NCBI GenBank assembly: GCA_027068415.1
Contig: JAMOTD010000018.1
Location: 62,001 to 126,000, forward strand
Direction: 5' to 3'
From: Desulfurobacteriaceae bacterium
GTDB taxonomy: Bacteria; Aquificota; Aquificia; Desulfurobacteriales; Desulfurobacteriaceae
DNA length: 64,000 nt
The position numbers were made by a program, and so were the translations under genes. The notes under the pieces are model-generated. The model did no database searches and was not told the origin of the DNA. It worked only from the letters and a program-made list of their open reading frames with translations. This document shows, piece by piece, positions 1 through 64,000 of the stretch; within the stretch, counting starts at the first letter, position 1; the number at the start of each line of letters is the position of its first letter.

Positions 1-2
1 TT

Positions 3-341
3 CCTCAAGACCTGATTCCCCTTGAGCTTGCTGATATTGACATTATGGTAGCCCCCTTTACCACAAGGCAGAAGACCATTCCCTTAAAGGTCTACGAGTA
101 CTTAGCAATGGGAATACCCACGATTGCTTCTGACATAAGGCCGGTAAGAATAGTGGCAAAGGATTACTTCTTCTACTATAAACCGGAAGATGAAAAGTCC
201 TTCATTGAAGCCTTCAGGAGGGTAACGGAAAACCCCGAAAGAACAAAGGAGCTGATGGTAAAATCAAAAGTGTACGGTAAACAGTTCCACTGGAGAGAGG
301 TGGTTAAGAGAATTCTCTCAGACCTTGTTAAGGTAGGTTAA
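3..341 (+). CDS. glycosyltransferase, C-terminal part (5' end outside window)
   Basis: The reading frame is already open at the left edge, so this is the last ~112 residues of a longer gene. The motif 'KVYEYLAMGIPTIASD' about 35 residues in is the C-terminal donor-binding signature of GT-B fold, family 4-like glycosyltransferases, in which the Glu contacts the nucleotide sugar. The enzyme probably adds a sugar to a lipid- or protein-linked envelope glycan at the cytoplasmic membrane. The stop overlaps the start of the polysaccharide deacetylase gene by one base (TAATG), so the two are probably translationally coupled. The substrate cannot be told from this fragment. Confidence 0.8.
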   Translation, partial: PQDLIPLELADIDIMVAPFTTRQKTIPLKVYEYLAMGIPTIASDIRPVRIVAKDYFFYYKPEDEKSFIEAFRRVTENPERTKELMVKSKVYGKQFHWREVVKRILSDLVKVG

Positions 342-1153
342 TGTTAGTTCTCCTCTACCACAGGGTACATCCAAAGTTTGGCGTCCGCCCCGAAGAGTTC
401 AAAAAGCAGATGGAGTTTTTAAAAAGGCACTTTAACGTCCTCTCCCTCAAAGAGGCCGCAAAGGGAAATTCATCCTTTCCCTTGGTTCTAATAACCTTTG
501 ACGACGGTTTTTATGATGTTTTCTACTACGCTTATCCTATTTTGAGGGAGCTTTCCCTTCCGGCGGTTATCTTCGTCTCCCCAGAGAGGCTTCTTGACTC
601 TCAGGAGGTAAGAGAAACTCCGGAACCCTCAAACGCTTCAACTTACGAGGCCTTTAAAAACTCCTTTTTGAAAGGGGATAACTCGGCTTTTCTAAGCTGG
701 GGTGAACTGAAAAGAATGGGAGACGTTTTCTCCGTTCAATCCCACGCTCTAACCCACAGAGCGGCAGTAGGAAAAGGAGGAAAGCCCTTCAAGGGAGAGG
801 GGAGGGATTGGAGGCTCTTCTCCCTGCCGGAAGAGGAGAGGGAAAGGGTAAAACCCGGAACTCCCCTAACAAGTATTTTGGTAAGGGAAAGGGAAGAGGC
901 AGAGAGGGAGCTCTTAACCTCAAAGGAGATTATTGAAGAGAGGCTGGGAGAGGAAGTTAACTCAATAGCCTTCCCTTGGGGAATTTACAACGGGGAACTC
1001 CTTGAAACGGCAAAAAAGCTCGGCTACCGCTACTGTTTCACAACCGAAAGGGGCTGGAACAGAAGACTCTCCTGCAGGGTAAAGAGGCTGGCAGTAGGGG
1101 AGAAAAAGAGCCTCAGGTGGTTTAAAATAAGAAGCCTCCTCTACGCCCCTTAG
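341..1153 (+). CDS. polysaccharide deacetylase family protein
   Basis: 270 residues. Opens with 'LLYHRVHP', typical of the NodB-homology (carbohydrate esterase 4) family. The catalytic/metal motif TFDDG is at residues 52-56 and a second metal motif, HALTH, at about 135-139. 'FPWG' near residue 210 matches the conserved motif 3 region. These enzymes remove N-acetyl groups from glycans with a divalent metal. No clear signal peptide, so it may act on a cytoplasmic or lipid-linked glycan intermediate. Sits between a glycosyltransferase and an MsbA-like exporter, which suggests a role in LPS or surface-glycan maturation. Residues ~85-115 and ~145-175 look like family insertions. The exact substrate is unknown. 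Confidence 0.85.
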   Translation: MLVLLYHRVHPKFGVRPEEFKKQMEFLKRHFNVLSLKEAAKGNSSFPLVLITFDDGFYDVFYYAYPILRELSLPAVIFVSPERLLDSQEVRETPEPSNASTYEAFKNSFLKGDNSAFLSWGELKRMGDVFSVQSHALTHRAAVGKGGKPFKGEGRDWRLFSLPEEERERVKPGTPLTSILVREREEAERELLTSKEIIEERLGEEVNSIAFPWGIYNGELLETAKKLGYRYCFTTERGWNRRLSCRVKRLAVGEKKSLRWFKIRSLLYAP

Positions 1154-1162
1154 GAGGTCTCT

Positions 1163-2890
1163 ATGAAAAGCTTCCCCTGGTGGCTCTTCAGATATTTAAA
1201 AGAGCTAAAGTTCTTAGTAGCCGTTTCCCTAATAACCCTGATTTTAAACGCCGCAATAACCTCCTACCTTGCCTACTTCGTTAAGGTAGTGGTCAACTCG
1301 GTCTTTGTAAACAAAGACCCCCAAATGATTAAGCTCATTCCCCTCATCTTAATTGGGCTGGTGGCCTTTAAGGGAATCGTTTTCTTTATAAACTACTACT
1401 CAATGGCCTACATAGGCCAAAGGGTAATTGCAACTTTAAGGCAGGAGCTCTACGAGAAGGTAATAAGGCTTCCCATTGAGCACTTTTTGAAGGAGCCCCC
1501 GGGAAGCTTTGTCTCAAGGGTCATAAACGATACTTCCCTACTTCAGGACTTTACCTCAAGGCAGATTGCAACTTTCATCAGGAATCTGTTGACGGCCGCA
1601 GGTTTAATTGGAGTAGTTTTCTATCAAGACTTTAAGCTCGCTTTAATAGGATTCATAGGCCTGCCACTCGTAGGGTACATAATCTCAAAAATCGGAAAGA
1701 GGATAAAGCGCTACACAGACAGGATGCAGAACAGACTTGCCCTGATAACAAACCACCTTTTTGAGGGGGTTAAAAACGTAAGAGAGATAAAGCTCTTTGG
1801 CCTTGAAAGGAGATTTTCGGAGCTCTTCAGAAAGGACAACGAAAAGTATCTGAAGGAGGTTATGAAGATAAAGCTCGTTGAGGGAATCTACCCGCCGGTT
1901 GTTGAAATAACGGGAGCCCTCTTAATAGGCTTCCTGATTTTCTACGGAGGAAGGGAGGTTCTTTTGGGGAACACCACTCCAGGAGCCTTTTTCTCATTCA
2001 TAATAGCCCTCATAATGGCCTACGAACCCATAAGAAAGTTAGGGCAGAACTACAACAAAATTCAGCAGTCAAGTGCAGTTGCCGAGAGAATAAAGAAAAT
2101 CCTCTCTATCCCTGACGAATACCAGCTTAAAGACGGTGAAGAGAAGCTTAAAGGAAAGGTAGAAAAGGTTGAGTTTAAAAACGTCTCCTTCTCGTACCCT
2201 AATTCCGAAAGAAAGGCCCTAAGAGGGGTAAACCTAAAGTTTTTAAAGGGAAAAAAGTATGCTTTAGTCGGAAAGAGCGGTAGCGGGAAGAGCACTCTCG
2301 TCAACCTAATTCCCAGGTTTTACGATCCGACCGAAGGGAGCATAGAGGTTAACGGGAAGAACTACAAAAACTATAAACTCCTTTACTTAAGGAAAAGGAT
2401 AGGAATGGTCTCACAGGAGATAATCCTCTTCAGGGGAACCATCAGGGAAAACATCGCAATAGGGAAACCCGACGCTACCTTTGAGGAGATAGTTGAAGCG
2501 GCGAAAATTGCAAACATTCACAACTTTATAGTATCCCTGCCTCAGGGCTACGATACGTTAATCGGAGAGGGGGGAATTCAGCTTTCTGGAGGCCAGAGGC
2601 AGAGAATCGCAATAGCAAGAGCAGTTCTGAAAGACCCCGACCTTCTGATTTTAGACGAAGCAACGAGCGCCCTTGACAGCGAAACCGAAAAGGCAATCCA
2701 GAAGGCAATAGACGAAAAGTTTAAAGACAGGATTTTAATTACAGTAGCCCACAGGCTCTCAACGGTTCTAAACAGTGACGAGATAATCTTTATGAAAGAC
2801 GGAAGGGTAGCGGGTAAAGGCAGCCACGAGGAGCTCTACAGGGAGCTCCCCGAGTACAGGAGGCTCGTTGACCTACAGTTCTCCCTGTAG
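1163..2890 (+). CDS. msbA: MsbA-like lipid A/glycolipid ABC exporter (membrane + ATPase fusion)
   Basis: 575 residues, normal for a half-size ABC exporter. The N-terminal ~320 residues carry about six hydrophobic segments (ABC transmembrane type-1 domain). The nucleotide-binding domain follows, with Walker A GKSGSGKST near 370, signature LSGGQRQR near 474 and Walker B LLILDEATSALD near 495. It works as a homodimer, flipping lipid A-core or another lipid-linked glycan across the inner membrane. Strong Shine-Dalgarno (AGGAGG) before the ATG. Last gene of the left plus-strand run. Its 3' end overlaps the convergent heptosyltransferase-like gene by 18 nt. MsbA is inferred from LPS neighbours; a peptide or drug exporter remains possible. 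Confidence 0.8.
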   Translation: MKSFPWWLFRYLKELKFLVAVSLITLILNAAITSYLAYFVKVVVNSVFVNKDPQMIKLIPLILIGLVAFKGIVFFINYYSMAYIGQRVIATLRQELYEKVIRLPIEHFLKEPPGSFVSRVINDTSLLQDFTSRQIATFIRNLLTAAGLIGVVFYQDFKLALIGFIGLPLVGYIISKIGKRIKRYTDRMQNRLALITNHLFEGVKNVREIKLFGLERRFSELFRKDNEKYLKEVMKIKLVEGIYPPVVEITGALLIGFLIFYGGREVLLGNTTPGAFFSFIIALIMAYEPIRKLGQNYNKIQQSSAVAERIKKILSIPDEYQLKDGEEKLKGKVEKVEFKNVSFSYPNSERKALRGVNLKFLKGKKYALVGKSGSGKSTLVNLIPRFYDPTEGSIEVNGKNYKNYKLLYLRKRIGMVSQEIILFRGTIRENIAIGKPDATFEEIVEAAKIANIHNFIVSLPQGYDTLIGEGGIQLSGGQRQRIAIARAVLKDPDLLILDEATSALDSETEKAIQKAIDEKFKDRILITVAHRLSTVLNSDEIIFMKDGRVAGKGSHEELYRELPEYRRLVDLQFSL

Positions 2891-3847
2891 CTGAGAAAAG
2901 GCCTCTTCCGGAGAAAGGGCCCTATAGCACTCAAGCCCCCTATCACACCCTTTCCAGTTTCCGCAGGGCTGACACTCAAGCCCCTTCTTTACCTTTACTA
3001 CCAGAGGGTGTTCGGGAAACCAGCCCTCGTTGGGTCCGAGGATGACGAAGGTCTTTCTACCAAGGGCAAAGGAGAGGTGAGAGGAGAAAGAGTCATTCCC
3101 GACGGAGAAGGCAGAGAGGGAGAGCAGAGCTCCGAACAACCTAACGGGCAGAGGAGAGGGAAGGAGCACTCCCTTACCGCAGGCCTCAAAGCTTAAACGG
3201 GCAAACTCCTCCTCTCCGGGAGCGTAAGCAAAGAGTGGAATTAAAGAGGTTAAAGAGGAAATTTTGGCGGCCAGTCTGCCGAACTTCTCCGGCTCCCAGC
3301 TCCTCTCCATCCTCCTTGATGTAGGAACGACTACAAAAAATTCACCCTCTCTCAGGTTAAACTCTCTTAGGAGCTCCCGTCCCCTTTCAACCTCCTCCGG
3401 AAGGAGAAAGAACTTAGGAAGGAGAAGGGGAGGATTTTTAATTCCGAGAGGTTTGAGGAGCTCCAGCCTCTCCCAAACGGTATACCCCCTGTTTTTCCAG
3501 TCAACGAGGCGGTTGTAGTAGAAGTTCTCACCCCTCTTTCTGAAAGCAATTCTCAGGGGAGCTCCCGAAAAGAGCGTAATCCTCTTTGAGCGTCCGGTTC
3601 TTTGAGCGTCTATAACAGCATAATACTCTTCCCTTCTAACAGTAAACAAAGTCTTCAATTCCGAAACAATTCCTTGATGAAGAGTCAATATTTTATCAAT
3701 ATAGGGATTCCCTTTAAGCAAATTACTTCCGATATGAGAAGTTAAAAAATGAACTTCTGCGTCAAACTCCGCCTTAATTGCTTGTGCAAGAGGAGAAGAA
3801 AGAAGAATATCTCCCAACTGTCTAAGCTGAATTATGAGAATTTTCAA
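2873..3847 (-). CDS. glycosyltransferase family 9 (ADP-heptose:LPS heptosyltransferase-like)
   Basis: 324 residues from the chosen TTG start. The frame can extend to ATG 3871, but a strong AGGAG lies 8 nt before TTG 3847, and the protein then begins 'MKILIIQLRQLGDILLSSP', the classic start of WaaC/WaaF/WaaQ heptosyltransferases. The C-terminal half has 'SVGNDSFSSHLSFALGRK' and 'LGPNEGWFPEHP', matching the GT9 donor-binding region. A Cys-rich stretch ('CQPCGNWKGCDRGLEC') near the end resembles the C-terminal Cys cluster of some GT9 members. Likely role: adding heptose to the LPS inner core. Overlaps the upstream kinase-like gene by 26 nt, so the two are probably one operon. Confidence 0.82.
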   Translation of the reverse strand: MKILIIQLRQLGDILLSSPLAQAIKAEFDAEVHFLTSHIGSNLLKGNPYIDKILTLHQGIVSELKTLFTVRREEYYAVIDAQRTGRSKRITLFSGAPLRIAFRKRGENFYYNRLVDWKNRGYTVWERLELLKPLGIKNPPLLLPKFFLLPEEVERGRELLREFNLREGEFFVVVPTSRRMERSWEPEKFGRLAAKISSLTSLIPLFAYAPGEEEFARLSFEACGKGVLLPSPLPVRLFGALLSLSAFSVGNDSFSSHLSFALGRKTFVILGPNEGWFPEHPLVVKVKKGLECQPCGNWKGCDRGLECYRALSPEEAFSQLQGEL

Positions 3848-4502
3848 TCTCTCTTCTCCTAAGCAAAGCATACAGCTTTGAAGTTAAATAACTACGACCA
3901 AAAGGAAAGTTAAACTCCCGCAGATAAATTTCAAGAACCTTTTCCGGGTCAACTACTACTCCTCGCTTGAGAGCATCGTTAATAAAGTTAACAAAATTTC
4001 TAAATCTGGAAAAAGGAAAAAGAGGAAAAACTTTTGTTATCGCTTCTAAATCTATTAAGTAAAGCTGTCCATCGTAAATAGCAAAATTGGTAAGAGAAGC
4101 ATCCCTATGGATAAACCCCATACGATGAAGACGAGCCAAAATAGTTAAAGACTTTTCAAAATAAAAATCAAAATCTTTAGTCTTGATAATCTTGTCAAGG
4201 GGAATTATTCCCTCAAGATAAACAGATTTAGTACATCCTATGTTAACCGGTAGGAACCCCCAAAGTTTTCTAAAACGAAAACTAACAACCTTAGGAACCA
4301 GAAATCCCTTACTTTCCAAAATACGCGAAAATTCAAACTCACGTTGTGGACGAGTAAGAAAGAAAAGACCGGGAAAAATTTTCCTAAATCTAAGAGGATG
4401 GTGAAAAACTTTTAGAAAGTAGACCCTTTCTTCATTAAGAACAACCTTAAACCCTGAAGTTTTCTTTCCAACATACAGTTTCTCCACAAGAACACTCAAC
4501 AT
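3822..4502 (-). CDS. LPS core kinase-like protein (WaaP/Kdo kinase fold)
   Basis: About 226 residues. Shows a small-kinase core: an N-terminal lobe, a catalytic loop 'GFIHRDASLTNFAI' (HRD-type Asp and the downstream Asn) and 'LYLIDLEAI', where a D-x-E replaces DFG as in WaaP/KdkA-like LPS kinases. It probably phosphorylates heptose or Kdo in the LPS inner core, which fits its place directly before a heptosyltransferase-like gene. GTG 4511, ATG 4502 and TTG 4499 are possible starts; ATG 4502 was chosen because a GGGGG stretch lies just upstream. Much more A/T-rich in codon use than its neighbours, which hints at a different history. Confidence 0.7.
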   Translation of the reverse strand: MLSVLVEKLYVGKKTSGFKVVLNEERVYFLKVFHHPLRFRKIFPGLFFLTRPQREFEFSRILESKGFLVPKVVSFRFRKLWGFLPVNIGCTKSVYLEGIIPLDKIIKTKDFDFYFEKSLTILARLHRMGFIHRDASLTNFAIYDGQLYLIDLEAITKVFPLFPFSRFRNFVNFINDALKRGVVVDPEKVLEIYLREFNFPFGRSYLTSKLYALLRRREIENSHNSA

Positions 4503-4593
4503 TACCCCCACTAATTAGCATTGTTAACAATAGTATCACACATTATCCGTTAGACTAAAGGTAAAATGAAGTAAAATAATAGTCATTAGATTA

Positions 4594-4607
4594 GAATTTT
4601 AAAATTC
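4594..4607. promoter_or_regulatory. 14-bp perfect palindrome in divergent intergenic region
   Basis: GAATTTTAAAATTC is a perfect inverted repeat 12 nt before the ATG of the ArnT-like gene, in the 117-bp AT-rich gap between two divergent envelope genes. It could be an operator, but AT-rich palindromes of this size also arise by chance. No matching second copy was seen. Confidence 0.3.
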
Positions 4608-4619
4608 GGAACTTTTCAA

Positions 4620-6002
4620 ATGTTTAGGGCTCTAAGATGGAAATGGATTATTGCAACACTACTTATCTCCTCTATAGTTTTCTTGTCAAGGCTCTACGAG
4701 CCCTCTCTCAGCGGAGACGCGGCAAAGTACGCCCTCATCGCAAAGACCATGCTGAAAGAGGGAAACTACCTTTTTCCCCACTTGGGGGAGGAGCCCTACT
4801 ACAAAAAGCCTCCTTTTTTCTTCTGGCTTATAGCACTCTCTTTCAAAATTTTCGGATTTAACGAATTTGCCGCAAGGCTCCCCTCTGCCTTATTCGGAAT
4901 CCTCAGCTCACTGGTTCTCTTTTTACTGATTTTTAAGATAACGAAGAACAAAACGGTCTCTTTCCTGACAGCCGCAATTTTTACCCTGAACTTTGAAATA
5001 ATCAGAGTAACAACCGTGGTAAGGTTTGAGAGCTCTCTTCTCTTCATCAACCTCTCCAGCATCCTCCTGTTAACAGAGGTGAACTTTAAAAGAAGCCTCG
5101 CGGCAGGAGTTCTGTCGGGACTGGGAGCTCTAATCAAAGGGCCTTTCGGCCTTTTGGGAATAAGCGCAGCCGCAGTCTACTACGCCCTTACAGAGAAGGA
5201 GAAGCTAAAAGGCGTAGCTCTCTCGTTGGGGTTAGCTCTCTTGATACCGGCAATCTACTTCCTCTATGCCTACAGCCATCAACCCCAGTTCATAAAGGAG
5301 TTCTTTGAAAACCAGATTTTCGGCAGGATAACGGGAGAGCTTAAAGAAGGAACTCCCCGAAGTTTCTTCTTCTACGAGAGGTTAATCCTTAAACACTTTT
5401 GGCCGTGGAACTTCCTACTCCTTCCTGCCCTCTATTACTTAATAAAAGGGAAGATAGAAATTCCTCAGAAAAGACCCTTTTTCCTCTTCCTGAGCTTCTT
5501 CCTGATAACCTTTATTCCCCTACACCTAATCTCCCTTAAGTTCACCAGATACTCTTATTACCTCTATCCCTTTCTCTCTTTCCTGGCGGCAAGCGGAGCC
5601 CGCAGAGTGGGGATTGAGGAGAAAGTGCTTAAGGGGGTTATAGCCCTCACGGTAATCTACGGACTGACCGCAGCCGCCTGTCCCTGTAAGTTCCACAAGG
5701 ACAAAATGAAAGAGCTGAGGCCCCTTACAAAAGTAGCCGCGGAAAGCTTCACCCCCTTGGGGATAGACCCCGGGCTCCCGAAACTCACAAAGTACGCCCT
5801 TCTTTTCTACTTTGATGGCTGGAGCAAAAATCCTAAATTCTTGATTTCAGATAACTGCAGAGGAAAAGCGGTAGCAAAACTCGGTAAATACTGCGTTAAG
5901 GAGAGGCATGAGGATACTTCAGGCGACAACGGCAAGGGGCTGGAGCGGAGGGACAGAGCAGTGCCTCCTGCTGGCCAAATACATGAACCAAATGGGGGTT
6001 GA
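4620..6002 (+). CDS. ArnT/PMT-like membrane glycosyltransferase (GT39/GT83 type)
   Basis: 460 residues with roughly ten hydrophobic segments. The first periplasmic loop has the pattern 'LSGDAAKYALIAKTM', whose Asp is the likely catalytic acid of GT-C transferases, then 'PYYKKPPFFFWL', strongly characteristic of the ArnT/PMT superfamily. These enzymes move a sugar from a polyprenyl-phosphate carrier onto lipid A, a glycan or a protein on the outer face of the inner membrane. The last ~32 residues look like out-of-frame reading of the following gene: the two overlap by 95 nt. The true C terminus may therefore have been extended by loss of a stop codon. First gene of an envelope-glycan run. Confidence 0.8.
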   Translation: MFRALRWKWIIATLLISSIVFLSRLYEPSLSGDAAKYALIAKTMLKEGNYLFPHLGEEPYYKKPPFFFWLIALSFKIFGFNEFAARLPSALFGILSSLVLFLLIFKITKNKTVSFLTAAIFTLNFEIIRVTTVVRFESSLLFINLSSILLLTEVNFKRSLAAGVLSGLGALIKGPFGLLGISAAAVYYALTEKEKLKGVALSLGLALLIPAIYFLYAYSHQPQFIKEFFENQIFGRITGELKEGTPRSFFFYERLILKHFWPWNFLLLPALYYLIKGKIEIPQKRPFFLFLSFFLITFIPLHLISLKFTRYSYYLYPFLSFLAASGARRVGIEEKVLKGVIALTVIYGLTAAACPCKFHKDKMKELRPLTKVAAESFTPLGIDPGLPKLTKYALLFYFDGWSKNPKFLISDNCRGKAVAKLGKYCVKERHEDTSGDNGKGLERRDRAVPPAGQIHEPNGG

Positions 6003-7011
6003 AGCCCACGTCTTAACAATAAAGGGAACCGAGCTTGAGAAGAGGGTTTCGGAGCTGGGAATCAAAGTCGTCAACTTTCCTAACAGGAAAAGGTTCAGCC
6101 TGAGGGAGGCCCGGAAGCTCGGAGAGATTCTCTCAAACTACGACGTGGTAAACACACACATCTCAAAAGCCCACTGGTGGGTCTGGTCGGCCTCATTTTT
6201 TTCACGGAAAAGACCGAAAGTTGTTTATACCCGAAGAGTTCCCTTTAAAATCTCCCTCATCTCCCGGTTAACAAAGTACAACTTCGGAACCGACGGGCTG
6301 ATAGCGGTTTCCCCCCAAATCTACAGCTATCTAAAGGAGACGCCCCTTTTAGGGAAGAAAGTGAGGTACATCCCTTCAGGAGTTGAACTTGAAAGGTTTA
6401 ACCCCAAAAAAGTCAGCTCCGAAATCAGGAAAGAGCTGAAGATTGAGGAGGGAGCTCTAATACTCCTAAACGTTGCTAACTATTCGGAGGTAAAGGGGCA
6501 CCACATACTCCTGCCGGCCTTTAAGGAGCTCCTAAGGAGAAACCCCGGGCTCAACGCCTACCTCCTCCTTGTAGGGAGAGATACAACATCATCTAAAGCG
6601 CAGAAGGAGATAGAGAGGTTGGCGTTAAGGGGTAGAGTAATACCCTTAGGGTTCAGAAAGGACGTCCCACAACTCCTTAAAGGGGCCGACCTCTTTGTGT
6701 TCCCCTCCCTCAACGAAGGGATAGCCGGCTCACTTCTGCAGGCGATGGCTATGGAGAAAATTGTCGTTGCTTCTCTCGTAGGCGGTATAAGAAGCTACCT
6801 AAAAGACGGCGTAAACGGTATAGGAATAGAGCCGGCAAACGTTGAGAGTTTAGTTGAGGGAATTGAGAGGGGAATTAAGGAGCTTAAGAACGAGAAGATG
6901 AAGAGGGAGGCAAGGAAGACGGCACAGGAGTTTGATATAAAGAGAGTTGCAGAAAAAACCCTTCAGTTTTACGAGGAGCTCTTAAATGGAGGCAAAGTTT
7001 CCCGAATTTGA
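5908..7011 (+). CDS. glycosyltransferase family 4
   Basis: 367 residues. Starts 'MRILQATTARGWSGGTEQ', the usual GT4 opening with a glycine-rich acceptor-side loop. 'YIPSGVELERFNP' near residue 165 and 'LFVFPSLNEGIAGSLLQAMAM' near 265 are the donor-binding E-x7-E region of GT4 (here with an Ala-rich variant). Cytoplasmic or membrane-peripheral enzyme that extends LPS or another envelope glycan. AAGGAGAGG sits just upstream of the ATG. Overlaps the ArnT-like gene by 95 nt and the next dehydrogenase gene by 26 nt. Confidence 0.85.
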   Translation: MRILQATTARGWSGGTEQCLLLAKYMNQMGVEAHVLTIKGTELEKRVSELGIKVVNFPNRKRFSLREARKLGEILSNYDVVNTHISKAHWWVWSASFFSRKRPKVVYTRRVPFKISLISRLTKYNFGTDGLIAVSPQIYSYLKETPLLGKKVRYIPSGVELERFNPKKVSSEIRKELKIEEGALILLNVANYSEVKGHHILLPAFKELLRRNPGLNAYLLLVGRDTTSSKAQKEIERLALRGRVIPLGFRKDVPQLLKGADLFVFPSLNEGIAGSLLQAMAMEKIVVASLVGGIRSYLKDGVNGIGIEPANVESLVEGIERGIKELKNEKMKREARKTAQEFDIKRVAEKTLQFYEELLNGGKVSRI

Positions 7012-8302
7012 AGAGTTCAAGGAAAAGAGAGAGAAGATTGCCGTAGTAGGGCTGGGATATGTAGGGCTTCCCTTAGCAGTACTACTGGGCAGAAAGTTCA
7101 GCGTAATAGGTTTTGACATTGACCCTGCGAGGGTCAGTGAGCTAAAGAGGGGATACGACAGAACGGAAGAGGTTGAGAGGGAGAGGATAGAGGAGGCAGA
7201 GATTGAGTTTACGACACAGCCGGAGAAGTTAAGGGAAGCGAAACTGATAATAGTCACCGTTCCGACTCCCATAGACGAACACAAGATACCCGACCTGCGC
7301 CCCTTAAAGGCGGCAACGAGAACCGTAGGAAGGAACTTAAGCGCCGGCTCAACGGTCGTTTATGAGTCAACGGTCTACCCGGGAGTAACCGAGGAGATTT
7401 GCGTACCGATTCTTGAGGAAGAGAGCGGCCTAAGGTACATGAAGGAGTTCAAAGTGGGCTACTCCCCCGAAAGGGTCAACCCGGGGGATAAAAACCACAC
7501 GATAGAGAAGATAGTTAAGGTGGTGGCAGGGTGCGACGAGGAGACCTTAGAGCTCCTTTCCCGAATCTACGGCTCGGTAATAGAGGCCGGAGTCCACAGA
7601 GCTCCCGACATAAAGACGGCCGAGGCCGCAAAGGTTATAGAGAACACTCAGAGGGACTTAAACATCGCCCTCATAAATGAGCTTGCCCTGATTTTCCACA
7701 GGCTGGGAATAGATACGAGGGACGTTTTGGAGGCGGCCGGAACAAAGTGGAACTTCCTTAAGTTTGAGCCGGGGCTCGTGGGAGGCCACTGTATAGGGGT
7801 TGACCCCTACTACCTTACCTTCAAAGCTCAGGAAATCGGCTACCACCCGGAAGTAATTTTGGCCGGAAGGAGAATAAACGACTACATGGGCAAGTTCGTG
7901 GCCGAAAGCACAGTTAAGCTGATGATTAAGGAGGGTAAGCAAATCCTAAACTCAAAAGTTCTCATTATGGGAATCACCTTTAAGGAGAACATTAAGGACA
8001 TAAGGAACAGCAGGGTGATAGACATCTACAGGGAGCTCCAATCTTTCGGAGTAAAACCCTACATCTACGACCCACACGCAGAGCCGGAGGATGTTAAGAA
8101 GGAGTACGGAGTGGAGCTCCTTAAGAGCCCGAAGGAAAAAGCCCCCTACGATGCGGTAATCGTTGCGGTAAAACACCGGGAATTCCTCAACTTAGAACCG
8201 GACTTCTTTAAAGGAATTTCAATTTCTAAACCGATAATAGTTGACGTAAAGGGAATTTACGATAGAGAAAAGTTTAAAGAGTGCCTCTTGTGGCGGCTTT
8301 AA
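6986..8302 (+). CDS. nucleotide-sugar dehydrogenase (UDP-HexNAc dehydrogenase, TviB/WbpA type)
   Basis: 438 residues. Rossmann motif 'VVGLGYVGLPLAVLLG' at about 20-35, 'YESTVYPGVTEE' near 130, 'YSPERVNPGDKNHT' near 160, and 'VGGHCIGVDPYYL' near 265, whose Cys is the catalytic thiol. 'ENTQRDLNIALINE' is typical of the UDP-N-acetyl-hexosamine branch rather than UDP-glucose dehydrogenase. It oxidises C6 of a UDP-amino sugar to the uronate using NAD+. A separate UDP-glucose-type enzyme lies at 60466-61800. Ends the envelope-glycan run. The exact sugar cannot be assigned. Confidence 0.85.
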   Translation: MEAKFPEFEEFKEKREKIAVVGLGYVGLPLAVLLGRKFSVIGFDIDPARVSELKRGYDRTEEVERERIEEAEIEFTTQPEKLREAKLIIVTVPTPIDEHKIPDLRPLKAATRTVGRNLSAGSTVVYESTVYPGVTEEICVPILEEESGLRYMKEFKVGYSPERVNPGDKNHTIEKIVKVVAGCDEETLELLSRIYGSVIEAGVHRAPDIKTAEAAKVIENTQRDLNIALINELALIFHRLGIDTRDVLEAAGTKWNFLKFEPGLVGGHCIGVDPYYLTFKAQEIGYHPEVILAGRRINDYMGKFVAESTVKLMIKEGKQILNSKVLIMGITFKENIKDIRNSRVIDIYRELQSFGVKPYIYDPHAEPEDVKKEYGVELLKSPKEKAPYDAVIVAVKHREFLNLEPDFFKGISISKPIIVDVKGIYDREKFKECLLWRL

Positions 8303-8475
8303 TTAAAGATTTTCTTTCGGAGCTGTTAAGTAGAAAAAACGCAGGAGAAGGCATAGTTCTGAAGGAGCGGTTTAAGGAAGATTATCGCTACCAGTACGGC
8401 AAATCTAACAGCTCAGAACAGCCAGAAGAACTTCACTTTCTTGAAGGAGGGAAACGCGATGATTTCACAGATTGA
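8281..8475 (+). CDS. possible small protein downstream of dehydrogenase (uncertain)
   Basis: 64-residue frame opening at GTG 8281 and overlapping the dehydrogenase end by 22 nt. Charged and unrecognised. No good ribosome-binding site at its start. Near its end lies a strong AAGGAGGGAAA sequence followed by ATG 8460, which opens only a 14-residue frame. Either ORF could be real, a decayed remnant, or noise in a short intergenic stretch. Listed because it is the only candidate in this gap. Confidence 0.25.
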   Translation: MPLVAALIKDFLSELLSRKNAGEGIVLKERFKEDYRYQYGKSNSSEQPEELHFLEGGKRDDFTD

Positions 8476-8479
8476 GATG

Positions 8480-8929
8480 TTATACAAAACAGAGGGAAGT
8501 TAAAAAGCGCCCCACCCCCTCCATTTGAGGTGGGGCTTCTACTTTCCTCTCTCCGAGGCCGAGAATACCCCACTCAACCCTGCCCCTAAAACCCAGAAGA
8601 AGGCTCTTTGAGGAGTAAAGGAGAGGCACTCTTTCCTCAAGGACGAGAAGGCAGAACGAGGAGAGGTAGTGGTCGGGGGTAAGGGTAAGGAGCTCTCTGC
8701 TCAGCACTCGGAGCTCTGAAAGGAGCTCTTCAGGCTCCCTATCAAGCTCTTTAACTCCGAATAAGTAGAGGAAGTGCTCAATCTCGTAATCTCTCATAAA
8801 GAAGGTTGTGTGGACTGTGGTGAACTTAACCTTTCCGAAGAAGAGGTAATCTCGGAAGGGCTCCTCCCAAACTCCGTACCTCTGAAAAAACCGCCTAAGC
8901 CTACTTAACGAATAGGATAATCTCTTCAC
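8480..8929 (-). CDS. hypothetical protein (149 aa) downstream of FtsB-like gene
   Basis: GTG start directly behind AAAGGAGG. Overlaps the FtsB-like gene by 29 nt. Rich in Leu, Glu and aromatic residues, with no clear signal peptide or membrane segment and no recognised family. The last ~20 codons pass through a GC-rich hairpin that looks like a terminator. A +1 change of frame would give a TAG just before that hairpin, so the annotated C terminus is suspect. As last gene of the TPR-DUF507-FtsB operon it may have an envelope or division role, but only position suggests this. Confidence 0.6.
   Translation of the reverse strand: MKRLSYSLSRLRRFFQRYGVWEEPFRDYLFFGKVKFTTVHTTFFMRDYEIEHFLYLFGVKELDREPEELLSELRVLSRELLTLTPDHYLSSFCLLVLEERVPLLYSSKSLLLGFRGRVEWGILGLGERKVEAPPQMEGVGRFLTSLCFV
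8509..8538 (-). terminator. Rho-independent terminator for the FtsB/TPR operon
   Basis: GCCCCACC pairs with GGTGGGGC across a ~12-nt loop. On the minus strand the stem is followed by GCTTTTT, as expected for intrinsic termination of the minus-strand operon. It overlaps the 3' end of the annotated 149-residue frame. Confidence 0.6.
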
Positions 8930-9197
8930 CCTCCTTTCCCCTTACGAACATCTCCCGCCCAAGCTTGTGGTAGAAGTAATCCTGATTGTCCTTTAAGGCC
9001 GAAATCCTCTCCCTGAGAACCTCATTCCTCGTTTTCCAGTAGTTCCTCTCCTTTTCAAGCTGAGAGTAAGTTTTCTTAAGCTCTTTAAGGGTAGATAGGG
9101 AGTTTTCGCCGAAGAAGTAGCTGTGGAAGGCCCAGGGCCCGAAGAGGGCCCAGAAGAGGATGAGCCACCTTAGCCTACATCTCGGTTTCGGGCCCAA
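8901..9197 (-). CDS. ftsB: FtsB/DivIC-like septum formation protein
   Basis: 98 residues: a short basic N terminus, one membrane segment ('WLILFWALFGPWAF', residues ~11-24), then a coiled-coil-like charged region ('LKELKKTYSQLEKERNYW'), then the small 'YFYHKLGREMFVRGKEGEEIILF' tail typical of FtsB/DivIC ('arE-fgmvrpgE'). These proteins form a periplasmic complex with FtsL and FtsQ at the division site. The only usable start is TTG 9197, which overlaps the DUF507 gene by 23 nt. Family assignment rests on size, topology and tail motif. Confidence 0.72.
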   Translation of the reverse strand: MGPKPRCRLRWLILFWALFGPWAFHSYFFGENSLSTLKELKKTYSQLEKERNYWKTRNEVLRERISALKDNQDYFYHKLGREMFVRGKEGEEIILFVK

Positions 9198-9753
9198 TTA
9201 ATCCCCTCTCTATAAGCTCTTCGTTGTAGTAGCGCCTGTAGAGGGCGTACCACTCGGGAGTCCCCTCGTAAATAGGCCTTGAGTGGGAGGCAATCTTTTC
9301 CCTAACCTTCTGGTCAATCTCCCGCCTGAGCTGTGCAACTTCCTCAAAGCTCTTGACTATCGCAGTTCTTATTACGCCCCTCTCTTCTGTATAGTCAAGC
9401 TCTTCGTCGGTTAAAATCAGCCTCAAAATCTTTCCGGCCAAGTAGTTAGCCTTTTCTCTGCTGAAGATGCTCCCGATTACGGGAATTCCCCTCTCCTTTG
9501 CAAGCTTCTCCTTAATCAGCTTCCTCGCCTTGTGAAGAGAGACACCTCTGTAGAGAACCTCCTCACTGTTCTCCTGAATTATCCTCTCTGCCTCCTCCTC
9601 AAGCTCCTTTTCAGTCTTGTAGTCTGTATAGAGAATCTCGTAAACCTTCTCCTTGAAAGAGTCGGGGTCGTCAGCTATAACCAGCTCCTTTTCAAGGAGG
9701 TTATCAACAATCCTGTCTGCAAGGAGCTTTAAGAAGCGGTTTTTCTTGGCCAT
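9175..9753 (-). CDS. DUF507 family protein with two tandem domains
   Basis: 192 residues. The second half has the DUF507 pattern: 'LAGKILRLILTDEELDY...' then 'KVREKIASHSRPIYEGTPEWYALYRRYYNEE' read as separate blocks, with conserved I-x-S-x-x-R-x-I-x-E-G-(S/T)-PEW-x-x-L-Y-x-(R/K)-YY. The first half ('LADRIVDNLLEKELVIADD' and 'EEAERIIQENSEEVL') looks like a second, more divergent copy; a single domain is usually ~90 residues. No signal peptide, so cytosolic. Function of the family is unknown. Located between a periplasmic TPR protein and an FtsB-like protein in one tight operon. Confidence 0.8.
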   Translation of the reverse strand: MAKKNRFLKLLADRIVDNLLEKELVIADDPDSFKEKVYEILYTDYKTEKELEEEAERIIQENSEEVLYRGVSLHKARKLIKEKLAKERGIPVIGSIFSREKANYLAGKILRLILTDEELDYTEERGVIRTAIVKSFEEVAQLRREIDQKVREKIASHSRPIYEGTPEWYALYRRYYNEELIERGLIGPETEM

Positions 9754-9756
9754 TAA

Positions 9757-12474
9757 CTACTCCTCCTTCAACTTTTTCAGGAGAGATTTTACCTTTTCGG
9801 CGGCAACCTCTCCCTCCTTCGTTCCCCTTTTAAGCTTTGCCACCTTCCTGTAAAGCTTGAGGGCCTGCCTGTAATCTCCCTTCTCTTCAAAAAGCTGTGC
9901 AGCCCTGTAGAGGGCGGTAGAAGACCAGGGCTCAACTCCCTTAAAGTCGTAGGCTATCTTCATGTAGTCAATTATGGCGTCGTCCGTCCTGCCCGCCTGA
10001 GCTTCAACTGAGGCTTTCCAGAAAAGGCTCTCGGCCTTCTGCTCCTTAGTTTTGGCCTTCTTCATCGCCTCGCCTATCAACTTCTCTGCAAGGGAGAGCT
10101 CCCCTTTTTCCTGAGCAAGAAGGGCAAGGCTAACGAGGTCGTCGTAGTCCACCTTTTCAAGACCTCCCTCCTTAAAGAGCTCCTTAATAAGCTCAAGGGC
10201 CTTATCCTTATTCCCCGTCAGCTTGTAGTAGCGGGCAAGCTTTGCAATGAAGGGAGCTCTCTCCTCTTTCGGAAGGCTCTTAGCGGAGGAGACCCTCTTG
10301 GCCTCATCGTAAGCGTCAACGAGTCTTCCCATTGCAAGGTAAGTCTTAAAGAGGAGGAAGTGCTTGAGGTCTCCTTCGGGAATGAGGGAGATGTCCTGAA
10401 GAGCCCGGGAGTAGTTCTTCTGCTTAAGGTCAATCTCAACCAGCTTCCTGACTATCCTCTTCCTGAGCTCCGGAGACGATGTCCTTTCAAAGGCAAGCCT
10501 TAAAAGGCCGTAAGCCTTACCTAACTGTCCCTGTGAAGCGTAGTCCTCGGCCTTTGAGATGAGGGTTGAGGTTGAGGTAATCTCGTTCTCGGGGTTGTAG
10601 GCGATAAAGTAGGGGTCGCTGAAGAGAACGGGAGCGTAATTGCCCGTCTTAAAGGCTAAGTAGTTGAGGAAGGAGCGGGCGTAGGCGGAAATTACCGAGT
10701 CGGAAGAGAAGTCCACCAGACGGGTTAAATATTCAAAGGCCTTCTTCGGCTCTTTACTCTCGTAGCGGTTAACCAAGAAGAGGGCAAGGACGACCTTTTC
10801 ACGGGGCGGAACAGAGCTAAAGAGCTTCTCGGCCTTTTCGTAATCCTTACCGACGACCGCAGCCATCACTTCCGGAAGGTAAGGAAGGTTCTTTACTTTC
10901 CTCAAGTCTTTCTCTCTCCCCAGCTCCTTTGAGAGGAAGACGAGCCTTCCTCCGTTAACTTCGGGAAAGAGGGGCTCTCCCTTAAAGAGCTCCCTTAAAA
11001 CCCGGTAGGCCTTATCCCCCTCTCCGAGCTGGTAGAGGGAGTAGGCAAGAAGAGTTTTCCCCTCTCCCTTCTCCACTTCAGATAGGAATGAAGCGGCCTT
11101 TTTGTAGTCTCCCCTTATCTGGTAGAGCCTGCCAAGGAGCTCCTTCACCTCCTCCCCTTTCTCACCAAGACGCGAATAGGCGTAGGAGAGGAGCTTAAGG
11201 GCTACCCCGGGGCTTCCCGAGTAGAGGTAAACCCTCGCCGCAGGAATTAGAGACTCGGTATAGTAGGGAGTGTTCTGGTAATTGGCTAAAAGCTGGTTGT
11301 ATACAACGGCTCCCACCTGAGTATTAACCGAGCCCAACTTACCCAACAGGTAGAGAGACCTGCCGGTAAGGTTCCTATCCCGGGGGCTCTGAACGGCCTT
11401 CTCAAGCTCCTCTTTTGCCCTGTTAAAGTAGCCCCTCTCCCAGTAGACGTAGGCAAGGTCGTGTGGAAGCCCCGCCTCTTCCTCGGGGAGGGACTCGGAA
11501 AAGGAGAAAATCAAGGCTTTAGGGTAAAGCTCCGGGTAGTACTTTTTTAAAAGGGGAAGGTCAAACCTGCAGGAGTAGAAGTCAAGCAAAACCCTCAGCT
11601 TTTCGGGAAGGGAGGGCTTCTCAACGTTCAACCCCACCAGAGGAGCAATCTTTTCGGGCTTACCCAACCTGAAGTAAGTCCAGGTAAGGAGGTACTTTTC
11701 TCTGTCGGTAGAGGGACTCTTTATTAGCTCTAAAACCTTATCGTACTTACCGTTAAGGTAGTAAGCTCTCGCAAGCTCAAAGCGGGTCTCTTCACAAGGG
11801 TACTTCTTAAAGAGCTTTTCTGCCTCAACGAGAGCGTCGGCAAACCTCTTTTTCCTCTCAAGGTACTTAACGAACTGAAGTCCCTCCTCTTTACCCTTAA
11901 ACCACCTTCCGTAGTTGTCAAAAATGAAGTCTATAAGGGCGTAATCACCCTCCTTAATTGCCCTCTCAAGGGCCCTTTTGAGGAAACCGCTATCCTTAAC
12001 GGCACCTTTAAGCTCGGTACTCTTTGCCGAAACGCTCAGAACGAAGAGGCTCTCCTCGGGCTTGAGCTCGGCCTGAGAGAGGGTTTTAAAGAAGGCAATC
12101 TTCCCTGATATGGGGAGGGCGAGGAGCTCCTTCTTCGGGAAGGCCTCCTCTATCGGGATTCCCCTGTGGAGGGCAATGAGGGTCTCAAGGGCAAGGAGCT
12201 CTCCCCTGCTAAAGTCGGGGTACTTCTCCCTCCAGAGCTTAACGAGCTTCTCAAGTGAGGAGTAGTCTCCGCTCTTTAAGAAGGAGAGGTAGGCGTACCG
12301 GTAGTACTCCTTAAAGTTCTTACCGGTAAGCTCATTAAAGTTCTCCTTAAAGGTCTTTGCAGCTAAAGAGTAGAGGCCGTCAGAGTATAGCTTTACCCCC
12401 AGTTTAAGGTCTGAGGCAAAAACTGCCGAAGAGAGGGCAAAGAGAACGGCCGTTGTTAAGAGAGCTCTCCTCAT
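9757..12474 (-). CDS. large periplasmic TPR-repeat protein
   Basis: 905 residues. Sec signal peptide 'MRRALLTTAVLFALSSAVFA' with cleavage likely after A-x-A (~residue 20). The rest is almost entirely helical repeats of about 34 residues with TPR-like A/G/Y/A spacing, for example 'ARAYYLNGKYDKVLELI', 'LAYVYWERGYFNRAKEELEKA', 'LARYYKLTGNKDKALELIKEL' and 'ALYRAAQLFEEKGDYRQALKLYRK'. Probably a scaffold in the periplasm or attached to the outer membrane. First gene of an operon with DUF507 and FtsB-like proteins, divergent from uvrB. No enzymatic domain recognised. Confidence 0.8.
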   Translation of the reverse strand: MRRALLTTAVLFALSSAVFASDLKLGVKLYSDGLYSLAAKTFKENFNELTGKNFKEYYRYAYLSFLKSGDYSSLEKLVKLWREKYPDFSRGELLALETLIALHRGIPIEEAFPKKELLALPISGKIAFFKTLSQAELKPEESLFVLSVSAKSTELKGAVKDSGFLKRALERAIKEGDYALIDFIFDNYGRWFKGKEEGLQFVKYLERKKRFADALVEAEKLFKKYPCEETRFELARAYYLNGKYDKVLELIKSPSTDREKYLLTWTYFRLGKPEKIAPLVGLNVEKPSLPEKLRVLLDFYSCRFDLPLLKKYYPELYPKALIFSFSESLPEEEAGLPHDLAYVYWERGYFNRAKEELEKAVQSPRDRNLTGRSLYLLGKLGSVNTQVGAVVYNQLLANYQNTPYYTESLIPAARVYLYSGSPGVALKLLSYAYSRLGEKGEEVKELLGRLYQIRGDYKKAASFLSEVEKGEGKTLLAYSLYQLGEGDKAYRVLRELFKGEPLFPEVNGGRLVFLSKELGREKDLRKVKNLPYLPEVMAAVVGKDYEKAEKLFSSVPPREKVVLALFLVNRYESKEPKKAFEYLTRLVDFSSDSVISAYARSFLNYLAFKTGNYAPVLFSDPYFIAYNPENEITSTSTLISKAEDYASQGQLGKAYGLLRLAFERTSSPELRKRIVRKLVEIDLKQKNYSRALQDISLIPEGDLKHFLLFKTYLAMGRLVDAYDEAKRVSSAKSLPKEERAPFIAKLARYYKLTGNKDKALELIKELFKEGGLEKVDYDDLVSLALLAQEKGELSLAEKLIGEAMKKAKTKEQKAESLFWKASVEAQAGRTDDAIIDYMKIAYDFKGVEPWSSTALYRAAQLFEEKGDYRQALKLYRKVAKLKRGTKEGEVAAEKVKSLLKKLKEE

Positions 12475-12529
12475 TAAACTTCTCCCTCACTAAATTATGA
12501 AGCGCAGAAACTCTATTTTAAGGGAAAAA

Positions 12530-14521
12530 ATGGCAAAAAGGTTTAAAGTAATTTCGCCCTTTTCTCCCAAAGGGGACCAGCCCAAGGCAATTAAGGAGCT
12601 GAGCGAAGGAGTTAAGAGGGGCTTAAGGTACCAGACCCTCTTGGGAATAACGGGAAGCGGTAAAACCTACACAATTGCGAAGGTTATTGAGGAGGTTCAA
12701 AAGCCCACGCTCGTTATCTCCCACAACAAGGTTTTAGCGGCACAGCTCTACCACGAGCTTAAGAATTTCTTCCCAAATAACGCCGTTGAGTACTTTATCT
12801 CCTACTACGACTACTACCAGCCCGAGGCCTACCTGCCAAGCCGCGACCTCTACATTGAGAAGGACTGCTCAATAAACCCGGTAATAGATAGAATGCGCCA
12901 CAGCGCAACGGTTTCCCTTTTAACCCGGCCGGACACCATAATAGTTGCCTCGGTCTCGTGCATCTACGGCCTGGGTTCACCCGAGCACTACAGGGAGCTC
13001 TCCCTAAGGTTTACAGTCGGCGAGGAGATTGACAGGGACGAGGTTTTAAGGAAGTTGATAACTTTAGGATACGAAAGGAGCTCTTACGAGGTAAGGCCGG
13101 GAATCTTCAAGGTAAGGGGCGACACCATAGACATCTACCCTGCCGACCAGGAGGACCACTTTATTAGGGTGGAGCTCTTCGGGGACGAGGTTGAGAGAAT
13201 AACGATGCACGACTACTTCAACCAGAAGGTTTTAAAGGAGTTTGACTCCTATACAGTCTATCCGGCCTCCCACTACGCAACCCCCCACCAGCAGATTTTA
13301 AGGGCCGTTGAGGGAATTGAAAAAGAGCTGGAAGAAAGAATTGAGTACTTCCTAAGTCAGGGAAAGAAGCTTGAGGCAAGGAGAATTGAGCAGAGAACCC
13401 GCTACGATATAGAGCTCCTGCTTGAAATAGGCCACTGTAAGGGAATTGAGAACTACTCCCGCCACCTTGACGGAAGGAAACCCGGCCAGCCCCCCTACAC
13501 CCTCCTTGACTACTTCCCCGACGACTTTTTAGTGATAATAGACGAATCCCACGTAACAATCCCCCAGATTAAGGCAATGTGGAGGGGGGATAGGGCAAGG
13601 AAGTTTAACCTTATTGAGCACGGCTTCAGACTTCCTTCAGCCTACGACAACCGCCCCTTAAACTTTGAGGAGTTCCTTGAGAGAGTCCCCCAGGCCATCT
13701 TCGTCTCTGCAACCCCCGGGGAATTTGAGCTCTCGGTTTCGGAAAAGGTCGTTGAGCAGATAATAAGGCCCACGGGCCTCTTAGACCCTGTAGTTGAGGT
13801 CAGGCCGACGGAAGGTCAGATAGACTACCTCCTCTCAGAAATTAGAGAAAGAGTCAAGAGAAATGAGAGGGTTTTAATAACCACCCTGACCAAAAAAAGC
13901 GCCGAGGAGCTGACAAACTACCTCATTGAGAAGGGGGTAAAGGCAAAGTACATGCACTCGGAGATTGACTCGGTTGAGAGGGTGGAAATTATAAGGGGTT
14001 TAAGGAGCGGCGAGTTTGACGTCTTAGTAGGAGTTAACCTCTTAAGGGAAGGCTTAGACCTGCCGGAAGTTTCGCTTGTGGCAATCCTTGACGCAGATAA
14101 GGAAGGTTTCCTGCGCTCAAAAACTGCACTAATCCAAACTATGGGAAGGGCCGCAAGGAACGTTAACGGCAAAGTTATCCTCTTTGCAGACAGAATGACC
14201 AAAGCAATGAAGGAGGCAATTGAGGAGACCGAAAGGAGGAGGAAAATTCAGGAGGAGTTTAACAGGAAGCACGGAATCACTCCAAAGACGGTTAAGAGGG
14301 AGATTGAAAGCTCAATTATTGAGGACGCAGGCCTTTCGGCCCTCTTCAGGCTCAAGAAAAAGGGAATTGAGAAAGTTCCGAAGAGCGAGGAGGAGCTCCT
14401 TGCCGAAATAGAGAGGCTCACAAAAGAGATGAAAGAGGCTGCAAAGAACTGGGAGTTTGAAAGGGCCGCAGAGCTCAGAGATAGAATAAAGGAGCTGAGA
14501 AAACTACTAATACCGGCGTGA
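12530..14521 (+). CDS. uvrB: excinuclease ABC subunit UvrB
   Basis: 663 residues from ATG 12530. The frame extends to ATG 12497, but AGGG sits ~7 nt before 12530 and the protein then begins '[18 protein letters not shown]', as UvrB does. Walker A GITGSGKT near residue 40, the beta-hairpin region '[12 protein letters not shown]' near 90, 'VIIDESHVT' (motif II) near 335, '[15 protein letters not shown]' near 545 and a C-terminal UVR domain for UvrC contact at ~627-660. UvrB verifies DNA damage after loading by UvrA in nucleotide-excision repair. Divergent from the TPR gene. Confidence 0.97.
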
Positions 14522-14531
14522 GGTAAGGAAG

Positions 14532-15713
14532 ATGGAGACACTTGAGAAGACCGAGAAGTTTGTAATGAAGACCTACAACCGCTACCCAGTTTCCTTCGTT
14601 AAGGGAGAGGGGTGCTGGCTCTACGACGAGGAGGGAAAGAAGTACCTTGACATGCTTGCGGGAATTGCAGTCTGCAACCTTGGGCACTGCCACCCGAAGG
14701 TTTCGGATGCAATCTGTGAGCAGGCAAAAACTCTAATTCACACCTCCAACCTCTTCCACATAAAACCTCAGGCGGAGCTGGCGGAGCTCCTGTGTAAAAA
14801 CTCCTTCGGCGAAAAGGTCTTCTTCTGCAACAGCGGGGCAGAGGCAAACGAGGGGGCAATCAAATTAGCAAGGCGCTACGGAACGGAAATTGACCCGGAA
14901 AAGTTTGAGATAGTTGCCTTTGAGAATTCATTCCACGGCAGGACTATGGCCTCTGTCTCAATAACGGGACAGGGCAAGTACAGCAAGGGCTTCGGCCCGA
15001 TGCTGACGGGCGTAAAGTTCGCAAAGTTTAACGACGTAGGCTCGGTTGAGAAGGCCGTTTCTGAAAGGACGGCGGCAATAATCGTTGAGCCGGTTCAGGG
15101 AGAGGGAGGAGTCGTTCCGGCAAAAGTGGAGTTCCTGAAAGCCCTGAGGGAGATAGCCGACAGGGTTAACGCCCTCTTAATACTTGACGAAGTCCAGACG
15201 GGAATAGGAAGGACGGGAGCTCTCTTCGCCTACCAGAACTACGGGGTTGAACCCGATGTTATGACCCTTGCAAAAGCCCTCGGAAACGGCGTTCCAATCG
15301 GAGCAATCGTTGCAAAGGGCAAGGCGGCGGAGGTCTTAAAGCCGGGGCTTCACGCCTCAACCTTCGGAGGAAACTTCCTGGCAACGAGGGCAGGAGTAGA
15401 GGTAATAAGGGAGATAACGAAGCCGGGCTTCCTTGAAAGGGTGAAGGAGAAGGGGGAGTTTTTAAAGAGCAAGCTAAGGGAGCTCCAAAGGGAATTCCCC
15501 GACCTCATTGAAGAGGTAAGGGGCTTGGGGTTAATGGTAGGCGCGGTTATGAAGGTTGAGTGCCAGAAGGTGGTTGAAAGAGCCCTTGAAAGGGGGCTTA
15601 TTATTAACTGTACGGCAGGTAAAGTTCTCAGGTTTACTCCTCCGTTAGTAATTACGGAGGAGGAGATTGAGAAAGGTATTGAAATTCTAAGGGGAATTCT
15701 GAAAGAGCTATGA
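14532..15713 (+). CDS. argD: acetylornithine aminotransferase
   Basis: 393 residues, class-III PLP aminotransferase. 'NSGAEANEGAIKLAR' near 97-111 (phosphate binding), 'ENSFHGRTMASVSITGQ' near 137, 'LILDEVQTGIGRTG' near 216 and the PLP-lysine motif 'LAKALGNGVPIGA' near 247. Transfers an amino group between N-acetylornithine and glutamate semialdehyde in arginine synthesis; it may also serve lysine synthesis. Separated from uvrB by only 10 nt and overlapping the next gene by 4 nt (ATGA), so co-transcribed. No other arg genes in the window. Confidence 0.93.
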   Translation: METLEKTEKFVMKTYNRYPVSFVKGEGCWLYDEEGKKYLDMLAGIAVCNLGHCHPKVSDAICEQAKTLIHTSNLFHIKPQAELAELLCKNSFGEKVFFCNSGAEANEGAIKLARRYGTEIDPEKFEIVAFENSFHGRTMASVSITGQGKYSKGFGPMLTGVKFAKFNDVGSVEKAVSERTAAIIVEPVQGEGGVVPAKVEFLKALREIADRVNALLILDEVQTGIGRTGALFAYQNYGVEPDVMTLAKALGNGVPIGAIVAKGKAAEVLKPGLHASTFGGNFLATRAGVEVIREITKPGFLERVKEKGEFLKSKLRELQREFPDLIEEVRGLGLMVGAVMKVECQKVVERALERGLIINCTAGKVLRFTPPLVITEEEIEKGIEILRGILKEL

Positions 15714-17419
15714 AGATAGAGGTTAAACCTTCTCTCTTTTTTGAGAGCTCTCAGCTAAAACACGAGAGCGTAGTTGACGCCCTCTTCTTCTTCGCAGAGA
15801 GGGTAAAGAGGCTCAAGCTCAGGGTTGACGCAATTTTCCCGGCGGAGCCCTTTGCCCTCCCCTTAGCAATGCTCCTCTCCGACAGGCTCTCAGTTCCCAT
15901 AAAGGGGGAGAGCTTTTTAAAGGAAGAGGAGAGGGTCCTGCTCCTCTTCTCTTTCTGCCCCTTTGAGGAAATTTCACCCCGGTTTATCTACGACAGGGTA
16001 AAGCTCTTCAGGGAGGAGTACCCTTTCTCCCCCTCGCTCTTAGTAGCCTCACCCAAATTAGAGGGAGGGGTTGACTTCCAGCTCCTCAAAGCCCCCTTAG
16101 GGAGGCTCTACTCCTACAGGTTCTTGAGGGAGGCAAGGAGAAACTTCTTCTGGCCGGTTAAGGGTGAGGTAAACCACATAAGCCAGGAGCTGTGGGAACT
16201 TGCAAAACTGGAGGCAAAAAACCTCCTCAGGGCAAAGAGGATAAGGGACTCTGCAAAGAGGTACCTGAAGGAGGAAGAGCTAACGAGGTTAAAGATTGTT
16301 GACTCGGACGTGGAGCTCGCCCTCTGGGAGAGGTTTGAGAAGGGAGTTTTGACCCCTCCAGAGCTCCCAAAAGAGGAGGAGGAAATCGGCTTTAAGCCGG
16401 AAAAGCTCTTCCAGGTTGAGGATAAGACCCTTAGCTCTGCGATAACTTCACTCCTTGAGTTTGTAGCCCAAAGCCTTGAGTACCACTTCCCTACCACCTT
16501 GGCCTACTCAAACTACGAAATCGTTGAAAAGGACGGGGTTCTGATAATCCCGAAAGTAAAAGAGGAGCTCAGCGGAGCAGACCTCTTAGTTGAGTTCAGC
16601 CTGAAGAGTAAAAAAGAAAAGGACTTTGAAAAGCTATTCCTTACGGTAAAGAAAGCCCTAAGGGAGGTTGAGAGCTCCCTCCTCAAAGGAGCCTTTAAGC
16701 CCCAGTTTGAGTGGACTGCAGATAAGGAGCTGGGAAGGTTCACCCTCTACCTCTCTTGGTTCCTTGACAGGGAGATGGCCTTAAAGCTCTACAGAAGGAT
16801 AAACAAGGAGTGGCTGGTAAGCAGGCTCCTTGCGAGGAAGAGGGTAAAAGGGGAGCTCCTTGAGCTTCTTAAGTTCCTAAGGGAGTTTGAGTTTAACCTT
16901 GAGAACCTATTGACTTTAAAGTCTAAGCTCTCCTCCCTTTGGGCTAAAAACAATAAGCTCTTTGAGTTAAAGAGGAATAAGTTAAAGGAGCTCATTGAAG
17001 AAAAGGAACTGTGGCCTTTAATAGGCTACCTGTGTGCCGGAACCGACGCCCTACCGAAAGAGCTGTGCAGGTTTTTGATGAACCTAAAAGGATTTTCAAG
17101 CCCCCACCAGCTCCTTGCCGAGAGCTCAACCTACTGGAGCCCCGTAATTACGAAGAGGAGCTTAAGGCCGGACTGGGAGAGGGTGATAAAGAGAAAGGAG
17201 GGGTTCTCCCTGAAGGCCGAGCCCCTCAACCCCAACTCTCCCGTTACCTACGTAATCCAGACGGAAGAGGGGAAACTTTTGGGGCACCTGCCCAAAGTCA
17301 TATCCCACTACCTTGCAGCCAAAGAGAGGAGCGGAAAGAAGCTGGCAGTTAGGGAGCTCTACTTTGAGCCCGACGTCTTCACCGAAAACTCCTACTGGGT
17401 GGAGATAAAGTGCCTTTAA
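15710..17419 (+). CDS. uncharacterised 569-aa protein with HIRAN-like C-terminal region
   Basis: Family not recognised. ATGA overlap with argD and a 10-nt overlap with the following ABC ATPase. The N-terminal ~150 residues alternate strand and helix ('LRVDAIFPAEPFALPLAM', 'EERVLLLFSFCPFEEISP') in a way that recalls a phosphoribosyltransferase-like or other alpha/beta fold. The middle (~160-480) is mainly charged helices. The last ~70 residues ('LNPNSPVTYVIQTEEGKLL', 'GHLPKVISHYLA', 'LAVRELYFEPD') match the HIRAN pattern: a loop, a strand, then 'lGYLPreia..la', then a final strand. HIRAN domains bind DNA ends or stalled replication intermediates in some proteins. No membrane segments. Function unknown. 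Confidence 0.8.
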   Translation: MKIEVKPSLFFESSQLKHESVVDALFFFAERVKRLKLRVDAIFPAEPFALPLAMLLSDRLSVPIKGESFLKEEERVLLLFSFCPFEEISPRFIYDRVKLFREEYPFSPSLLVASPKLEGGVDFQLLKAPLGRLYSYRFLREARRNFFWPVKGEVNHISQELWELAKLEAKNLLRAKRIRDSAKRYLKEEELTRLKIVDSDVELALWERFEKGVLTPPELPKEEEEIGFKPEKLFQVEDKTLSSAITSLLEFVAQSLEYHFPTTLAYSNYEIVEKDGVLIIPKVKEELSGADLLVEFSLKSKKEKDFEKLFLTVKKALREVESSLLKGAFKPQFEWTADKELGRFTLYLSWFLDREMALKLYRRINKEWLVSRLLARKRVKGELLELLKFLREFEFNLENLLTLKSKLSSLWAKNNKLFELKRNKLKELIEEKELWPLIGYLCAGTDALPKELCRFLMNLKGFSSPHQLLAESSTYWSPVITKRSLRPDWERVIKRKEGFSLKAEPLNPNSPVTYVIQTEEGKLLGHLPKVISHYLAAKERSGKKLAVRELYFEPDVFTENSYWVEIKCL

Positions 17420-18357
17420 AAGTAAAAAACCTCAAAGTTGAAGCCGCCTCCTTCCCCATCTTAAAAGAGGTCTTCTGGGATGTTGAGAGGGGAGAAATAA
17501 CGGCCTTAGTGGGAGAGAGCGGAAGCGGTAAGTCAATCTCCGCCCTTACGGTCTTGAGACTGCTGCCCGAGAGCTTAAAGGTATCCGGAGAGGTAGAGGC
17601 CGACGGAGTAAACCCTCTGGAGCTGAAGGGTAAGGAGCTCCTCTCTTTCCGGTGGGAGAGGGTGGCAATGGTATTTCAAGACCCCTCCTCCTCTTTAAAT
17701 CCCCTACTAACCGTAGGGGAGCAGATAGTTGAGCCGATGCTCTACCACGGAAAAGTCAAGAGCAGGGAGGAGGGGAGAGAAAGAGCGGTAGAGCTCCTAA
17801 AGATGTGTCAAGTTCCCAAGGCCGAAGAGCGCTTTGACGCCTACCCCCACCAGCTCTCGGGAGGGCTAAAGCAGAGGTGTGCAATAGCGATGGCCCTTGC
17901 CTGCAACCCCTCCTACCTCCTTGCAGACGAGCCGACAACCGCCCTTGACGTTACGGTTCAGAAGAGGATTTTGGAGCTCTTAAAGGGGCTTTCAAAAAAC
18001 GAAAACCTCGGTACCCTTTTGATAACCCACGATATAGGAGTCGTTGAGGAGGTTTCCGACAGGGTTTTCGTCCTCTACGCCGGCTACACCGTTGAGTCCG
18101 GGAAGACGGAGGATATCCTGAGAAGGCCTATGCACCCCTACACCAAAGGGCTGATCGAGTGCTCACCGAAACTAAACGGCGGAGTAAAGAGGAGACTAAG
18201 GGCAATTCCCGGAAGCGTCCCGGAGCCCTCAGAGAGGGTAGAGGGCTGCCCCTTCCACCCCAGGTGCTCCAAGGCTAAAGAGGTCTGCCGGAAAGAAGTC
18301 CCGCCGATAGTTAAGGAAGGGAGCAGAACCTTCCGCTGCTTCTTCCCCGAAGGTTAA
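17410..18357 (+). CDS. dipeptide/oligopeptide ABC transporter ATP-binding protein (DppD/OppD type)
   Basis: 315 residues from GTG 17410, preceded by GGAG. Walker A 'GESGSGKS' near 34, signature 'LSGGLKQR' near 151 (slightly variant), Walker B 'YLLADEPTTALDVT' near 171. The C-terminal extension 'GCPFHPRCSKAKEVC...' ends with Cys-rich 'RCFFP', the oligopeptide/dipeptide signature domain. Energises peptide import at the inner membrane. No permease, second ATPase or binding protein lies beside it; matching permeases are at 57126-59172, about 40 kb away. This looks like a split transporter. Confidence 0.9.
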   Translation: MPLKVKNLKVEAASFPILKEVFWDVERGEITALVGESGSGKSISALTVLRLLPESLKVSGEVEADGVNPLELKGKELLSFRWERVAMVFQDPSSSLNPLLTVGEQIVEPMLYHGKVKSREEGRERAVELLKMCQVPKAEERFDAYPHQLSGGLKQRCAIAMALACNPSYLLADEPTTALDVTVQKRILELLKGLSKNENLGTLLITHDIGVVEEVSDRVFVLYAGYTVESGKTEDILRRPMHPYTKGLIECSPKLNGGVKRRLRAIPGSVPEPSERVEGCPFHPRCSKAKEVCRKEVPPIVKEGSRTFRCFFPEG

Positions 18358-18385
18358 AAGGGCGCCCGAAAGGCGGCCGGGAAGT

Positions 18386-20413
18386 CTACTCGGAGGTTAA
18401 AAAGAGGTAGGCCTGCTTTTGAGCTCCCTTTGTTGCAGCCTCAAGGTAATCGGGGCTGGTGTGGGGAGCAACTTCCGGGTAGCTCTCAAGGTTCCAGTGG
18501 AGGAGAAAGCTGTGAATTACCCAGTGCTCCTCGTCCCCGTAAACGTACCAGCCGGACTCTACAGGGGGGTTTTCAAAGTCCTCAAGGGTTTTAAGCTGAA
18601 CCGGTGAGGTCGTCCCGCCGAAAAGGGAGATTGCAAAGGAGCGGTTTGAAACCGGGGGAACTACAGTATCGCAGCAGGCACTCTGGAAGAGGTTCTTTTC
18701 GGCCTTATCGGAGCTCAAGGGAAAGTAGGAGGGGTCGGCAGGGTCAAGAATAAGCTGGAAGAGGCCGAGGGTAACGGCGTAGGCGTTTGTATTTTTCTTT
18801 AAACCGGTGGCCGAGAGGAGCCCCTCTATGAGCTCGTTCTTCGCGCTGTCAATTATTGAGACGTAGTTGCCTCCCCCTACGCTGAAGACGGCTCTGTTGA
18901 TTAAATCGGAGTTTGCGTAAGCAAGCTCTCCGGTTATCGCCCCCATTGAAACCCCGATAAAGTCAACCTCGGCCGGAACGTCGGGATTTCCGTCTCCGTT
19001 AAGGTCGTAGGCTCCTGCTCTAAGAAGCTTCTCAAGGAGGAGTAGGTTAAAGGCCGCCTGATAGATGTTTAACCTGTTGGAGATAACGTCTGAGGTAAGG
19101 AAGCACTTGCCCGTTGCCACCTCTTTGCCGTCAATCTCCGCAACGCACTGGGGGTTAACATCTTGAGAGCCGGTAAGTGTGGTGTAGTCACCATGGAGGG
19201 GTAGGTCTATAGCAACGACGGGGAGTTTAATCCCGTCAATGAGGTTCTGAGCCCTCTCCTTTGTACTTCCGAGGCCGTGCTGGAAGATGTAGACCTTCCC
19301 GTCGTAGAGCTCCTTATTACCCATAAATACAGGAATAAACTTTATGTACTCATCCCAGTTAATATCCGCCGGGTCAACCTCCCCTTCGGCAATCTGTTTA
19401 AGAAGTGCCCCCAACTCTTGAAGCTTCTTTATGCTAACTGCAGGGAAAACGGGCTTACCGAAAGCCTGACTGTATTGAAGGGCAAGGTTTTTAAGGAAAC
19501 CTACAAAGTCCTCATCAGAAAGGGGCTGGAGGAGAGCTCCGAAATCAAGGTTTAAAGAAGAGTAGGGAAGACCCGATATCTCAAGAGAGGGAGACTCTCC
19601 CTTTAAGTAGGCCTCAATCGCCCCGAAATCAGCGATTGAGAGGGTCTTATCGGCAGTAGTGAAGGTAAATGCCTCTGCAACGGTCTCTTCGTTAAGCTCA
19701 ACTCCCAAGAGCTGTGAAAGGAGGGGGAAGAGTTTATCGTAGAGCTCCTGCCTGTAAACCTCCCTCAGCTCCCCAAGTTTGGGATCAGAAAGGGGCTCCT
19801 TTGACTCAAGCTGATTGTAGATTTGCGCGGGTAGAACCTCATTTCCCTCTGCGTCCTTAAAACCGGAAAGGAGGATAAAGAGGTACTTGTGGCCGGCCTC
19901 AAGGGGCCTTACCGGGTAGAACTTGAGGTAGCGGCCGTCCTGAGCAACTTCAAGCCTTGAGGTGTGAAGTATCAGCTCGGCAAGTGAAACCGGCAAACTC
20001 CTTCCGGAGAGGGCCTGCAGGTTGGTTAAGTCAACGAGGAAAAACTTCCCCGCAAGGGAGGAGAGGTCTATGGGGTTATTCCTTGAAAGGGGGATAAATA
20101 TGGGAGTGTTCGGGGAAAGTCCCTTAATGTTCAATGAGTTTACTGCTTCGTAAAAAGCCCTCTTTGCCGGGTCTTCTACGCCGTCGGTCTTTACCTTTAC
20201 AAAACCTCCGCTATCGGCCCAGAGAAGGTCGTTGGGGAAGGGAACTCCTACCGGAGAGTCTGCCTCCTTTGAGAAGGGGTCAAACACGAGGTAGCTCCTA
20301 TCAATCGGGTTATAGTTTACGGTAGCAAAGGTTGAGGAGGTATCCTGAAGACTCCCTCCACAGGAGAAAAATAGGCCTGATATAAGGGCAAATGAAAGGA
20401 GCCTGCACATCAC
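18386..20413 (-). CDS. VolA-like surface lipoprotein lipase/lysophospholipase
   Basis: 675 residues. The lipoprotein signal 'LLSFALISGLFFSCGG' puts the lipid-anchored Cys at residue 18. 'DSPVGVPFPNDLLW' near 50-63 matches the N-terminal domain of VolA/Pla-1-type bacterial lipases. 'FQHGLGSTKERA' near 375 is the oxyanion region and 'GVSMGAITGELA' near 485 the G-x-S-x-G nucleophile elbow of an alpha/beta hydrolase. A late 'DEEHWVIHS' could hold the catalytic His. Probably cleaves lipids at the cell surface. Only 7 nt separate it from the FadL-like gene upstream, echoing the known Vibrio volA-fadL pairing. Confidence 0.8.
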   Translation of the reverse strand: MMCRLLSFALISGLFFSCGGSLQDTSSTFATVNYNPIDRSYLVFDPFSKEADSPVGVPFPNDLLWADSGGFVKVKTDGVEDPAKRAFYEAVNSLNIKGLSPNTPIFIPLSRNNPIDLSSLAGKFFLVDLTNLQALSGRSLPVSLAELILHTSRLEVAQDGRYLKFYPVRPLEAGHKYLFILLSGFKDAEGNEVLPAQIYNQLESKEPLSDPKLGELREVYRQELYDKLFPLLSQLLGVELNEETVAEAFTFTTADKTLSIADFGAIEAYLKGESPSLEISGLPYSSLNLDFGALLQPLSDEDFVGFLKNLALQYSQAFGKPVFPAVSIKKLQELGALLKQIAEGEVDPADINWDEYIKFIPVFMGNKELYDGKVYIFQHGLGSTKERAQNLIDGIKLPVVAIDLPLHGDYTTLTGSQDVNPQCVAEIDGKEVATGKCFLTSDVISNRLNIYQAAFNLLLLEKLLRAGAYDLNGDGNPDVPAEVDFIGVSMGAITGELAYANSDLINRAVFSVGGGNYVSIIDSAKNELIEGLLSATGLKKNTNAYAVTLGLFQLILDPADPSYFPLSSDKAEKNLFQSACCDTVVPPVSNRSFAISLFGGTTSPVQLKTLEDFENPPVESGWYVYGDEEHWVIHSFLLHWNLESYPEVAPHTSPDYLEAATKGAQKQAYLFLTSE

Positions 20414-20420
20414 GTTCCCC

Positions 20421-21711
20421 CTAAAAGTGGTAGGTTAGGGTTAAGCCGTAGCCCCACAGGTGGCCGTCGGCAGACATTGAGACCGTTCCCGGCCGGCCGC
20501 TTACTCCCGGGTAGCTGGCGTTCAGGTTTTCACTCTCACCGCCGATTTCCCTCTTCTGCTCAGCCACTATGTACTGGACGACCGTATCTACGGTTAACCT
20601 CCCTCCGAATAAGTTGAAGCCCGCACCGAGAGAGTAGGTCTTCTTGTCCGCGTCGGGCCAGAGCATGTCAAAGGTGTGGTCGGGAATCGGAGAGGGGTCG
20701 TAGAAGTAGCCTCCCCTTAAAGTGATTACCTCGTTGAGCTTATACTCTATACCGAACCTGATTTGCTTAGTGTCTTTCCAGTCCCTCGGGAAGTGCTCCT
20801 GGGTTTTCCCCAAGAGGGGTCTATCAAACTTGACCGTGTAGCTCCTTACGACGCTCCAGTTTGTCCATACAACGTCGGCCGTCAGGGTCATCCTCTCGTT
20901 GGGCTGATACTTAACGCCGAACTGGAGCTGCTCAGGGTGGTCTATTGAGATCTCGGCGTGGACTTTGTCAACTCCCACAACCTCCACGGTTCCCTCAAAG
21001 TCGGTATTCGTCCTTGAGCGGTAGGTAATACCGAGTGAGAGGTTGTCGTAGGGCTTATAGAGAAGTCCAAAGTTGAAGGAGACGTTAAAGTCGTCGCTGA
21101 GCTCACCTTTAATTACCCTGTTGTGAAGGGAAGGAACGCTGGGAGCGTAAATTCTCCTCTGGGTTCCGGCATCCGAGCGGCCGAAGGAGATTCCAAGGCC
21201 TGCAGAGAGCTTATCGGTAAGCTTAACGGCCAGGGTCGGGGTGATAACTCCCCTTACATAGTAGGACTCAAAGCCGTTGTAAGCTCCCGGGTTCTTCGAT
21301 GGGTTAGATTCCCACTTTATGTGGAGGCCATAGGGAATATAGGCGGCAATACCGAAGTAGAGGTTGGAGAAGAGGTGGGTTGCAAAGCCCAGGTGAGGGA
21401 CGACCAAGTTGTCGGAGGTATCGGAGAAGGAGACTCCGTAGGGCTCAACCCTATTTCCGTCTCCGTCAACTGCCTCATAGGTGTGGACTTTCAGGTAAAG
21501 GTTAAGGTAGAGAGCTCCGACTGAAATCGCCGGCCTCTCAATCTGGGTTAGTCCTGCCGGGTTGTAGTAGACGGCAAATGGGTCGTCTGCGTAGGCCGAG
21601 TAAGCCCATCCCAGGGCGGTTGCCTTTGAGCCGATTCCTAAGGTGTCAACGTTTCCTGCAAGGGCGGGGGTTGAAAGGAGAGAGAACGAGAGCTCCCAGA
21701 ACCCTCCTCAT
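20421..21711 (-). pseudogene. fadL: FadL/OmpP1-type outer-membrane porin, frameshifted in the signal peptide
   Basis: From residue 'GNVDTLGIGSKATALGWAYS' onward an uninterrupted frame to 20421 encodes a FadL-family barrel: an N-terminal hatch ('ADDPFAVYYNPAGLTQ') and many amphipathic strands ending 'LWGYGLTLTYHF'. The only sensible start, ATG 21711 with GGAGGAG before it, encodes 'MRRVLGALVL' in another frame. Removing one base, or adding two, at the short GA tract near 21677-21684 joins these into a perfect signal peptide ('MRRVLGALVLSLSTPALA'). FadL proteins pass long-chain fatty acids through the outer membrane. It could be a real inactivating mutation, slippage or a sequencing error. A truncated frame from TTG 21407 lacks the signal and is unlikely to be functional. 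Confidence 0.75.
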
Positions 21712-21766
21712 AGCTCCTCCGAACTTAAGAGATGTTTAATCATAATAAAAGGAGGGCCGGAGAGCT

Positions 21767-21937
21767 CTACTTCTTCACCACCTTAATTTCCGGCTTCTTC
21801 TCCTCCTCTTCCTTGCCCTCAAGTCCCTTCTTAAACTCCTCTTTAGCCCGGAAGAAGGCTTTAAAGAGGTTGAGGATTTTGTCCCAGCCGAAGATTACGC
21901 CTACAACTATTAACAGGATTAGTATCTTAACGAGCAA
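21767..21937 (-). CDS. TatA/E-like small membrane protein
   Basis: 56 residues from TTG 21937 with GGAG 8 nt upstream. One N-terminal membrane segment ('ILILLIVVGVIFG', residues ~5-17), then the F-G hinge and an amphipathic Lys-rich helix ('LFKAFFRAKEEFKKGLEG'), then an acidic-to-basic tail. This order and the 'FG...F..A..EFKKG' pattern match TatA/TatE subunits of the twin-arginine protein export pore. No TatB or TatC is nearby. The FG is followed by WD rather than the usual P-(K/E), so a TatA-like protein of other function is possible. Confidence 0.6.
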   Translation of the reverse strand: MLVKILILLIVVGVIFGWDKILNLFKAFFRAKEEFKKGLEGKEEEEKKPEIKVVKK

Positions 21938-22006
21938 CCTTGCTCTCCGAAGGTGATTTAAAGAAGGATTATACAGGAAGGAGCGAACCGCCCCTTTTAA
22001 TTAACC

Positions 22007-22162
22007 TCAGCCAAAGGGTGAGCAGAAGTTAGCGATGTCTATTACCTCAACCTCATCAGAGCCACAGTTGGGACACTTAATCTCCATAAGCTGAAGGGGG
22101 GAGTAGATTACCTCCTCAAACTCGGTGCCGCACTTATTACATTCAAATACGTATATTTGCAT
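22007..22162 (-). CDS. FmdB-like zinc-ribbon protein
   Basis: 51 residues with a strong AGGAGGTGTAG-ATG start. Two CxxC knuckles: 'FECNKCGTEF' at residues 6-15 and 'IKCPNCGSDEV' at 28-38. The pattern 'Y.F.C..CG..FE' is the FmdB/putative regulatory zinc-ribbon family. A zinc- or metal-binding small protein of unknown role; members are often adjacent to many unrelated operons. Divergent from the helicase gene. Confidence 0.8.
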   Translation of the reverse strand: MQIYVFECNKCGTEFEEVIYSPLQLMEIKCPNCGSDEVEVIDIANFCSPFG

Positions 22163-22213
22163 CTACACCTCCTTGAACATCTGATAATCTGAAATTTAGG
22201 AGTTTTTGAGAAA

Positions 22214-24484
22214 ATGAGAACCATTCAAGTTTTAGAATCTTCGGAGTTTAACGGTAAAAGCGGAAAAGTTGAGTACCTCCTTGACGGAAAGAGGATATCC
22301 GAGCCGCTGGTAAAAGTGAAGGAGGAAGAGCTCCCCTTCCCCTACGAGAGCTTAAACCCGATTCAGAGCGTCTTCTACCGCCACTACGCAGGAGGAAACG
22401 CCCTGATATCCTCACCGACGAGCTCTGGCAAAAGCCTCATAGCCCTCCTCTTCCACCTGAGAAACAGGGGAGGGCGCTTCATTTACACAGCCCCGACCCG
22501 CTCCCTCATCTGGGAGAAGTTTAGGGAGTTTAAGCCCTTCTTTAAGAGGGTAGGGGTAAGGACGGGCGACCTGATTGAGGAGCTCAGCGAAATCACCCAG
22601 CCGGCGGTTGTCTGCACCTACGAGAGTCTAATCTCGGCTGCAAGGAACAGGGCAAAGTGGTTTGAGGAGGCGGGAGCTCTCGTTATAGACGAGGTTCACG
22701 TTATAAGGGACGAGGGAAGGGGAGCAATAATTGAGGAGCTGGTCTCCTACGCCCTCAGCGAGGAGATTCCCCTCCTTCTCCTCTCTGCAACAATTCCCGG
22801 AGCGGAGGAGCTTGCAAAGTGGGTAGGGGCGGAGCTCTTTATTGAGAGCAAGTGGAGGCCGGTTCCCTTAGAGAGGAAGGTCTTTAACCTGAGGAAGCTC
22901 CTTAAAAAGAGCAAACTTCCTTCAGACACTCCCGAGGAGAAAATCGTCTCTGCCGTTGAGAGCTTAGAGCTGAAAGGGAAAACCCTCGTCTTCGTTCCGA
23001 GGAAAGATTTAGGGTGGCAGGCCTTACTGGTTGAGAATACAAAGTTCGGGAAAAGAGTGGTAAACGAGACCCTCCCCTTTACTCCCATTGAGAGAGAAGG
23101 GGAGAAGGTGGCCTTCCACAACGCCGACGTCCCTCAGGAGGAGAGGGAGGAGATTGAGAAGGAGTTTAGGGAAGAGGAGTTAAACCGCCTTTACGCAACC
23201 CAGACCCTTGCCTACGGGGTGAACCTGCCGGCGGACAACGTTGTGATTTTCGTAAGGGGGAGTTTTGACAGGTTCACGTACACCTACCGCTTCTTCCCCG
23301 ACCCCTTAACAATCCTCCAGATGGAGGGAAGGGCGGGAAGGTTCGGACTCTCCCCCAAAGGCCACTCCTACCTGATAGTGACGGGCGCAAAGGAGAGCTC
23401 CCTTGAGAAAGCCCTGAAAGAGGAGATGGAGAAGCCCTTTGAGACCGCCCTCTCGGGAGGTTTAACGAGGGAGGGAGCCGCCTGTCCCAACAGGAGGAAG
23501 TCGGTTCTGAGCCTGATGGTTTTGGGGCCCCTAATCAGGTACGGAAGCAGGTGGCAGGAGGCCGTAAGGGAGCTCTTCTCCCTCAGGAGGAACCCGCTCC
23601 TGGTAAGGGAGGTTGAGGAGATTGTTGAGGAGCTCCACGCCCTCGGCTTCCTTGAGGAGATGAAGCCGACGGCCCTGACAAAGCTACTGGTCTCCTCTTT
23701 CGTCTCACCCTACTGCTTCGTTGAGTTTGCCGGAAGGCTGAAGGCCACAGAGAGTTTAAGGGAAGAGAGCCCCACCGAGGGCTACCTCTTTACGGTAAGG
23801 CCCTTCATAAGGAGGGAGTTCAACCCTAAAACGGTGGCGCTCTTTACGGGAGAGGGGTTTATAAAGGAGGCCGAGAAGATAGTAAAGAGGATTGAGGAGG
23901 AGACCTCACTGACGGTTAGGGACAACTCGGAGGTTCTCATCTTTTACGCAAAGGGAGGCTTCTTCCCCTACAGGAACGTTGCAAGGCCTCCGGGGGAGCT
24001 CTCAAACCTCTCGGCCGAGAGCTCCCTTTTAGGACAGCTTTTATGCCGATTAAACCTCTTTGACTTTGACACCCTTCACAGAGTTATAATGATGGTTAGG
24101 GGAGGTGTTCCCTTCAAATTCTCCCTTTTAGGGGCGGTAGAGGGGCTCGGCTACATGAGGGGAAACGCCCTTGCAACGGCCGGGGAGCTCCTAAGAGCCC
24201 CCAACGAGGTTGCCCTTATAAACGCAATCAGGGAGGGAGTACCCGAGTACCTTGAGGCGCTGAAAGAGGCCCTCTCTTACAGACACGCCTCGGTAAAGGC
24301 AGTTGAAAGGGAGACTACCACCATTGTTAAGAGCCTCTCAAAGGTTAAATTTCCCCTCGGAAACGAGAGGCTGCTCAAGTTCCTCTCCTCCCTCTTTGTA
24401 GGAAGGAGAGAGGCGCTAAAACTGACGAAAGAGGAAGCCCTGGAGGTTTTAAGGGAAAATGTCACAGGAGAAGAGAAAAATTAA
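22214..24484 (+). CDS. Ski2-like (Hel308-type) superfamily-2 helicase
   Basis: 756 residues. Helicase motifs in order: Q-like 'LNPIQSVFYRHY' near 47, motif I 'SSPTSSGKSL' near 65, Ia 'TAPTRSLIWEK' near 94, II 'VIDEVHVI' (DEVH) near 158, III 'LLSATIPG' near 189, IV 'TLVFVPRK' near 256, V 'ATQTLAYGVNLPAD' near 334 and VI 'QMEGRAGRFG' near 374. A winged-helix/ratchet-like C-terminal half follows. It probably unwinds DNA or RNA with ATP; family members act at stalled forks or on RNA. First gene of a long plus-strand run and overlapping the next gene by 26 nt. The exact substrate is unknown. Confidence 0.88.
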   Translation: MRTIQVLESSEFNGKSGKVEYLLDGKRISEPLVKVKEEELPFPYESLNPIQSVFYRHYAGGNALISSPTSSGKSLIALLFHLRNRGGRFIYTAPTRSLIWEKFREFKPFFKRVGVRTGDLIEELSEITQPAVVCTYESLISAARNRAKWFEEAGALVIDEVHVIRDEGRGAIIEELVSYALSEEIPLLLLSATIPGAEELAKWVGAELFIESKWRPVPLERKVFNLRKLLKKSKLPSDTPEEKIVSAVESLELKGKTLVFVPRKDLGWQALLVENTKFGKRVVNETLPFTPIEREGEKVAFHNADVPQEEREEIEKEFREEELNRLYATQTLAYGVNLPADNVVIFVRGSFDRFTYTYRFFPDPLTILQMEGRAGRFGLSPKGHSYLIVTGAKESSLEKALKEEMEKPFETALSGGLTREGAACPNRRKSVLSLMVLGPLIRYGSRWQEAVRELFSLRRNPLLVREVEEIVEELHALGFLEEMKPTALTKLLVSSFVSPYCFVEFAGRLKATESLREESPTEGYLFTVRPFIRREFNPKTVALFTGEGFIKEAEKIVKRIEEETSLTVRDNSEVLIFYAKGGFFPYRNVARPPGELSNLSAESSLLGQLLCRLNLFDFDTLHRVIMMVRGGVPFKFSLLGAVEGLGYMRGNALATAGELLRAPNEVALINAIREGVPEYLEALKEALSYRHASVKAVERETTTIVKSLSKVKFPLGNERLLKFLSSLFVGRREALKLTKEEALEVLRENVTGEEKN

Positions 24485-25079
24485 AGTTAAGGTTGACGGA
24501 AAGCCTTTGGAGTTTGAGGTTAATGGGAAACTTACGAAGCTCCCTACCTCAAGCCTCTTAAGGCTCATAGAGTACCGCTACCTCTTTCCTGAGCGCTCAA
24601 TAAAGCACGTTGAGGTAAAAGGGGAAAAGCTCCATCCAGTAAAGGTTGACGAGGTAAAGAACCTTGAAGAGCTCAACATAATAACCGAGCCCTCAACGAA
24701 CATGGTAAACAAACAGATAGAGCTTGCCCTCTTGGCCCTTGACGGAATGGCAAACGCAATAGAGCAGATTTACGAAGACTGGAACACTCGCCCCGAGCTT
24801 GCAAAAGTGATGCTCCACAACCTCCTTGACTCCCTTGACTGGACCGTAAAGCTTGTTGACTCTGGGGCGAGAATTCTGCCGATTTACGAGGGGATAGAGG
24901 AGGAGATTGCAAAGTTAGAAGACGCCGTCTTTGAGCTTGACGACCTTCTTTACGAAGGGAAAGAGGAGGAGGCCTTAAAAGTCCTGAAGGAGAAGCTAAA
25001 GCCGGCGGTCTTAAAGTGGCGGGACTTCTTAAAGGGGCTTGTGAAGTTCGTTAAATCCGCTCCCAAGGAGACCCACTGA
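24459..25079 (+). CDS. hypothetical protein co-transcribed with helicase
   Basis: 206 residues, family not recognised. The first ~75 residues are strand-rich ('KIKVKVDGKPLEFEVNGKL') and look like a small beta-grasp-like domain. The remainder ('LALLALDGMANAIEQIYEDW', 'VMLHNLLDSLDWTVKL', 'ALKVLKEKLKPAVLKWRDFL') is a helical bundle. No signal peptide or membrane segment. It overlaps the helicase by 26 nt and the prepilin peptidase by 1 nt (TGATG). It may assist the helicase or pilus assembly, but only position suggests either. Confidence 0.75.
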   Translation: MSQEKRKIKVKVDGKPLEFEVNGKLTKLPTSSLLRLIEYRYLFPERSIKHVEVKGEKLHPVKVDEVKNLEELNIITEPSTNMVNKQIELALLALDGMANAIEQIYEDWNTRPELAKVMLHNLLDSLDWTVKLVDSGARILPIYEGIEEEIAKLEDAVFELDDLLYEGKEEEALKVLKEKLKPAVLKWRDFLKGLVKFVKSAPKETH

Positions 25080-25834
25080 TGGTATTCTGCGCCTTCGCCT
25101 TCCTCTTAGGACTTATCTTCGGCAGCTTCCTCAACGTCTGCATATACAGAATTCCCGAAGGTAAGTCCCTCCTCTATCCTCCCTCATCCTGCCCCGAGTG
25201 CGGAGAGAGTATAAAGTGGTACGACAACATTCCCGTAATAAGCTACCTGATTCTAAGAGGCAGGTGCAGGAGCTGCGGAGAGAGGATTTCTCCTATCTAC
25301 CCGGCTGTGGAGCTCCTAACCGGCCTTTTAACCTTAGCCGTTGCCTGTAAGTTCGGCCTCTCCTTTGACACCCTCTACTACCTCCTTTTAACCTACTACC
25401 TGATTGTTGTCTCCTTTATAGACCTTAAAACGATGGAAGTTCCGGTTAAGCTGAGCTACTTTACCCTCGTTGCCGGACTGCTCCTGTCTTTCTTTACCAA
25501 TACTCACTCGTTCAAAGAGGCCGTTTTCGGAGCCTCTTTTGGAGGCGGAGTAATTCTCTTCATAATTGAGAGCTACTTCGTCTTTACGGGAAAGGAGGGA
25601 ATGGGCTACGGGGACGCAAACATAATGGCCGTTATCGGTGCCTTCTTAGGCTGGGAGAAAGTTCTCCTTACCCTCTTTTTAGCCTCTGTTTTAGGGGCAG
25701 TTATCGGCTTAATCCTCAAAAAGAAGCGGGAGGCCCAAATTCCCTTCGGCCCCTTTCTCTCCCTGGGAGCTATAATTTCCCTCCTTTTCGGAGACGGGAT
25801 AATTAACTGGTACTTGGGAGGACTTACTCCATGA
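25079..25834 (+). CDS. pilD: type IV prepilin peptidase / N-methyltransferase
   Basis: 251 residues with about seven membrane segments. 'FGSFLNVCIYRIPEG' opens the methyltransferase part, followed by two zinc knuckles ('CPECGESIKW' and 'CRSCGERISP'). The aspartic-protease pair is in 'FIDLKTMEVP' near 120 and 'GMGYGDANIM' near 175. Cleaves and N-methylates leader peptides of type IV pilins or type II secretion pseudopilins at the inner membrane. No other pilus genes in the window. Confidence 0.93.
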   Translation: MVFCAFAFLLGLIFGSFLNVCIYRIPEGKSLLYPPSSCPECGESIKWYDNIPVISYLILRGRCRSCGERISPIYPAVELLTGLLTLAVACKFGLSFDTLYYLLLTYYLIVVSFIDLKTMEVPVKLSYFTLVAGLLLSFFTNTHSFKEAVFGASFGGGVILFIIESYFVFTGKEGMGYGDANIMAVIGAFLGWEKVLLTLFLASVLGAVIGLILKKKREAQIPFGPFLSLGAIISLLFGDGIINWYLGGLTP

Positions 25835-26484
25835 CGACTTTCATAAAGAGAGTTGAACACTTCCTGACGAGGGCTTCGGAGGGCTTCCTTCTTGCGATAA
25901 CGATAACCCTTCTCGTTATTTCTGTAATCCTCTTTATTGAGTTCCTCTTCGCAATCCCGAAGCTGATTCACCTTGAGGAGGTTATCCTCTCAGGCCACGA
26001 GAAGGACGCAACCGAGAGCCTGAAGCAGCTAATTTCCCCGCTCCTGATGTTCGTTATCGTAGTTGAGCTGATTATCATGCTCATAAAACACCAGCCCCGA
26101 ATTGTCTTTGACGTTCTATTAATTGCAATTGCAAGGGAGATAATCATTGCCGGCCACGACTTTAAGAGCGTTCTTCTGGGGACAATCTCCCTATTAATCC
26201 TCTTCTTCATAAGGAAGTTCCTTACCTTGAAAAGCGTTCCTCCGGGAACGGCAGTAATCATAGACCCCTACATAACGATTGAGTCGCTGAACGAGATGCT
26301 TGACGTCCACATTCCCTTTGAGGAGGATAAGTACCTGATTGACCTTATTGAGAGGGTCGCGAGGGAGAGGGGGATTATTATAAAGAAGAGGAAGACGATA
26401 GACATTGCAAACGTCAAGATTGAGATTTTGGACGTTGACGAGAAGGGTAAGCCAATTCTCGTAAGGGTGATTAAGACGGCATGA
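25831..26484 (+). CDS. PsiE-like membrane protein
   Basis: 217 residues. About four hydrophobic segments: 'GFLLAITITLLVISVILF' (18-35), 'LLMFVIVVELIIMLI' (~71-85), a third near 'VFDVLLIAIAREIIIAG' and a fourth 'VLLGTISLLILFFI'. Conserved 'E...IA.REIIIAGHD' matches the phosphate-starvation-inducible PsiE family. The C-terminal ~85 residues form a soluble domain ('IDPYITIESLNEMLDV', 'GIIIKKRKTIDIANVKIE') not present in short PsiE proteins. Function of the family is unclear. Overlaps pilD and tsaB by 4 nt each. Confidence 0.72.
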   Translation: MTTFIKRVEHFLTRASEGFLLAITITLLVISVILFIEFLFAIPKLIHLEEVILSGHEKDATESLKQLISPLLMFVIVVELIIMLIKHQPRIVFDVLLIAIAREIIIAGHDFKSVLLGTISLLILFFIRKFLTLKSVPPGTAVIIDPYITIESLNEMLDVHIPFEEDKYLIDLIERVARERGIIIKKRKTIDIANVKIEILDVDEKGKPILVRVIKTA

Positions 26485-27086
26485 TTAGGCTTGCGGTTGA
26501 GCTCTCACTGCCCGAGGGGAGCGTAGCGGTTGAGAGGGACGGAGAGGTTGTCTCTCAGGTATCGTGGCTAAGGCCAAAGCTCCACGCCGAGGTCGTCTAC
26601 TCCCAGATTGAGAGGGCTTTAAACCTTGCCGGAGTAAACAAAAGAGAGATTGAGGAGGTGGTCGTCTCCTCAGGTCCGGGCTCCTTTACCGGAGTGAGGC
26701 TCTCGGTAACGCTGGGTAAGGCCTTTAAGGCGGCCGGCTTTACAGTCCTCTGTGCAACAACCCTCGGGGCACTGGCTCAGGGCTACGAGGAGCTGGGCTT
26801 TACGCCGGTTCCTTTAATTCCAGCAAGGAGGGGAAGGATTTACGCTCAAATAGGCAGAGAGCTCCTTGACGCCGAGCTCCCTTTCATTATTGAAAGGTTA
26901 AAGAAACTCCCAAACCCCCTGATTGTCTATAAGGGAGAGGTGGAGCTCCCCGAAGGGGTAAAGGCCGTTAAGGAGAAAACTCCCCTTGCGGTAAAGCTCC
27001 TTGCCGTTCCGAGGGGAGAGCTCTCACCCCTAACCTTCCACTACGTCAGAGAGCACGATGCAAAACCTCAAAATAGAGCCCTTTAA
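26481..27086 (+). CDS. tsaB: tRNA threonylcarbamoyladenosine biosynthesis protein TsaB
   Basis: 201 residues. 'VVVSSGPGSFTGVRLSVTLGKA' near 54-75 (read as 'SSGPGSFTGVRLS') is the diagnostic TsaB motif. 'PLIPARRGRIYAQ' near 115 is the second conserved block. TsaB dimerises with TsaD in making t6A37 on ANN-decoding tRNAs. Overlaps PsiE-like by 4 nt and rimI by 29 nt, the common tsaB-rimI pairing. tsaD is not in the window. Confidence 0.92.
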   Translation: MIRLAVELSLPEGSVAVERDGEVVSQVSWLRPKLHAEVVYSQIERALNLAGVNKREIEEVVVSSGPGSFTGVRLSVTLGKAFKAAGFTVLCATTLGALAQGYEELGFTPVPLIPARRGRIYAQIGRELLDAELPFIIERLKKLPNPLIVYKGEVELPEGVKAVKEKTPLAVKLLAVPRGELSPLTFHYVREHDAKPQNRAL

Positions 27087-27570
27087 GGATAAAGACCTAT
27101 CGGATATACTTAAGTTAGAGAGAGAGTGTTTTAAAGAGCCCTACTCAAGGGAGCTCCTACTCAGGGAGGTAGCTCTGCCCATAACCAGAATCCTCGTTGC
27201 CCGGGAAGGTAAAGAGCTCTCAGGCTACATCTTCGGCTGGGTCGTCGGCCCGACGGCAGAGCTCAACAGGATAGCGGTGAGGAGAAAGAGCAGGGGAAGG
27301 GGAATAGGGAGAGCTCTGCTGAAGGCCTTCGTAGAGAGGCTCAGGGCAGAGGGAGTTGAGGAGCTCTTTTTAGAGGTCAGGGAGTCAAACTTTCCTGCAA
27401 TAAACCTGTACAAATATTTCGGCTTTAAAGAGGTAGGCCGCAGAGAAAACTACTATTCAGACGAAGACGCAATCGTCTTTAAACTTAATCTTTTAGGAGG
27501 GAAAGATGCTCCGGGACGAGAACCTGAAAGCCTTTGCAAGGGAAAAGTTCCACCACTTCAAAACTCTTGA
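27058..27570 (+). CDS. rimI: ribosomal protein S18 alanine N-acetyltransferase (RimI-like GNAT)
   Basis: 170 residues. GNAT fold with acetyl-CoA loop 'RRKSRGRGIGRALLKAF' near 78-94, 'LEVRESNFPAINLYKYFGFKEVGRRENYY' split across ~104-132. Transfers acetyl to the N terminus of ribosomal protein S18 or other proteins. The last ~22 residues come from reading into the next gene (65-nt overlap), so the conserved domain ends near residue 145. Paired with tsaB as in many genomes. Confidence 0.88.
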   Translation: MQNLKIEPFKDKDLSDILKLERECFKEPYSRELLLREVALPITRILVAREGKELSGYIFGWVVGPTAELNRIAVRRKSRGRGIGRALLKAFVERLRAEGVEELFLEVRESNFPAINLYKYFGFKEVGRRENYYSDEDAIVFKLNLLGGKDAPGREPESLCKGKVPPLQNS

Positions 27571-27736
27571 GAAGAAACATCAGGAGCTTGACGACATAAT
27601 TGACAAGATGGAGAAGAAGAGGGTACTAACACCTCAGGAGGAGCTTGAGCTTGAGAAGTTAAAGAAGGAGAGGCTTCGCCTGAGGGACGAAATGCTCCTT
27701 TTAATGAAGAAAGCAAAGGAGGAAGCCGAGAAATGA
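27506..27736 (+). CDS. DUF465 (YdcH-like) coiled-coil protein
   Basis: 76 residues starting at ATG 27506 after AGGAGGGAAAG. All-helical and highly charged: '[20 protein letters not shown]' then '[18 protein letters not shown]'. The pattern 'H..F..L...H..LD..I...E' with the later 'LK..RL.L.DE' fits the small DUF465/YdcH family. Cytosolic, function unknown. Overlaps rimI by 65 nt and ilvD by 4 nt. Confidence 0.75.
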
Positions 27737-29385
27737 GGAGCGACACTCTTAGGGAATTTGAGAAACTCCCTGCAAGGGCCCTGATGATGGCAACGGGCCT
27801 CCAGAGGAAGGACATTGAGAAGCCCTTAATCGGAATAGTCTCAAGCTGGACAGACCTCGTTCCCGGCCACGCAGACATGGGAGCTCTTGAGAGGTTCATT
27901 GAGAGGGGAGTTGCGGCGGCCGGAGGAACCCCCTTCATCTTCAGGGTACCGGCAGTCTGCGACGGAATTGCGATGGGACACGAGGGAATGAGGTTCTCAC
28001 TCCCCTTAAGGGAGCTCATCGCAGACGCCATTGAGGACGTTGCAACGGCCCACCAGCTTGACGGTCTGGTACTTTTAACCGCCTGCGACAAGATTACCCC
28101 GGGAATGTTAATGGCCGCCGCAAGGCTAAACCTTCCTGCGATAGTGGTAACGGCAGGCCCCATGCTTGCCGGAAGGAGGGGTAAGGAGAGACTGGACTTA
28201 GTAACCCACACCTTTGAGGCAATCGGAAGGTATAAAGCGGGAGAGATAACTCTTGAAGAGCTCCTTGAGCTTGAGGGAGCGGCCTGCCCCTCTTCAGGAG
28301 CCTGTCAGGGAATGTTCACCGCAAACACGATGGCCTGTTTAACTGAAGCCCTTGGAATGAGCCTTCCCTACTGCGGAACCTCACCCGCACCGCTGGCAGA
28401 GAAGAAAAGAATCGCCGAGGCAAGCGGCGAGAAAATCGTTGAGCTCGTTAAAAAAGGAATCAGGGCAAGGGACATAATGACCCCGGCGGCCTTCAGGAAC
28501 GCAATAAGGGTTGACCTTGCCCTCGGAGGCTCAACCAACACCGTTTTACACCTTCCTGCAATAGCTTATGAAGCCGGAATTCCCTTTGAGATAAAGCTCT
28601 TTGACGAGCTCAGCAGGGAGACCCCCAAAATCTGCTCAATGAGGCCCGGCGGTAAGTACCTGATGGAGGACCTCCACTACGCCGGGGGAATTCCGGGAGT
28701 TCTAAACAGGCTCTTTGAGAAACTTGAGAGCTCCCCCACAGTTTTAGGGGTTGATGTAAAGGAAATTGCTGCAAGGGGAAGAATCTGGGACGAAGACGTC
28801 ATCCGCCCCGTTGACAACCCATACAGCAAAGAGGGCGGAATTGCAATCCTCTACGGCAACCTCGCCCCCGAAGGAGCCGTAATAAAGCAGGGAGCCCTCA
28901 GTGAGAAGATGAGGGTCTTTACCGGAACGGCCAGGGTCTTTGACTGCGAAGAGGACGCAATGAAGGCCGTAATGAACGGGGAAATTAAGCCCGGCGACGT
29001 GATAGTTATCAGGTACGAAGGTCCTAAAGGGGGCCCCGGAATGAGGGAGATGCTCGCGGTAACGGCCGCAGTAATGGGAATGGGGCTCGGAGAGAGCGTT
29101 GCCCTCATCACAGACGGAAGGTTCTCAGGGGGAACCCACGGCCCCTGCATAGGCCACATCTCACCCGAGGCCGCCGAGGGAGGCCCCATAGGAGTTGTTA
29201 AGGACGGAGACAAAATTCACATAAACGTTCCTGAAAGGAGGTTAGAGCTCCTTATAAGCGAGGAGGAGCTGGCTGAAAGGCTCAGGAACTTCAAGCCAAA
29301 GCAGAAGGAGATTAAGTCAAAGCTCCTCCGAAAGTACGCCAAATTCGTTACTTCCGCCTCTAAGGGGGCAATTCAAGAAGTTTAA
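27733..29385 (+). CDS. ilvD: dihydroxy-acid dehydratase
   Basis: 550 residues, normal length. '[18 protein letters not shown]' near 117 and '[18 protein letters not shown]' near 186 carry the Fe-S cysteines, and '[20 protein letters not shown]' (read in two parts) near 460 is the C-terminal signature. Dehydrates 2,3-dihydroxy-isovalerate and 2,3-dihydroxy-3-methylvalerate in valine, isoleucine, leucine and pantothenate synthesis. The neighbouring panE-like gene uses the same branch. ilvBHC are ~23 kb away. Confidence 0.96.
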
Positions 29386-29389
29386 CTTC

Positions 29390-29409
29390 GGAGCCCTTCC
29401 GGGGGCTCC
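29390..29409 (+). terminator. GC-rich hairpin between ilvD and panE
   Basis: GGAGCCC pairs with GGGCTCC around a 6-nt loop, 4 nt after the ilvD stop. There is no clear T-run (TTCC only), so it may be an attenuating or RNA-stability hairpin rather than a full terminator within the operon. Confidence 0.4.
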
Positions 29410-29428
29410 TTCCACCTGCGGAGGGAAG

Positions 29429-30373
29429 ATGGATTTTGCGGTATTCGGAGCAGGCGGGGTCGGGAGTCTGTACGGCGGTCTACTTGCAAGGTGCGGCCAC
29501 AGGGTGGGCTTCATTGCAAGGGGAGAGCACCTCAAGGCAATGAAGGAAAGGGGCTTAACTGTTAAAAGCTATAAATACGGCGAGTTTACAGTTAAGGAAG
29601 AGCCCCCGAGGGTAATCTTTACCGAGAACCCCGAAGAGGTCGGCAAAGTTGACGCAGTTTTAGTCTGCGTAAAGTCTTACGATACGGAGAAGGTAGCTCC
29701 CAAAATAGAGCTCCTTTTAAAAGAGAATACCGTGGTAATCTCGGTTCAAAACGGAATAGAAAATGAGGAAATCCTCGCCGAGTACGTAGGAAAGGAGAGG
29801 GTTTTAGGGGCGACGGCCTTTGTGGGAACTTACGTAAAAGAGCCGGGAGTCGTCGTTCACGAGGCGGCGGGGCTCCTTGAGATAGGGGAGCTCTCAGGGA
29901 AGCCCTCAGAGAGGGTAGAGAGGCTTGTTGAGAAGCTCAAAAAGTGCGGAATTGAGGCAAGGGTTTCAAGGGACATAAACTATACTCTCTGGAAGAAGCT
30001 CATGTGGAACGTGGCCTTCAACCCCTACTCGGTTATAACAGGGGCAACGGTAGGGGAAATCCTCTCCCAGCCCGAAACCTACGAGATAGTCAAAAATTTA
30101 ATGAAAGAGTGTATGGAGGTTGCAAAGGCCTACGGGGTGAACCTGAAAGAGAAGACGATGGAGGGATACCTAAAATCCTCGCCCGACTTGATGAACTACA
30201 AAACCAGCATGCTCCTTGATTTTGAGAGAGGTAAGCCGATAGAGATTGAGGGGATAACCGGAGCTCTCATAAGGAAGGCCGAAAGAAAGGGCATTCCCGT
30301 TCCCTACAACAGGTGCGTTTACGGAACGGTAAAGCTCCTTCTAAAGAAAAGAGAGAGATGGGAAAAAAGATAG
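29429..30373 (+). CDS. panE: 2-dehydropantoate 2-reductase (ketopantoate reductase)
   Basis: 314 residues. Rossmann start 'FAVFGAGGVGSLYGGLLA' (3-20), 'VLVCVKSYDTEK' near 72, 'ISVQNGIENEE' near 108 and 'LWKKLMWNVAFNPYSVITG' (contains the catalytic Lys) near 187; 'SMLLDFERGKPIEIEGITG' near 256. Reduces ketopantoate to pantoate with NADPH for coenzyme A synthesis. Follows ilvD, whose pathway supplies ketoisovalerate. Overlaps the permease by 16 nt. Confidence 0.93.
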   Translation: MDFAVFGAGGVGSLYGGLLARCGHRVGFIARGEHLKAMKERGLTVKSYKYGEFTVKEEPPRVIFTENPEEVGKVDAVLVCVKSYDTEKVAPKIELLLKENTVVISVQNGIENEEILAEYVGKERVLGATAFVGTYVKEPGVVVHEAAGLLEIGELSGKPSERVERLVEKLKKCGIEARVSRDINYTLWKKLMWNVAFNPYSVITGATVGEILSQPETYEIVKNLMKECMEVAKAYGVNLKEKTMEGYLKSSPDLMNYKTSMLLDFERGKPIEIEGITGALIRKAERKGIPVPYNRCVYGTVKLLLKKRERWEKR

Positions 30374-31932
30374 GTTTCTGGGAGGCCTATTCCATCGGGG
30401 TAGGCGGAATGATTGGCGGCGGAATCTTTGCCGTCCTCGGTTTAACAATTCTCCTTTCAAAAGGTGCAGCTCCAGTAGCCTTCCTCTTGGCAGGCATAAT
30501 AGCCCTCATAACCTCGTACTCCTACGCAAAACTCTCTGTTCGCTACCCAAGTGAAGGGGGAACAGTAGAGTTTTTAGTAAGGGGCTTCGGAAACAACTTC
30601 TTTACTGCCTACCTCAACACGCTGCTCTTAGCAAGCTACGTAATAATGCTCTCACTCTACTCCTACGCCTTCGGGAGCTACGGCTCGGCCCTCCTCTTCG
30701 GCCACGAGATTACTCTGGTTAAAAAGCTCCTCATCGCCGGAGTTATCTCCTTCTTTGCCTTTATAAACTTCCTCGGAGCCTACGTAAGCGGTAAAGCTGA
30801 AGACGTTATGGTCTTTCTGAAGCTCGGAATCCTCCTCTTCTTCTCGGCTCTGGGCTTTTTGACCGGCGACTTCTCAAAACTCTCTCCAGAGCACTGGGAG
30901 AGTTTCTTAAAGATTATGGTAGGAGGACTGATAATCTTCCTCGCATACGAGGGGTTTGAACTTATTGCAAACACGGCAAGGGACGTTAAAGACCCGGAAA
31001 AGACCCTACCGAAGGCCTACTACGCAAGCGTTCTAACGGTTATTGCCGTTTACTGTTTAGTAAGCGCTGTTGCGGTTGCTAACCTTACCTATCAGGAGGT
31101 CATAAAGTACAAAGACTACGCCTTAGCAGTTGCGGCAAAGCCCTTTTTGGGTAAATTCGGGTTTATCTTAATCGGAATTGCCGCCCTTCTATCAACTGCA
31201 AGCGCAATAAACGCAACCCTCTACGGAAGCGCAAGGGTAAGCTACCTGGTTGCAAAGCTTGGAGCTCTCCCCCGCTCATTCAGTAAAAAGGTCTGGAAGG
31301 AGGGGACGGAAGGTCTTTTAATCCTTGCGCTTCTTACAATCTTCTTTGCCGTAAGCTTTAACCTTGAGAACATCTCGGTTGCAGGAAGCTTCGGATTCCT
31401 ATCAATCTTTGCGGCAGTTAACCTTGCAAACTTTAAACTTGCTGAGTACACCGGCTCAAACAGGTGGCTCTCCCTTTTGGGCTTCATCCTGTGCGTCATT
31501 TCGGGAGCAGTCCTCTTAGGCTACAACCTGAAGACAAATCCCGACTCACTAAAATCGGTAGCGGTAGTATTAGCAGGAACCCTTATCTTTGAGTCAGTTT
31601 ACAGGGCGATAACAAAGAGAGAGATTGCAGAGTACATAGACTGGAGGTTAGAGCTCAGCGAAAAACTAAAGGAGGAGAGTTTTAAGAAACTCAGGGAGAT
31701 AGCAAAGAGGCTGAGAGAGCGCTTTGAAAAGGTGGAAGTTTACCTTACTGGAAATGCACTAAAAGGGAAAGAAAAAACCGGAACCTTAAGGGTTGTAATA
31801 GTCCACTCGAACCCCGAAGAGGTAGAAAGGGAAGTTGAGAGGATAAAGGGTGAGCTGAACCTTGACCACGACCACCCCGTTTACTTTGTTGTTAAAGAGA
31901 AAAGAGAGGATGACGGAAGGAGGATAGAATGA
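30358..31932 (+). CDS. APC-family amino-acid permease with unusual soluble C-terminal tail
   Basis: 524 residues from ATG 30358; a longer frame from 30313 adds residues copied from the panE end and is rejected. About 12 membrane segments. 'SIGVGGMIGGGIFAVLG' near the N terminus is the substrate-binding GxGxxxG-type motif of APC transporters; 'LAYEGFELIANTARDVKDPEKTLP' (split near 208-231) is the TM6 consensus region. The last ~100 residues are soluble: a coiled-coil linker, then 'KVEVYLTGNALKGKEKTG' and 'LRVVIVHSNPEEVEREV'. This resembles a minimal nucleotidyltransferase fold whose catalytic residues have been lost (GN for GS, no DxD). Imports an amino acid or amine; the substrate is unknown. 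Confidence 0.85.
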   Translation: MGKKIGFWEAYSIGVGGMIGGGIFAVLGLTILLSKGAAPVAFLLAGIIALITSYSYAKLSVRYPSEGGTVEFLVRGFGNNFFTAYLNTLLLASYVIMLSLYSYAFGSYGSALLFGHEITLVKKLLIAGVISFFAFINFLGAYVSGKAEDVMVFLKLGILLFFSALGFLTGDFSKLSPEHWESFLKIMVGGLIIFLAYEGFELIANTARDVKDPEKTLPKAYYASVLTVIAVYCLVSAVAVANLTYQEVIKYKDYALAVAAKPFLGKFGFILIGIAALLSTASAINATLYGSARVSYLVAKLGALPRSFSKKVWKEGTEGLLILALLTIFFAVSFNLENISVAGSFGFLSIFAAVNLANFKLAEYTGSNRWLSLLGFILCVISGAVLLGYNLKTNPDSLKSVAVVLAGTLIFESVYRAITKREIAEYIDWRLELSEKLKEESFKKLREIAKRLRERFEKVEVYLTGNALKGKEKTGTLRVVIVHSNPEEVEREVERIKGELNLDHDHPVYFVVKEKREDDGRRIE

Positions 31933-32186
31933 AACTGGTTCTCTTTACTTCTGATAGGTGTGCCGTCTGCCTGCCCTTAAAGGAAAAACTAAAGAAAGTA
32001 GCCGAAGAGCTTGAGATAGAGCTAAAAGAGGTAAAAATTGAGGAAAACCCCCAGGAAGCCGCTCAGAAACTAATTTTCTCTGCACCGACAGTAGTTTTAG
32101 AGGAGGAGGGAAAGGAGCTTAAAAGGTGGAGCGGCGTATTTTCAGTTGAGGATATAAAGACAACTCTGCTGAGACTCTTAAGCTAA
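31929..32186 (+). CDS. thioredoxin/glutaredoxin-like small protein
   Basis: 85 residues, beginning 'MKLVLFTSDRCAVCLPLKEKL'-like (read as 'VLFTSDRCAVC'): a first strand followed by a redox-type C-A-V-C at residues 11-14. 'IFSAPTVVLEEEGKELKRW' near 48-66 includes the cis-proline of the thioredoxin fold. Cytosolic, no signal. ATGA overlap with the permease. Could be a thiol-disulfide protein or a metal-binding relative. Last gene before CRISPR array 1. Confidence 0.82.
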   Translation: MKLVLFTSDRCAVCLPLKEKLKKVAEELEIELKEVKIEENPQEAAQKLIFSAPTVVLEEEGKELKRWSGVFSVEDIKTTLLRLLS

Positions 32187-32223
32187 CGCCTGAACTCCCA
32201 CCATAACCCTAAAACTCCATTCA

Positions 32224-32549
32224 ACCGCAATCCCGCTCATTTTTTCGGGCCTTTCAACGGAGTTGCTTGAGGAAAGGCCTATAAAAGGACTCTTCAGTTG
32301 CAATCCCGCTCATTTTTTCGGGCCTTTCAACGTGTAAGATGAAGCTCGCTAAGATCGCAACGTTTGGTTGCAATCCCGCTCATTTTTTCGGGCCTTTCAA
32401 CGCGAGAGGGTTGAGGAGGGAGAACTAAACTATAGGGAGGGTTGCAATCCCGCTCATTTTTTCGGGCCTTTCAACTTTGACAGAATTTTCCCACATAAAT
32501 TTTTATTGGAATTCGTTGCAATCCCGCTCATTTTTTCGGGCCTTTCAAC
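32224..32549 (-). CRISPR. CRISPR array 1 (5 repeats, 4 spacers)
   Basis: 35-nt repeats at 32224-32258, 32297-32331, 32367-32401, 32441-32475 and 32515-32549; spacers of 38, 35, 39 and 39 nt. On the plus strand repeats start GTTGCAATCCCG and end GGGCCTTTCAAC. On the minus strand they end ATTGCAAC, close to the ATTGAAAC handle common in type I-B/III systems. The leftmost repeat has its three plus-strand 5' bases changed (ACC for GTT), as seen in distal trailer repeats. The right flank is AT-rich. So the array is inferred to be transcribed leftward from a leader on the right. No cas genes are in the window. Confidence 0.97.
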
Positions 32550-32732
32550 CGCACCTTTTCTGAAACCCTTGTAAATCAAGGGTATTACTTTTGAATCAAA
32601 TCGTAATAAATAGTTCAAGCCCTTACAGGGCAATAGTCCCGAAGTAAACAATTGTTAGAATATCCTAATTTCCTATTCTACTGTTAAAGACCTTTTTATT
32701 ATTTTATAGCAGAATGCCGCTTTTTTCAAGAA
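32550..32732 (-). promoter_or_regulatory. probable leader of CRISPR array 1
   Basis: 183-bp AT-rich, gene-free stretch between the last intact repeat and the acs terminator. It contains a 7-bp perfect inverted repeat (ACCCTTG, 5-nt loop, CAAGGGT) at 32565-32583, 15 nt from the repeat, a short GCCC/GGGC hairpin at 32619-32631, and AT tracts near 32690-32706 suitable for a promoter. Assigned as leader from repeat polarity and AT content, not from a known leader sequence. Confidence 0.6.
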
Positions 32733-32756
32733 AAGGGAGGGGAGCTCCCCTCCCTT
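32733..32756 (-). terminator. Rho-independent terminator of the acs operon
   Basis: A perfect 24-bp palindrome centred on GAGCTC (arms AAGGGAGGGGAG / CTCCCCTCCCTT), 14 nt after the acs stop codon. On the minus strand it is followed by TTCTT. Well placed to stop minus-strand transcription before the CRISPR leader. Confidence 0.75.
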
Positions 32757-32769
32757 AAAAATCGGAAAA

Positions 32770-34665
32770 TTAATCTTCAAGGGTAGAAAGGTCTCCCGGA
32801 TCCATACCGAGCTCTTTAGCCTTAAGGACCCTTCTCATAATCTTTCCGCTTCTGGTCTTTGGTAGCTTGTCAACGAACTCAATTTCAGAGGGAACGGCGA
32901 GAGCTCCGAGCTCCATCCTTACGTGGTACCTAAGGTCCTCAACAAGCTTATCAGAAGCTGAGTAACCCTCTTTAAGAACTACGAAAGCCTTAATGGTTTC
33001 ACCCTTAACCGGGTCCGGCTTACCGATAACTGCTGCTTCGGCAACTGCCGGGTGGGAAACAAGCGCAGACTCAACCTCCATCGTTCCAATCCTGTGACCT
33101 GAAACGTTAATAACGTCGTCTGCACGGCCGAGAATCATTATGTAGCCGTCTTTATCCTTAACCGCAACGTCGCCGGCAGTGTAGCAGTTTGGAATCGTGT
33201 TCCAGTACTGCTCATAGCGCTCAGGGTTCTTCCAAATTGTCCTCATCATTGAAGGCCACGGATGCTTGATTACGAGGAAACCTCCTTTGTTTGGCTCAAC
33301 TGGATTACCCTCCTTATCAACTACGTCTGCAATAACGCCGGGAACGGGCTTTCCGGCTTTACCGGGTTTCATCGGAAGGCCGTCAATTGTAGTAATCATT
33401 ACAGCACCGGTCTCTGTTTGCCACCAAGTGTCCACAATCGGGCACTTTTCTTTACCAATTACCCTGTAGTACCAAAGCCAAGCTTCGGGGTTGATGGGCT
33501 CTCCGACTGAGCCGAGAAGCCTTAAGGAAGAGAGGTCGTACTTGTTGGGCCACTCCTCACCTGCCCTCATAAACATCCTGATTGCAGTCGGGGCTGTGTA
33601 GAAGATGTTTACGCCGTACTTCTCAACAATTCTCCACCAGCGGCCGAAGTCGGGGTAGTTGGGAGCTCCCTCGGCAATAACCTGGGTAGCACCTGCAACG
33701 AGCGGACCGTAAACGATGTAGCTGTGGCCGGTAATCCAACCCGGGTCTGCAGTACACCAGTAAACGTCGTCCTCTTTCAGGTCAAATACAGTCTTCATTG
33801 AGTAGTAAGTTCCAACCATATAACCACCGGTCGTGTGGAGAACACCCTTTGGCTTACCGGTTGAACCTGAAGTGTAGAGGATAAAGAGGGGGTCTTCTGA
33901 GTCCATAACTTCGGGCTCGCAGTAGTCAAGGTGGCCGTCCATAAACTCGTAGAAGTCAACCTCTTTTTCGCCAATAAGGTCAACTTTAGGCTCAAGCCTC
34001 CTCAGAACTACAACTTGCTCAACGAATGGCAGGTCTAAGATAGCCTCGTCAACAATTCTCTTAAGGGGAATTGCCCTTCCGCGCCTGATTGTGACGTCTG
34101 CGGTGATTACCATCTTGGCCTCGGCGTCCTCAATTCTGTGCCTTAAAGCAGGGACGCTGAAGCCTGCGTAAACTACTGAGTGAACTGCACCTATACGGGC
34201 GCAGGCAAGCATTGCAACAACCTGCTCAATAACGAGAGGCATGTAGATGACTACCCTATCTCCCTTCTTGATGCCCGCAGCTTTTAGGGCGTTTGCAAAC
34301 CTGTTAACAAGGCGGTAGAGCTCCCCGTAGGTTACAACTCTCTCGTTTCCGAGCTCATCCTCCCAGAAGAAGGCAACCTTGTTGCGCTTGCCGTTCTTAA
34401 CGTGGCGGTCAAGGGCGTTTACAGTGATGTTTGTCTTCCCGCCGACAAACCACTTAGCGTAAGGGTGGTTCCACTCTAAAACCTTTTCCCACTTCTCGTA
34501 CCAGAAGAGCTCCTCGGCAACGCTCGCCCAGAACTTCTCGGGGTCTTCAAGGAAGCGCTTGTACTCGGCCTCGTAGTCCTTAACGTTTGCCCTCTCAACA
34601 AACTCCTTAGGTGGGTAGATAACCGTTTCCTTCTGCAGAAGGTGGTCAAGCTTCTCCTCTGCCAT
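32770..34665 (-). CDS. acs: acetyl-CoA synthetase
   Basis: 631 residues, normal length. '[16 protein letters not shown]' near 257-272 is the AMP-binding P-loop, '[15 protein letters not shown]' near 405 the A5/acetate-pocket motif, '[31 protein letters not shown]' (split) near 490-520 the hinge, and '[12 protein letters not shown]' near 606 carries the lysine acetylated to regulate Acs. Converts acetate, ATP and CoA to acetyl-CoA. Last gene of the porin-satP-acs operon, 25 nt after satP, so it activates imported acetate. Confidence 0.97.
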
Positions 34666-34690
34666 CTTTACCTCCCTATCTCAAGGTTAT

Positions 34691-35236
34691 TTAAGCCTGA
34701 GCCATAGACTCAGTTAAAAGAGTTTTAAAGGCAACGTACATTGCAGAAGCACCACAGAGTATTCCTTCCCAGCCTGCAACTGTTTTTATAGCGGTACTTC
34801 CGGTAAAGTCTCCAAGTGCAAGGAGGAAGAAGAGAATCCAAAGCGTTATAAAGACAAACTGAATATCAGCCCCGTGCTTTGTTTTATAAAGGACAATCCA
34901 GAGGAGAAACGTAAAGATTCCCCACATTAGGAGGTAGAAGACAATTCCAAGCTTATCCTGAGGAGCCCACCATCCCCACTTACTCATTAACAAGAGGAAA
35001 ACCAAGCTCTCCCAAAAAAGGCCGTAAGACGTAAAGGCAAGGGCTCCAAAAGTATTGTTCTTCTTAAAATCCATAATTCCGGCAATTATCTGAGCAAGTC
35101 CGCCGTAGAAGATTCCCATAGCTAAAATCATAGTTCCGAGGTTAATAATACCGGCGTTGTGTAGGTTTAAAAGAACCGTTGTAATACCAAAGCCGAAAAG
35201 TCCCAGCGGTGCAGGGTTAGCAATCTTCAATTCCAT
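34691..35236 (-). CDS. satP: acetate/succinate permease (SatP, GPR1/FUN34/YaaH family)
   Basis: 181 residues from ATG 35236, chosen because TAAGGAGGGAGTC lies just upstream; the longer frame from 35269 has no such site. Six membrane segments. 'NPAPLGLFGFGITTVLLNLHNAG' near the N terminus (read as NPAPLGLFGFG) is the family signature, and 'GLAQIIAGIMDF' near 47-58 the second. Moves acetate across the inner membrane. Sits between an outer-membrane porin and acs in one operon. Longer final segment region is normal for the family. Confidence 0.92.
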   Translation of the reverse strand: MELKIANPAPLGLFGFGITTVLLNLHNAGIINLGTMILAMGIFYGGLAQIIAGIMDFKKNNTFGALAFTSYGLFWESLVFLLLMSKWGWWAPQDKLGIVFYLLMWGIFTFLLWIVLYKTKHGADIQFVFITLWILFFLLALGDFTGSTAIKTVAGWEGILCGASAMYVAFKTLLTESMAQA

Positions 35237-35262
35237 GACTCCCTCCTTACTATAAGATTTAT

Positions 35263-36522
35263 TTACCATACGTAGATTGCTGAAGCCATCAGTCTATTTC
35301 CGTGCTCAACGCCATTATCGTAAAGGGTTTCCTGGTGGTCAATCTCAAGACCAAAGGTAACTCCAGGAGCAAACTTGTAAAGGACGTTTCCGAAAGCCCT
35401 CCAGTTCTTCTCGTAAGTGCCTGCTTTATCTGCATCGTCGTTATCAGGGTCGTTCATACCGGCACCAAAGTTGAAGGAAATTTTTTCAAAGGGTTTCATT
35501 GAAAGCTGGATAAAACCACCTTTCGTTTGTAGTTCTTCAACATCTTCCCCATCAAGATAATGGGCAGGAGTAAATACGAGGAAATCTCGTGACGTAAGTC
35601 CTTGACCAACATAAGCCTCACCTTTTATTCCCATAGGGATAAAGAGATTAAATGGGATATTCCATTCAACGGCTACAAGGTAATCATTAACATCATCCTT
35701 ATACCACTTATCTAACTTCTTATCGTCGTTCGTATCAACTCCTATCTCATCACTTCCCTGTCTATAAGCTCCACCGAGGGCTAAGTATAGGGGCTTACCG
35801 GTACCGAGAAGGTCTCCCTTGTAGAAGGCTTTAGCTCCGAGCCAGGGCATTCTCATACCGACACCGTCGGTAGTGGCAGAGCTCTTCCAGGCAGTTGCAA
35901 GAACTCCGAAACCTCCGCCGAGATTTTGAGTAATTGTTATCTGAGCTACCCTGTCCCATAGGTTACCGGAGGCTCCCATGCTCAAGAAGTCAAGGGTTGA
36001 GGCCATCTGAGAGGCAATCGGGATGTAGTCCTGACCGATTCTGATGTTGGTTCCCTGACCGTCGTTTAAGTTAATGTAAGAGAGCCTAATCCTGAAAGCT
36101 CCATTATCCTTACCGCTACCGCCCAATCCGTAAAAGTCCCCCTCAACTCTACCGGTAACTTTCCAGCCGTCAACCTCAGGGCCGTCAACGATAAAGCCAA
36201 GGCGCGTATCCTTCATGTTGAAGGTAGCCCTGTCTGCTCTATCCCCCCGAGGGAGTTTTGTGATGAAGGCGTCGGCACCCATGTTGTGGGTGTCGTAGAT
36301 GGCGTCCATCTTGATTTTTCCGTAGATTTTGATGGGGCTTTTAACGCCGACCACTGCCTTTCCACCCCTTGCGGCCTCAAGCCTGTTCAGCTTTGCCTGA
36401 AGCTTTGCCATCTGCTCCTGAAGTGCCTTGATTTGAGCCTTAAGGAGCTCAACTTCATCCTGGGCCAGTGCAGGAGCAGAGAGCATAGACATCGTTAATA
36501 CCGACAGCAGAGCTCTCCTCAT
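35263..36522 (-). CDS. outer-membrane porin with N-terminal coiled coil (DcaP-like)
   Basis: 419 residues. Signal peptide 'MRRALLSVLTMSMLSAPALA' (cleavage after ALA, residue 20), then a coiled coil ('VELLKAQIKALQEQMAKL', 'QAKLNRLEA') as in trimeric DcaP-type porins, then 'IKIYGKIKMDAIYDTH' and beta-strand repeats. Ends with aromatic 'SAIYVW', a usual outer-membrane insertion signal. Probably lets acetate or other small acids through the outer membrane, judged from its operon with satP and acs. First gene of that operon, divergent from the orphan response regulator. Confidence 0.82.
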   Translation of the reverse strand: MRRALLSVLTMSMLSAPALAQDEVELLKAQIKALQEQMAKLQAKLNRLEAARGGKAVVGVKSPIKIYGKIKMDAIYDTHNMGADAFITKLPRGDRADRATFNMKDTRLGFIVDGPEVDGWKVTGRVEGDFYGLGGSGKDNGAFRIRLSYINLNDGQGTNIRIGQDYIPIASQMASTLDFLSMGASGNLWDRVAQITITQNLGGGFGVLATAWKSSATTDGVGMRMPWLGAKAFYKGDLLGTGKPLYLALGGAYRQGSDEIGVDTNDDKKLDKWYKDDVNDYLVAVEWNIPFNLFIPMGIKGEAYVGQGLTSRDFLVFTPAHYLDGEDVEELQTKGGFIQLSMKPFEKISFNFGAGMNDPDNDDADKAGTYEKNWRAFGNVLYKFAPGVTFGLEIDHQETLYDNGVEHGNRLMASAIYVW

Positions 36523-36547
36523 AGCACGTCCTCCTGTTGTTGCAGTA

Positions 36548-36558
36548 TTTTAACAAAA
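36548..36558. promoter_or_regulatory. half-site TTTTAACAAAA near the porin start
   Basis: An 11-bp copy identical to part of the palindrome at 36611, located 26 nt from the porin start codon. The two copies lie 72 bp apart and flank the intergenic centre, where a shorter inverted repeat (GGAAG-TAAC-CTTCC, 36586-36599) lies. Confidence 0.4.
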
Positions 36559-36610
36559 TTTTTAAATTAAGTTTGTAAAATTAAGGGAAGTAACCTTCCT
36601 TCTTAAAATC

Positions 36611-36628
36611 TTGTTAAAATTTTAACAA
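36611..36628. promoter_or_regulatory. 18-bp perfect palindrome upstream of the response regulator gene
   Basis: TTGTTAAAATTTTAACAA reads the same on both strands and lies 12 nt before the ATG of the response regulator. Its right half (TTTTAACAAAA) recurs at 36548-36558 near the divergent porin start. A likely regulator-binding site controlling both divergent units; the neighbouring OmpR-type protein is the obvious candidate to bind it. Confidence 0.55.
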
Positions 36629-36640
36629 AAAGGTGTAAAA

Positions 36641-37297
36641 ATGGCAAAGGTGCTACTGATAGAAGACGACAAGAGTTTGGCGAACGAGATTTACGAAGTA
36701 TTTACAGACAACGGATTTGAAGTAGAGATAGGAACGTCCCAAGAGGACATATTGAAGAGAAACGGATACTCCTTTTTAATTCTTGACCTTGCACTTCTTG
36801 GAACTAAAGGGCTTGAAATATGTAAGAGGGTAAAGGAAAAGAAGGATATCCCAATAGTAGTCCTAAGCTCAGTCTGCAACACAGACGTTAAAGTCAAGTG
36901 GTTTGAGATGGGAGCTGATGACTTCTTAGTAAAACCCTTCAGCACAAAGGAGCTCCTTGCTCGTTCAAAAGCAATTTTGAGAAGGTACAGGGAAAAACTT
37001 CGTAACGTTCTTGAGTTTGAAGGAATAATACTCAAGAAAAAAGAAGGAAGAGTAATAATTGGCGATAAAAGTGTTGACTTAACGAAAATAGAACTTGAGA
37101 TTCTGGAACTTTTGATGAAGTATCAAGAGGAAGTTCTATCTAAGGACTTTATAATAAGGAAGATTTGGAAGGACAAGAAAAAGAATTCCAGAATTCTTGA
37201 CGTTTATATTTACCGTTTAAGGCGCAAACTCGGAGAAAAGGGTAAGCACCTTAAAACCCTAACAAACGTCGGCTACATCTTAACGCGGAACGTTTAA
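36641..37297 (+). CDS. orphan OmpR/PhoB-type response regulator
   Basis: 218 residues. Receiver domain ~1-117: acidic pair 'IEDDK' at 7-11, phospho-acceptor Asp49 in 'FLILDLALLG', Ser76 in 'VVLSSV' and Lys98 in 'FLVKPFS'. Winged-helix domain ~120-218 with recognition-helix region 'ILDVYIYRLRRKLG' and 'LTNVGYILT'. No histidine kinase adjacent. Faces the porin-satP-acs operon, so it probably controls acetate uptake and perhaps itself. AT-rich codon use compared with its neighbours. Its stop overlaps the convergent CNNM gene by 4 nt. Confidence 0.93.
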   Translation: MAKVLLIEDDKSLANEIYEVFTDNGFEVEIGTSQEDILKRNGYSFLILDLALLGTKGLEICKRVKEKKDIPIVVLSSVCNTDVKVKWFEMGADDFLVKPFSTKELLARSKAILRRYREKLRNVLEFEGIILKKKEGRVIIGDKSVDLTKIELEILELLMKYQEEVLSKDFIIRKIWKDKKKNSRILDVYIYRLRRKLGEKGKHLKTLTNVGYILTRNV

Positions 37298-38556
37298 GCC
37301 GTTTTCCTCTCCCCCTTTTTCTCCTTTACCTTAACTTTTCCTATTCGGCGCTCTTTGACTTCTAAGACTTTTAAGGTGTGAGAGGGGAGCTCCACAACCT
37401 CCCCCTCCCTCGGGAACCTGCCTAACCGGGAGAGGATTAGACCGCCGAGGCTCACGTAGTCGGGGCTTTTGGGAAGAGGAGTTTTAAGGAGTTTATTTAA
37501 CTCGTCTATCTCAACCTGAGCGTCAACAGTTATCTCGTCTCCCTGTTTAACAATCTGGAGCTCCTCTCTGTCAAACTCGTCCTCAATTTTGCCCACCACT
37601 TCCTCTAAAATGTCCTCAATCGTAACTATCCCGAGGGTTGAGCCAAACTCATCAACAACAATCCCCAGCTGCTCGTTCTTCCTCCTGAACTCTTTTAAGG
37701 CATCAAAGATGTTCATGTACTCGGGTAAAACTACTACAGGCCTTATGAGGAATTTAACCGGGAGCTCCGACTCTTTTACGTTTATTAAGTCTGAAATGAG
37801 AAGGTAGCCGACTACGTTGTCAAACCTCTCTCTATAAACGGGGAGCTTTGAGAAGCCGCTCTTTAGGAAGAGTTCCAAAGCCTCCTTAACGGTACTGTTT
37901 TCGCTAACTGCAATAATTTTTGAAAGGGGGGTATAAATGTCCCCGACGCTCTTTTCCCTTAGGGAGAGGATGTTTTTAAGAATGTTCCTCTCGGTCTTTT
38001 CAACCTGAAAGCGGCCGGAGCTCTCAACCAAGAGGCGGAGCTCCTCTTTAGTAACGAAGGGACTTTTTTCACTGTCTGCCTTTAATAGGTGAGCAATCAG
38101 CCTTGCAACCCCCATAACGAGGAAGGAGACCGGCTTAAAGAGTATGTAGAAGAAGTAAATCGGGTAAACGATTTTAAAGGCAATCACGTGGGAGTACTTC
38201 TGAAAGAGGCTCTTGGGAATCAGCTCTCCGAAGGTAAGGGTAATGGGGGTAAAGAACATTACGGTTGCAAGCTCTGGGTAGTGGATAAGAAAGGGAAACT
38301 TCTCGGTAATTGAGTCAAGAAGATAGGTTGCAAAGAGGGTTGAGCCCATGACGGTTGAGAGGTTTGTCCCGATTAAAGTAGTTGCAAGGAGTTTTTCTGG
38401 CTCCTCAAGGAGCTTTGCAAGGAGCTTTGCGGCCTTATCTCCCTTCTGGAGCCTCTTATTAAGCTCAAGGCGGGGAAGTGAAACTATTGCAATCTCACTC
38501 CCGGAGAAGAACCCCTCAAAAAAGACACACAGGAGTATGAGAAGGAAGACCTCCAT
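37294..38556 (-). CDS. CNNM/CorC-family membrane protein with CBS domains (paralogue 1)
   Basis: 420 residues. N-terminal DUF21 membrane domain with ~3-4 segments ('GFFSGSEIAIVSLPRLEL' near 15-32), a CBS pair near 200-320 ('GDIYTPLSKIIAVSENST', 'IVVDEFGSTLGIVTIEDILEE') and a CorC_HlyC-type C-terminal domain ('VDAQVEIDELNKLLKTPLP'). These proteins handle Mg2+ or related cation transport or sensing. Abuts paralogue 2 with a 1-nt overlap. Convergent with the response regulator. Confidence 0.88.
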   Translation of the reverse strand: MEVFLLILLCVFFEGFFSGSEIAIVSLPRLELNKRLQKGDKAAKLLAKLLEEPEKLLATTLIGTNLSTVMGSTLFATYLLDSITEKFPFLIHYPELATVMFFTPITLTFGELIPKSLFQKYSHVIAFKIVYPIYFFYILFKPVSFLVMGVARLIAHLLKADSEKSPFVTKEELRLLVESSGRFQVEKTERNILKNILSLREKSVGDIYTPLSKIIAVSENSTVKEALELFLKSGFSKLPVYRERFDNVVGYLLISDLINVKESELPVKFLIRPVVVLPEYMNIFDALKEFRRKNEQLGIVVDEFGSTLGIVTIEDILEEVVGKIEDEFDREELQIVKQGDEITVDAQVEIDELNKLLKTPLPKSPDYVSLGGLILSRLGRFPREGEVVELPSHTLKVLEVKERRIGKVKVKEKKGERKTA

Positions 38557-39830
38557 CAGCTTACCCTCTCAACAACAACCGAGCCGACCCGGTTGCCCTC
38601 CATTGATTCAACGGTGAACCTGTAGCCCTTGTAGGTAAATGTGTCTCCTTCTTTCGGAATCCTCTTTAAAATCGCCATAACGAGGCCTGAAACCGTATCA
38701 ACCTCTTCAAGGAGCTCGTCTTCCTCAAGGTTTAAGACCTCCTTCAGCTCGTCAATCGGCGTCTGGCCGGAGAACCTGAAGCACCCCTTTCGGAGCTCCT
38801 CAAACTCCGGGGTACAGGAGCCCTCCTTTTCGTCGGGGAGCTCCCCGACAATCTCCCTCAAGATGTCGTCAAGGGTCACTATCCCCGCAGTATTCCCGTA
38901 CTCGTCAACGACTACCGCCATGTGGCGTTTGGTCCTCTGCATCTCCTCAAGAAGCTTGTCTATAGTTAAAAACTCGGGAACTAAGTAAGGCTCTGCGGCA
39001 AAGTCCTTAATAGGCCTGTTAAAGTCATCCGGCCTGAGGGTCAGGGGAAGGATTTTCCTCGTGTAGAGGATTCCAGTAATGTGGTCAAGGGAGTCTTTAT
39101 AAACCGGGATTCTTGAGAACTTAACCTCTTTAAGGAGCTCCAGAGCTTCCCCTACCGGCATATCCTCCTTAAGGGCAAATATTCTGTGCTTCGGAACCAT
39201 TATCTCCTTAACGAGAATCTCCCCAAGGTCTAAAGTCCTGTCTATGAGCTCCTTCTCCTCCTCCTCAATCGTCCCCTCCTTTGCCCCTTCAGAAACAAGG
39301 AGCATAAACTCCTCGTCGGTTATCGCTTTAGGGGAGCTGAAGAGCTCAACTCCGAAGGGCTTTAAGAGAATAGAGGCAAAACCGACAAGAACCGTTCTAA
39401 TCGGGTAGGTTAAGTAGTAAACGAGCTTTATAAAGGGAAGGATAAAGAAGGCGTACTTCTCTGCGTACTTAATTGCGAGGGTTTTGGGGGTAACCTCTCC
39501 GAAAATGAGAAGAGTTAAAACGGTTATGGGAACGGCCAGAGCAGCTCCGAGCTCGTCCCCTAAGAGCTTCACAAAGAGGAGTGCCGAAGTTGCGGCAATC
39601 CCCACGTTTACCATCTCGTTGCCAACCAGGATAGTTGCAATCAGGTCGGCGGGGCTCTGGAGGAGCTTTAAGACCTCCGCAGCCTTACGGTTGCCCTCCT
39701 TTGCAAGCCTCTCAAGCCTCAGAGTATTAAGGGAGAAGAAAGCGGTCTCGGAGGCAGAGAAGAGACCGGAAAGGAGAATCAAAAAGCCCAAGGCAAAGTA
39801 GTAGCCCGTTAAACTGCCTCCCTCCTCCAT
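38556..39830 (-). CDS. CNNM/CorC-family membrane protein with CBS domains (paralogue 2)
   Basis: 424 residues with the same order as its neighbour: membrane DUF21 domain ('LFSASETAFFSLNTLRLERL' near 21-40), CBS pair ('EIMVPKHRIFALKEDMPVG', 'VVVDEYGNTAGIVTLDDIL') and a transporter-associated C-terminal domain ('FRFSGQTPIDELKEVLNL'). Residues of the first membrane helix ('SASETAFFS') match the CNNM cation-binding pattern. A tandem duplication, or two subunits forming a heterodimer. Directly follows yidC with a 1-nt overlap. Confidence 0.88.
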   Translation of the reverse strand: MEEGGSLTGYYFALGFLILLSGLFSASETAFFSLNTLRLERLAKEGNRKAAEVLKLLQSPADLIATILVGNEMVNVGIAATSALLFVKLLGDELGAALAVPITVLTLLIFGEVTPKTLAIKYAEKYAFFILPFIKLVYYLTYPIRTVLVGFASILLKPFGVELFSSPKAITDEEFMLLVSEGAKEGTIEEEEKELIDRTLDLGEILVKEIMVPKHRIFALKEDMPVGEALELLKEVKFSRIPVYKDSLDHITGILYTRKILPLTLRPDDFNRPIKDFAAEPYLVPEFLTIDKLLEEMQRTKRHMAVVVDEYGNTAGIVTLDDILREIVGELPDEKEGSCTPEFEELRKGCFRFSGQTPIDELKEVLNLEEDELLEEVDTVSGLVMAILKRIPKEGDTFTYKGYRFTVESMEGNRVGSVVVERVS

Positions 39831-41317
39831 TAAGCCCCTTCCTTACTTCCCATAAGTTTCATGATGATTAGGTTCTGAACGGCAGTAATAACGTTGTTCG
39901 TAAACCAGTAGAGAACCAGACCCGCCGGGAAGCTGGCAAAGAGGAAGGTGAAGAGGACAGCCATCGCGTAGAAGATGTACTGCTGCTGTTTATTAGTAGT
40001 AGGGGTAAGGAACTGCTGAACAATCATTGAAACGCCCATAAGAATCGGGAGAATGTAGGTCGGGTCGGGCTGTGAGAGGTCCTTAATCCAGAGGAATGAA
40101 GCCCCTTTAAGCTCAACTGCATTTAAGAAGAGCTCGTAGAGGGCTATGAAAATCGGTATCTGAAGGAGCATCGGCAGACAACCGCTTGCAGGGTTAACCC
40201 CCGTTTCCCTGTAGAGCTTCATAGTCTCTTCCTGAAGTTTCTGGGGGTCGTTGCCGTACTTCCTCTTGATTTCCTCAAGCCTCGGGGCAAGCTCCTGCAT
40301 CTTCTTCATAGAGACGAAGCTCTTGTGGGTGAGGGGGTGGAGGAGGATTTTGATAATCAGGGTAAAGACGATTATCGCCACTCCCCAGTTGGGAACAAAC
40401 TGGTGGAGGAAGAGGAAGAACTTTAGGAGGGGCTTTGCCAAGAAGCCGAGAATTCCGAAGTCTATTGCGCTCTCCATTCCAAGGGCTTCAAGCTGCTTCA
40501 GCTCCTTAGGTCCGCCGTAGAAGGTAAAGGAGCCCAAAAGCGCCTTAACTAAAGTGTGCTCGCCGCCAACCTTTCTAACGAAGACCGTAAAGTCCTTATC
40601 CTTGGCAGCCATAAGAAAGTACTTCTCCTCTTCACCTGCCCAGATAGCCCTGTTAAAGGAGAGAAAGCCCTTGATCTCTTCGGGCTTTAACCTGTAGATT
40701 TTGTCCTTTGTCTCAATTACGGGACCTACGTGGCCCCTACTTTCATCTCCGCTCAGGTTTATATCGGGGCCCAAAACCGTGTAGAGCTCCGCCCCTTTTA
40801 GCTCGGTCTTAACGTCAATCCTGTAGGAGTCGGGGTAGAAAATGAGCTCCTTAACGAACCTTTTCCCGTCAACTTCACCTGTAAAGGTCAGCTTCTTGGG
40901 AGAGCTCTCTACCTTAAGGCTATCGGCACTGGAGGTAAGCTCAAGTCGGGCAAGCTTCTCCGAGAGCTCCTTATCCAAAGAGAGCGTAGTCAGGGGGTAA
41001 ATCCCGATAACCTTTGAGTAGGGAGAGACGAGCTGGTAGTCGTACTTTTTAACGTAGAGGGAGATTAACCTTCCGTTAACGGTTGAGAGCTCCGCCGTAT
41101 AGAGGGGAGTTTCAACTTTTACTATCCTTCCCATCTCCTTAACCAAAGGAAGCTCGCCGGAGAGGTTGGAGCTCTGATTTACCTTGCTTTCCTTCTTAAC
41201 CTCTCCGGTCTCCTGAGATTTGTGGCCGAAGAAGAACTGAAAACCGATAACAACGAGAAGGGCAAGGATAAAGGACTGGAGCCATATGGAAAACCTGCTG
41301 GGCTGCTGCTGGGCCAT
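39830..41317 (-). CDS. yidC: membrane protein insertase YidC
   Basis: 495 residues. N-terminal membrane anchor ('FILALLVVIGFQFFFG'), a large periplasmic beta-domain (~60-300) as in Gram-negative YidC, then five segments with 'NWGVAIIVFTLIIKILLHPLTHKS' (split) near 315 and 'PMLLQIPIFIALYELF' near 385. Inserts membrane proteins alone or with SecYEG. Located in the usual rpmH-rnpA-yidD-yidC order. Confidence 0.97.
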   Translation of the reverse strand: MAQQQPSRFSIWLQSFILALLVVIGFQFFFGHKSQETGEVKKESKVNQSSNLSGELPLVKEMGRIVKVETPLYTAELSTVNGRLISLYVKKYDYQLVSPYSKVIGIYPLTTLSLDKELSEKLARLELTSSADSLKVESSPKKLTFTGEVDGKRFVKELIFYPDSYRIDVKTELKGAELYTVLGPDINLSGDESRGHVGPVIETKDKIYRLKPEEIKGFLSFNRAIWAGEEEKYFLMAAKDKDFTVFVRKVGGEHTLVKALLGSFTFYGGPKELKQLEALGMESAIDFGILGFLAKPLLKFFLFLHQFVPNWGVAIIVFTLIIKILLHPLTHKSFVSMKKMQELAPRLEEIKRKYGNDPQKLQEETMKLYRETGVNPASGCLPMLLQIPIFIALYELFLNAVELKGASFLWIKDLSQPDPTYILPILMGVSMIVQQFLTPTTNKQQQYIFYAMAVLFTFLFASFPAGLVLYWFTNNVITAVQNLIIMKLMGSKEGA

Positions 41318-41357
41318 TGCCTACTCCTGCTTTGTAGTTTTAAAAAGCTTATTATAG

Positions 41358-41564
41358 CTACGGGTAATCAACTCCTCCTTTAGAGAAGGGATTACACCTT
41401 AAAACCCTGTAAAGGGCTTTTAAACCTCCCCTTAAAAGGCCGTACTTCTCTATGGCCATAACGGCGTAGGAGGAGCAGGAGGGGTAGTAGCGGCACTTCC
41501 CCGGAGTTAACGGAGAGATAAACTTCTGATAAAGCTTTATCAGGAAAATTACCGACTCTTTCAA
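41358..41564 (-). CDS. yidD: membrane protein insertion efficiency factor YidD
   Basis: 68 residues. '[23 protein letters not shown]' (read as '[19 protein letters not shown]') near 9-31, '[12 protein letters not shown]' and '[15 protein letters not shown]' are the full YidD signature with its three Cys. A small peripheral inner-membrane protein that helps YidC-dependent insertion. Overlaps rnpA by 4 nt. Confidence 0.96.
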
Positions 41565-41929
41565 CTGCTCTCCTTCAAAATGCCGGCCTTACGGGCAAGC
41601 CTTAAGAAGTCCTCCTCAACGTCCCGGTACTTCTTACCGAGAATTCCCTTCCTCGCTATAAAAATTAAGTCGTAAGGTTTAAGCCTGTGTTTATTGAGGC
41701 GGAAGACTTCTCTCATCAAGCGTTTAGCCCTGTTCCTCTCTACGGCCTTCTTGGATACCTTCTTGCTCACTATAAAGCCGGCTCTGGGGAAGTTTAAATC
41801 GTTGGGCAAAAAGTAAAAGGCCACGGTAGAACCGCCGAGGCTCTTCCCGTGGTCAAACACCCTTCTGAACTCATTGTCCTTCCGTAATCTCTCCTCTTTA
41901 CGGAAGGTGTACCTTACCTTCTCTTCCAC
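41561..41929 (-). CDS. rnpA: ribonuclease P protein component
   Basis: 122 residues from GTG 41929. '[17 protein letters not shown]' near 14-30 and the RNR motif '[18 protein letters not shown]' near 60-77 are diagnostic. Binds M1 RNA and helps process tRNA 5' ends. Its start overlaps the end of rpmH by 16 nt, and no good downstream start exists, so the overlap appears real. Confidence 0.95.
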
Positions 41930-42075
41930 TCGTCGCTAACCGTTAACTTCCAGCGGCCTTTCTTCCTTCTCCTCCTGAGGATTTCCCTTCCGCTCTTACT
42001 CTTCATCCTGGCCCTGAAGCCGTGGACTCTCTTACCGTGAAGCCTGCTGGGCTGATATGTCCTCTTGGTTGACAC
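41914..42075 (-). CDS. rpmH: 50S ribosomal protein L34
   Basis: 53 residues from GTG 42075 with GGAGG 7 nt upstream. '[19 protein letters not shown]' then '[21 protein letters not shown]' is unmistakable L34 (the second block is 21 long in full; key residues are the KRTxQPS start and the GRxxxxRRRxKGR end). The C terminus '[12 protein letters not shown]' is a few residues longer than usual. Part of the large ribosomal subunit. First gene of rpmH-rnpA-yidD-yidC. Confidence 0.96.
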
Positions 42076-42110
42076 CTTGCCACCTCCGAGAGTGAACTTG
42101 ATGTGGTGGT

Positions 42111-42138
42111 ATTATAGGCAAAGAGTTTGGCTTGTCAA
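42111..42138 (-). promoter_or_regulatory. consensus sigma-70 promoter of rpmH
   Basis: On the minus strand TTGACA (42138-42133), a 16-nt spacer and TATAAT (42116-42111), 36 nt before the rpmH GTG. Both hexamers are perfect consensus. It sits just after the kinase-like gene's stop, so the ribosomal operon can be expressed on its own. Confidence 0.8.
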
Positions 42139-42140
42139 AG

Positions 42141-42806
42141 TTAAAAGAGTGAGAGAAAGGTTTTAAAGCCCTCTTCCGGGTTTTTCTTATAAAAGGATAA
42201 GAGTTCCCTCAGCTCCTCCTCCTTTAGCCCCAGCTCACCGCAAAGCCTCTTCCCTATCAGGTGGTAGCCGACAAACTGCAAAAGGTTTCTCGGCTCTTCC
42301 TTGAACTTCGCACTCTCAAAGTCTATTACCTTAACCCTGTCGCCCGTAAAGATTAAGTGCTTCTCCCCTTTGATTTCTGAGTGCTCAACGCCAGCCCTAT
42401 CCAGCTTATAGCAGGCTTTAAGGGCCTCCTTTACGACTCTGCGGGGCTCTTTCCTAAAGGCAACGGGGAAAGTCTTCCCGCTAACCCACTCCATAACTAT
42501 AAAGTCTTCCGTTGCAAAGCAAGGAACGGGAGCGGGAGTCTCTTCCCGGTAGAGCCTATACAGGTGGGATAGGAAATTGAACTCTTTAAGGGAGACCTCC
42601 TTCGGGGTATCTGAGCGCTTGACCTTTACGGCAACCGGCCTGCCCTTTAGCAGCCCCTTAAAAACAACGCCCCTATAGCCTTTAGAAACAAAAGAGAGCT
42701 CCCCTACGCCTCTCTCAATAAGCTCTCTCAAAATCCTTTCGCCCCTTTCTCTGCTCCCGCGGGGGTAATCAAGGAGAGTCAAGAGAGGTAAATTCCGGCA
42801 CTCCAT
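42141..42806 (-). CDS. small RIO/Ser-Thr kinase-like protein
   Basis: 221 residues. N-lobe 'VSKGYRGVVFKGLLKGRPVAVKVKR' (split near 40-64) has a glycine-rich-like loop and the ATP-binding Lys in 'VAVKVKR'; 'FIVMEWVSGKTF' is the hinge; 'DRAGVEHSEIKGEKHLIF' near 137-154 replaces HRD with E-H-S-E, and 'VKVIDFESAKF' near 160 holds the metal Asp (DFE for DFG). This is close to the archaeal/bacterial RIO-like small kinases. The loss of a canonical HRD Asp leaves activity uncertain. Overlaps the upstream hypothetical gene by 38 nt. Confidence 0.7.
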   Translation of the reverse strand: MECRNLPLLTLLDYPRGSRERGERILRELIERGVGELSFVSKGYRGVVFKGLLKGRPVAVKVKRSDTPKEVSLKEFNFLSHLYRLYREETPAPVPCFATEDFIVMEWVSGKTFPVAFRKEPRRVVKEALKACYKLDRAGVEHSEIKGEKHLIFTGDRVKVIDFESAKFKEEPRNLLQFVGYHLIGKRLCGELGLKEEELRELLSFYKKNPEEGFKTFLSLF

Positions 42807-43383
42807 ACCTCTTCCTCAAACACTCCCTTATAAGGGCTCTCTCTGTGAGCTCTAAAACTCTCTTATTCCAGTAAAAGGAGTACTTTTCAAGCTTTTTGCG
42901 GGCTTCCCTTTTACACTCAAGGGCTGCAGGAGTGCTCTCAAGGAGTTTAAAGAGCTCCCCCTCAAGCCTGTAGAGCTCCCTCTCAACTTTAAGGGAGTCC
43001 TCCTCCTCAAGGAGCTCCTTTAACTCCCCGATGAGCTCCCTTCCGCTAAGCCCCAACTTCTTTAGGAGGGAGCCGACAAAGTCAAGGAGAAGCTCAACCC
43101 TGTTTAGGGAAGGCGGTTGGGGAAGGGAGGAACTCTTCTCCTTTGGAAGCTTCTCTTTTACGAGCTCTTTAACCTGAAAGAGGTTAAACCTGCGGGAAAT
43201 CAGCTCGCCGCCGTAGTTGACAAGGCAGGAGAGAACCTCTTCAGGAGGGACGTTGAGCTTAAAGAGCTCCCTCGCCGCCGGAATATCGCTGCCGGAGGAG
43301 AAGTAGAACTTCTCCTCAAAGTGGTCTGAAAGGAGCTCCTTCAGAGCCCTCAAGTACTCGGGGAAATTTCTCTCCTGCACCAT
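42769..43383 (-). CDS. hypothetical protein between glnE and kinase-like gene
   Basis: 204 residues, highly charged and helical ('LLKKLGLSGRELIGELKELL', 'LERELYRLEGELFKLLE'-like stretches). No signal peptide, membrane segment or recognised motif. It overlaps glnE by 34 nt and the kinase-like gene by 38 nt, so it is translated as part of rpoN-glnE-hyp-kinase. It may be a partner or substrate of the kinase-like protein, by position only. Confidence 0.7.
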   Translation of the reverse strand: MVQERNFPEYLRALKELLSDHFEEKFYFSSGSDIPAARELFKLNVPPEEVLSCLVNYGGELISRRFNLFQVKELVKEKLPKEKSSSLPQPPSLNRVELLLDFVGSLLKKLGLSGRELIGELKELLEEEDSLKVERELYRLEGELFKLLESTPAALECKREARKKLEKYSFYWNKRVLELTERALIRECLRKRYGVPEFTSLDSP

Positions 43384-45992
43384 TTCATAAACTCCAGATA
43401 TCCTTCCCTAACCCTCCTTTTGAGGGGCTCAATTTTAGCACCGTAGAAGATAAAGTCACCGAAGAGCCTCTTCTCCGTCTCTGCCCTCCTGAGCTCAAGG
43501 TAGAGCTCGGGCAGAGTTGAAAAGGGCTCGGCCTCAAGGGAGAGCTCCTTTAAAGCGAGGTAGGTATTCCTCAACCACTTCCCCCTCAAGAGCTGGTAGG
43601 TGTAGGCTATAAACTCAAGGTCAACAACGCCTCCGGCGGCGTACTTAATGTCCTTTTTACCCTTACCGAGCTCCCTCTCAAGCCTCTCCCTCATCCTCTC
43701 AATCTCTGTAAGGGTACGCTCGTTAAGGGGCTCTCCAAAAAGGAACTCCCTTACAATCTCTTCAACCTCATCCCTGCAGCCACCTAAGAGAAACCTGAAG
43801 CGGGTGAAGGCAAGCCTCTCCCAAACCCTTGCACTTTCGCGAAGGTACTCCTTAAAGTAGTTAAGGGTGAAAACGAGCTCCCCCTTCTCACCGAAGGGAC
43901 GAAGGCGGGTATCAACCTCGTAGCCGAGCTCCTCAAGCTCTTTTATGAGTTTTACGGCCTTATCCTCCTCCGGCTCTCCTCCCTCCCTGAAAAAGAGGAG
44001 GTCAAGGTCTGAGCCCACGTTCATCTCCCTGCTGCCGTGCTTGCCGAGGGAGGAGAGGCAGAAAGAGGGGGAGAGCTCGCCGTAGAGCTCCCCTAAAACG
44101 AAGTCGCAAACCGCCGTAAGCTCGCCGAAAAAGTCAACAATCTCAACCCTCCCCAACCTGTACCTCAAGAGGGCAACCACCTCAAAGATGTTCTTAACGA
44201 GCTGCAGGTTCCCGAGGCTCTCCATAAGCTCCCTTAACTGCTCTTCTTTAACCCCCTCTTCAATGAGACGGGGATGGAAGATGTAGTCAACGAGCTCAGG
44301 GGTCTGGCGGAAGCGGGTTATAAAGAAATCCTTGGTTGAGAGGAGGTAGAAGAGGAGGTTGAGGGCGTTAAGCTGGTTAAGGATTGAGAAGAAGAAGACT
44401 CTTCCCTCTTCCCTCTCAAGGAAGTTTACGAGGTTCTTCATTGCGTTCTTTGAGCTGGGCGCGTCAAAAAGAAGCCTCAGAAAGAGCTCCCCCATTACGT
44501 CAATCCTGTTAACCTCCTCCGGGGTTAAGCTCTTCATTGAAAGGAGAACGTCAATGAACCTCTTAACTTCAGCAGGCTCAACGAAGCCCATCTTAGCCAG
44601 CTCTTCCTCTGTATAGGTTGAGAGGGGCTTCCTGTCTCCCGTGGGGAAGAACTTATTGAAGTAGTAGTTGACCCTCTCGGCGTGGCGGCGGAGCTCCTTT
44701 AAGAACTCCTCCCTACCGTCAAATCCCATCTTCTTCGCAAGCTCTTCGGCTTCCTCGCTTTCGGGGTGGAAGGTCTGGGTCTGCCTGAAGTTTGTAATCT
44801 GGAGCATGTGCTCGGCTCTCCTTAAGAAGAGGTAGGCCTCTTGGAGCTCCGAGTACTCCTTGTCGGTTAAGTAGCCCCACCTGTGGAGCTTCCTCAAGGC
44901 CGTAAGGGTGTGGGGAGAGCGGATTTCCCTGTGCTTACCGCCGTAAATCAGCTGAAAGGCTTGAACTATGAACTCAACCTCCCTTATGCCTCCCCTACCC
45001 AGCTTAAGGTCAATTTTGTCTTTCTTCTTTAAGACTTTATTCCTTATGAGCTCCTTTAACCTCAAGACCTCCTCAATAAGAGTGAGGTCTACGTACTTCC
45101 TGTAAACGAAGGCCTTGGCCAGCTTTAAGAACTCAAGGCCCGCTGCCCTAACGTCCCCTACGGAAGGCCTCGCTTTTAAGAGGGCAAATCTCTCCCACGG
45201 CCTCGCAACTGCCGTGTAGTATTCCTCAAGGGCAAGAATGTCGTTTACCAAAGGCCCCATCGTACCGTTGGGGCGAAGGCGGGTATCAACTACAAAAACG
45301 CCCTCTAAAAGGCTTACGAGCTCTTGGGCAAGGAGGGTAAAGTAATCGTGATTTTGAAGTTTTCCTACACTCCCACCCTCTGTTTCACCGAAACGGCTCT
45401 CGTAAACGAACATCAGGTCAAGGTCTGAGGAGTAGTTGAGCTCAAAGGCGGCGGCCTTACCCATGTCAATTACGACAAAACCGCAGGAGGGTTTACCGTA
45501 CTTTTTCTCAAACTCATCCTTAAGGTACTTCAGGGCGGCTGAAGTTATTGAGTCGTGAATCAGGGTAGTGTCCCTAACGAGCTCTGTAAAGGGGGCAAGG
45601 GAGAGGATATCCCTCAGAACTACTCTGGCCATCTGGAGGTTTTTGTAGGAAAGGAGCTCCCCCTTAACCTTCCTTTTATCCTTTTCTTTTACTTCAAAGC
45701 GGAAGTCTTCGGGTTTAAAACGCTTTCTGTAGATTTCCTTTAACTCTTTCAACTTTTCTGGGTTTTTGGTTAGAAAGTCCGCAAGGTAGTTTGAGTAGGA
45801 AAAGAGGGTTAAAAGGTGTGATAGGTACTCCGAGTCAAGCCAGTCGGGCCTTTCCCCTAAGGATAGGGCGAGCTTTTCAAGGTAGATGAGAGCTCTCCTC
45901 TTATTGGGAAGCCTTTCCCTCTCAACAAAATCAATTCCCTCCTGCCACTCCTCTCTCAACTTACTCTTTAAACCCTCTAATAGGAACCTCAC
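43350..45992 (-). CDS. glnE: bifunctional glutamine synthetase adenylyltransferase/deadenylase
   Basis: 880 residues, slightly shorter than the ~940 of enterobacterial GlnE. Two nucleotidyltransferase modules: 'NYSSDLDLMFVYE' near 190 (deadenylylation half) and 'VGSDLDLLFFREG' near 660 (adenylylation half), each followed by a helical region ('LGRGGIREVEFIVQAFQLIYGGK' near 335 and 'AAGGVVDLEFIAYTYQLLRGKW' near 805). Controls glutamine synthetase by reversible adenylylation. Directly follows rpoN with a 4-nt overlap, joining two nitrogen-control functions. Confidence 0.96.
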   Translation of the reverse strand: MRFLLEGLKSKLREEWQEGIDFVERERLPNKRRALIYLEKLALSLGERPDWLDSEYLSHLLTLFSYSNYLADFLTKNPEKLKELKEIYRKRFKPEDFRFEVKEKDKRKVKGELLSYKNLQMARVVLRDILSLAPFTELVRDTTLIHDSITSAALKYLKDEFEKKYGKPSCGFVVIDMGKAAAFELNYSSDLDLMFVYESRFGETEGGSVGKLQNHDYFTLLAQELVSLLEGVFVVDTRLRPNGTMGPLVNDILALEEYYTAVARPWERFALLKARPSVGDVRAAGLEFLKLAKAFVYRKYVDLTLIEEVLRLKELIRNKVLKKKDKIDLKLGRGGIREVEFIVQAFQLIYGGKHREIRSPHTLTALRKLHRWGYLTDKEYSELQEAYLFLRRAEHMLQITNFRQTQTFHPESEEAEELAKKMGFDGREEFLKELRRHAERVNYYFNKFFPTGDRKPLSTYTEEELAKMGFVEPAEVKRFIDVLLSMKSLTPEEVNRIDVMGELFLRLLFDAPSSKNAMKNLVNFLEREEGRVFFFSILNQLNALNLLFYLLSTKDFFITRFRQTPELVDYIFHPRLIEEGVKEEQLRELMESLGNLQLVKNIFEVVALLRYRLGRVEIVDFFGELTAVCDFVLGELYGELSPSFCLSSLGKHGSREMNVGSDLDLLFFREGGEPEEDKAVKLIKELEELGYEVDTRLRPFGEKGELVFTLNYFKEYLRESARVWERLAFTRFRFLLGGCRDEVEEIVREFLFGEPLNERTLTEIERMRERLERELGKGKKDIKYAAGGVVDLEFIAYTYQLLRGKWLRNTYLALKELSLEAEPFSTLPELYLELRRAETEKRLFGDFIFYGAKIEPLKRRVREGYLEFMKWCRREISPST

Positions 45993-47233
45993 CTCTTCCT
46001 CCTCTCGTAAGCTCCGGGAATTCCCATCTCCTCCCGGTACTTTGCAACCGTCCTTCTGGCAATCTTTATTCCCTTCCCCTTTAAAAGGGAAGCTATCTTA
46101 CTGTCGCTCAAAGGCTTCCTCTTATCTTCGTCCTCTATCAGCTCCCTTATGAGCCTCTTTACCTCATCAACTGAAGTTCCCGAAACCCCTTTCTTAAAGA
46201 AATACCTCAAAGGGTAAATCCCGAAGGGGGTTTCAACGAACTTATCCTTTACCGCCCTGCTGACGGTTGACTCGTGAAGGGAGATTTGAGAGGCAAGCTC
46301 GGATATTGTAAGGGGGTTAACTGTTCTGCCGTCTTTTAAGAACTCCCTCTGCCTCTCAAAGAGGGCTTTAGCGAGTTTTCTGAGAGTTTCGTTCCTGTTC
46401 TCTATGGCTTTTTTAAGGTAGAGGGCCCTCTGGTACTTTTCGTTTATAAACTTCCTGAGCTCTTCTCTATCGGCGTGCTTGAGGTAGTGGCTGTTTACCT
46501 TAAAGTTGAACCAGGGAGGGGTCAGAACCTCAACTTTGACTTCACCACCCTCAAGCCAAACTCTTATGTCGGGTTTAACCTTTACGGCGCCGAAACCGTC
46601 CTCAAAGGGGGAGAGATCAACGTGGCGCAGGTAGGATAGGAGCTCTCTATACTCCTCTTCTGTTAAACCGGTCTCAGAGAGGAACTTCTCCCTATCCGTT
46701 AAGAGCTCCAGCTTTTCAAGGGATGCCACCAGCCTGTCGGGGGCACCCAGCTCTCTCAGCTGAGCCTCAAGGAGCTCTTTTAGAGTTAAAGAGCCGCAGC
46801 CGGCTGGCTCAAGAGTCTTCAACCTCTCCCTTACCTCCTCAACAACCTCAACAGGAACTGCGAACTTTCGGGCAATCTCCTCGGGAGACAAGGTCAGGAG
46901 GCCCCGCCTATCAAGGTTATCAACGATAAAGGCAGCTATCTCCCTATCAACTCCCTCAAACTCAAGGTTAACCTGTTTTAAGAGCTCCTGCCTTACCGAG
47001 ACGGGAGAGGGTGCGGGGGAGCTCTCCTCACTCTCGGAGGGCTCGTAGTAGGTTGCCGAGCTCTCGTAGATAAAGTCAAGGGGCTCTATCAGGGGGTTTT
47101 CCTCAACCTCGTTTTTTAAAATCTCTTCAAGCTGCAGCAGGGGAACCTGAAGGAGCTCAAGGCCGAGAACGAGGTTTGGGGTGAGTTTTAGCTGCTGAGA
47201 GAGGGTAAGGGAGAAAACCAATTTATTTTCCAT
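45989..47233 (-). CDS. rpoN: RNA polymerase sigma-54 factor
   Basis: 414 residues. Region I 'LSQQLKLTPNLVLGLELLQVPLLQLEE' (split near 11-37), an acidic linker near 55-75, the core-binding region ('FIVDNLDRRGLLTLSPEEIA'), a helix-turn-helix near 300-325 ('ISELASQISLHESTVSRAV') and the RpoN box 'ARRTVAKYRE' near 393. Needs AAA+ enhancer-binding activators. No obvious -24/-12 promoter was recognised in this window. Confidence 0.96.
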   Translation of the reverse strand: MENKLVFSLTLSQQLKLTPNLVLGLELLQVPLLQLEEILKNEVEENPLIEPLDFIYESSATYYEPSESEESSPAPSPVSVRQELLKQVNLEFEGVDREIAAFIVDNLDRRGLLTLSPEEIARKFAVPVEVVEEVRERLKTLEPAGCGSLTLKELLEAQLRELGAPDRLVASLEKLELLTDREKFLSETGLTEEEYRELLSYLRHVDLSPFEDGFGAVKVKPDIRVWLEGGEVKVEVLTPPWFNFKVNSHYLKHADREELRKFINEKYQRALYLKKAIENRNETLRKLAKALFERQREFLKDGRTVNPLTISELASQISLHESTVSRAVKDKFVETPFGIYPLRYFFKKGVSGTSVDEVKRLIRELIEDEDKRKPLSDSKIASLLKGKGIKIARRTVAKYREEMGIPGAYERRKR

Positions 47234-47270
47234 ACTTTACCATCCAATCCTGTTGTAGAATTTTTAGACC

Positions 47271-48131
47271 ATGAGGAGAATATACGCCTTTTCACTTTTA
47301 ATAATATTAAGCTTCTTTACCTTAGCCTGCGGAGTGGTAAGAACCTCTCCCTTTGGGGAAAAGTCCTTTATCTTAATCCCCACCTCTCAGGAAGTTGCAA
47401 TAGGCAGGGCGGCCGCAAGGCAGGTTGAAGCAAAGGCCAAGCTCTGCAAAGACCCGGTAGTAAACGAGTACGTTAATTGGGTAGGTCAGAGGATTGCTGC
47501 CGTCTGCGACAGGCACGACATCACTTACCACTACAAAGTGATAGAGAGCGACGAGCTCAACGCCTTCGCTTTACCCGGAGGGTGGGTCTACATCTACACC
47601 GGCCTATTAAAACACCTTAAGAACGAGGCAGACCTTGCCTTCGTCTTAGGGCACGAGACCGGACACATAGTAGGAAGGCACGCAATAAGGAGGCTCCAGC
47701 TCATTTACGGGATAAACTTTATCCTCTCACTGACCCTCGGGGGAAAAGAGCTCTCCCCTGCAGAGAGCGAAGTTCTAAAAGTCCTCTACCAGATAGTTGT
47801 GGCCGGCTACTCAAGGAAAGAGGAGTTTGAGGCAGACTCAATGGGAGCCTACTATGCGGGAAAGGCCGGCTGGAACCCGGTTGCCTCAATTGAGACCATT
47901 GAAATCCTTGACTCCCTAATAAAGTTTAAGCCCAGCGGGATTACAGAGCTCTTCATGGACCACCCGACAAACAAAAAGAGGATTGAAAACCTCAACTACT
48001 GGATTAGGACTTTCCCAAAAGAGTGGCTCAAGAACCCCTTTAACGAGGAGAGGTACAGGGAGAAGGTTTTAAGGAGGCTAAATGGACGAGATAGTAAAAG
48101 AGGGAAAGAGAGTTTTAATAGAGGAAGCTAA
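47271..48131 (+). CDS. M48-family metallopeptidase lipoprotein (LoiP/BepA-like)
   Basis: 286 residues. Lipoprotein signal 'LLIILSFFTLACG' with the anchored Cys at 20. Zinc motif 'GHETGHIVGRHA' (HExxH) near 127-138; the third ligand lies in 'EEFEADSMGAYYAG' near 184. 'LPGGWVYIYTGLL' near 105 is a conserved family block. Degrades or repairs outer-membrane and periplasmic proteins. The last ~16 residues come from reading into kdsD (50-nt overlap). Confidence 0.9.
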   Translation: MRRIYAFSLLIILSFFTLACGVVRTSPFGEKSFILIPTSQEVAIGRAAARQVEAKAKLCKDPVVNEYVNWVGQRIAAVCDRHDITYHYKVIESDELNAFALPGGWVYIYTGLLKHLKNEADLAFVLGHETGHIVGRHAIRRLQLIYGINFILSLTLGGKELSPAESEVLKVLYQIVVAGYSRKEEFEADSMGAYYAGKAGWNPVASIETIEILDSLIKFKPSGITELFMDHPTNKKRIENLNYWIRTFPKEWLKNPFNEERYREKVLRRLNGRDSKRGKESFNRGS

Positions 48132-49038
48132 AGCCATAGAAAGGCTGGCAGAGAGGCTTGACGAGAGCTTCACGGCGGCTGTAGAGCTCCTATACAGAAC
48201 TAAAGGAAGGGTAGTTTTAACCGGAGTGGGGAAGTCGGGGTTAATCTGTAAGAAGATTGCCGCAACCCTCTCAAGTACCGGAACTCCCGCCTTCTTCCTC
48301 CACCCGACCGACGCAGCCCACGGAGACTTAGGAATGGTAAAGGGAGAAGATACGGTGATAGCCGTTTCAAACAGCGGGGAGACGGCGGAGCTCCTATCTA
48401 TAATTCCTCTGATAAAGAGCTTCGGAATACCGGTAATAGCAATAACAAGCAACCTAAAGTCTTCCCTTGCAAGGCTCTCAGACATCGTCCTAAACATAGG
48501 AATAGAGAAGGAGGCCTGCCCCCTTAACCTGGCTCCCACAACGTCAACAACGGCAACCCTCGCCTTAGGAGACGCCTTAGCCGCAGCCCTTATGAAGTTA
48601 AAAGGATTTTCAGCAAAGGAGTTTGCAAAGCTCCACCCCGGCGGTAAGCTCGGAATCAGGCTTTCAAAGGTAAAGGAGATAATGAGAAAGGGGGAGGAGA
48701 TACCAAAAGTTACACCGGAGACCTTACTAAAGGATGCAATTTTAGAAATCTCCAGTAAAAAATTAGGTGCCACACTGGTAGTTGACGGAAACAGGCTTGT
48801 GGGAATAATTACAGATGGAGATTTAAGGAGGGCTCTTGAAAAAGGCGCCACTTTAGAGACTAAAGTTAAGGACATTATGACGAAAAACCCTAAGAAAATA
48901 TCAGAGGAAGCCTACGGAGAGGAAGCTCTAAGGGAAATGGAGAAGTACAAAATAACCGTTCTGCCCGTAGTTGACGGAGAAGGTAGGTTAAAAGGGATTA
49001 TTCACCTACACGATATACTCGGTAGGAGAATACTTTAG
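48082..49038 (+). CDS. kdsD: arabinose-5-phosphate isomerase
   Basis: 318 residues. SIS domain (~30-190) with 'LTGVGKSGLICKKIAATLSSTGTPA' (split) near 45, 'HPTDAAHGDLGMV' near 73 and 'VSNSGETAELL' near 94; then a CBS pair (~205-318). 'APTTSTTATLALGDALA' and 'LHPGGKLG' are typical of KpsF/GutQ/KdsD. Makes D-arabinose-5-phosphate for Kdo, the first LPS core sugar. Start ATG 48082 lies just after AGGAGG. In line with LPS genes at the left end. Confidence 0.94.
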   Translation: MDEIVKEGKRVLIEEAKAIERLAERLDESFTAAVELLYRTKGRVVLTGVGKSGLICKKIAATLSSTGTPAFFLHPTDAAHGDLGMVKGEDTVIAVSNSGETAELLSIIPLIKSFGIPVIAITSNLKSSLARLSDIVLNIGIEKEACPLNLAPTTSTTATLALGDALAAALMKLKGFSAKEFAKLHPGGKLGIRLSKVKEIMRKGEEIPKVTPETLLKDAILEISSKKLGATLVVDGNRLVGIITDGDLRRALEKGATLETKVKDIMTKNPKKISEEAYGEEALREMEKYKITVLPVVDGEGRLKGIIHLHDILGRRIL

Positions 49039-49040
49039 AT

Positions 49041-49063
49041 TTCTGATAGAATAAAATTCAGAA
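49041..49063. promoter_or_regulatory. inverted repeat before the small DNA-binding-like gene
   Basis: TTCTGA and TCAGAA form 6-bp arms separated by 11 nt, 18 nt before the ATG of the 77-residue gene. A possible autoregulatory operator for that ribbon-helix-helix-like protein, or chance. Confidence 0.35.
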
Positions 49064-49081
49064 TTTAGAAGGAGGAATGGG

Positions 49082-49315
49082 ATGGCAAGAGGCAGAAAAG
49101 CAGGAAAGAGGGCAAACAAGACGGTAAGGCTCTCAATCCCAAAGAAACTCTACTACATCCTCTACGGAGTGGCCGGAAACAACGAGCAGAAGCTCAACAG
49201 GCTTATCAGGCTAATCCTTGAGGAGAAGCTAAACTCCTCAACGGTAGCAGAGTTAACCCAGCTCCTTGAGGGCCAGAAGAGGGAAAAGGAGGAGAAAGAG
49301 GAGGAGAAGGAGTAG
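49082..49315 (+). CDS. small ribbon-helix-helix-like protein
   Basis: 77 residues. Basic N terminus ('ARGRKAGKRANKTVRLSIP') followed by a predicted short strand ('TVRLSIP') and two helices ('KKLYYILYGVAG', 'NRLIRLILEEKL'), the order seen in MetJ/Arc-type ribbon-helix-helix proteins. The C terminus is a Glu/Lys tail. AAGGAGGAATGGG-ATG start. Probably a small DNA-binding protein; its target is unknown. Confidence 0.6.
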   Translation: MARGRKAGKRANKTVRLSIPKKLYYILYGVAGNNEQKLNRLIRLILEEKLNSSTVAELTQLLEGQKREKEEKEEEKE

Positions 49316-49316
49316 G

Positions 49317-50594
49317 CTAAGAGAGGTTGAGGGAGGAGAGGAGAGCTCTCGCCTTGTGAAGGGTTTCCTGAAACTCCCTGTCGGGGCGGGAATCCCAGAC
49401 TATACCGGCGCCGACCTGAAGATAACCTCTGTCTTCCTTTAGAAGAAGAGTCCTTATAACTATGTTAAAGTCCGAAACTTCGTTAAAGCCCAAGTAGCCG
49501 ACCGAGCCGGTGTAGAGAGCTCTCCTCGTCGGCTCAAGTTCCGCAATTATCTCCATCGTTCTGATTTTGGGAGCTCCCGTAATCGTCCCCCCGGGAAAGA
49601 GGGCCTTAAGAGCTCTTACAGGGCTTATACCCTCCCTCAAAATCCCCCTAACGTTTGAGACTATGTGAACGACGTGGGAGTACTCCTCCAAAACCATAAG
49701 CTCGTCAACCTCAACAGTTCCGTACTTGCAAACCCTTCCTAAATCGTTCCTCTCAAGGTCAACGAGCATCACGTGTTCCGCCCTCTCCTTTTCTGAAAGA
49801 AGGAGCTCCCTCTTTAACTCCTCGTCCTCTTTCCTGTTCCTTCCCCTCCTCCTCGTTCCTGCTATCGGACGGGTTTGGGCAACCCTCCCCTCAACCTTTA
49901 AAAGCCTCTCGGGGGAGCACGAGACCGCCTTAAACTCCCCCAAGTCCATGTAGAAGGAGAAAGGGGAGGGGTTAATCTCCCTTAACCTCTTATATAGGGC
50001 TACGCTGTCACCGTAAAAGCCGATGTTCAACTTCTGGGAGAAGTTAACCTGAAAGGTATCACCGGCGGCTATATACTCCTTAATCCTCTTAACAGCCCAC
50101 TCAAAGTACTCCCTCTCCATATTTGAGCCAAGGAGCTCCCCCCTGTAGCCGCCCCAGTACTCCCTCTTTTCAGGCAGAGGAAAGGGCTCGTGGGAGACGA
50201 GCCAGAGCTCCCTCTTTAAGTTGTCAAAGAAGAGTAAAGTGTGGGGGAGAAAGAAGTGGAGTAGGGGCATTCCGATGTCGTCAACCTCAGGCGAGGGAAC
50301 ATCCTCAATTAAGACGTTCGCATCGTAGGAGACATACCCCATAAGGCCGTAGGGAACTTCGGGGATGGAAAACCTCCTCTTTAAGCGGTAAAACCTACCT
50401 TCAAGGCTTTCAAAGGCCCCCTCTTCCCGGCCGAAGGCAAACTCCTCCTCAGAGCCGACCGCTATAAAGGAGTACCTTCCGGTCTTACCATTAACGGCGG
50501 CCGAGTCAAGGAAAAGCTTAACCGGGTAGCCGAGAGCCTCAAGGGTAAAGAAAACCTCTGCCGGCTCTCTGTAGGGCAGCTTCTCTACTATCAA
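49317..50594 (-). CDS. pabB: chorismate-utilising enzyme, probably aminodeoxychorismate synthase component I
   Basis: 425 residues. '[13 protein letters not shown]' near 175, '[23 protein letters not shown]' (split) near 225, '[20 protein letters not shown]' near 275, '[18 protein letters not shown]' near 325 and '[15 protein letters not shown]' near 395 are the chorismate-binding core. Overall sequence is PabB-like, but the PIAGT motif has Ala where classic PabB has Lys, as in TrpE and some PabB. It makes a p-aminobenzoate precursor for folate or, alternatively, anthranilate. Transcribed away from ilvB. Confidence 0.8.
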
Positions 50595-50689
50595 GAATCC
50601 CTCCCAATAAGAAGTAGGAGAATAAATATAGGAGAAGCGAAACTATTTTGATATTATTCCCATTTACACGCCCAAGGAGGAATACCGGT

Positions 50690-52429
50690 ATGAAGCTCTC
50701 TGGAGCAGAAATCCTCTTAAGAGCTCTTGAGCTTGAAGGAGTTGAGAAGATTTTCGGATATCCCGGCGGAGCGGTCCTTGACATCTACGACAGGCTTCCC
50801 TTCTCCCCTCTAAAACACTACTTAACCAGGCACGAGCAGGGTGCAGCCCATGCAGCAGACGGCTACGCAAGGGCTACAGGTAAAGTAGGGGTCTGCTTTG
50901 CAACTTCCGGCCCCGGCGCCACAAACCTCGTTACCGGCCTTGCAACTGCACAGATAGACTCCTCACCAATCGTGGCCTTTACCGGAAACGTCCCAACTTT
51001 CATGATTGGAAACGACGCCTTTCAGGAAGTTGACACGGTCGGGATAACCCGCCCGATTACAAAGCACAACTTCCTCGTTAAGGACGTTAAAGACCTTGCA
51101 GACACGGTAAAAAAGGCCTTCCACATAGCAAAAACGGGTAGGCCCGGCGCAGTCTTAGTTGACCTTCCAAAGGACGTTACCAGAGAGCTGACCGACTTCT
51201 TTGAGGAGGAGTACAAAACTCCCGTTCAGATAAGGAGCTACAAGCCCGTCTTAAAGGGACACCCGGGGCAGATAAAGAGGGCTGCAAAGGCAATAGCAAC
51301 GGCCGAAAGGCCCGTTCTCTACATAGGAGGAGGAGTTGTCTCCTCAGGGGCTTCAGATTTAGTAGTCAAGATGGCCGAAGTTGCCAACATTCCGATGGTC
51401 GCAACTCTCATGGGGCTCACGGCCGTTCCCGGCAACCACCCCTTCTTCCTCGGAATGCTCGGAATGCACGGAACCTACGCGGCAAACATGGCCGTTCAGG
51501 AGGCAGACCTCCTGATTGCAATCGGCGCAAGGTTTGACGACAGAGTCACCGGCAAGCTCTCAGAGTTTGCCCCAAATGCCAAGGTAATCCACATAGACAT
51601 TGACAGCGCAGAAATCGGAAAGAATAAACCCGTTGACATACCGATAGTCGGCGATGCGAAGCTCGTTATGGAGGAGCTTCTGCCCGAAGTTGAAAAGCAG
51701 GTTGCAAAAAACAGGGAGTTCTACGCAGTAAGGGAGAAGTGGCTCGTTAAGGTAAGAAGCTGGGCAGAGCGCTACCCCCTCTGGTACGAGCCAAGCGACA
51801 GGGTGATAAAACCCCAGTTCGTAATAGAGAAAATCTGGCAGGTAACAAAGGGAGAGGCCATAATCACAACCGACGTTGGCCAGCACCAGATGTGGACCGC
51901 CCAGTACTACAAGTTTAAGTTCCCCCGCCAGCTTATTACCTCAGGAGGGCTCGGAACAATGGGCTTCGGAGTGCCCGCTGCAATAGGGGCAAAGGTCGGA
52001 AGGCCAGATAAAACCGTCTTCTGCATCTCCGGAGACGGCTCCTTCCAGATGAACATGCAGGAGATAGTTACGGCAGTTCACTACAACATTCCCATAAAGG
52101 TTGCAATCCTCAACAACAACTTCCTGGGAATGGTTCGCCAGTGGCAGGGAATCTTCTACGACAAGAACTACTCCCAGGTTCACCTTGACGTCCAGCCGGA
52201 CTTCGTGAAGCTGGTTGAAGCAATGGGAGGAGTTGGTTTAAGAGCCGAAAGACCTTCAGAGGTTGAAGAGGTTCTAAAAGAAGCAATGGCAATTAACGAC
52301 AGGCCCGTAGTAATTGACTTCATAGTTGACAGGGAGGAGGACGTCTTCCCGATGGTTCCGCCGGGGGGAGCTCTCCACGAGATGATACTCCCCAGCTACG
52401 GTAAGAAGAAGGAGCGCAAAGCCGTTTAA
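50690..52429 (+). CDS. ilvB: acetolactate synthase large subunit
   Basis: 579 residues from ATG 50690, chosen because AAGGAGG lies 9 nt upstream and the protein then begins 'MKLSGAEILLRALELEGV' as expected. 'IFGYPGGAVLDIYD' near 24 (with the catalytic Glu in 'RHEQGAAHAADGYAR' near 48), and the thiamine-diphosphate motif 'GDGSFQMNMQEIVTA' near 450 ending at 'NNNFLGMVRQWQ'. Condenses pyruvate, or pyruvate and 2-oxobutyrate. First gene of ilvBHC. Confidence 0.97.
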   Translation: MKLSGAEILLRALELEGVEKIFGYPGGAVLDIYDRLPFSPLKHYLTRHEQGAAHAADGYARATGKVGVCFATSGPGATNLVTGLATAQIDSSPIVAFTGNVPTFMIGNDAFQEVDTVGITRPITKHNFLVKDVKDLADTVKKAFHIAKTGRPGAVLVDLPKDVTRELTDFFEEEYKTPVQIRSYKPVLKGHPGQIKRAAKAIATAERPVLYIGGGVVSSGASDLVVKMAEVANIPMVATLMGLTAVPGNHPFFLGMLGMHGTYAANMAVQEADLLIAIGARFDDRVTGKLSEFAPNAKVIHIDIDSAEIGKNKPVDIPIVGDAKLVMEELLPEVEKQVAKNREFYAVREKWLVKVRSWAERYPLWYEPSDRVIKPQFVIEKIWQVTKGEAIITTDVGQHQMWTAQYYKFKFPRQLITSGGLGTMGFGVPAAIGAKVGRPDKTVFCISGDGSFQMNMQEIVTAVHYNIPIKVAILNNNFLGMVRQWQGIFYDKNYSQVHLDVQPDFVKLVEAMGGVGLRAERPSEVEEVLKEAMAINDRPVVIDFIVDREEDVFPMVPPGGALHEMILPSYGKKKERKAV

Positions 52430-52440
52430 AGAGGAAAGAG

Positions 52441-52968
52441 ATGGAGAGGAAAGAGCACAGGAAACACATAATCAGCGTCTTGGTTGAGAACCAGCCGGGA
52501 GCCCTCGCAAGGATAATAGAGCTCTTCAGCTCCCGGGGATATAACATAGAGAGCCTAAACGTCGGCCACACTGAAGACCCTACGATTTCAAGGATTACGA
52601 TGGTTGCAAAGGGCGACGAGCACACGATTGAGCAGATAGTTAAGCAGCTCAGGCGAATAATAGACGTCTTTAAGGTAAGGGACTTAACCGATAAGAAGAA
52701 GCTGGATAGGGAGCTCCTCATAGTCCGCCTCCTGGTTGACACTCCTCAGAAAAAAGAGGAAGTAAAGAGGCTTGCGGACATCTTCGGAGCCCAGATAGTT
52801 GACGTCTCCCACGACACCTACACCGTAGAGCTGACTGGAGACGAGGAGCAGGTTGACGCCTTCTTAGAGCTCATAAAGCCCTTTGGAATAAGGGAAATGG
52901 CAAGAACCGGAAGGGTCGCAATGGTCAGAGCCCTTCAGGGAGAAACCTTTGGAGACGAAAAACAGTAA
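52441..52968 (+). CDS. ilvH: acetolactate synthase small (regulatory) subunit
   Basis: 175 residues. N-terminal ACT domain 'ISVLVENQPGALARIIELFSSRGYNI' (split) near 11-36 and 'ESLNVGHTEDPTISRITMV' (near 38-56), then a C-terminal ACT-like half. Binds IlvB and gives valine feedback control. Starts 11 nt after ilvB. Confidence 0.96.
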   Translation: MERKEHRKHIISVLVENQPGALARIIELFSSRGYNIESLNVGHTEDPTISRITMVAKGDEHTIEQIVKQLRRIIDVFKVRDLTDKKKLDRELLIVRLLVDTPQKKEEVKRLADIFGAQIVDVSHDTYTVELTGDEEQVDAFLELIKPFGIREMARTGRVAMVRALQGETFGDEKQ

Positions 52969-52975
52969 AAATTGA

Positions 52976-54001
<1,026 letters not shown>

Positions 54002-54007
54002 ACTCTC

Positions 54008-54026
54008 GGGGGAGTTCCCCTCCCCC
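54008..54026. terminator. hairpin after ilvC
   Basis: GGGGGAG pairs with CTCCCCC around TTCCC, 6 nt after the ilvC stop and before the convergent SPOR-TPR gene. A T-poor tail (CATTTCACTTCTT) weakens the case for an efficient intrinsic terminator. Could work in both directions. Confidence 0.5.
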
Positions 54027-54030
54027 CATT

Positions 54031-55044
54031 TCACTTCTTAAACTCCTTCCCGTAGAGCTCCTCGGCCTTCTTCTTAAAACCCTCTGCCAGTATACCCAAC
54101 CCTTTCCTCTCAAGCTCGGAAGCAATCTCGGAATAGAGCTCCGCCGCCTCAAGGTACCTGCCCAGCTTCTCGTAGCTCTCGGCAAGGGCTTTCCTTACAA
54201 AGGTATCCTCCGGTTTCCTTGACAGGTAAGGGACGGCAATGTCAACAATCTCTTCGTACTTCCCCTCATCAAGGAGTTTCGCGATATAGTTCTCAAAGTA
54301 CTCCTCATTCCTTCCACCGCGCTTAAATAGGAGTAAGAGAAAAAGAAGGGCGAGAGCTCCTAAAACATAAGGCCAACGGCCCGGCTCCTTTTTTACCCCT
54401 TTCTTCGGGAGCTCCTCTTTGTAGGAAAAAACCTCTCTCTTTTCCTCTTTTTTAACCTCCGAAACCTTTTTACTCTCACTCTCTGTCTCCTTTTCAACCC
54501 GAGAGACATCTGCACATTCGGGTTTAGGTTCGGTCTCTTTCTCCTCCGCTTCCTCGTAAGAGACCTTCTCAACCAGGGATTGGGGAGGGGGGAGCTCTAC
54601 CCCTTGGGCTTCTTTCTCAGGAGTTTTTCTCTCGGCCTTCTCCTGAGGGAACTCGGAGAGAGCACTCTTAGACTCAAGAGCTGGGGGCTTCTCTTTTTGA
54701 GCTTCGGGTTTTTTTAGGAAGTAAACGCCTTCGGGGCTAAAGGTTATCCTCGTAATGTAGTAGTCGGAGACGACCTTCAGCAAACCCGAACTCTTAACAA
54801 ACTCCTGTGCATCCTTAAAACTCTTAAAAAAACCCACCCTGACCTTGTAGCGGCCATTCCTGTAGGAGATTCGGGCATCGGGGAAAGAGGAGAGCTTACT
54901 TAAAACCCTCTCTGCCTCCCTCCTGTCGGTAAAGGAGGCCACCTGAACGGTGTAAATCTTCGTGCCCGCGGGAGGAGGAGCTCCCAAAGAGGAAACAAAA
55001 AGCAGAAAAAGAGCTCCCAAGACAATCAAAACCTTCCCCCTCAC
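54031..55044 (-). CDS. SPOR-domain and TPR-like envelope protein
   Basis: 337 residues. Signal or anchor '[17 protein letters not shown]' (4-20), then a SPOR domain ('[21 protein letters not shown]' near 31-51; '[17 protein letters not shown]'), a long Glu/Lys-rich linker (~115-215), a membrane segment '[15 protein letters not shown]' near 229 and a C-terminal helical-repeat domain ('[21 protein letters not shown]'). SPOR domains bind denuded septal peptidoglycan. The order SPOR-before-membrane-segment is unusual. Probably acts at the cell envelope. Overlaps cysE by 4 nt. Confidence 0.75.
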
Positions 55045-55700
55045 TCCCTCTTCCTCCTCAGTTCTTTCTTTAAAGTCTTAACCTCAAGCTCAAGGTCGTG
55101 GATTATGTCAAGCATCTGCTTTAACGACTCCATAACCGGGTCGGGGAGCTTACCGTGCTCAAGGTCAACCCTCGTAGGCTTTATCCCCTCGCGCCTGACA
55201 ACTTTGCCGGGAATCCCCACAACCGTTGAGTTAGGGGGAACGTCCTTTATAACCACCGAGTTGGCACCGATTTTGCAGTTATCCCCCACCTTAACGGGCC
55301 CCAGGACTTTTGCTCCGGCACCTATAACCACGTTATTCCCGATTGTCGGGTGCCTCTTACCCTTCTTAGTGCTGGTTCCTCCGAGGGTTACCTGATGGTA
55401 GAGGGTTACGTCGTTTCCGATTTCCGTAGTCTCGCCGATTACTACGCCCATTCCGTGGTCAATGAAGAAGCGCCTTCCGATTTTAGCCCCCGGGTGGATT
55501 TCAATTCCCGTGAGCCACCTTGAGAAGTGGGAGACCAGTCTGGCAAGGAGCTTCAGGTTGTGAATCCAGAACCAGTGGGCAATCCTGTGGAGCCAGATTG
55601 CGTGAAGGCCGGGGTAGCACAGGAGAACTTCTAAGATGCTTCTGGCCGCCGGGTCCCTCTCAAAGACGGTCTCTATATCCTCCTTTATCCTTTTAAGCAT
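55041..55700 (-). CDS. cysE: serine O-acetyltransferase
   Basis: 219 residues from ATG 55700, chosen because AAGGAGAGGCA precedes it. '[32 protein letters not shown]' (split) near 10-40 is the helical N-domain. Left-handed beta-helix '[19 protein letters not shown]' and '[22 protein letters not shown]' near 65-110 complete the EpsC-type enzyme. Makes O-acetylserine for cysteine. A short coiled-coil C-terminal tail follows. Divergent from the ArsR-type gene. Confidence 0.96.
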
Positions 55701-55751
55701 TGCCTCTCCTTGTGTTAAAATAGCCACATGGAAAACGTGGGGAGGTTCTAA

Positions 55752-56051
55752 ATGCCCGAATCCTGCGAGAAAAAGTATAAAAAATACGAAGACTACGCAA
55801 AGCTCTTTGAGCTCCTCTCCAACCCCATAAGAATAGGAATAATAGTCTCCTTAGCAAAAGGGCCCAAAAAGCCCAAGGAAATCAGGGAGGAGCTCGGAGT
55901 TCCCCAGCCGCTCCTTTCCCAGCACGCCACAATCTTAAGGGAGATGGGAATAATAGAGAAGGTGGATAAGTTTAACGTCAAGTCCCCCTGCCGCCTTAAA
56001 GACGAAAGAGTCCTTGAAATCCTGAAGGCAGCCGGCCTCAAGATTGATTAG
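55752..56051 (+). CDS. ArsR-family transcriptional regulator
   Basis: 99 residues, winged helix: '[19 protein letters not shown]' near 19-37, recognition region '[21 protein letters not shown]' (key LSQHxxxLxxxGI) near 48-68. '[11 protein letters not shown]' at the N terminus and 'KSPCRLKD' near 77 hold single Cys that could sense metal or thiol. Divergent from cysE, so it may control cysteine synthesis. Start ATG 55752 follows GGGGAGG. Confidence 0.88.
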
Positions 56052-57124
56052 CGAATCTTTAACATACTAAGGGCAATCAGTGCAAGAATTATTGAGATAA
56101 TCCAGAACCTGACGGTTATCTTCGGCTCCTCCCACCCCTTCTTCTCAAAGTGGTGGTGAAGGGGCGCCATCTTAAAAATCCGCCTGCCCTCTCCGTACTT
56201 CTTCTTTGTGTACTTAAAGTAGTAGCGCTGAATTATTACTGAGAGAGTCTCCAGGACAAATATACCTCCGGCAATTGCAAGGACAAACTCCTGCTTGGTT
56301 AACACCGCAACCGTTCCTAAGAGAGCTCCCAGCGAAAGTGAGCCTACGTCTCCCATGAATACGTCGGCGGGGTAAGCGTTAAACCAGAGGAAGGCAAGGG
56401 AAGCCCCTATCAGGGCGGCACACACAATCGCAAGCTCCCCCGCTCCGGGAACGTAGGGAACGTGGAGGTACTTTGCAAGTTTTACGTTTCCGGCAACGTA
56501 GGAAAAGACCATAAAGACAAAGCTGGTGGTTATAACCGGCCCTATCGCAAGGCCGTCAAGACCGTCGGTAAGGTTAACGGCGTTTGAGGTTCCTACTATA
56601 ACGAAAACCGCCCAGGGGATAAAGAAAAGGCCGAGGTCAAAGTGGAGCTCCTTAAAGACCGGGAAGTAGAGCTCCGTTGAGAAACCGCTCTCATAGAGGA
56701 AAAGCGCAACTCCAAAGGCCAGAAAGAGCTGAACCGTAAACTTTACCCTCTCGGAGAGCCCTTCGGGATTTTTAAGCCGGGCTTTAATGTAGTCGTCAAC
56801 GAAGCCCAGAGCTCCGAAACCTACCAAGACGAAAATCACAACCCAAACAAAGGGGTTCAGTAGGTTATTCCACAGGAAAATGGCAATCAAGAGGGCGGTA
56901 AGAATTAACAGCCCTCCCATAGTCGGAACGTTCTTCTTCTTATGGCTCTCGGGAAGGTACTCCTTAATCGTCTGCTTAAACTGTAAATCCTTCAGCTTCC
57001 TTTCAAAGTAAGGGTAGAGGAGGAAGCCGACAAACATTGCAGTTAGGGCGGCGTAGATGCTCCTGAAGGTGATGTACTTAAAGAGAACGATTCCGAGAAC
57101 CTGATAGAGGAGAATGTAGAGCAT
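56048..57124 (-). CDS. mraY: phospho-N-acetylmuramoyl-pentapeptide transferase
   Basis: 358 residues with ten membrane segments. '[14 protein letters not shown]' near 62, '[18 protein letters not shown]' near 106, '[15 protein letters not shown]' near 180 (with the catalytic Asp), '[14 protein letters not shown]' near 261 and '[16 protein letters not shown]' near 320. Forms lipid I of peptidoglycan on the inner membrane. Sits after two peptide-transport permeases rather than in a mur-fts cluster. Convergent 4-nt overlap with the ArsR-type gene. Confidence 0.97.
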
Positions 57125-57125
57125 C

Positions 57126-58193
57126 TCACCTCTCCAGCTTTACGTCAAAGTAGTCCCTCAAACCGTCTCCCAAGAGGTTAAAGGCGATGATAACCAGCGA
57201 AATTGCAACGCCGGAGACAAGAACCCACGGGTGGGCCGAAAGAACGTGGACGTTCTCGGCCTCAGAGAGCATGTTTCCCCAAGAGGGGAAGGGCTCCTGA
57301 ATTCCCAGACCTATAAGGCTGAGGGCGGCCTCACCGAGAATGTAGCCGGGAACGCTTAAAGTAGCAGCAATTATAACGTAAGAGAGGGTATTGGGTATAA
57401 CGTGCCTCAAAATCACGTAGAGGTGGCTTCCTCCTAAGACCCTTGCGGCCTTAACAAAGTCGTTCTCCCTTATTGAGAGAACCATTCCCCTTATCACCCT
57501 TGAAAGGCCCGCCCAGCCGATTAGGGAGAGAATGACAACGATAACGAGGAAGACCAGAACGCTGGGCATATCAATTGGGAACATTGAGCGCAGGGCCAAC
57601 ATAAGGTAAAAGGCCGGAAAGGCCATTAAAATCTCTATCAGCCTCATTATTACAGAGTCAACAATTCCTCCGAAGTAGCCGGCAATAGAGCCGACCAAAA
57701 GGCCTATTGAGAAGGAGATAAAGACTCCGATTAGGCCGATTGTAAGGGAAATCCTCGTTCCGTAAACAAGCCTTGAGAAGATGTCCCTTCCCAGCCTGTC
57801 GGTTCCGAAGAGGAAGAGGTGCCCCCCTTTGGTTCCGAAGAGGTGAACGTCGGTCTTTATAAAGCCGAAGAGGTAGTGGGGCTCTCCCCTAACGAAGAGG
57901 TAAACCGGGTACTTCTTTGAGTAGTCAACGGCGTACCTCTTCTCAACGGGGTCAACGAGCTTGTGGCCGTAAACGAAGGGGCGAAGGTGGAAATTTCCCT
58001 TCTCGTCAAAGAAGTGAATCGGAGTGGGAGGGCAGTAGGGGTAGTGGCGGAACTGAACGTCGTAAGGGTAGGGAGCTATAAAGTCAGCAAAGAAGGCTAC
58101 AAAGTAGAGGAATAGGAGAAAAACCAAAGAGTAAGCGGCAGAGGGGCTCTTCCTGTAGAGCCCTTCAAGGAAGAAGGAGAAGGCCTTAAACAA
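57126..58193 (-). CDS. peptide ABC transporter permease (DppC/OppC type)
   Basis: 355 residues. One N-terminal membrane segment, then a long periplasmic loop (~38-130), then '[27 protein letters not shown]' (split) near 128 and the ATPase-coupling EAA loop '[22 protein letters not shown]' (split) near 297. The enlarged first loop is seen in a subset of OppC homologues and may contact the binding protein. Works with the permease upstream (8-nt overlap). Its ATPase is probably the DppD-like protein at 17410. Confidence 0.9.
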
Positions 58194-59172
58194 CTCTCCC
58201 CTCCACCTCTTTCTCCCTTATTCTCGGGTCGTTGAGGGCTATAAGGAGGTCAGCAATAAGGTTCCCGATTACGAGCATAATTCCGCCTATGTAGAGGGAG
58301 CCCATAACTAAAAATAAATCCTGAGACATAACGGCCTCAAACATCAGCCTTCCCATTCCAGGCCAGGCGGTAATTATTTCAACTAAAGCCGCACCGGAGA
58401 GAAGACCTGCAATGTCAAAGCCGATTAGGGTTAAAAAGGGGTTAAGGGCATTCCTGAAGGCGTGCTTCATCACAACAGCTCTGTAGGGCAAGCCCTTAGC
58501 AATAGCGACCTTAACGTAATCCTTGTTCAGCTCATCAATTATGGTGCTCCTGACCAGCCTCAGAAGGCCTGCAATACTGCCGATAACGAGAACCGAAAGG
58601 GGAACGGCCATGTGCCAGAGCCTATCAAGGATTTTAGCCCACCAGGGAAGGTAGTCGTAGTTCTGAGAGACAACGCCTCCTATCGGAAAGAGGCCGGTCT
58701 TGGCAGCAAAGTACATAAAGAGAAAGGCAAGGAAAAAGTTGGGAACGGAGATTCCAAAGAGTGAAAACAGGGTAATAGCCCTGTCAAGGAGCTTTCCCCT
58801 GTAAACTCCCGCAACTATTCCTAAGGGAACAGCTATCAGCCAGGAGAGAAAAAAGGAGGTAAGGGTTAACTCCAGCGTGTTTAAGAGCCTTTCTCCGATT
58901 AAATCCAGAACGGGCTTGTGGTAGGCGAAGGAGTAGCCGAGGTTAAACTGAAGGGCGTTAACGAGCCACTTAAAGTACTGAACAAACAGGTTCTGGTCTA
59001 AACCGTAAAGTCTTTTAAGCTCCTCTATAGTCTCCTTTGAGATTGAGGGGTTAAGCTCAAGCTGGGTAAAGTAATCACCAGGAGCAAGCTTAATAATCAG
59101 AAAGGAGACAAAGGTCATTCCTACAACGATGGGAACCATTTGAAGGAGGCGCCTTAAAAGGTATTTAAACAT
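58186..59172 (-). CDS. peptide ABC transporter permease (DppB/OppB type)
   Basis: 328 residues, six membrane segments. 'LLRRLLQMVPIVVGMTFVSF' at the N terminus, 'KLAPGDYFTQLELNPSISKE' near 28-47, 'LYGLDQNLFVQYFKWLVNAL' near 54, and the EAA loop 'RSTIIDELNKDYVKVAIAKGL' (key DYVKxAxAKG) near 208. Imports di-/oligopeptides. Forms a pair with the next permease. No binding protein or ATPase beside it. Confidence 0.91.
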   Translation of the reverse strand: MFKYLLRRLLQMVPIVVGMTFVSFLIIKLAPGDYFTQLELNPSISKETIEELKRLYGLDQNLFVQYFKWLVNALQFNLGYSFAYHKPVLDLIGERLLNTLELTLTSFFLSWLIAVPLGIVAGVYRGKLLDRAITLFSLFGISVPNFFLAFLFMYFAAKTGLFPIGGVVSQNYDYLPWWAKILDRLWHMAVPLSVLVIGSIAGLLRLVRSTIIDELNKDYVKVAIAKGLPYRAVVMKHAFRNALNPFLTLIGFDIAGLLSGAALVEIITAWPGMGRLMFEAVMSQDLFLVMGSLYIGGIMLVIGNLIADLLIALNDPRIREKEVEGRVV

Positions 59173-59174
59173 CT

Positions 59175-59837
59175 TTAAAAGCGAACGTACTCGGTTATTA
59201 CTTGATTACCGCATCGAAAAACTCTCTTAATCTTAAAGCGCTTAACCTTTTCAAGGCTCCCGAAGCCCTCTCCGCTGGTTAAAGAGGGAACGTCGTCTCC
59301 ACCGACAACTACCGGAAGGTGGATTAGGCGGATTTCGTCAACCAAGTCGTTCCTTAGGAGCTCCCAGTTAACCTTACTTCCGCCCTCAACCATCAGTTTG
59401 TTTATTCCCAGCTCCTTCAACCTCGCCAGCAACAGAGGGAAGTCAATTCTCTCCTTTCCGGCAACAACTACCTTGGCGCCCCTCTCTTCAAACTCCCTGA
59501 CTTTCTCGGCGGGAGCTCTCTCGGAGACGGCAATAATCGTAGGCGCAACTTCGGTATTGAGAACATTTGAGTCAAGGGGAATGTCCCCAGTAGAGGTGGG
59601 AATTACCCTAATCGGGTTCTCCCCCTCAACGCAGCGAACTGTAAGGTTGGGGTTGTCAATCCTTACAGTATTTGCCCCGACCATTATCCCGTCGCACTCG
59701 GCCCTGATTTGGTGGAGGTATTTGTTGGCCTCGTCGTCCATCAGCTTCATTATCTCTTTACTTGAAACGCCCCTTGCAAGGGTCAGCTTTCCGTCTATCG
59801 TAACTTCCGAAACTATCAGAACATAAGGTCTTTCCAT
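59175..59837 (-). CDS. archaeal-type riboflavin-pathway reductase (ArfC/RIB7-like, RibD C-terminal domain)
   Basis: 220 residues. 'YVLIVSEVTIDGKLTLARG' (near 5-23), 'CDGIMVGANTVRIDNPNLTVR' (near 48-68), 'RVIPTSTGDIPLDSNVL' and 'LMVEGGSKVNWELLRNDLVDE' (split) near 148-168 are the family blocks. It is a stand-alone reductase acting before deamination, as in archaea and fungi, rather than the two-domain bacterial RibD. Its 3-nt spacing to the permeases suggests co-transcription. Riboflavin synthase lies ~3 kb away. Confidence 0.88.
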   Translation of the reverse strand: MERPYVLIVSEVTIDGKLTLARGVSSKEIMKLMDDEANKYLHQIRAECDGIMVGANTVRIDNPNLTVRCVEGENPIRVIPTSTGDIPLDSNVLNTEVAPTIIAVSERAPAEKVREFEERGAKVVVAGKERIDFPLLLARLKELGINKLMVEGGSKVNWELLRNDLVDEIRLIHLPVVVGGDDVPSLTSGEGFGSLEKVKRFKIKRVFRCGNQVITEYVRF

Positions 59838-59840
59838 AAC

Positions 59841-60464
59841 TTATACCTCGTACTCTTTTCCGAATCTTTTATACAGGTAGTAGAGCCTGTGGAGGAGCGA
59901 GAGAAGGGACATTACGGCTATAAACTCTATCCCGTAAGTCAGGATTTTGTGGTTGAAGGGGTAGAAAACCGAGCAGATAAAGAGAACTATAAAGGTCTCG
60001 GGCCTTCCGAAGAAGCCGGTGCTCTCAAGTGGGTCTTTAATCTTCCCCGTAGTCCTCTCCTCATAGCCGATTTCGGCGTAGGCAACGGGCTTTATGAAGG
60101 TGTGAAGCATCGTTGAGACAACGGATAAAAGGGCAACCCACGGGTTTGCATACCTAAGAGCAACGGCTCCCAAGACAAAACCGTCAACCCACTTATCGGC
60201 AATCCAATCAAAGACGGCGCCGAACTTAGTGGCCTTCTTATTGTTAACGGCTACGTAGCCGTCGCACAAGTCAAGAACTCCGGAGACGAAGAGGAGAAAA
60301 GCCCCCACTACCGGATGTCCCGTATAGTAGAGAACTGCAGCCAAAGTCCCGAAGATTACTGCCGCAAAGGTAATGGCGTTGGGGGGAACTTTCGCCTTTG
60401 CAAGAACCCAACCAAAGGGCGAGTAGAGCTTCTTCAGTACATCTCTATTGCTGGTTATGTTCAT
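59841..60464 (-). CDS. CDP-alcohol phosphatidyltransferase family protein
   Basis: 207 residues with about five membrane segments. The active-site signature D-x2-D-G-x2-A-R-x8-G-x3-D-x3-D is present near 66-90 as 'DLCDGYVAVNNKKATKFG' plus 'AVFDWIAD', but the usual Arg is Val. All four Asp are kept. Transfers a phosphoalcohol from a CDP-lipid, e.g. in phosphatidylglycerol-phosphate, phosphatidylserine or inositol-lipid synthesis. Product cannot be named. One nt separates it from ugd. Confidence 0.82.
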   Translation of the reverse strand: MNITSNRDVLKKLYSPFGWVLAKAKVPPNAITFAAVIFGTLAAVLYYTGHPVVGAFLLFVSGVLDLCDGYVAVNNKKATKFGAVFDWIADKWVDGFVLGAVALRYANPWVALLSVVSTMLHTFIKPVAYAEIGYEERTTGKIKDPLESTGFFGRPETFIVLFICSVFYPFNHKILTYGIEFIAVMSLLSLLHRLYYLYKRFGKEYEV

Positions 60465-60465
60465 C

Positions 60466-61800
60466 TTACGGTCTCCCTATACTTTCATAAGTGCAGAACT
60501 CCCTCATAATAGAGGGCTCCCAGAGGTTCCTTCCGTCAATAACCACTTTGCCCTTAAGTTTATCAAAGTCAACGTCCCTAAACTCTTCCCACTCGGTAAC
60601 CAGTATAAGGGCATCTACCCCCTTAAGGGCCTCGTACTTATCGGAGGCAAACCTGAGCTTTCCGGTTGAGAGCTCCCTCTCAAAAACCCTCTTTGCGTTC
60701 CCCGTTGCAACCGGGTCGTAGGCAACTACTTCGGCTCCCCTCTTAAGGAGCTCCCTGATTATCGGAATTGATGGAGCTTCCCTCATATCGTCGGTCTCGG
60801 GTTTAAAGGCAAGACCCCATACGGCAACTTTCCTACCTCTAAGCTCGGGAATGTGTTTAAGGAGCTTCTCTACAGGCCTTAGCTTCTGCCTTTCGTTAAC
60901 CTCTATAACGCTACTAAGGAGCCGGGGCTCTTCTCCCACACTCCTTGCTGTATGAATCAAAGCCTTAACGTCTTTGGGGAAACAGCTTCCCCCAAAACCG
61001 CAACCAGCCCTTAAGAAGTGGGGACTTATCCTGTGGTCAAGCCCCATTCCGCGGGCCACAACGGTTACGTCAGCCCCTAACCTCTCGCAGACGTTGGCTA
61101 TCTCGTTAATAAAGGAGATTTTCGTCGCAAGAAAGGCATTTGAGGCATACTTTATCATCTCGGCGGTGGGAAGGTCTGTTATCAGTATGGGAGGTTGGAG
61201 CTTCTCGTAGAGGGAGGCAACAAAGCCTGCAACTTCTCTATTGTCTGCTCCGACAACAACCCTATCGGGCTTCATAAAGTCCTCTACCGCCTTTCCTTCC
61301 CTCAAAAACTCCGGGTTTGAGACTACCTCAAACCTCTTTTCCGGCTCTTTTACTCCTCTCTCCCTCAGCAGGCCTGCTATAAACTCCTTTGCCCATCTTC
61401 CCGTTCCTACGGGAACGGTTGACTTGTTTACTATTACCTTAAAGTCGTTATCCCCTATGTGCTCGGCTATGCTCCTATAGGCACTCTCTACAAAAGAGAG
61501 GTCGGCAGAGCCGTCTTCCCTTGAGGGAGTCCCGACGGCTATGAAGATGAAGTCGGCATTTTTAACTGCATAACCGTAATCGGTTGTAAACTCTATGTTT
61601 CCGTCCTTTAGAGCCTTTGAGAGAATCCTGTCAAGGCCGGGCTCGTATATGGGAACTTCTCCCCTTTTCAGCCTCTCTATCTTTTCCCTGTCTATGTCAA
61701 GGCCTATTACCTTGTGGCCCAGATACGCAAAGCAAGCTCCGGAAACAAGGCCTACGTATCCCGTTCCTATTACGGCTATCCTCTTCTCCTTATTAGCCAT
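60466..61800 (-). CDS. ugd: UDP-glucose 6-dehydrogenase
   Basis: 444 residues. 'AVIGTGYVGLVSGACFAYLGH' (near 9-29), 'VAVGTPSREDGSADL' near 91, 'NKSTVPVGTGRWAKEF' near 120, 'SNPEFLREGKAVEDFMKPDRVVVG' (split) near 160 and the catalytic Cys in 'CGFGGSCFPKD' near 263. Oxidises UDP-glucose to UDP-glucuronate with NAD+. A second, HexNAc-type dehydrogenase lies at 6986. Overlaps the Ppx/GppA gene by 8 nt. Confidence 0.94.
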   Translation of the reverse strand: MANKEKRIAVIGTGYVGLVSGACFAYLGHKVIGLDIDREKIERLKRGEVPIYEPGLDRILSKALKDGNIEFTTDYGYAVKNADFIFIAVGTPSREDGSADLSFVESAYRSIAEHIGDNDFKVIVNKSTVPVGTGRWAKEFIAGLLRERGVKEPEKRFEVVSNPEFLREGKAVEDFMKPDRVVVGADNREVAGFVASLYEKLQPPILITDLPTAEMIKYASNAFLATKISFINEIANVCERLGADVTVVARGMGLDHRISPHFLRAGCGFGGSCFPKDVKALIHTARSVGEEPRLLSSVIEVNERQKLRPVEKLLKHIPELRGRKVAVWGLAFKPETDDMREAPSIPIIRELLKRGAEVVAYDPVATGNAKRVFERELSTGKLRFASDKYEALKGVDALILVTEWEEFRDVDFDKLKGKVVIDGRNLWEPSIMREFCTYESIGRP

Positions 61801-62686
61801 TCACAGCCTCCCTAAGTGCTAAACCGTAAAGTAATCCTACCTCACTTACAGTCAAACTCTCCGTTCCAAAAACTTCACAGAAGACCTTAAAAAACGCAAG
61901 GCCGGGAATGATTACGTCTACCCTCTTCTCCTCAAGGCCCACAACTCCTTTTCTCTCCTCAACCGACAGAGAAGAGAGGTACCTGTACCACTTCTCTATC
62001 ATTTCTCTGGTAATCCGGTAGCCGTGAACAACCTCGGGGTTATAAACTTCCATTTTCTCTTCCATTGCAACTACCGAGGTAATAGTTCCGCCGACGGCAA
62101 AAACGGTAAAGGGCTCCTGAGGATTTACCTCTTCTTTCACCTCTAAGAGCTCCCCCCTTATAAACTCCTCAAGGGCGGGCAGATTCTCACCGAACTCCTC
62201 GTAGAGGAAAACCACTCCGAACTTAAGGCTCTTTAAGTAGTTAATACTCCTTTCGTCTCCGTAAACTATCTCCGTACTTCCCCCTCCCAAATCAACGGTC
62301 ATGGCCTTCCCTTCGGGCTTGAAGACCTTCAGGTTGGCAAGGAAGACCAGCTCGGCCTCCTCTCTGTCGCTCAAAATCTCTATCTCAAAACCGAGCTCCC
62401 TCACCCTTTTTAAAAACTCCCCAGAGTTCCTTGCAAGGCGGGCTGCCTCTGTAGTTGCAACAACAACTTTCTCAACTCTATACTTACGAATCAGCTCCTT
62501 AAACTCCTTAAGGGCCTCAAGGGTGGCCTCAATTCCCTCCTTTGAGAGCTCTCCCTTCTCCCTCACCCCTCTTCCGAGACGGGTAACCTTGCCGGTCTTG
62601 AAGAGAGGCTTAACTTCTCCTTTCTCAATATCGGCTATCAAAATCCTCGTTGAGTTGGTACCGACATCTACAGTTGCAATCCTCAA
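61793..62686 (-). CDS. exopolyphosphatase / pppGpp phosphohydrolase (Ppx/GppA family)
   Basis: 297 residues. ASKHA fold: phosphate-1 'ATVDVGTNSTRILIADIE' near 4-21, 'VATTEAARLARNSGEFLKRV' near 76-95, phosphate-2 'AMTVDLGGGSTEIVYG' near 131-146, and 'FAVGGTITSVVAMEEK' near 205. A single-domain short form (~300 aa), as in Aquifex-type enzymes. Hydrolyses polyphosphate and/or pppGpp. First gene of a seven-gene operon ending at mraY. Confidence 0.92.
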   Translation of the reverse strand: MRIATVDVGTNSTRILIADIEKGEVKPLFKTGKVTRLGRGVREKGELSKEGIEATLEALKEFKELIRKYRVEKVVVATTEAARLARNSGEFLKRVRELGFEIEILSDREEAELVFLANLKVFKPEGKAMTVDLGGGSTEIVYGDERSINYLKSLKFGVVFLYEEFGENLPALEEFIRGELLEVKEEVNPQEPFTVFAVGGTITSVVAMEEKMEVYNPEVVHGYRITREMIEKWYRYLSSLSVEERKGVVGLEEKRVDVIIPGLAFFKVFCEVFGTESLTVSEVGLLYGLALREAVNG

Positions 62687-62700
62687 ATCTTTCCTCCCAC

Positions 62701-62706
62701 TATAAT
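62701..62706 (+). promoter_or_regulatory. TATAAT box upstream of riboflavin synthase
   Basis: A perfect -10 hexamer on the plus strand, 31 nt before the ribE ATG, in the 51-bp divergent gap. No good -35 hexamer at 16-18 nt spacing was seen, so it may be an activated or extended promoter, or chance. Confidence 0.4.
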
Positions 62707-62737
62707 TAGGATTTGAATTTTACAAAAGAGGTAAGTG

Positions 62738-63343
62738 ATGTTTACCGGTCTGGTTGAAGAGGTAGGAAAGGTAAGAGAGATAAAGAAAAGCTCAAAAGGG
62801 GCTAAGCTAAAAGTAGAGTGTAAAAACGTTCTGGAAGGGACAAAGACAGGAGATAGCATCGCTGTTAACGGCGTGTGCCTTACGGTAGTTGAGCTCGGGG
62901 AAAACTTCCTTTCCTTTGATATTTCTTACGAGACTTTGAGGAGGAGCTCCCTCTCCCTCATTAAACCCGGCTCTCCGGTAAACCTTGAGAGAGCTCTCAA
63001 ACTGGGCGATAGGCTGGGAGGCCACATACTTCAGGGCCACGTAGATACAACGACCAAGATAACGGCAATAAAAAGAGAGGGAGAAGGCTACACCTTTACC
63101 TTTAAACTCCCTAAGGCGTACACCCATCTTGTAGTAGAGAAAGGCTCAATCGGAATTGACGGAATAAGCCTGACCATAGCCGACATCTTTCCCGACAGCT
63201 TTACCGTTTCAGTAATCCCCCACACATTTGAAAAAACAAACTTAAAATTTAAAAAACCCGGAGATGCCATAAACCTTGAATTTGACATAATCGGTAAATA
63301 CGTGGAGAAAATGCTTAAGGAGAAAATCTTTCTATTCAAGTGA
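62738..63343 (+). CDS. ribE: riboflavin synthase alpha subunit
   Basis: 201 residues from ATG 62738 (the frame opens at GTG 62735; the family starts 'MFTGLVEEVGKV'). Two lumazine-binding repeats: 'DSIAVNGVCLTVVELGENFLSFDIS' (split) near 36-60 with 'GHILQGHVDTT' near 95, and 'GSIGIDGISLTIADIFPDSFTVSVI' near 132-156. Dismutates two molecules of 6,7-dimethyl-8-ribityllumazine to riboflavin. GAGGTAAGT precedes the ATG. Divergent from the Ppx/GppA gene. Confidence 0.97.
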   Translation: MFTGLVEEVGKVREIKKSSKGAKLKVECKNVLEGTKTGDSIAVNGVCLTVVELGENFLSFDISYETLRRSSLSLIKPGSPVNLERALKLGDRLGGHILQGHVDTTTKITAIKREGEGYTFTFKLPKAYTHLVVEKGSIGIDGISLTIADIFPDSFTVSVIPHTFEKTNLKFKKPGDAINLEFDIIGKYVEKMLKEKIFLFK

Positions 63344-63377
63344 AATTCAAAGTTAATCCGGCTCAAACACACCGAGG

Positions 63378-63587
63378 TTAAGCAAACACTACAGTTATCT
63401 CATTCCCGAAAACCTTATAAACTTTATCCCTTAACTCAAGGCTCTTTTCTATCGATGGACGCTTTTTAAGATAAACCAACACGCTCGAAAAACCACACTG
63501 GATATCCTCTATTTCATTCGGATTAAGGAGCTCTTCTTCTATAAAACGCTTTATTTCCTGAAGAGTAAATTGCTTTCCGATATTCAC
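63378..63587 (-). CDS. small hypothetical protein next to CRISPR array 2
   Basis: 69 residues, AT-rich, family not recognised. Predicted helix 'LQEIKRFIEEELLN', a strand 'SSVLVYLKK', another helix and a C-terminal strand 'EITVVFA'. No signal peptide. Start ATG 63587 has weak ribosome-binding potential (AAGGTG upstream). Lies between ribE and CRISPR array 2; no evidence ties it to CRISPR function. Confidence 0.5.
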   Translation of the reverse strand: MNIGKQFTLQEIKRFIEEELLNPNEIEDIQCGFSSVLVYLKKRPSIEKSLELRDKVYKVFGNEITVVFA

Positions 63588-63704
63588 CTTGAATCCTCAA
63601 GTATAGTTTATGATAAACTTTATGCGAACACTCCTATGAAATCATATTTTCAGATAAATCCTCTCGGACAACGTTTTGTCCGGCTCTGTCTGAAGGAAAC
63701 TCCT

Positions 63705-64000
63705 TTTTAGAGCTCATTTATTCAGATAAAACTTGGCCAGCCTATTCAACTTTAAGCTATGTCGCCCGTCTTTAAATCTCACTTGTTCAGATAAAACAAG
63801 CGAAGTATTCCAGAGTCCCTTGAGAACTCTTGAACTTTAAATCTCACTTGTTCAGATAAAACTAAGTGGCTTGGGGAGAAGAGTTAACCCCACCCAAAGC
63901 TTTAAATCTCACTTGTTCAGATAAAACCAAATTGCCCATCTCCATCTTCGTCCACAAAGAGACTTTAAATCTCACTTGTTCAGATAAAACTGTCGTTCAT
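63705..64000 (-). CRISPR. CRISPR array 2 (4 intact repeats + 1 decayed repeat; continues past the window)
   Basis: 28-nt repeats at 63770-63797, 63835-63862, 63900-63927 and 63963-63990, plus a decayed copy at 63705-63732 that matches 23 of 28 positions. Spacers of 37, 37, 37 and 35 nt; the last starts at 63991 and is cut by the window edge. The plus-strand repeat starts CTTTAAATCTCAC and ends TTCAGATAAAAC; the minus-strand form starts GTTTTATCTG and ends ATTTAAAG. The decayed repeat at the left end suggests the trailer is left and the leader lies beyond the right edge. Unrelated to array 1. Confidence 0.96.

Follow-up and report, generated by a model that had tools for sequence, protein, structure and literature searches.

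Tandem 11-bp boxes beneath a species-specific palindrome point to a shared switch of carbon-fixation, redox and acetate genes in the Desulfurobacteriaceae

In a Desulfurobacteriaceae genome, the gap between a divergent acetate operon and the response-regulator gene P0001 carries on its regulator side 11-bp boxes (TGTWAAAA plus three bases) repeated in tandem, an array that is probably the functional element of that side and would be read by a response regulator of the OmpR/PhoB family. This one box recurs before carbon-fixation, redox and acetate genes of the family, which points to a shared switch, and the sites taken together delineate a predicted tandem-box regulon over reductive tricarboxylic acid (TCA) cycle and redox genes, in the style of ArcA and PhoB. 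As part of the same probable explanation, a perfect 18-bp palindrome in the gap would have arisen incidentally, through the alteration of a single box in this species.

The divergent gap, its palindrome and its direct repeats

The features of the region are given below in the coordinates of the window, which is the whole 64,000-nt stretch of DNA analysed.

32770..34665, minus strand: acetate-CoA ligase Acs (TIGR02188, 920 bits, cut-off 725)
34691..35269, minus strand: acetate uptake transporter AceTr, GPR1/FUN34/YaaH type (NF038013, 229.7 bits, cut-off 50)
35263..36522, minus strand: porin-like outer-membrane protein, DcaP-like (slightly below the Pfam cut-off; the orthologue in G004 is above it)
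36523..36640: divergent gap of 118 bp, 26% G+C, flanked by the porin operon on the minus strand and by the response-regulator gene on the plus strand
36537..36584, minus strand: block conserved on the porin side, in which the units TTTAAAAA and TGTTAAAA are clear and a third, TGCAACAA, is weak; it includes the 11-mer at 36548-36558
36586-36599: small dyad GGAAG-TAAC-CTTCC, read from the gap sequence
36601..36641, plus strand: 11-bp direct-repeat array of four units, defined by a 3-mismatch pattern match (C18:98612-98641) and by conservation in relatives
36601-36608: array unit 1, TCTTAAAA
36612-36619: array unit 2, TGTTAAAA
36623-36630: array unit 3, TAACAAAA, altered (3 of 8 positions mismatched)
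36634-36641: array unit 4, TGTAAAAA, overlapping the first base of the ATG
36611-36628: perfect 18-bp palindrome TTGTTAAAATTTTAACAA, 12 nt 5′ of the regulator ATG at 36641
36641..37297, plus strand: P0001, OmpR/PhoB-type response regulator (Pfam Response_reg and Trans_reg_C)

The original prediction had singled out the palindrome in front of the regulator ATG as operator-like, together with a second copy of its 11-bp half near the porin start and a smaller dyad in between, and all three elements were found as described: the 11-mer TTTTAACAAAA lies at 36548-36558 and 36620-36630, 72 bp apart, with the dyad between the two copies. The palindrome is unusual for the base composition: among 5000 dinucleotide-shuffled versions of the 118-bp gap, a palindrome of at least 18 bp arose in 0.5% and a repeated 11-mer in 2.3%. 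Four perfect palindromes of at least 18 bp are present in the window, this one included; a 24-bp G+C-rich one (AAGGGAGGGGAGCTCCCCTCCCTT, 32733-32756) lies immediately 3′ of acs and is probably a terminator, and another of 18 bp (CTGATAAAGCTTTATCAG, 41526-41543) lies between YidC-like and RnpA-like genes.

The original prediction had made conservation in orthologous gaps a test of the operator reading and had suggested a genome-wide search near other genes, and both comparisons went against the palindrome. In the gap alignment the palindrome was absent from all eight orthologous gaps, which are 119-145 bp long in the seven other genomes with a measured length, and the small dyad was missing from the aligned relatives' gaps as well. 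A search of 1,595,312 bases of this genome for the exact 18-mer TTGTTAANNNNTTAACAA returned the single copy at 36611-36628; with up to two mismatches, 15 places were matched vs 5 for the reversed pattern. What the eight aligned relatives keep on the regulator side is a series of GTTAAA or TGTAAA boxes that repeat at 11-bp intervals as far as the start codon. The final box contains TGTAAA in all of them, and the array, which abuts the start codon, has the formula TGTWAAAA-N3 with an 11-bp period. The palindrome is a species-specific composite of array units 2 and 3, the latter altered. Two histories fit the alignment: 11 bp may have been inserted and 6 bp deleted, or 5 bp inserted and unit 3 changed by substitutions. 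A sequence-only model was built from the eight relatives' regulator-side arrays, with this genome left out of training; it lists seven matches here at E ≤ 1, and the genome's own regulator gap is not among them, so the regulator-side array is weaker here than in the relatives.

The porin-side block is shared with relatives around TTGTAACAAAATTTTAAAATTT and contains a 3-mismatch array match on the minus strand (C18:98537-98566). A model of this block, R2, matched C18:98538-98584 with an E value of 3.2e-8, this genome having been in its training set; it matched the orthologous gaps strongly and otherwise gave mostly weak matches. Thus, the part of the original prediction that placed regulatory sites in the gap has held, and its porin-side TTTTAACAAAA falls within a conserved block, but conservation does not extend to the palindrome. 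The suggestion that a palindrome might betray a binder of another kind found no sign in its favour, and direct repeats of the OmpR/PhoB type lie beneath it.

Array sites across the family

The eight-array model found the promoters of sucC, ATP-citrate lyase, malate dehydrogenase, NuoA and a sulfide-dehydrogenase-like gene. Whole genomes were then searched with three consecutive TGTWAAAANNN units, allowing up to three mismatches, which gave 92 matches in 15 family genomes vs 4 for the reversed pattern; G012, which is 62% complete, was the one family genome of the 15 with zero matches. The spacing was specific, as 12-bp units gave 7 matches in the 15 genomes vs 92 at 11 bp, and 10-bp units gave 8, at least three of them shadows of 11-bp sites. 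In nine genomes outside the family, 22 matches vs 17 for the reversed pattern amounted to little excess. The 92 matches merged into 72 sites, 67 of which lie within 300 bp of the start of a gene of the target set, with gene identities taken from Pfam and NCBIfam:

sucC, 10 sites
acn, 10 sites
aclB, 5 sites
icd, 2 sites
frdA, 6 sites
mdh, 4 sites
nuoA of two complexes, 13 sites
sulfide-dehydrogenase/glutamate-synthase-like cluster, 8 sites
P0001/porin/AceTr gap, 9 sites

The other five sites comprise one at a contig end beside rtcB, a gene that faces acn in other genomes, two before a heptosyltransferase and two with no assigned gene. All seven sites of the present genome fit the target set. 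The arrays at acn and at the second nuoA (nuoA_2) are inverted relative to their genes. One array, at G000:C6:85181 (L190), precedes the second nuoA cluster just 3′ of the phosphate transporter genes pstC-pstA-pstB, inverted relative to nuoA. At five loci (L214, L194, L204, L210 and L198), two FrdA/SdhA-like genes about 67% identical to each other diverge around an array site. In the sister family, G022 carries a 1-mismatch array before isocitrate dehydrogenase (G022:C55:14777, L072), against a high background of 11 matches vs 10.

The target genes had been named from these first-round matches, and therefore only seven held-out family genomes, new to this pattern, provide an independent test. 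They gave 28 matches vs 1 for the reversed pattern, merging into 27 sites, of which 24 lie at the same target set, counting one NuoA call at 30% identity and the regulator gap of G020, which had already been used in model training. Of the three remaining sites, one precedes an unnamed ORF and the other two fall within the icd-aclB stretch, behind a small additional ORF. The array precedes sucC in 10 of the 15 family genomes and in 5 of the 7 held-out ones. Collectively, the sites show what is expected of an OmpR/PhoB-type tandem-box regulon: two or more direct repeats at 11-bp centre-to-centre spacing, retention of the repeats in orthologous promoters (the eight relatives' gaps and sucC), and a regulator with receiver and Trans_reg_C domains, P0001, encoded at one of the sites. 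As in the ArcA regulon, multi-repeat sites stand before central carbon and redox genes.

P0001, RR_A and the proposed mechanism

Orthologues of P0001 with 69-87% identity were found in 8 of 60 other genomes searched, all of the same family; in seven of these genomes the orthologue's gene faces a porin and in the remaining one, G011, it faces the acetate transporter, and the contig of G020 ends inside the porin that faces the orthologue. A search of genome contigs with P0001 gave five loci, the two close named relatives being a Thermovibrio MAG and a Desulfurobacteriaceae MAG. AceTr is encoded in 6 of 41 genomes and adjoins a P0001-type regulator in all six. In G004 and G007 (L053 and L048), AceTr is replaced by DUF485 and ActP at the same divergent gap and regulator, and the operon there comprises the porin, a DUF485 protein, the acetate symporter ActP, a cyclic-nucleotide/CBS/DUF294 protein, a DnaQ-type exonuclease and Acs. 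Therefore, the gap tracks acetate uptake and activation, whichever transporter is present. P0001 scored 143.1 with the curated PhoB model, below its cut-off of 296.2, and no kinase gene was found in its neighbourhood. The Thr/Ser switch position of the receiver is Cys (LCS) in two of nine P0001 orthologues (G006 and G011) and Ser in seven, hinting at an atypical receiver in those two.

Array sites also occur in six genomes that lack P0001 (G002, G003, G005, G009, G010 and G014). Since these genomes retain the regulon, P0001 is unnecessary for most sites, and it was ruled out as master of the entire regulon. Among the five Trans_reg_C proteins of this genome, the PhoB-like response regulator RR_A (G000:C6:115105) has the DNA-binding domain nearest to that of P0001, with 35 of 74 residues identical (47%) vs 30/67, 23/72 and 21/68 for other Trans_reg_C proteins, and its recognition helix TTRTVDVYISRLRKKLG, read in nine family genomes from the alignment and in G019, resembles NSRILDVYIYRLRRKLG of P0001. 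RR_A matches to P0001, at about 37-46% identity, occur in at least 20 of 22 family genomes among the matches listed. Most of the closest proteins from other families differ in this helix, with KNLR for SRLR, and at most of the loci read there a neighbouring gene of 433-441 aa could be a kinase. The best-scoring models for RR_A were PhoB (243.8, curated cut-off 296.2), MtrA and RppA; the ArcA model was not among the best 25 of its 39 matches. None of the 92 family array matches lies at an RR_A gene, and therefore no autoregulation supports RR_A as the binder. From its distribution and its 47% identical DNA-binding domain, we infer that RR_A is likely the family-wide binder, and that its relative P0001 likely binds this gap and controls itself and the acetate operon; the two may share boxes.

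The response regulator would read the boxes head to tail along one face of the helix, with RR_A acting family-wide and P0001 at the acetate gap. The last box at sucC falls on TGTTAAAAT, which ends 31-33 bp before the ATG and which, from its resemblance to the consensus, we take to be an extended minus-10-like element. Repression is expected because the array overlaps TGTTAAAAT at sucC and reaches the start codon at the P0001 gene; occupancy of these two sites would then repress by occlusion, as ArcA does at respiratory genes, an outcome about as probable as activation.

Competing explanations, known systems and significance

Two explanations would give the palindrome a role of its own. A dimeric repressor such as Rex, with the palindrome as its operator, is suggested by the 18-mer being, letter for letter, the clostridial Rex consensus TTGTTAANNNNTTAACAA as excerpted from PMC8457756, and by its rarity by chance and its position over a likely promoter. 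Rex regulons couple an encoded Rex with an operator that is conserved and recurs, and neither was found here: the Rex N-terminal family is present in 0 of 41 genomes, this one included (controls were positive in 7 of 14), and the palindrome has its one exact genomic copy and is missing from 8 of 8 orthologous gaps. The Rex operator was dropped on these grounds and is extremely improbable. That the palindrome is a newly gained, species-specific inverted-repeat site for the local regulator or another protein would account for 18 perfect bases, rare by chance, and the flanking array units have stayed in 11-bp phase; however, head-to-tail binding is the rule among OmpR/PhoB-type proteins whose complexes are known, and no second copy exists at this genome's other array sites, which makes such a gain unlikely.

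Other explanations accept the array and question its reader. Phased A-tracts or promoter elements, with TGTTAAAAT as an extended minus 10, could bend DNA without a specific binder, and the AT-richness, the often minus-10-like last unit and the period near a helical turn agree with this; yet the reversed pattern, whose A-tract phasing is equal, gave the 4 matches set against 92, the matches fall on one coherent gene set, and outside the family the counts were nearly level (22 vs 17). Phased A-tracts alone were rejected on the reversed control and the target specificity, and the explanation as a whole is very unlikely. It is rather unlikely, finally, that an unrelated family-wide transcription factor reads the array and P0001 is a mere neighbour: the regulon does exist in genomes without P0001, but 11-bp direct repeats are an OmpR/PhoB signature, and the array touches the start codon of P0001 and is conserved in its orthologues. 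The tandem array read by an OmpR/PhoB-family regulator is the preferred explanation.

The architecture can be set beside known systems. The PhoB box is TGTCA, unlike TGTWAAAA here. CrbR is of the LuxR type, whereas P0001 has a Trans_reg_C winged helix, and no SSS-domain kinase was found in the P0001 neighbourhood; the likeness to CrbS/CrbR (MxtR/ErdR), as excerpted accounts present it, is that a two-component system regulates acs and acetate transport. PhoP, according to an excerpt of PMC4832192, binds 7-bp motifs with a strict 4-bp spacer as head-to-tail dimers, and three or four motifs are bound more tightly; the tandem 7-bp plus 4-bp layout is alike, but the excerpted PhoP motif is TCACAGC. 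Sites of Escherichia coli ArcA, in the excerpted PMC3798270, consist of two to five direct repeats, mostly three to five and mainly 11 bp apart, before carbon-oxidation and redox genes. The sites described here resemble them in their multiple 11-bp repeats at carbon and redox genes; they differ in that genes of the autotrophic reductive TCA cycle, such as the one for ATP-citrate lyase, are among the targets, and RR_A scores highest on PhoB models rather than on ArcA.

No description of transcriptional control of the reductive TCA cycle in the Desulfurobacteriaceae was found in the literature excerpts consulted, including those of the Thermovibrio ammonificans paper PMC5441870. The architecture and the protein family are already known, and the target set and the lineage would be the new part, as neither was found in the literature consulted. 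The case also illustrates that a striking perfect palindrome can mislead where a conserved direct repeat lies beneath it. For reductive TCA control, the array supplies a concrete cis-element, a target list and two candidate regulators. On an evenly balanced judgement, it may belong to an undescribed global regulon of the Desulfurobacteriaceae that would place the reductive TCA cycle, complex I and fumarate reductase under joint control with acetate assimilation. Its tandem 11-bp boxes would be recognised by an orphan PhoB-like response regulator and by a paralogue that arose by duplication and is specific to acetate, and the system would be the equivalent of ArcA in an autotroph, with a separate origin.
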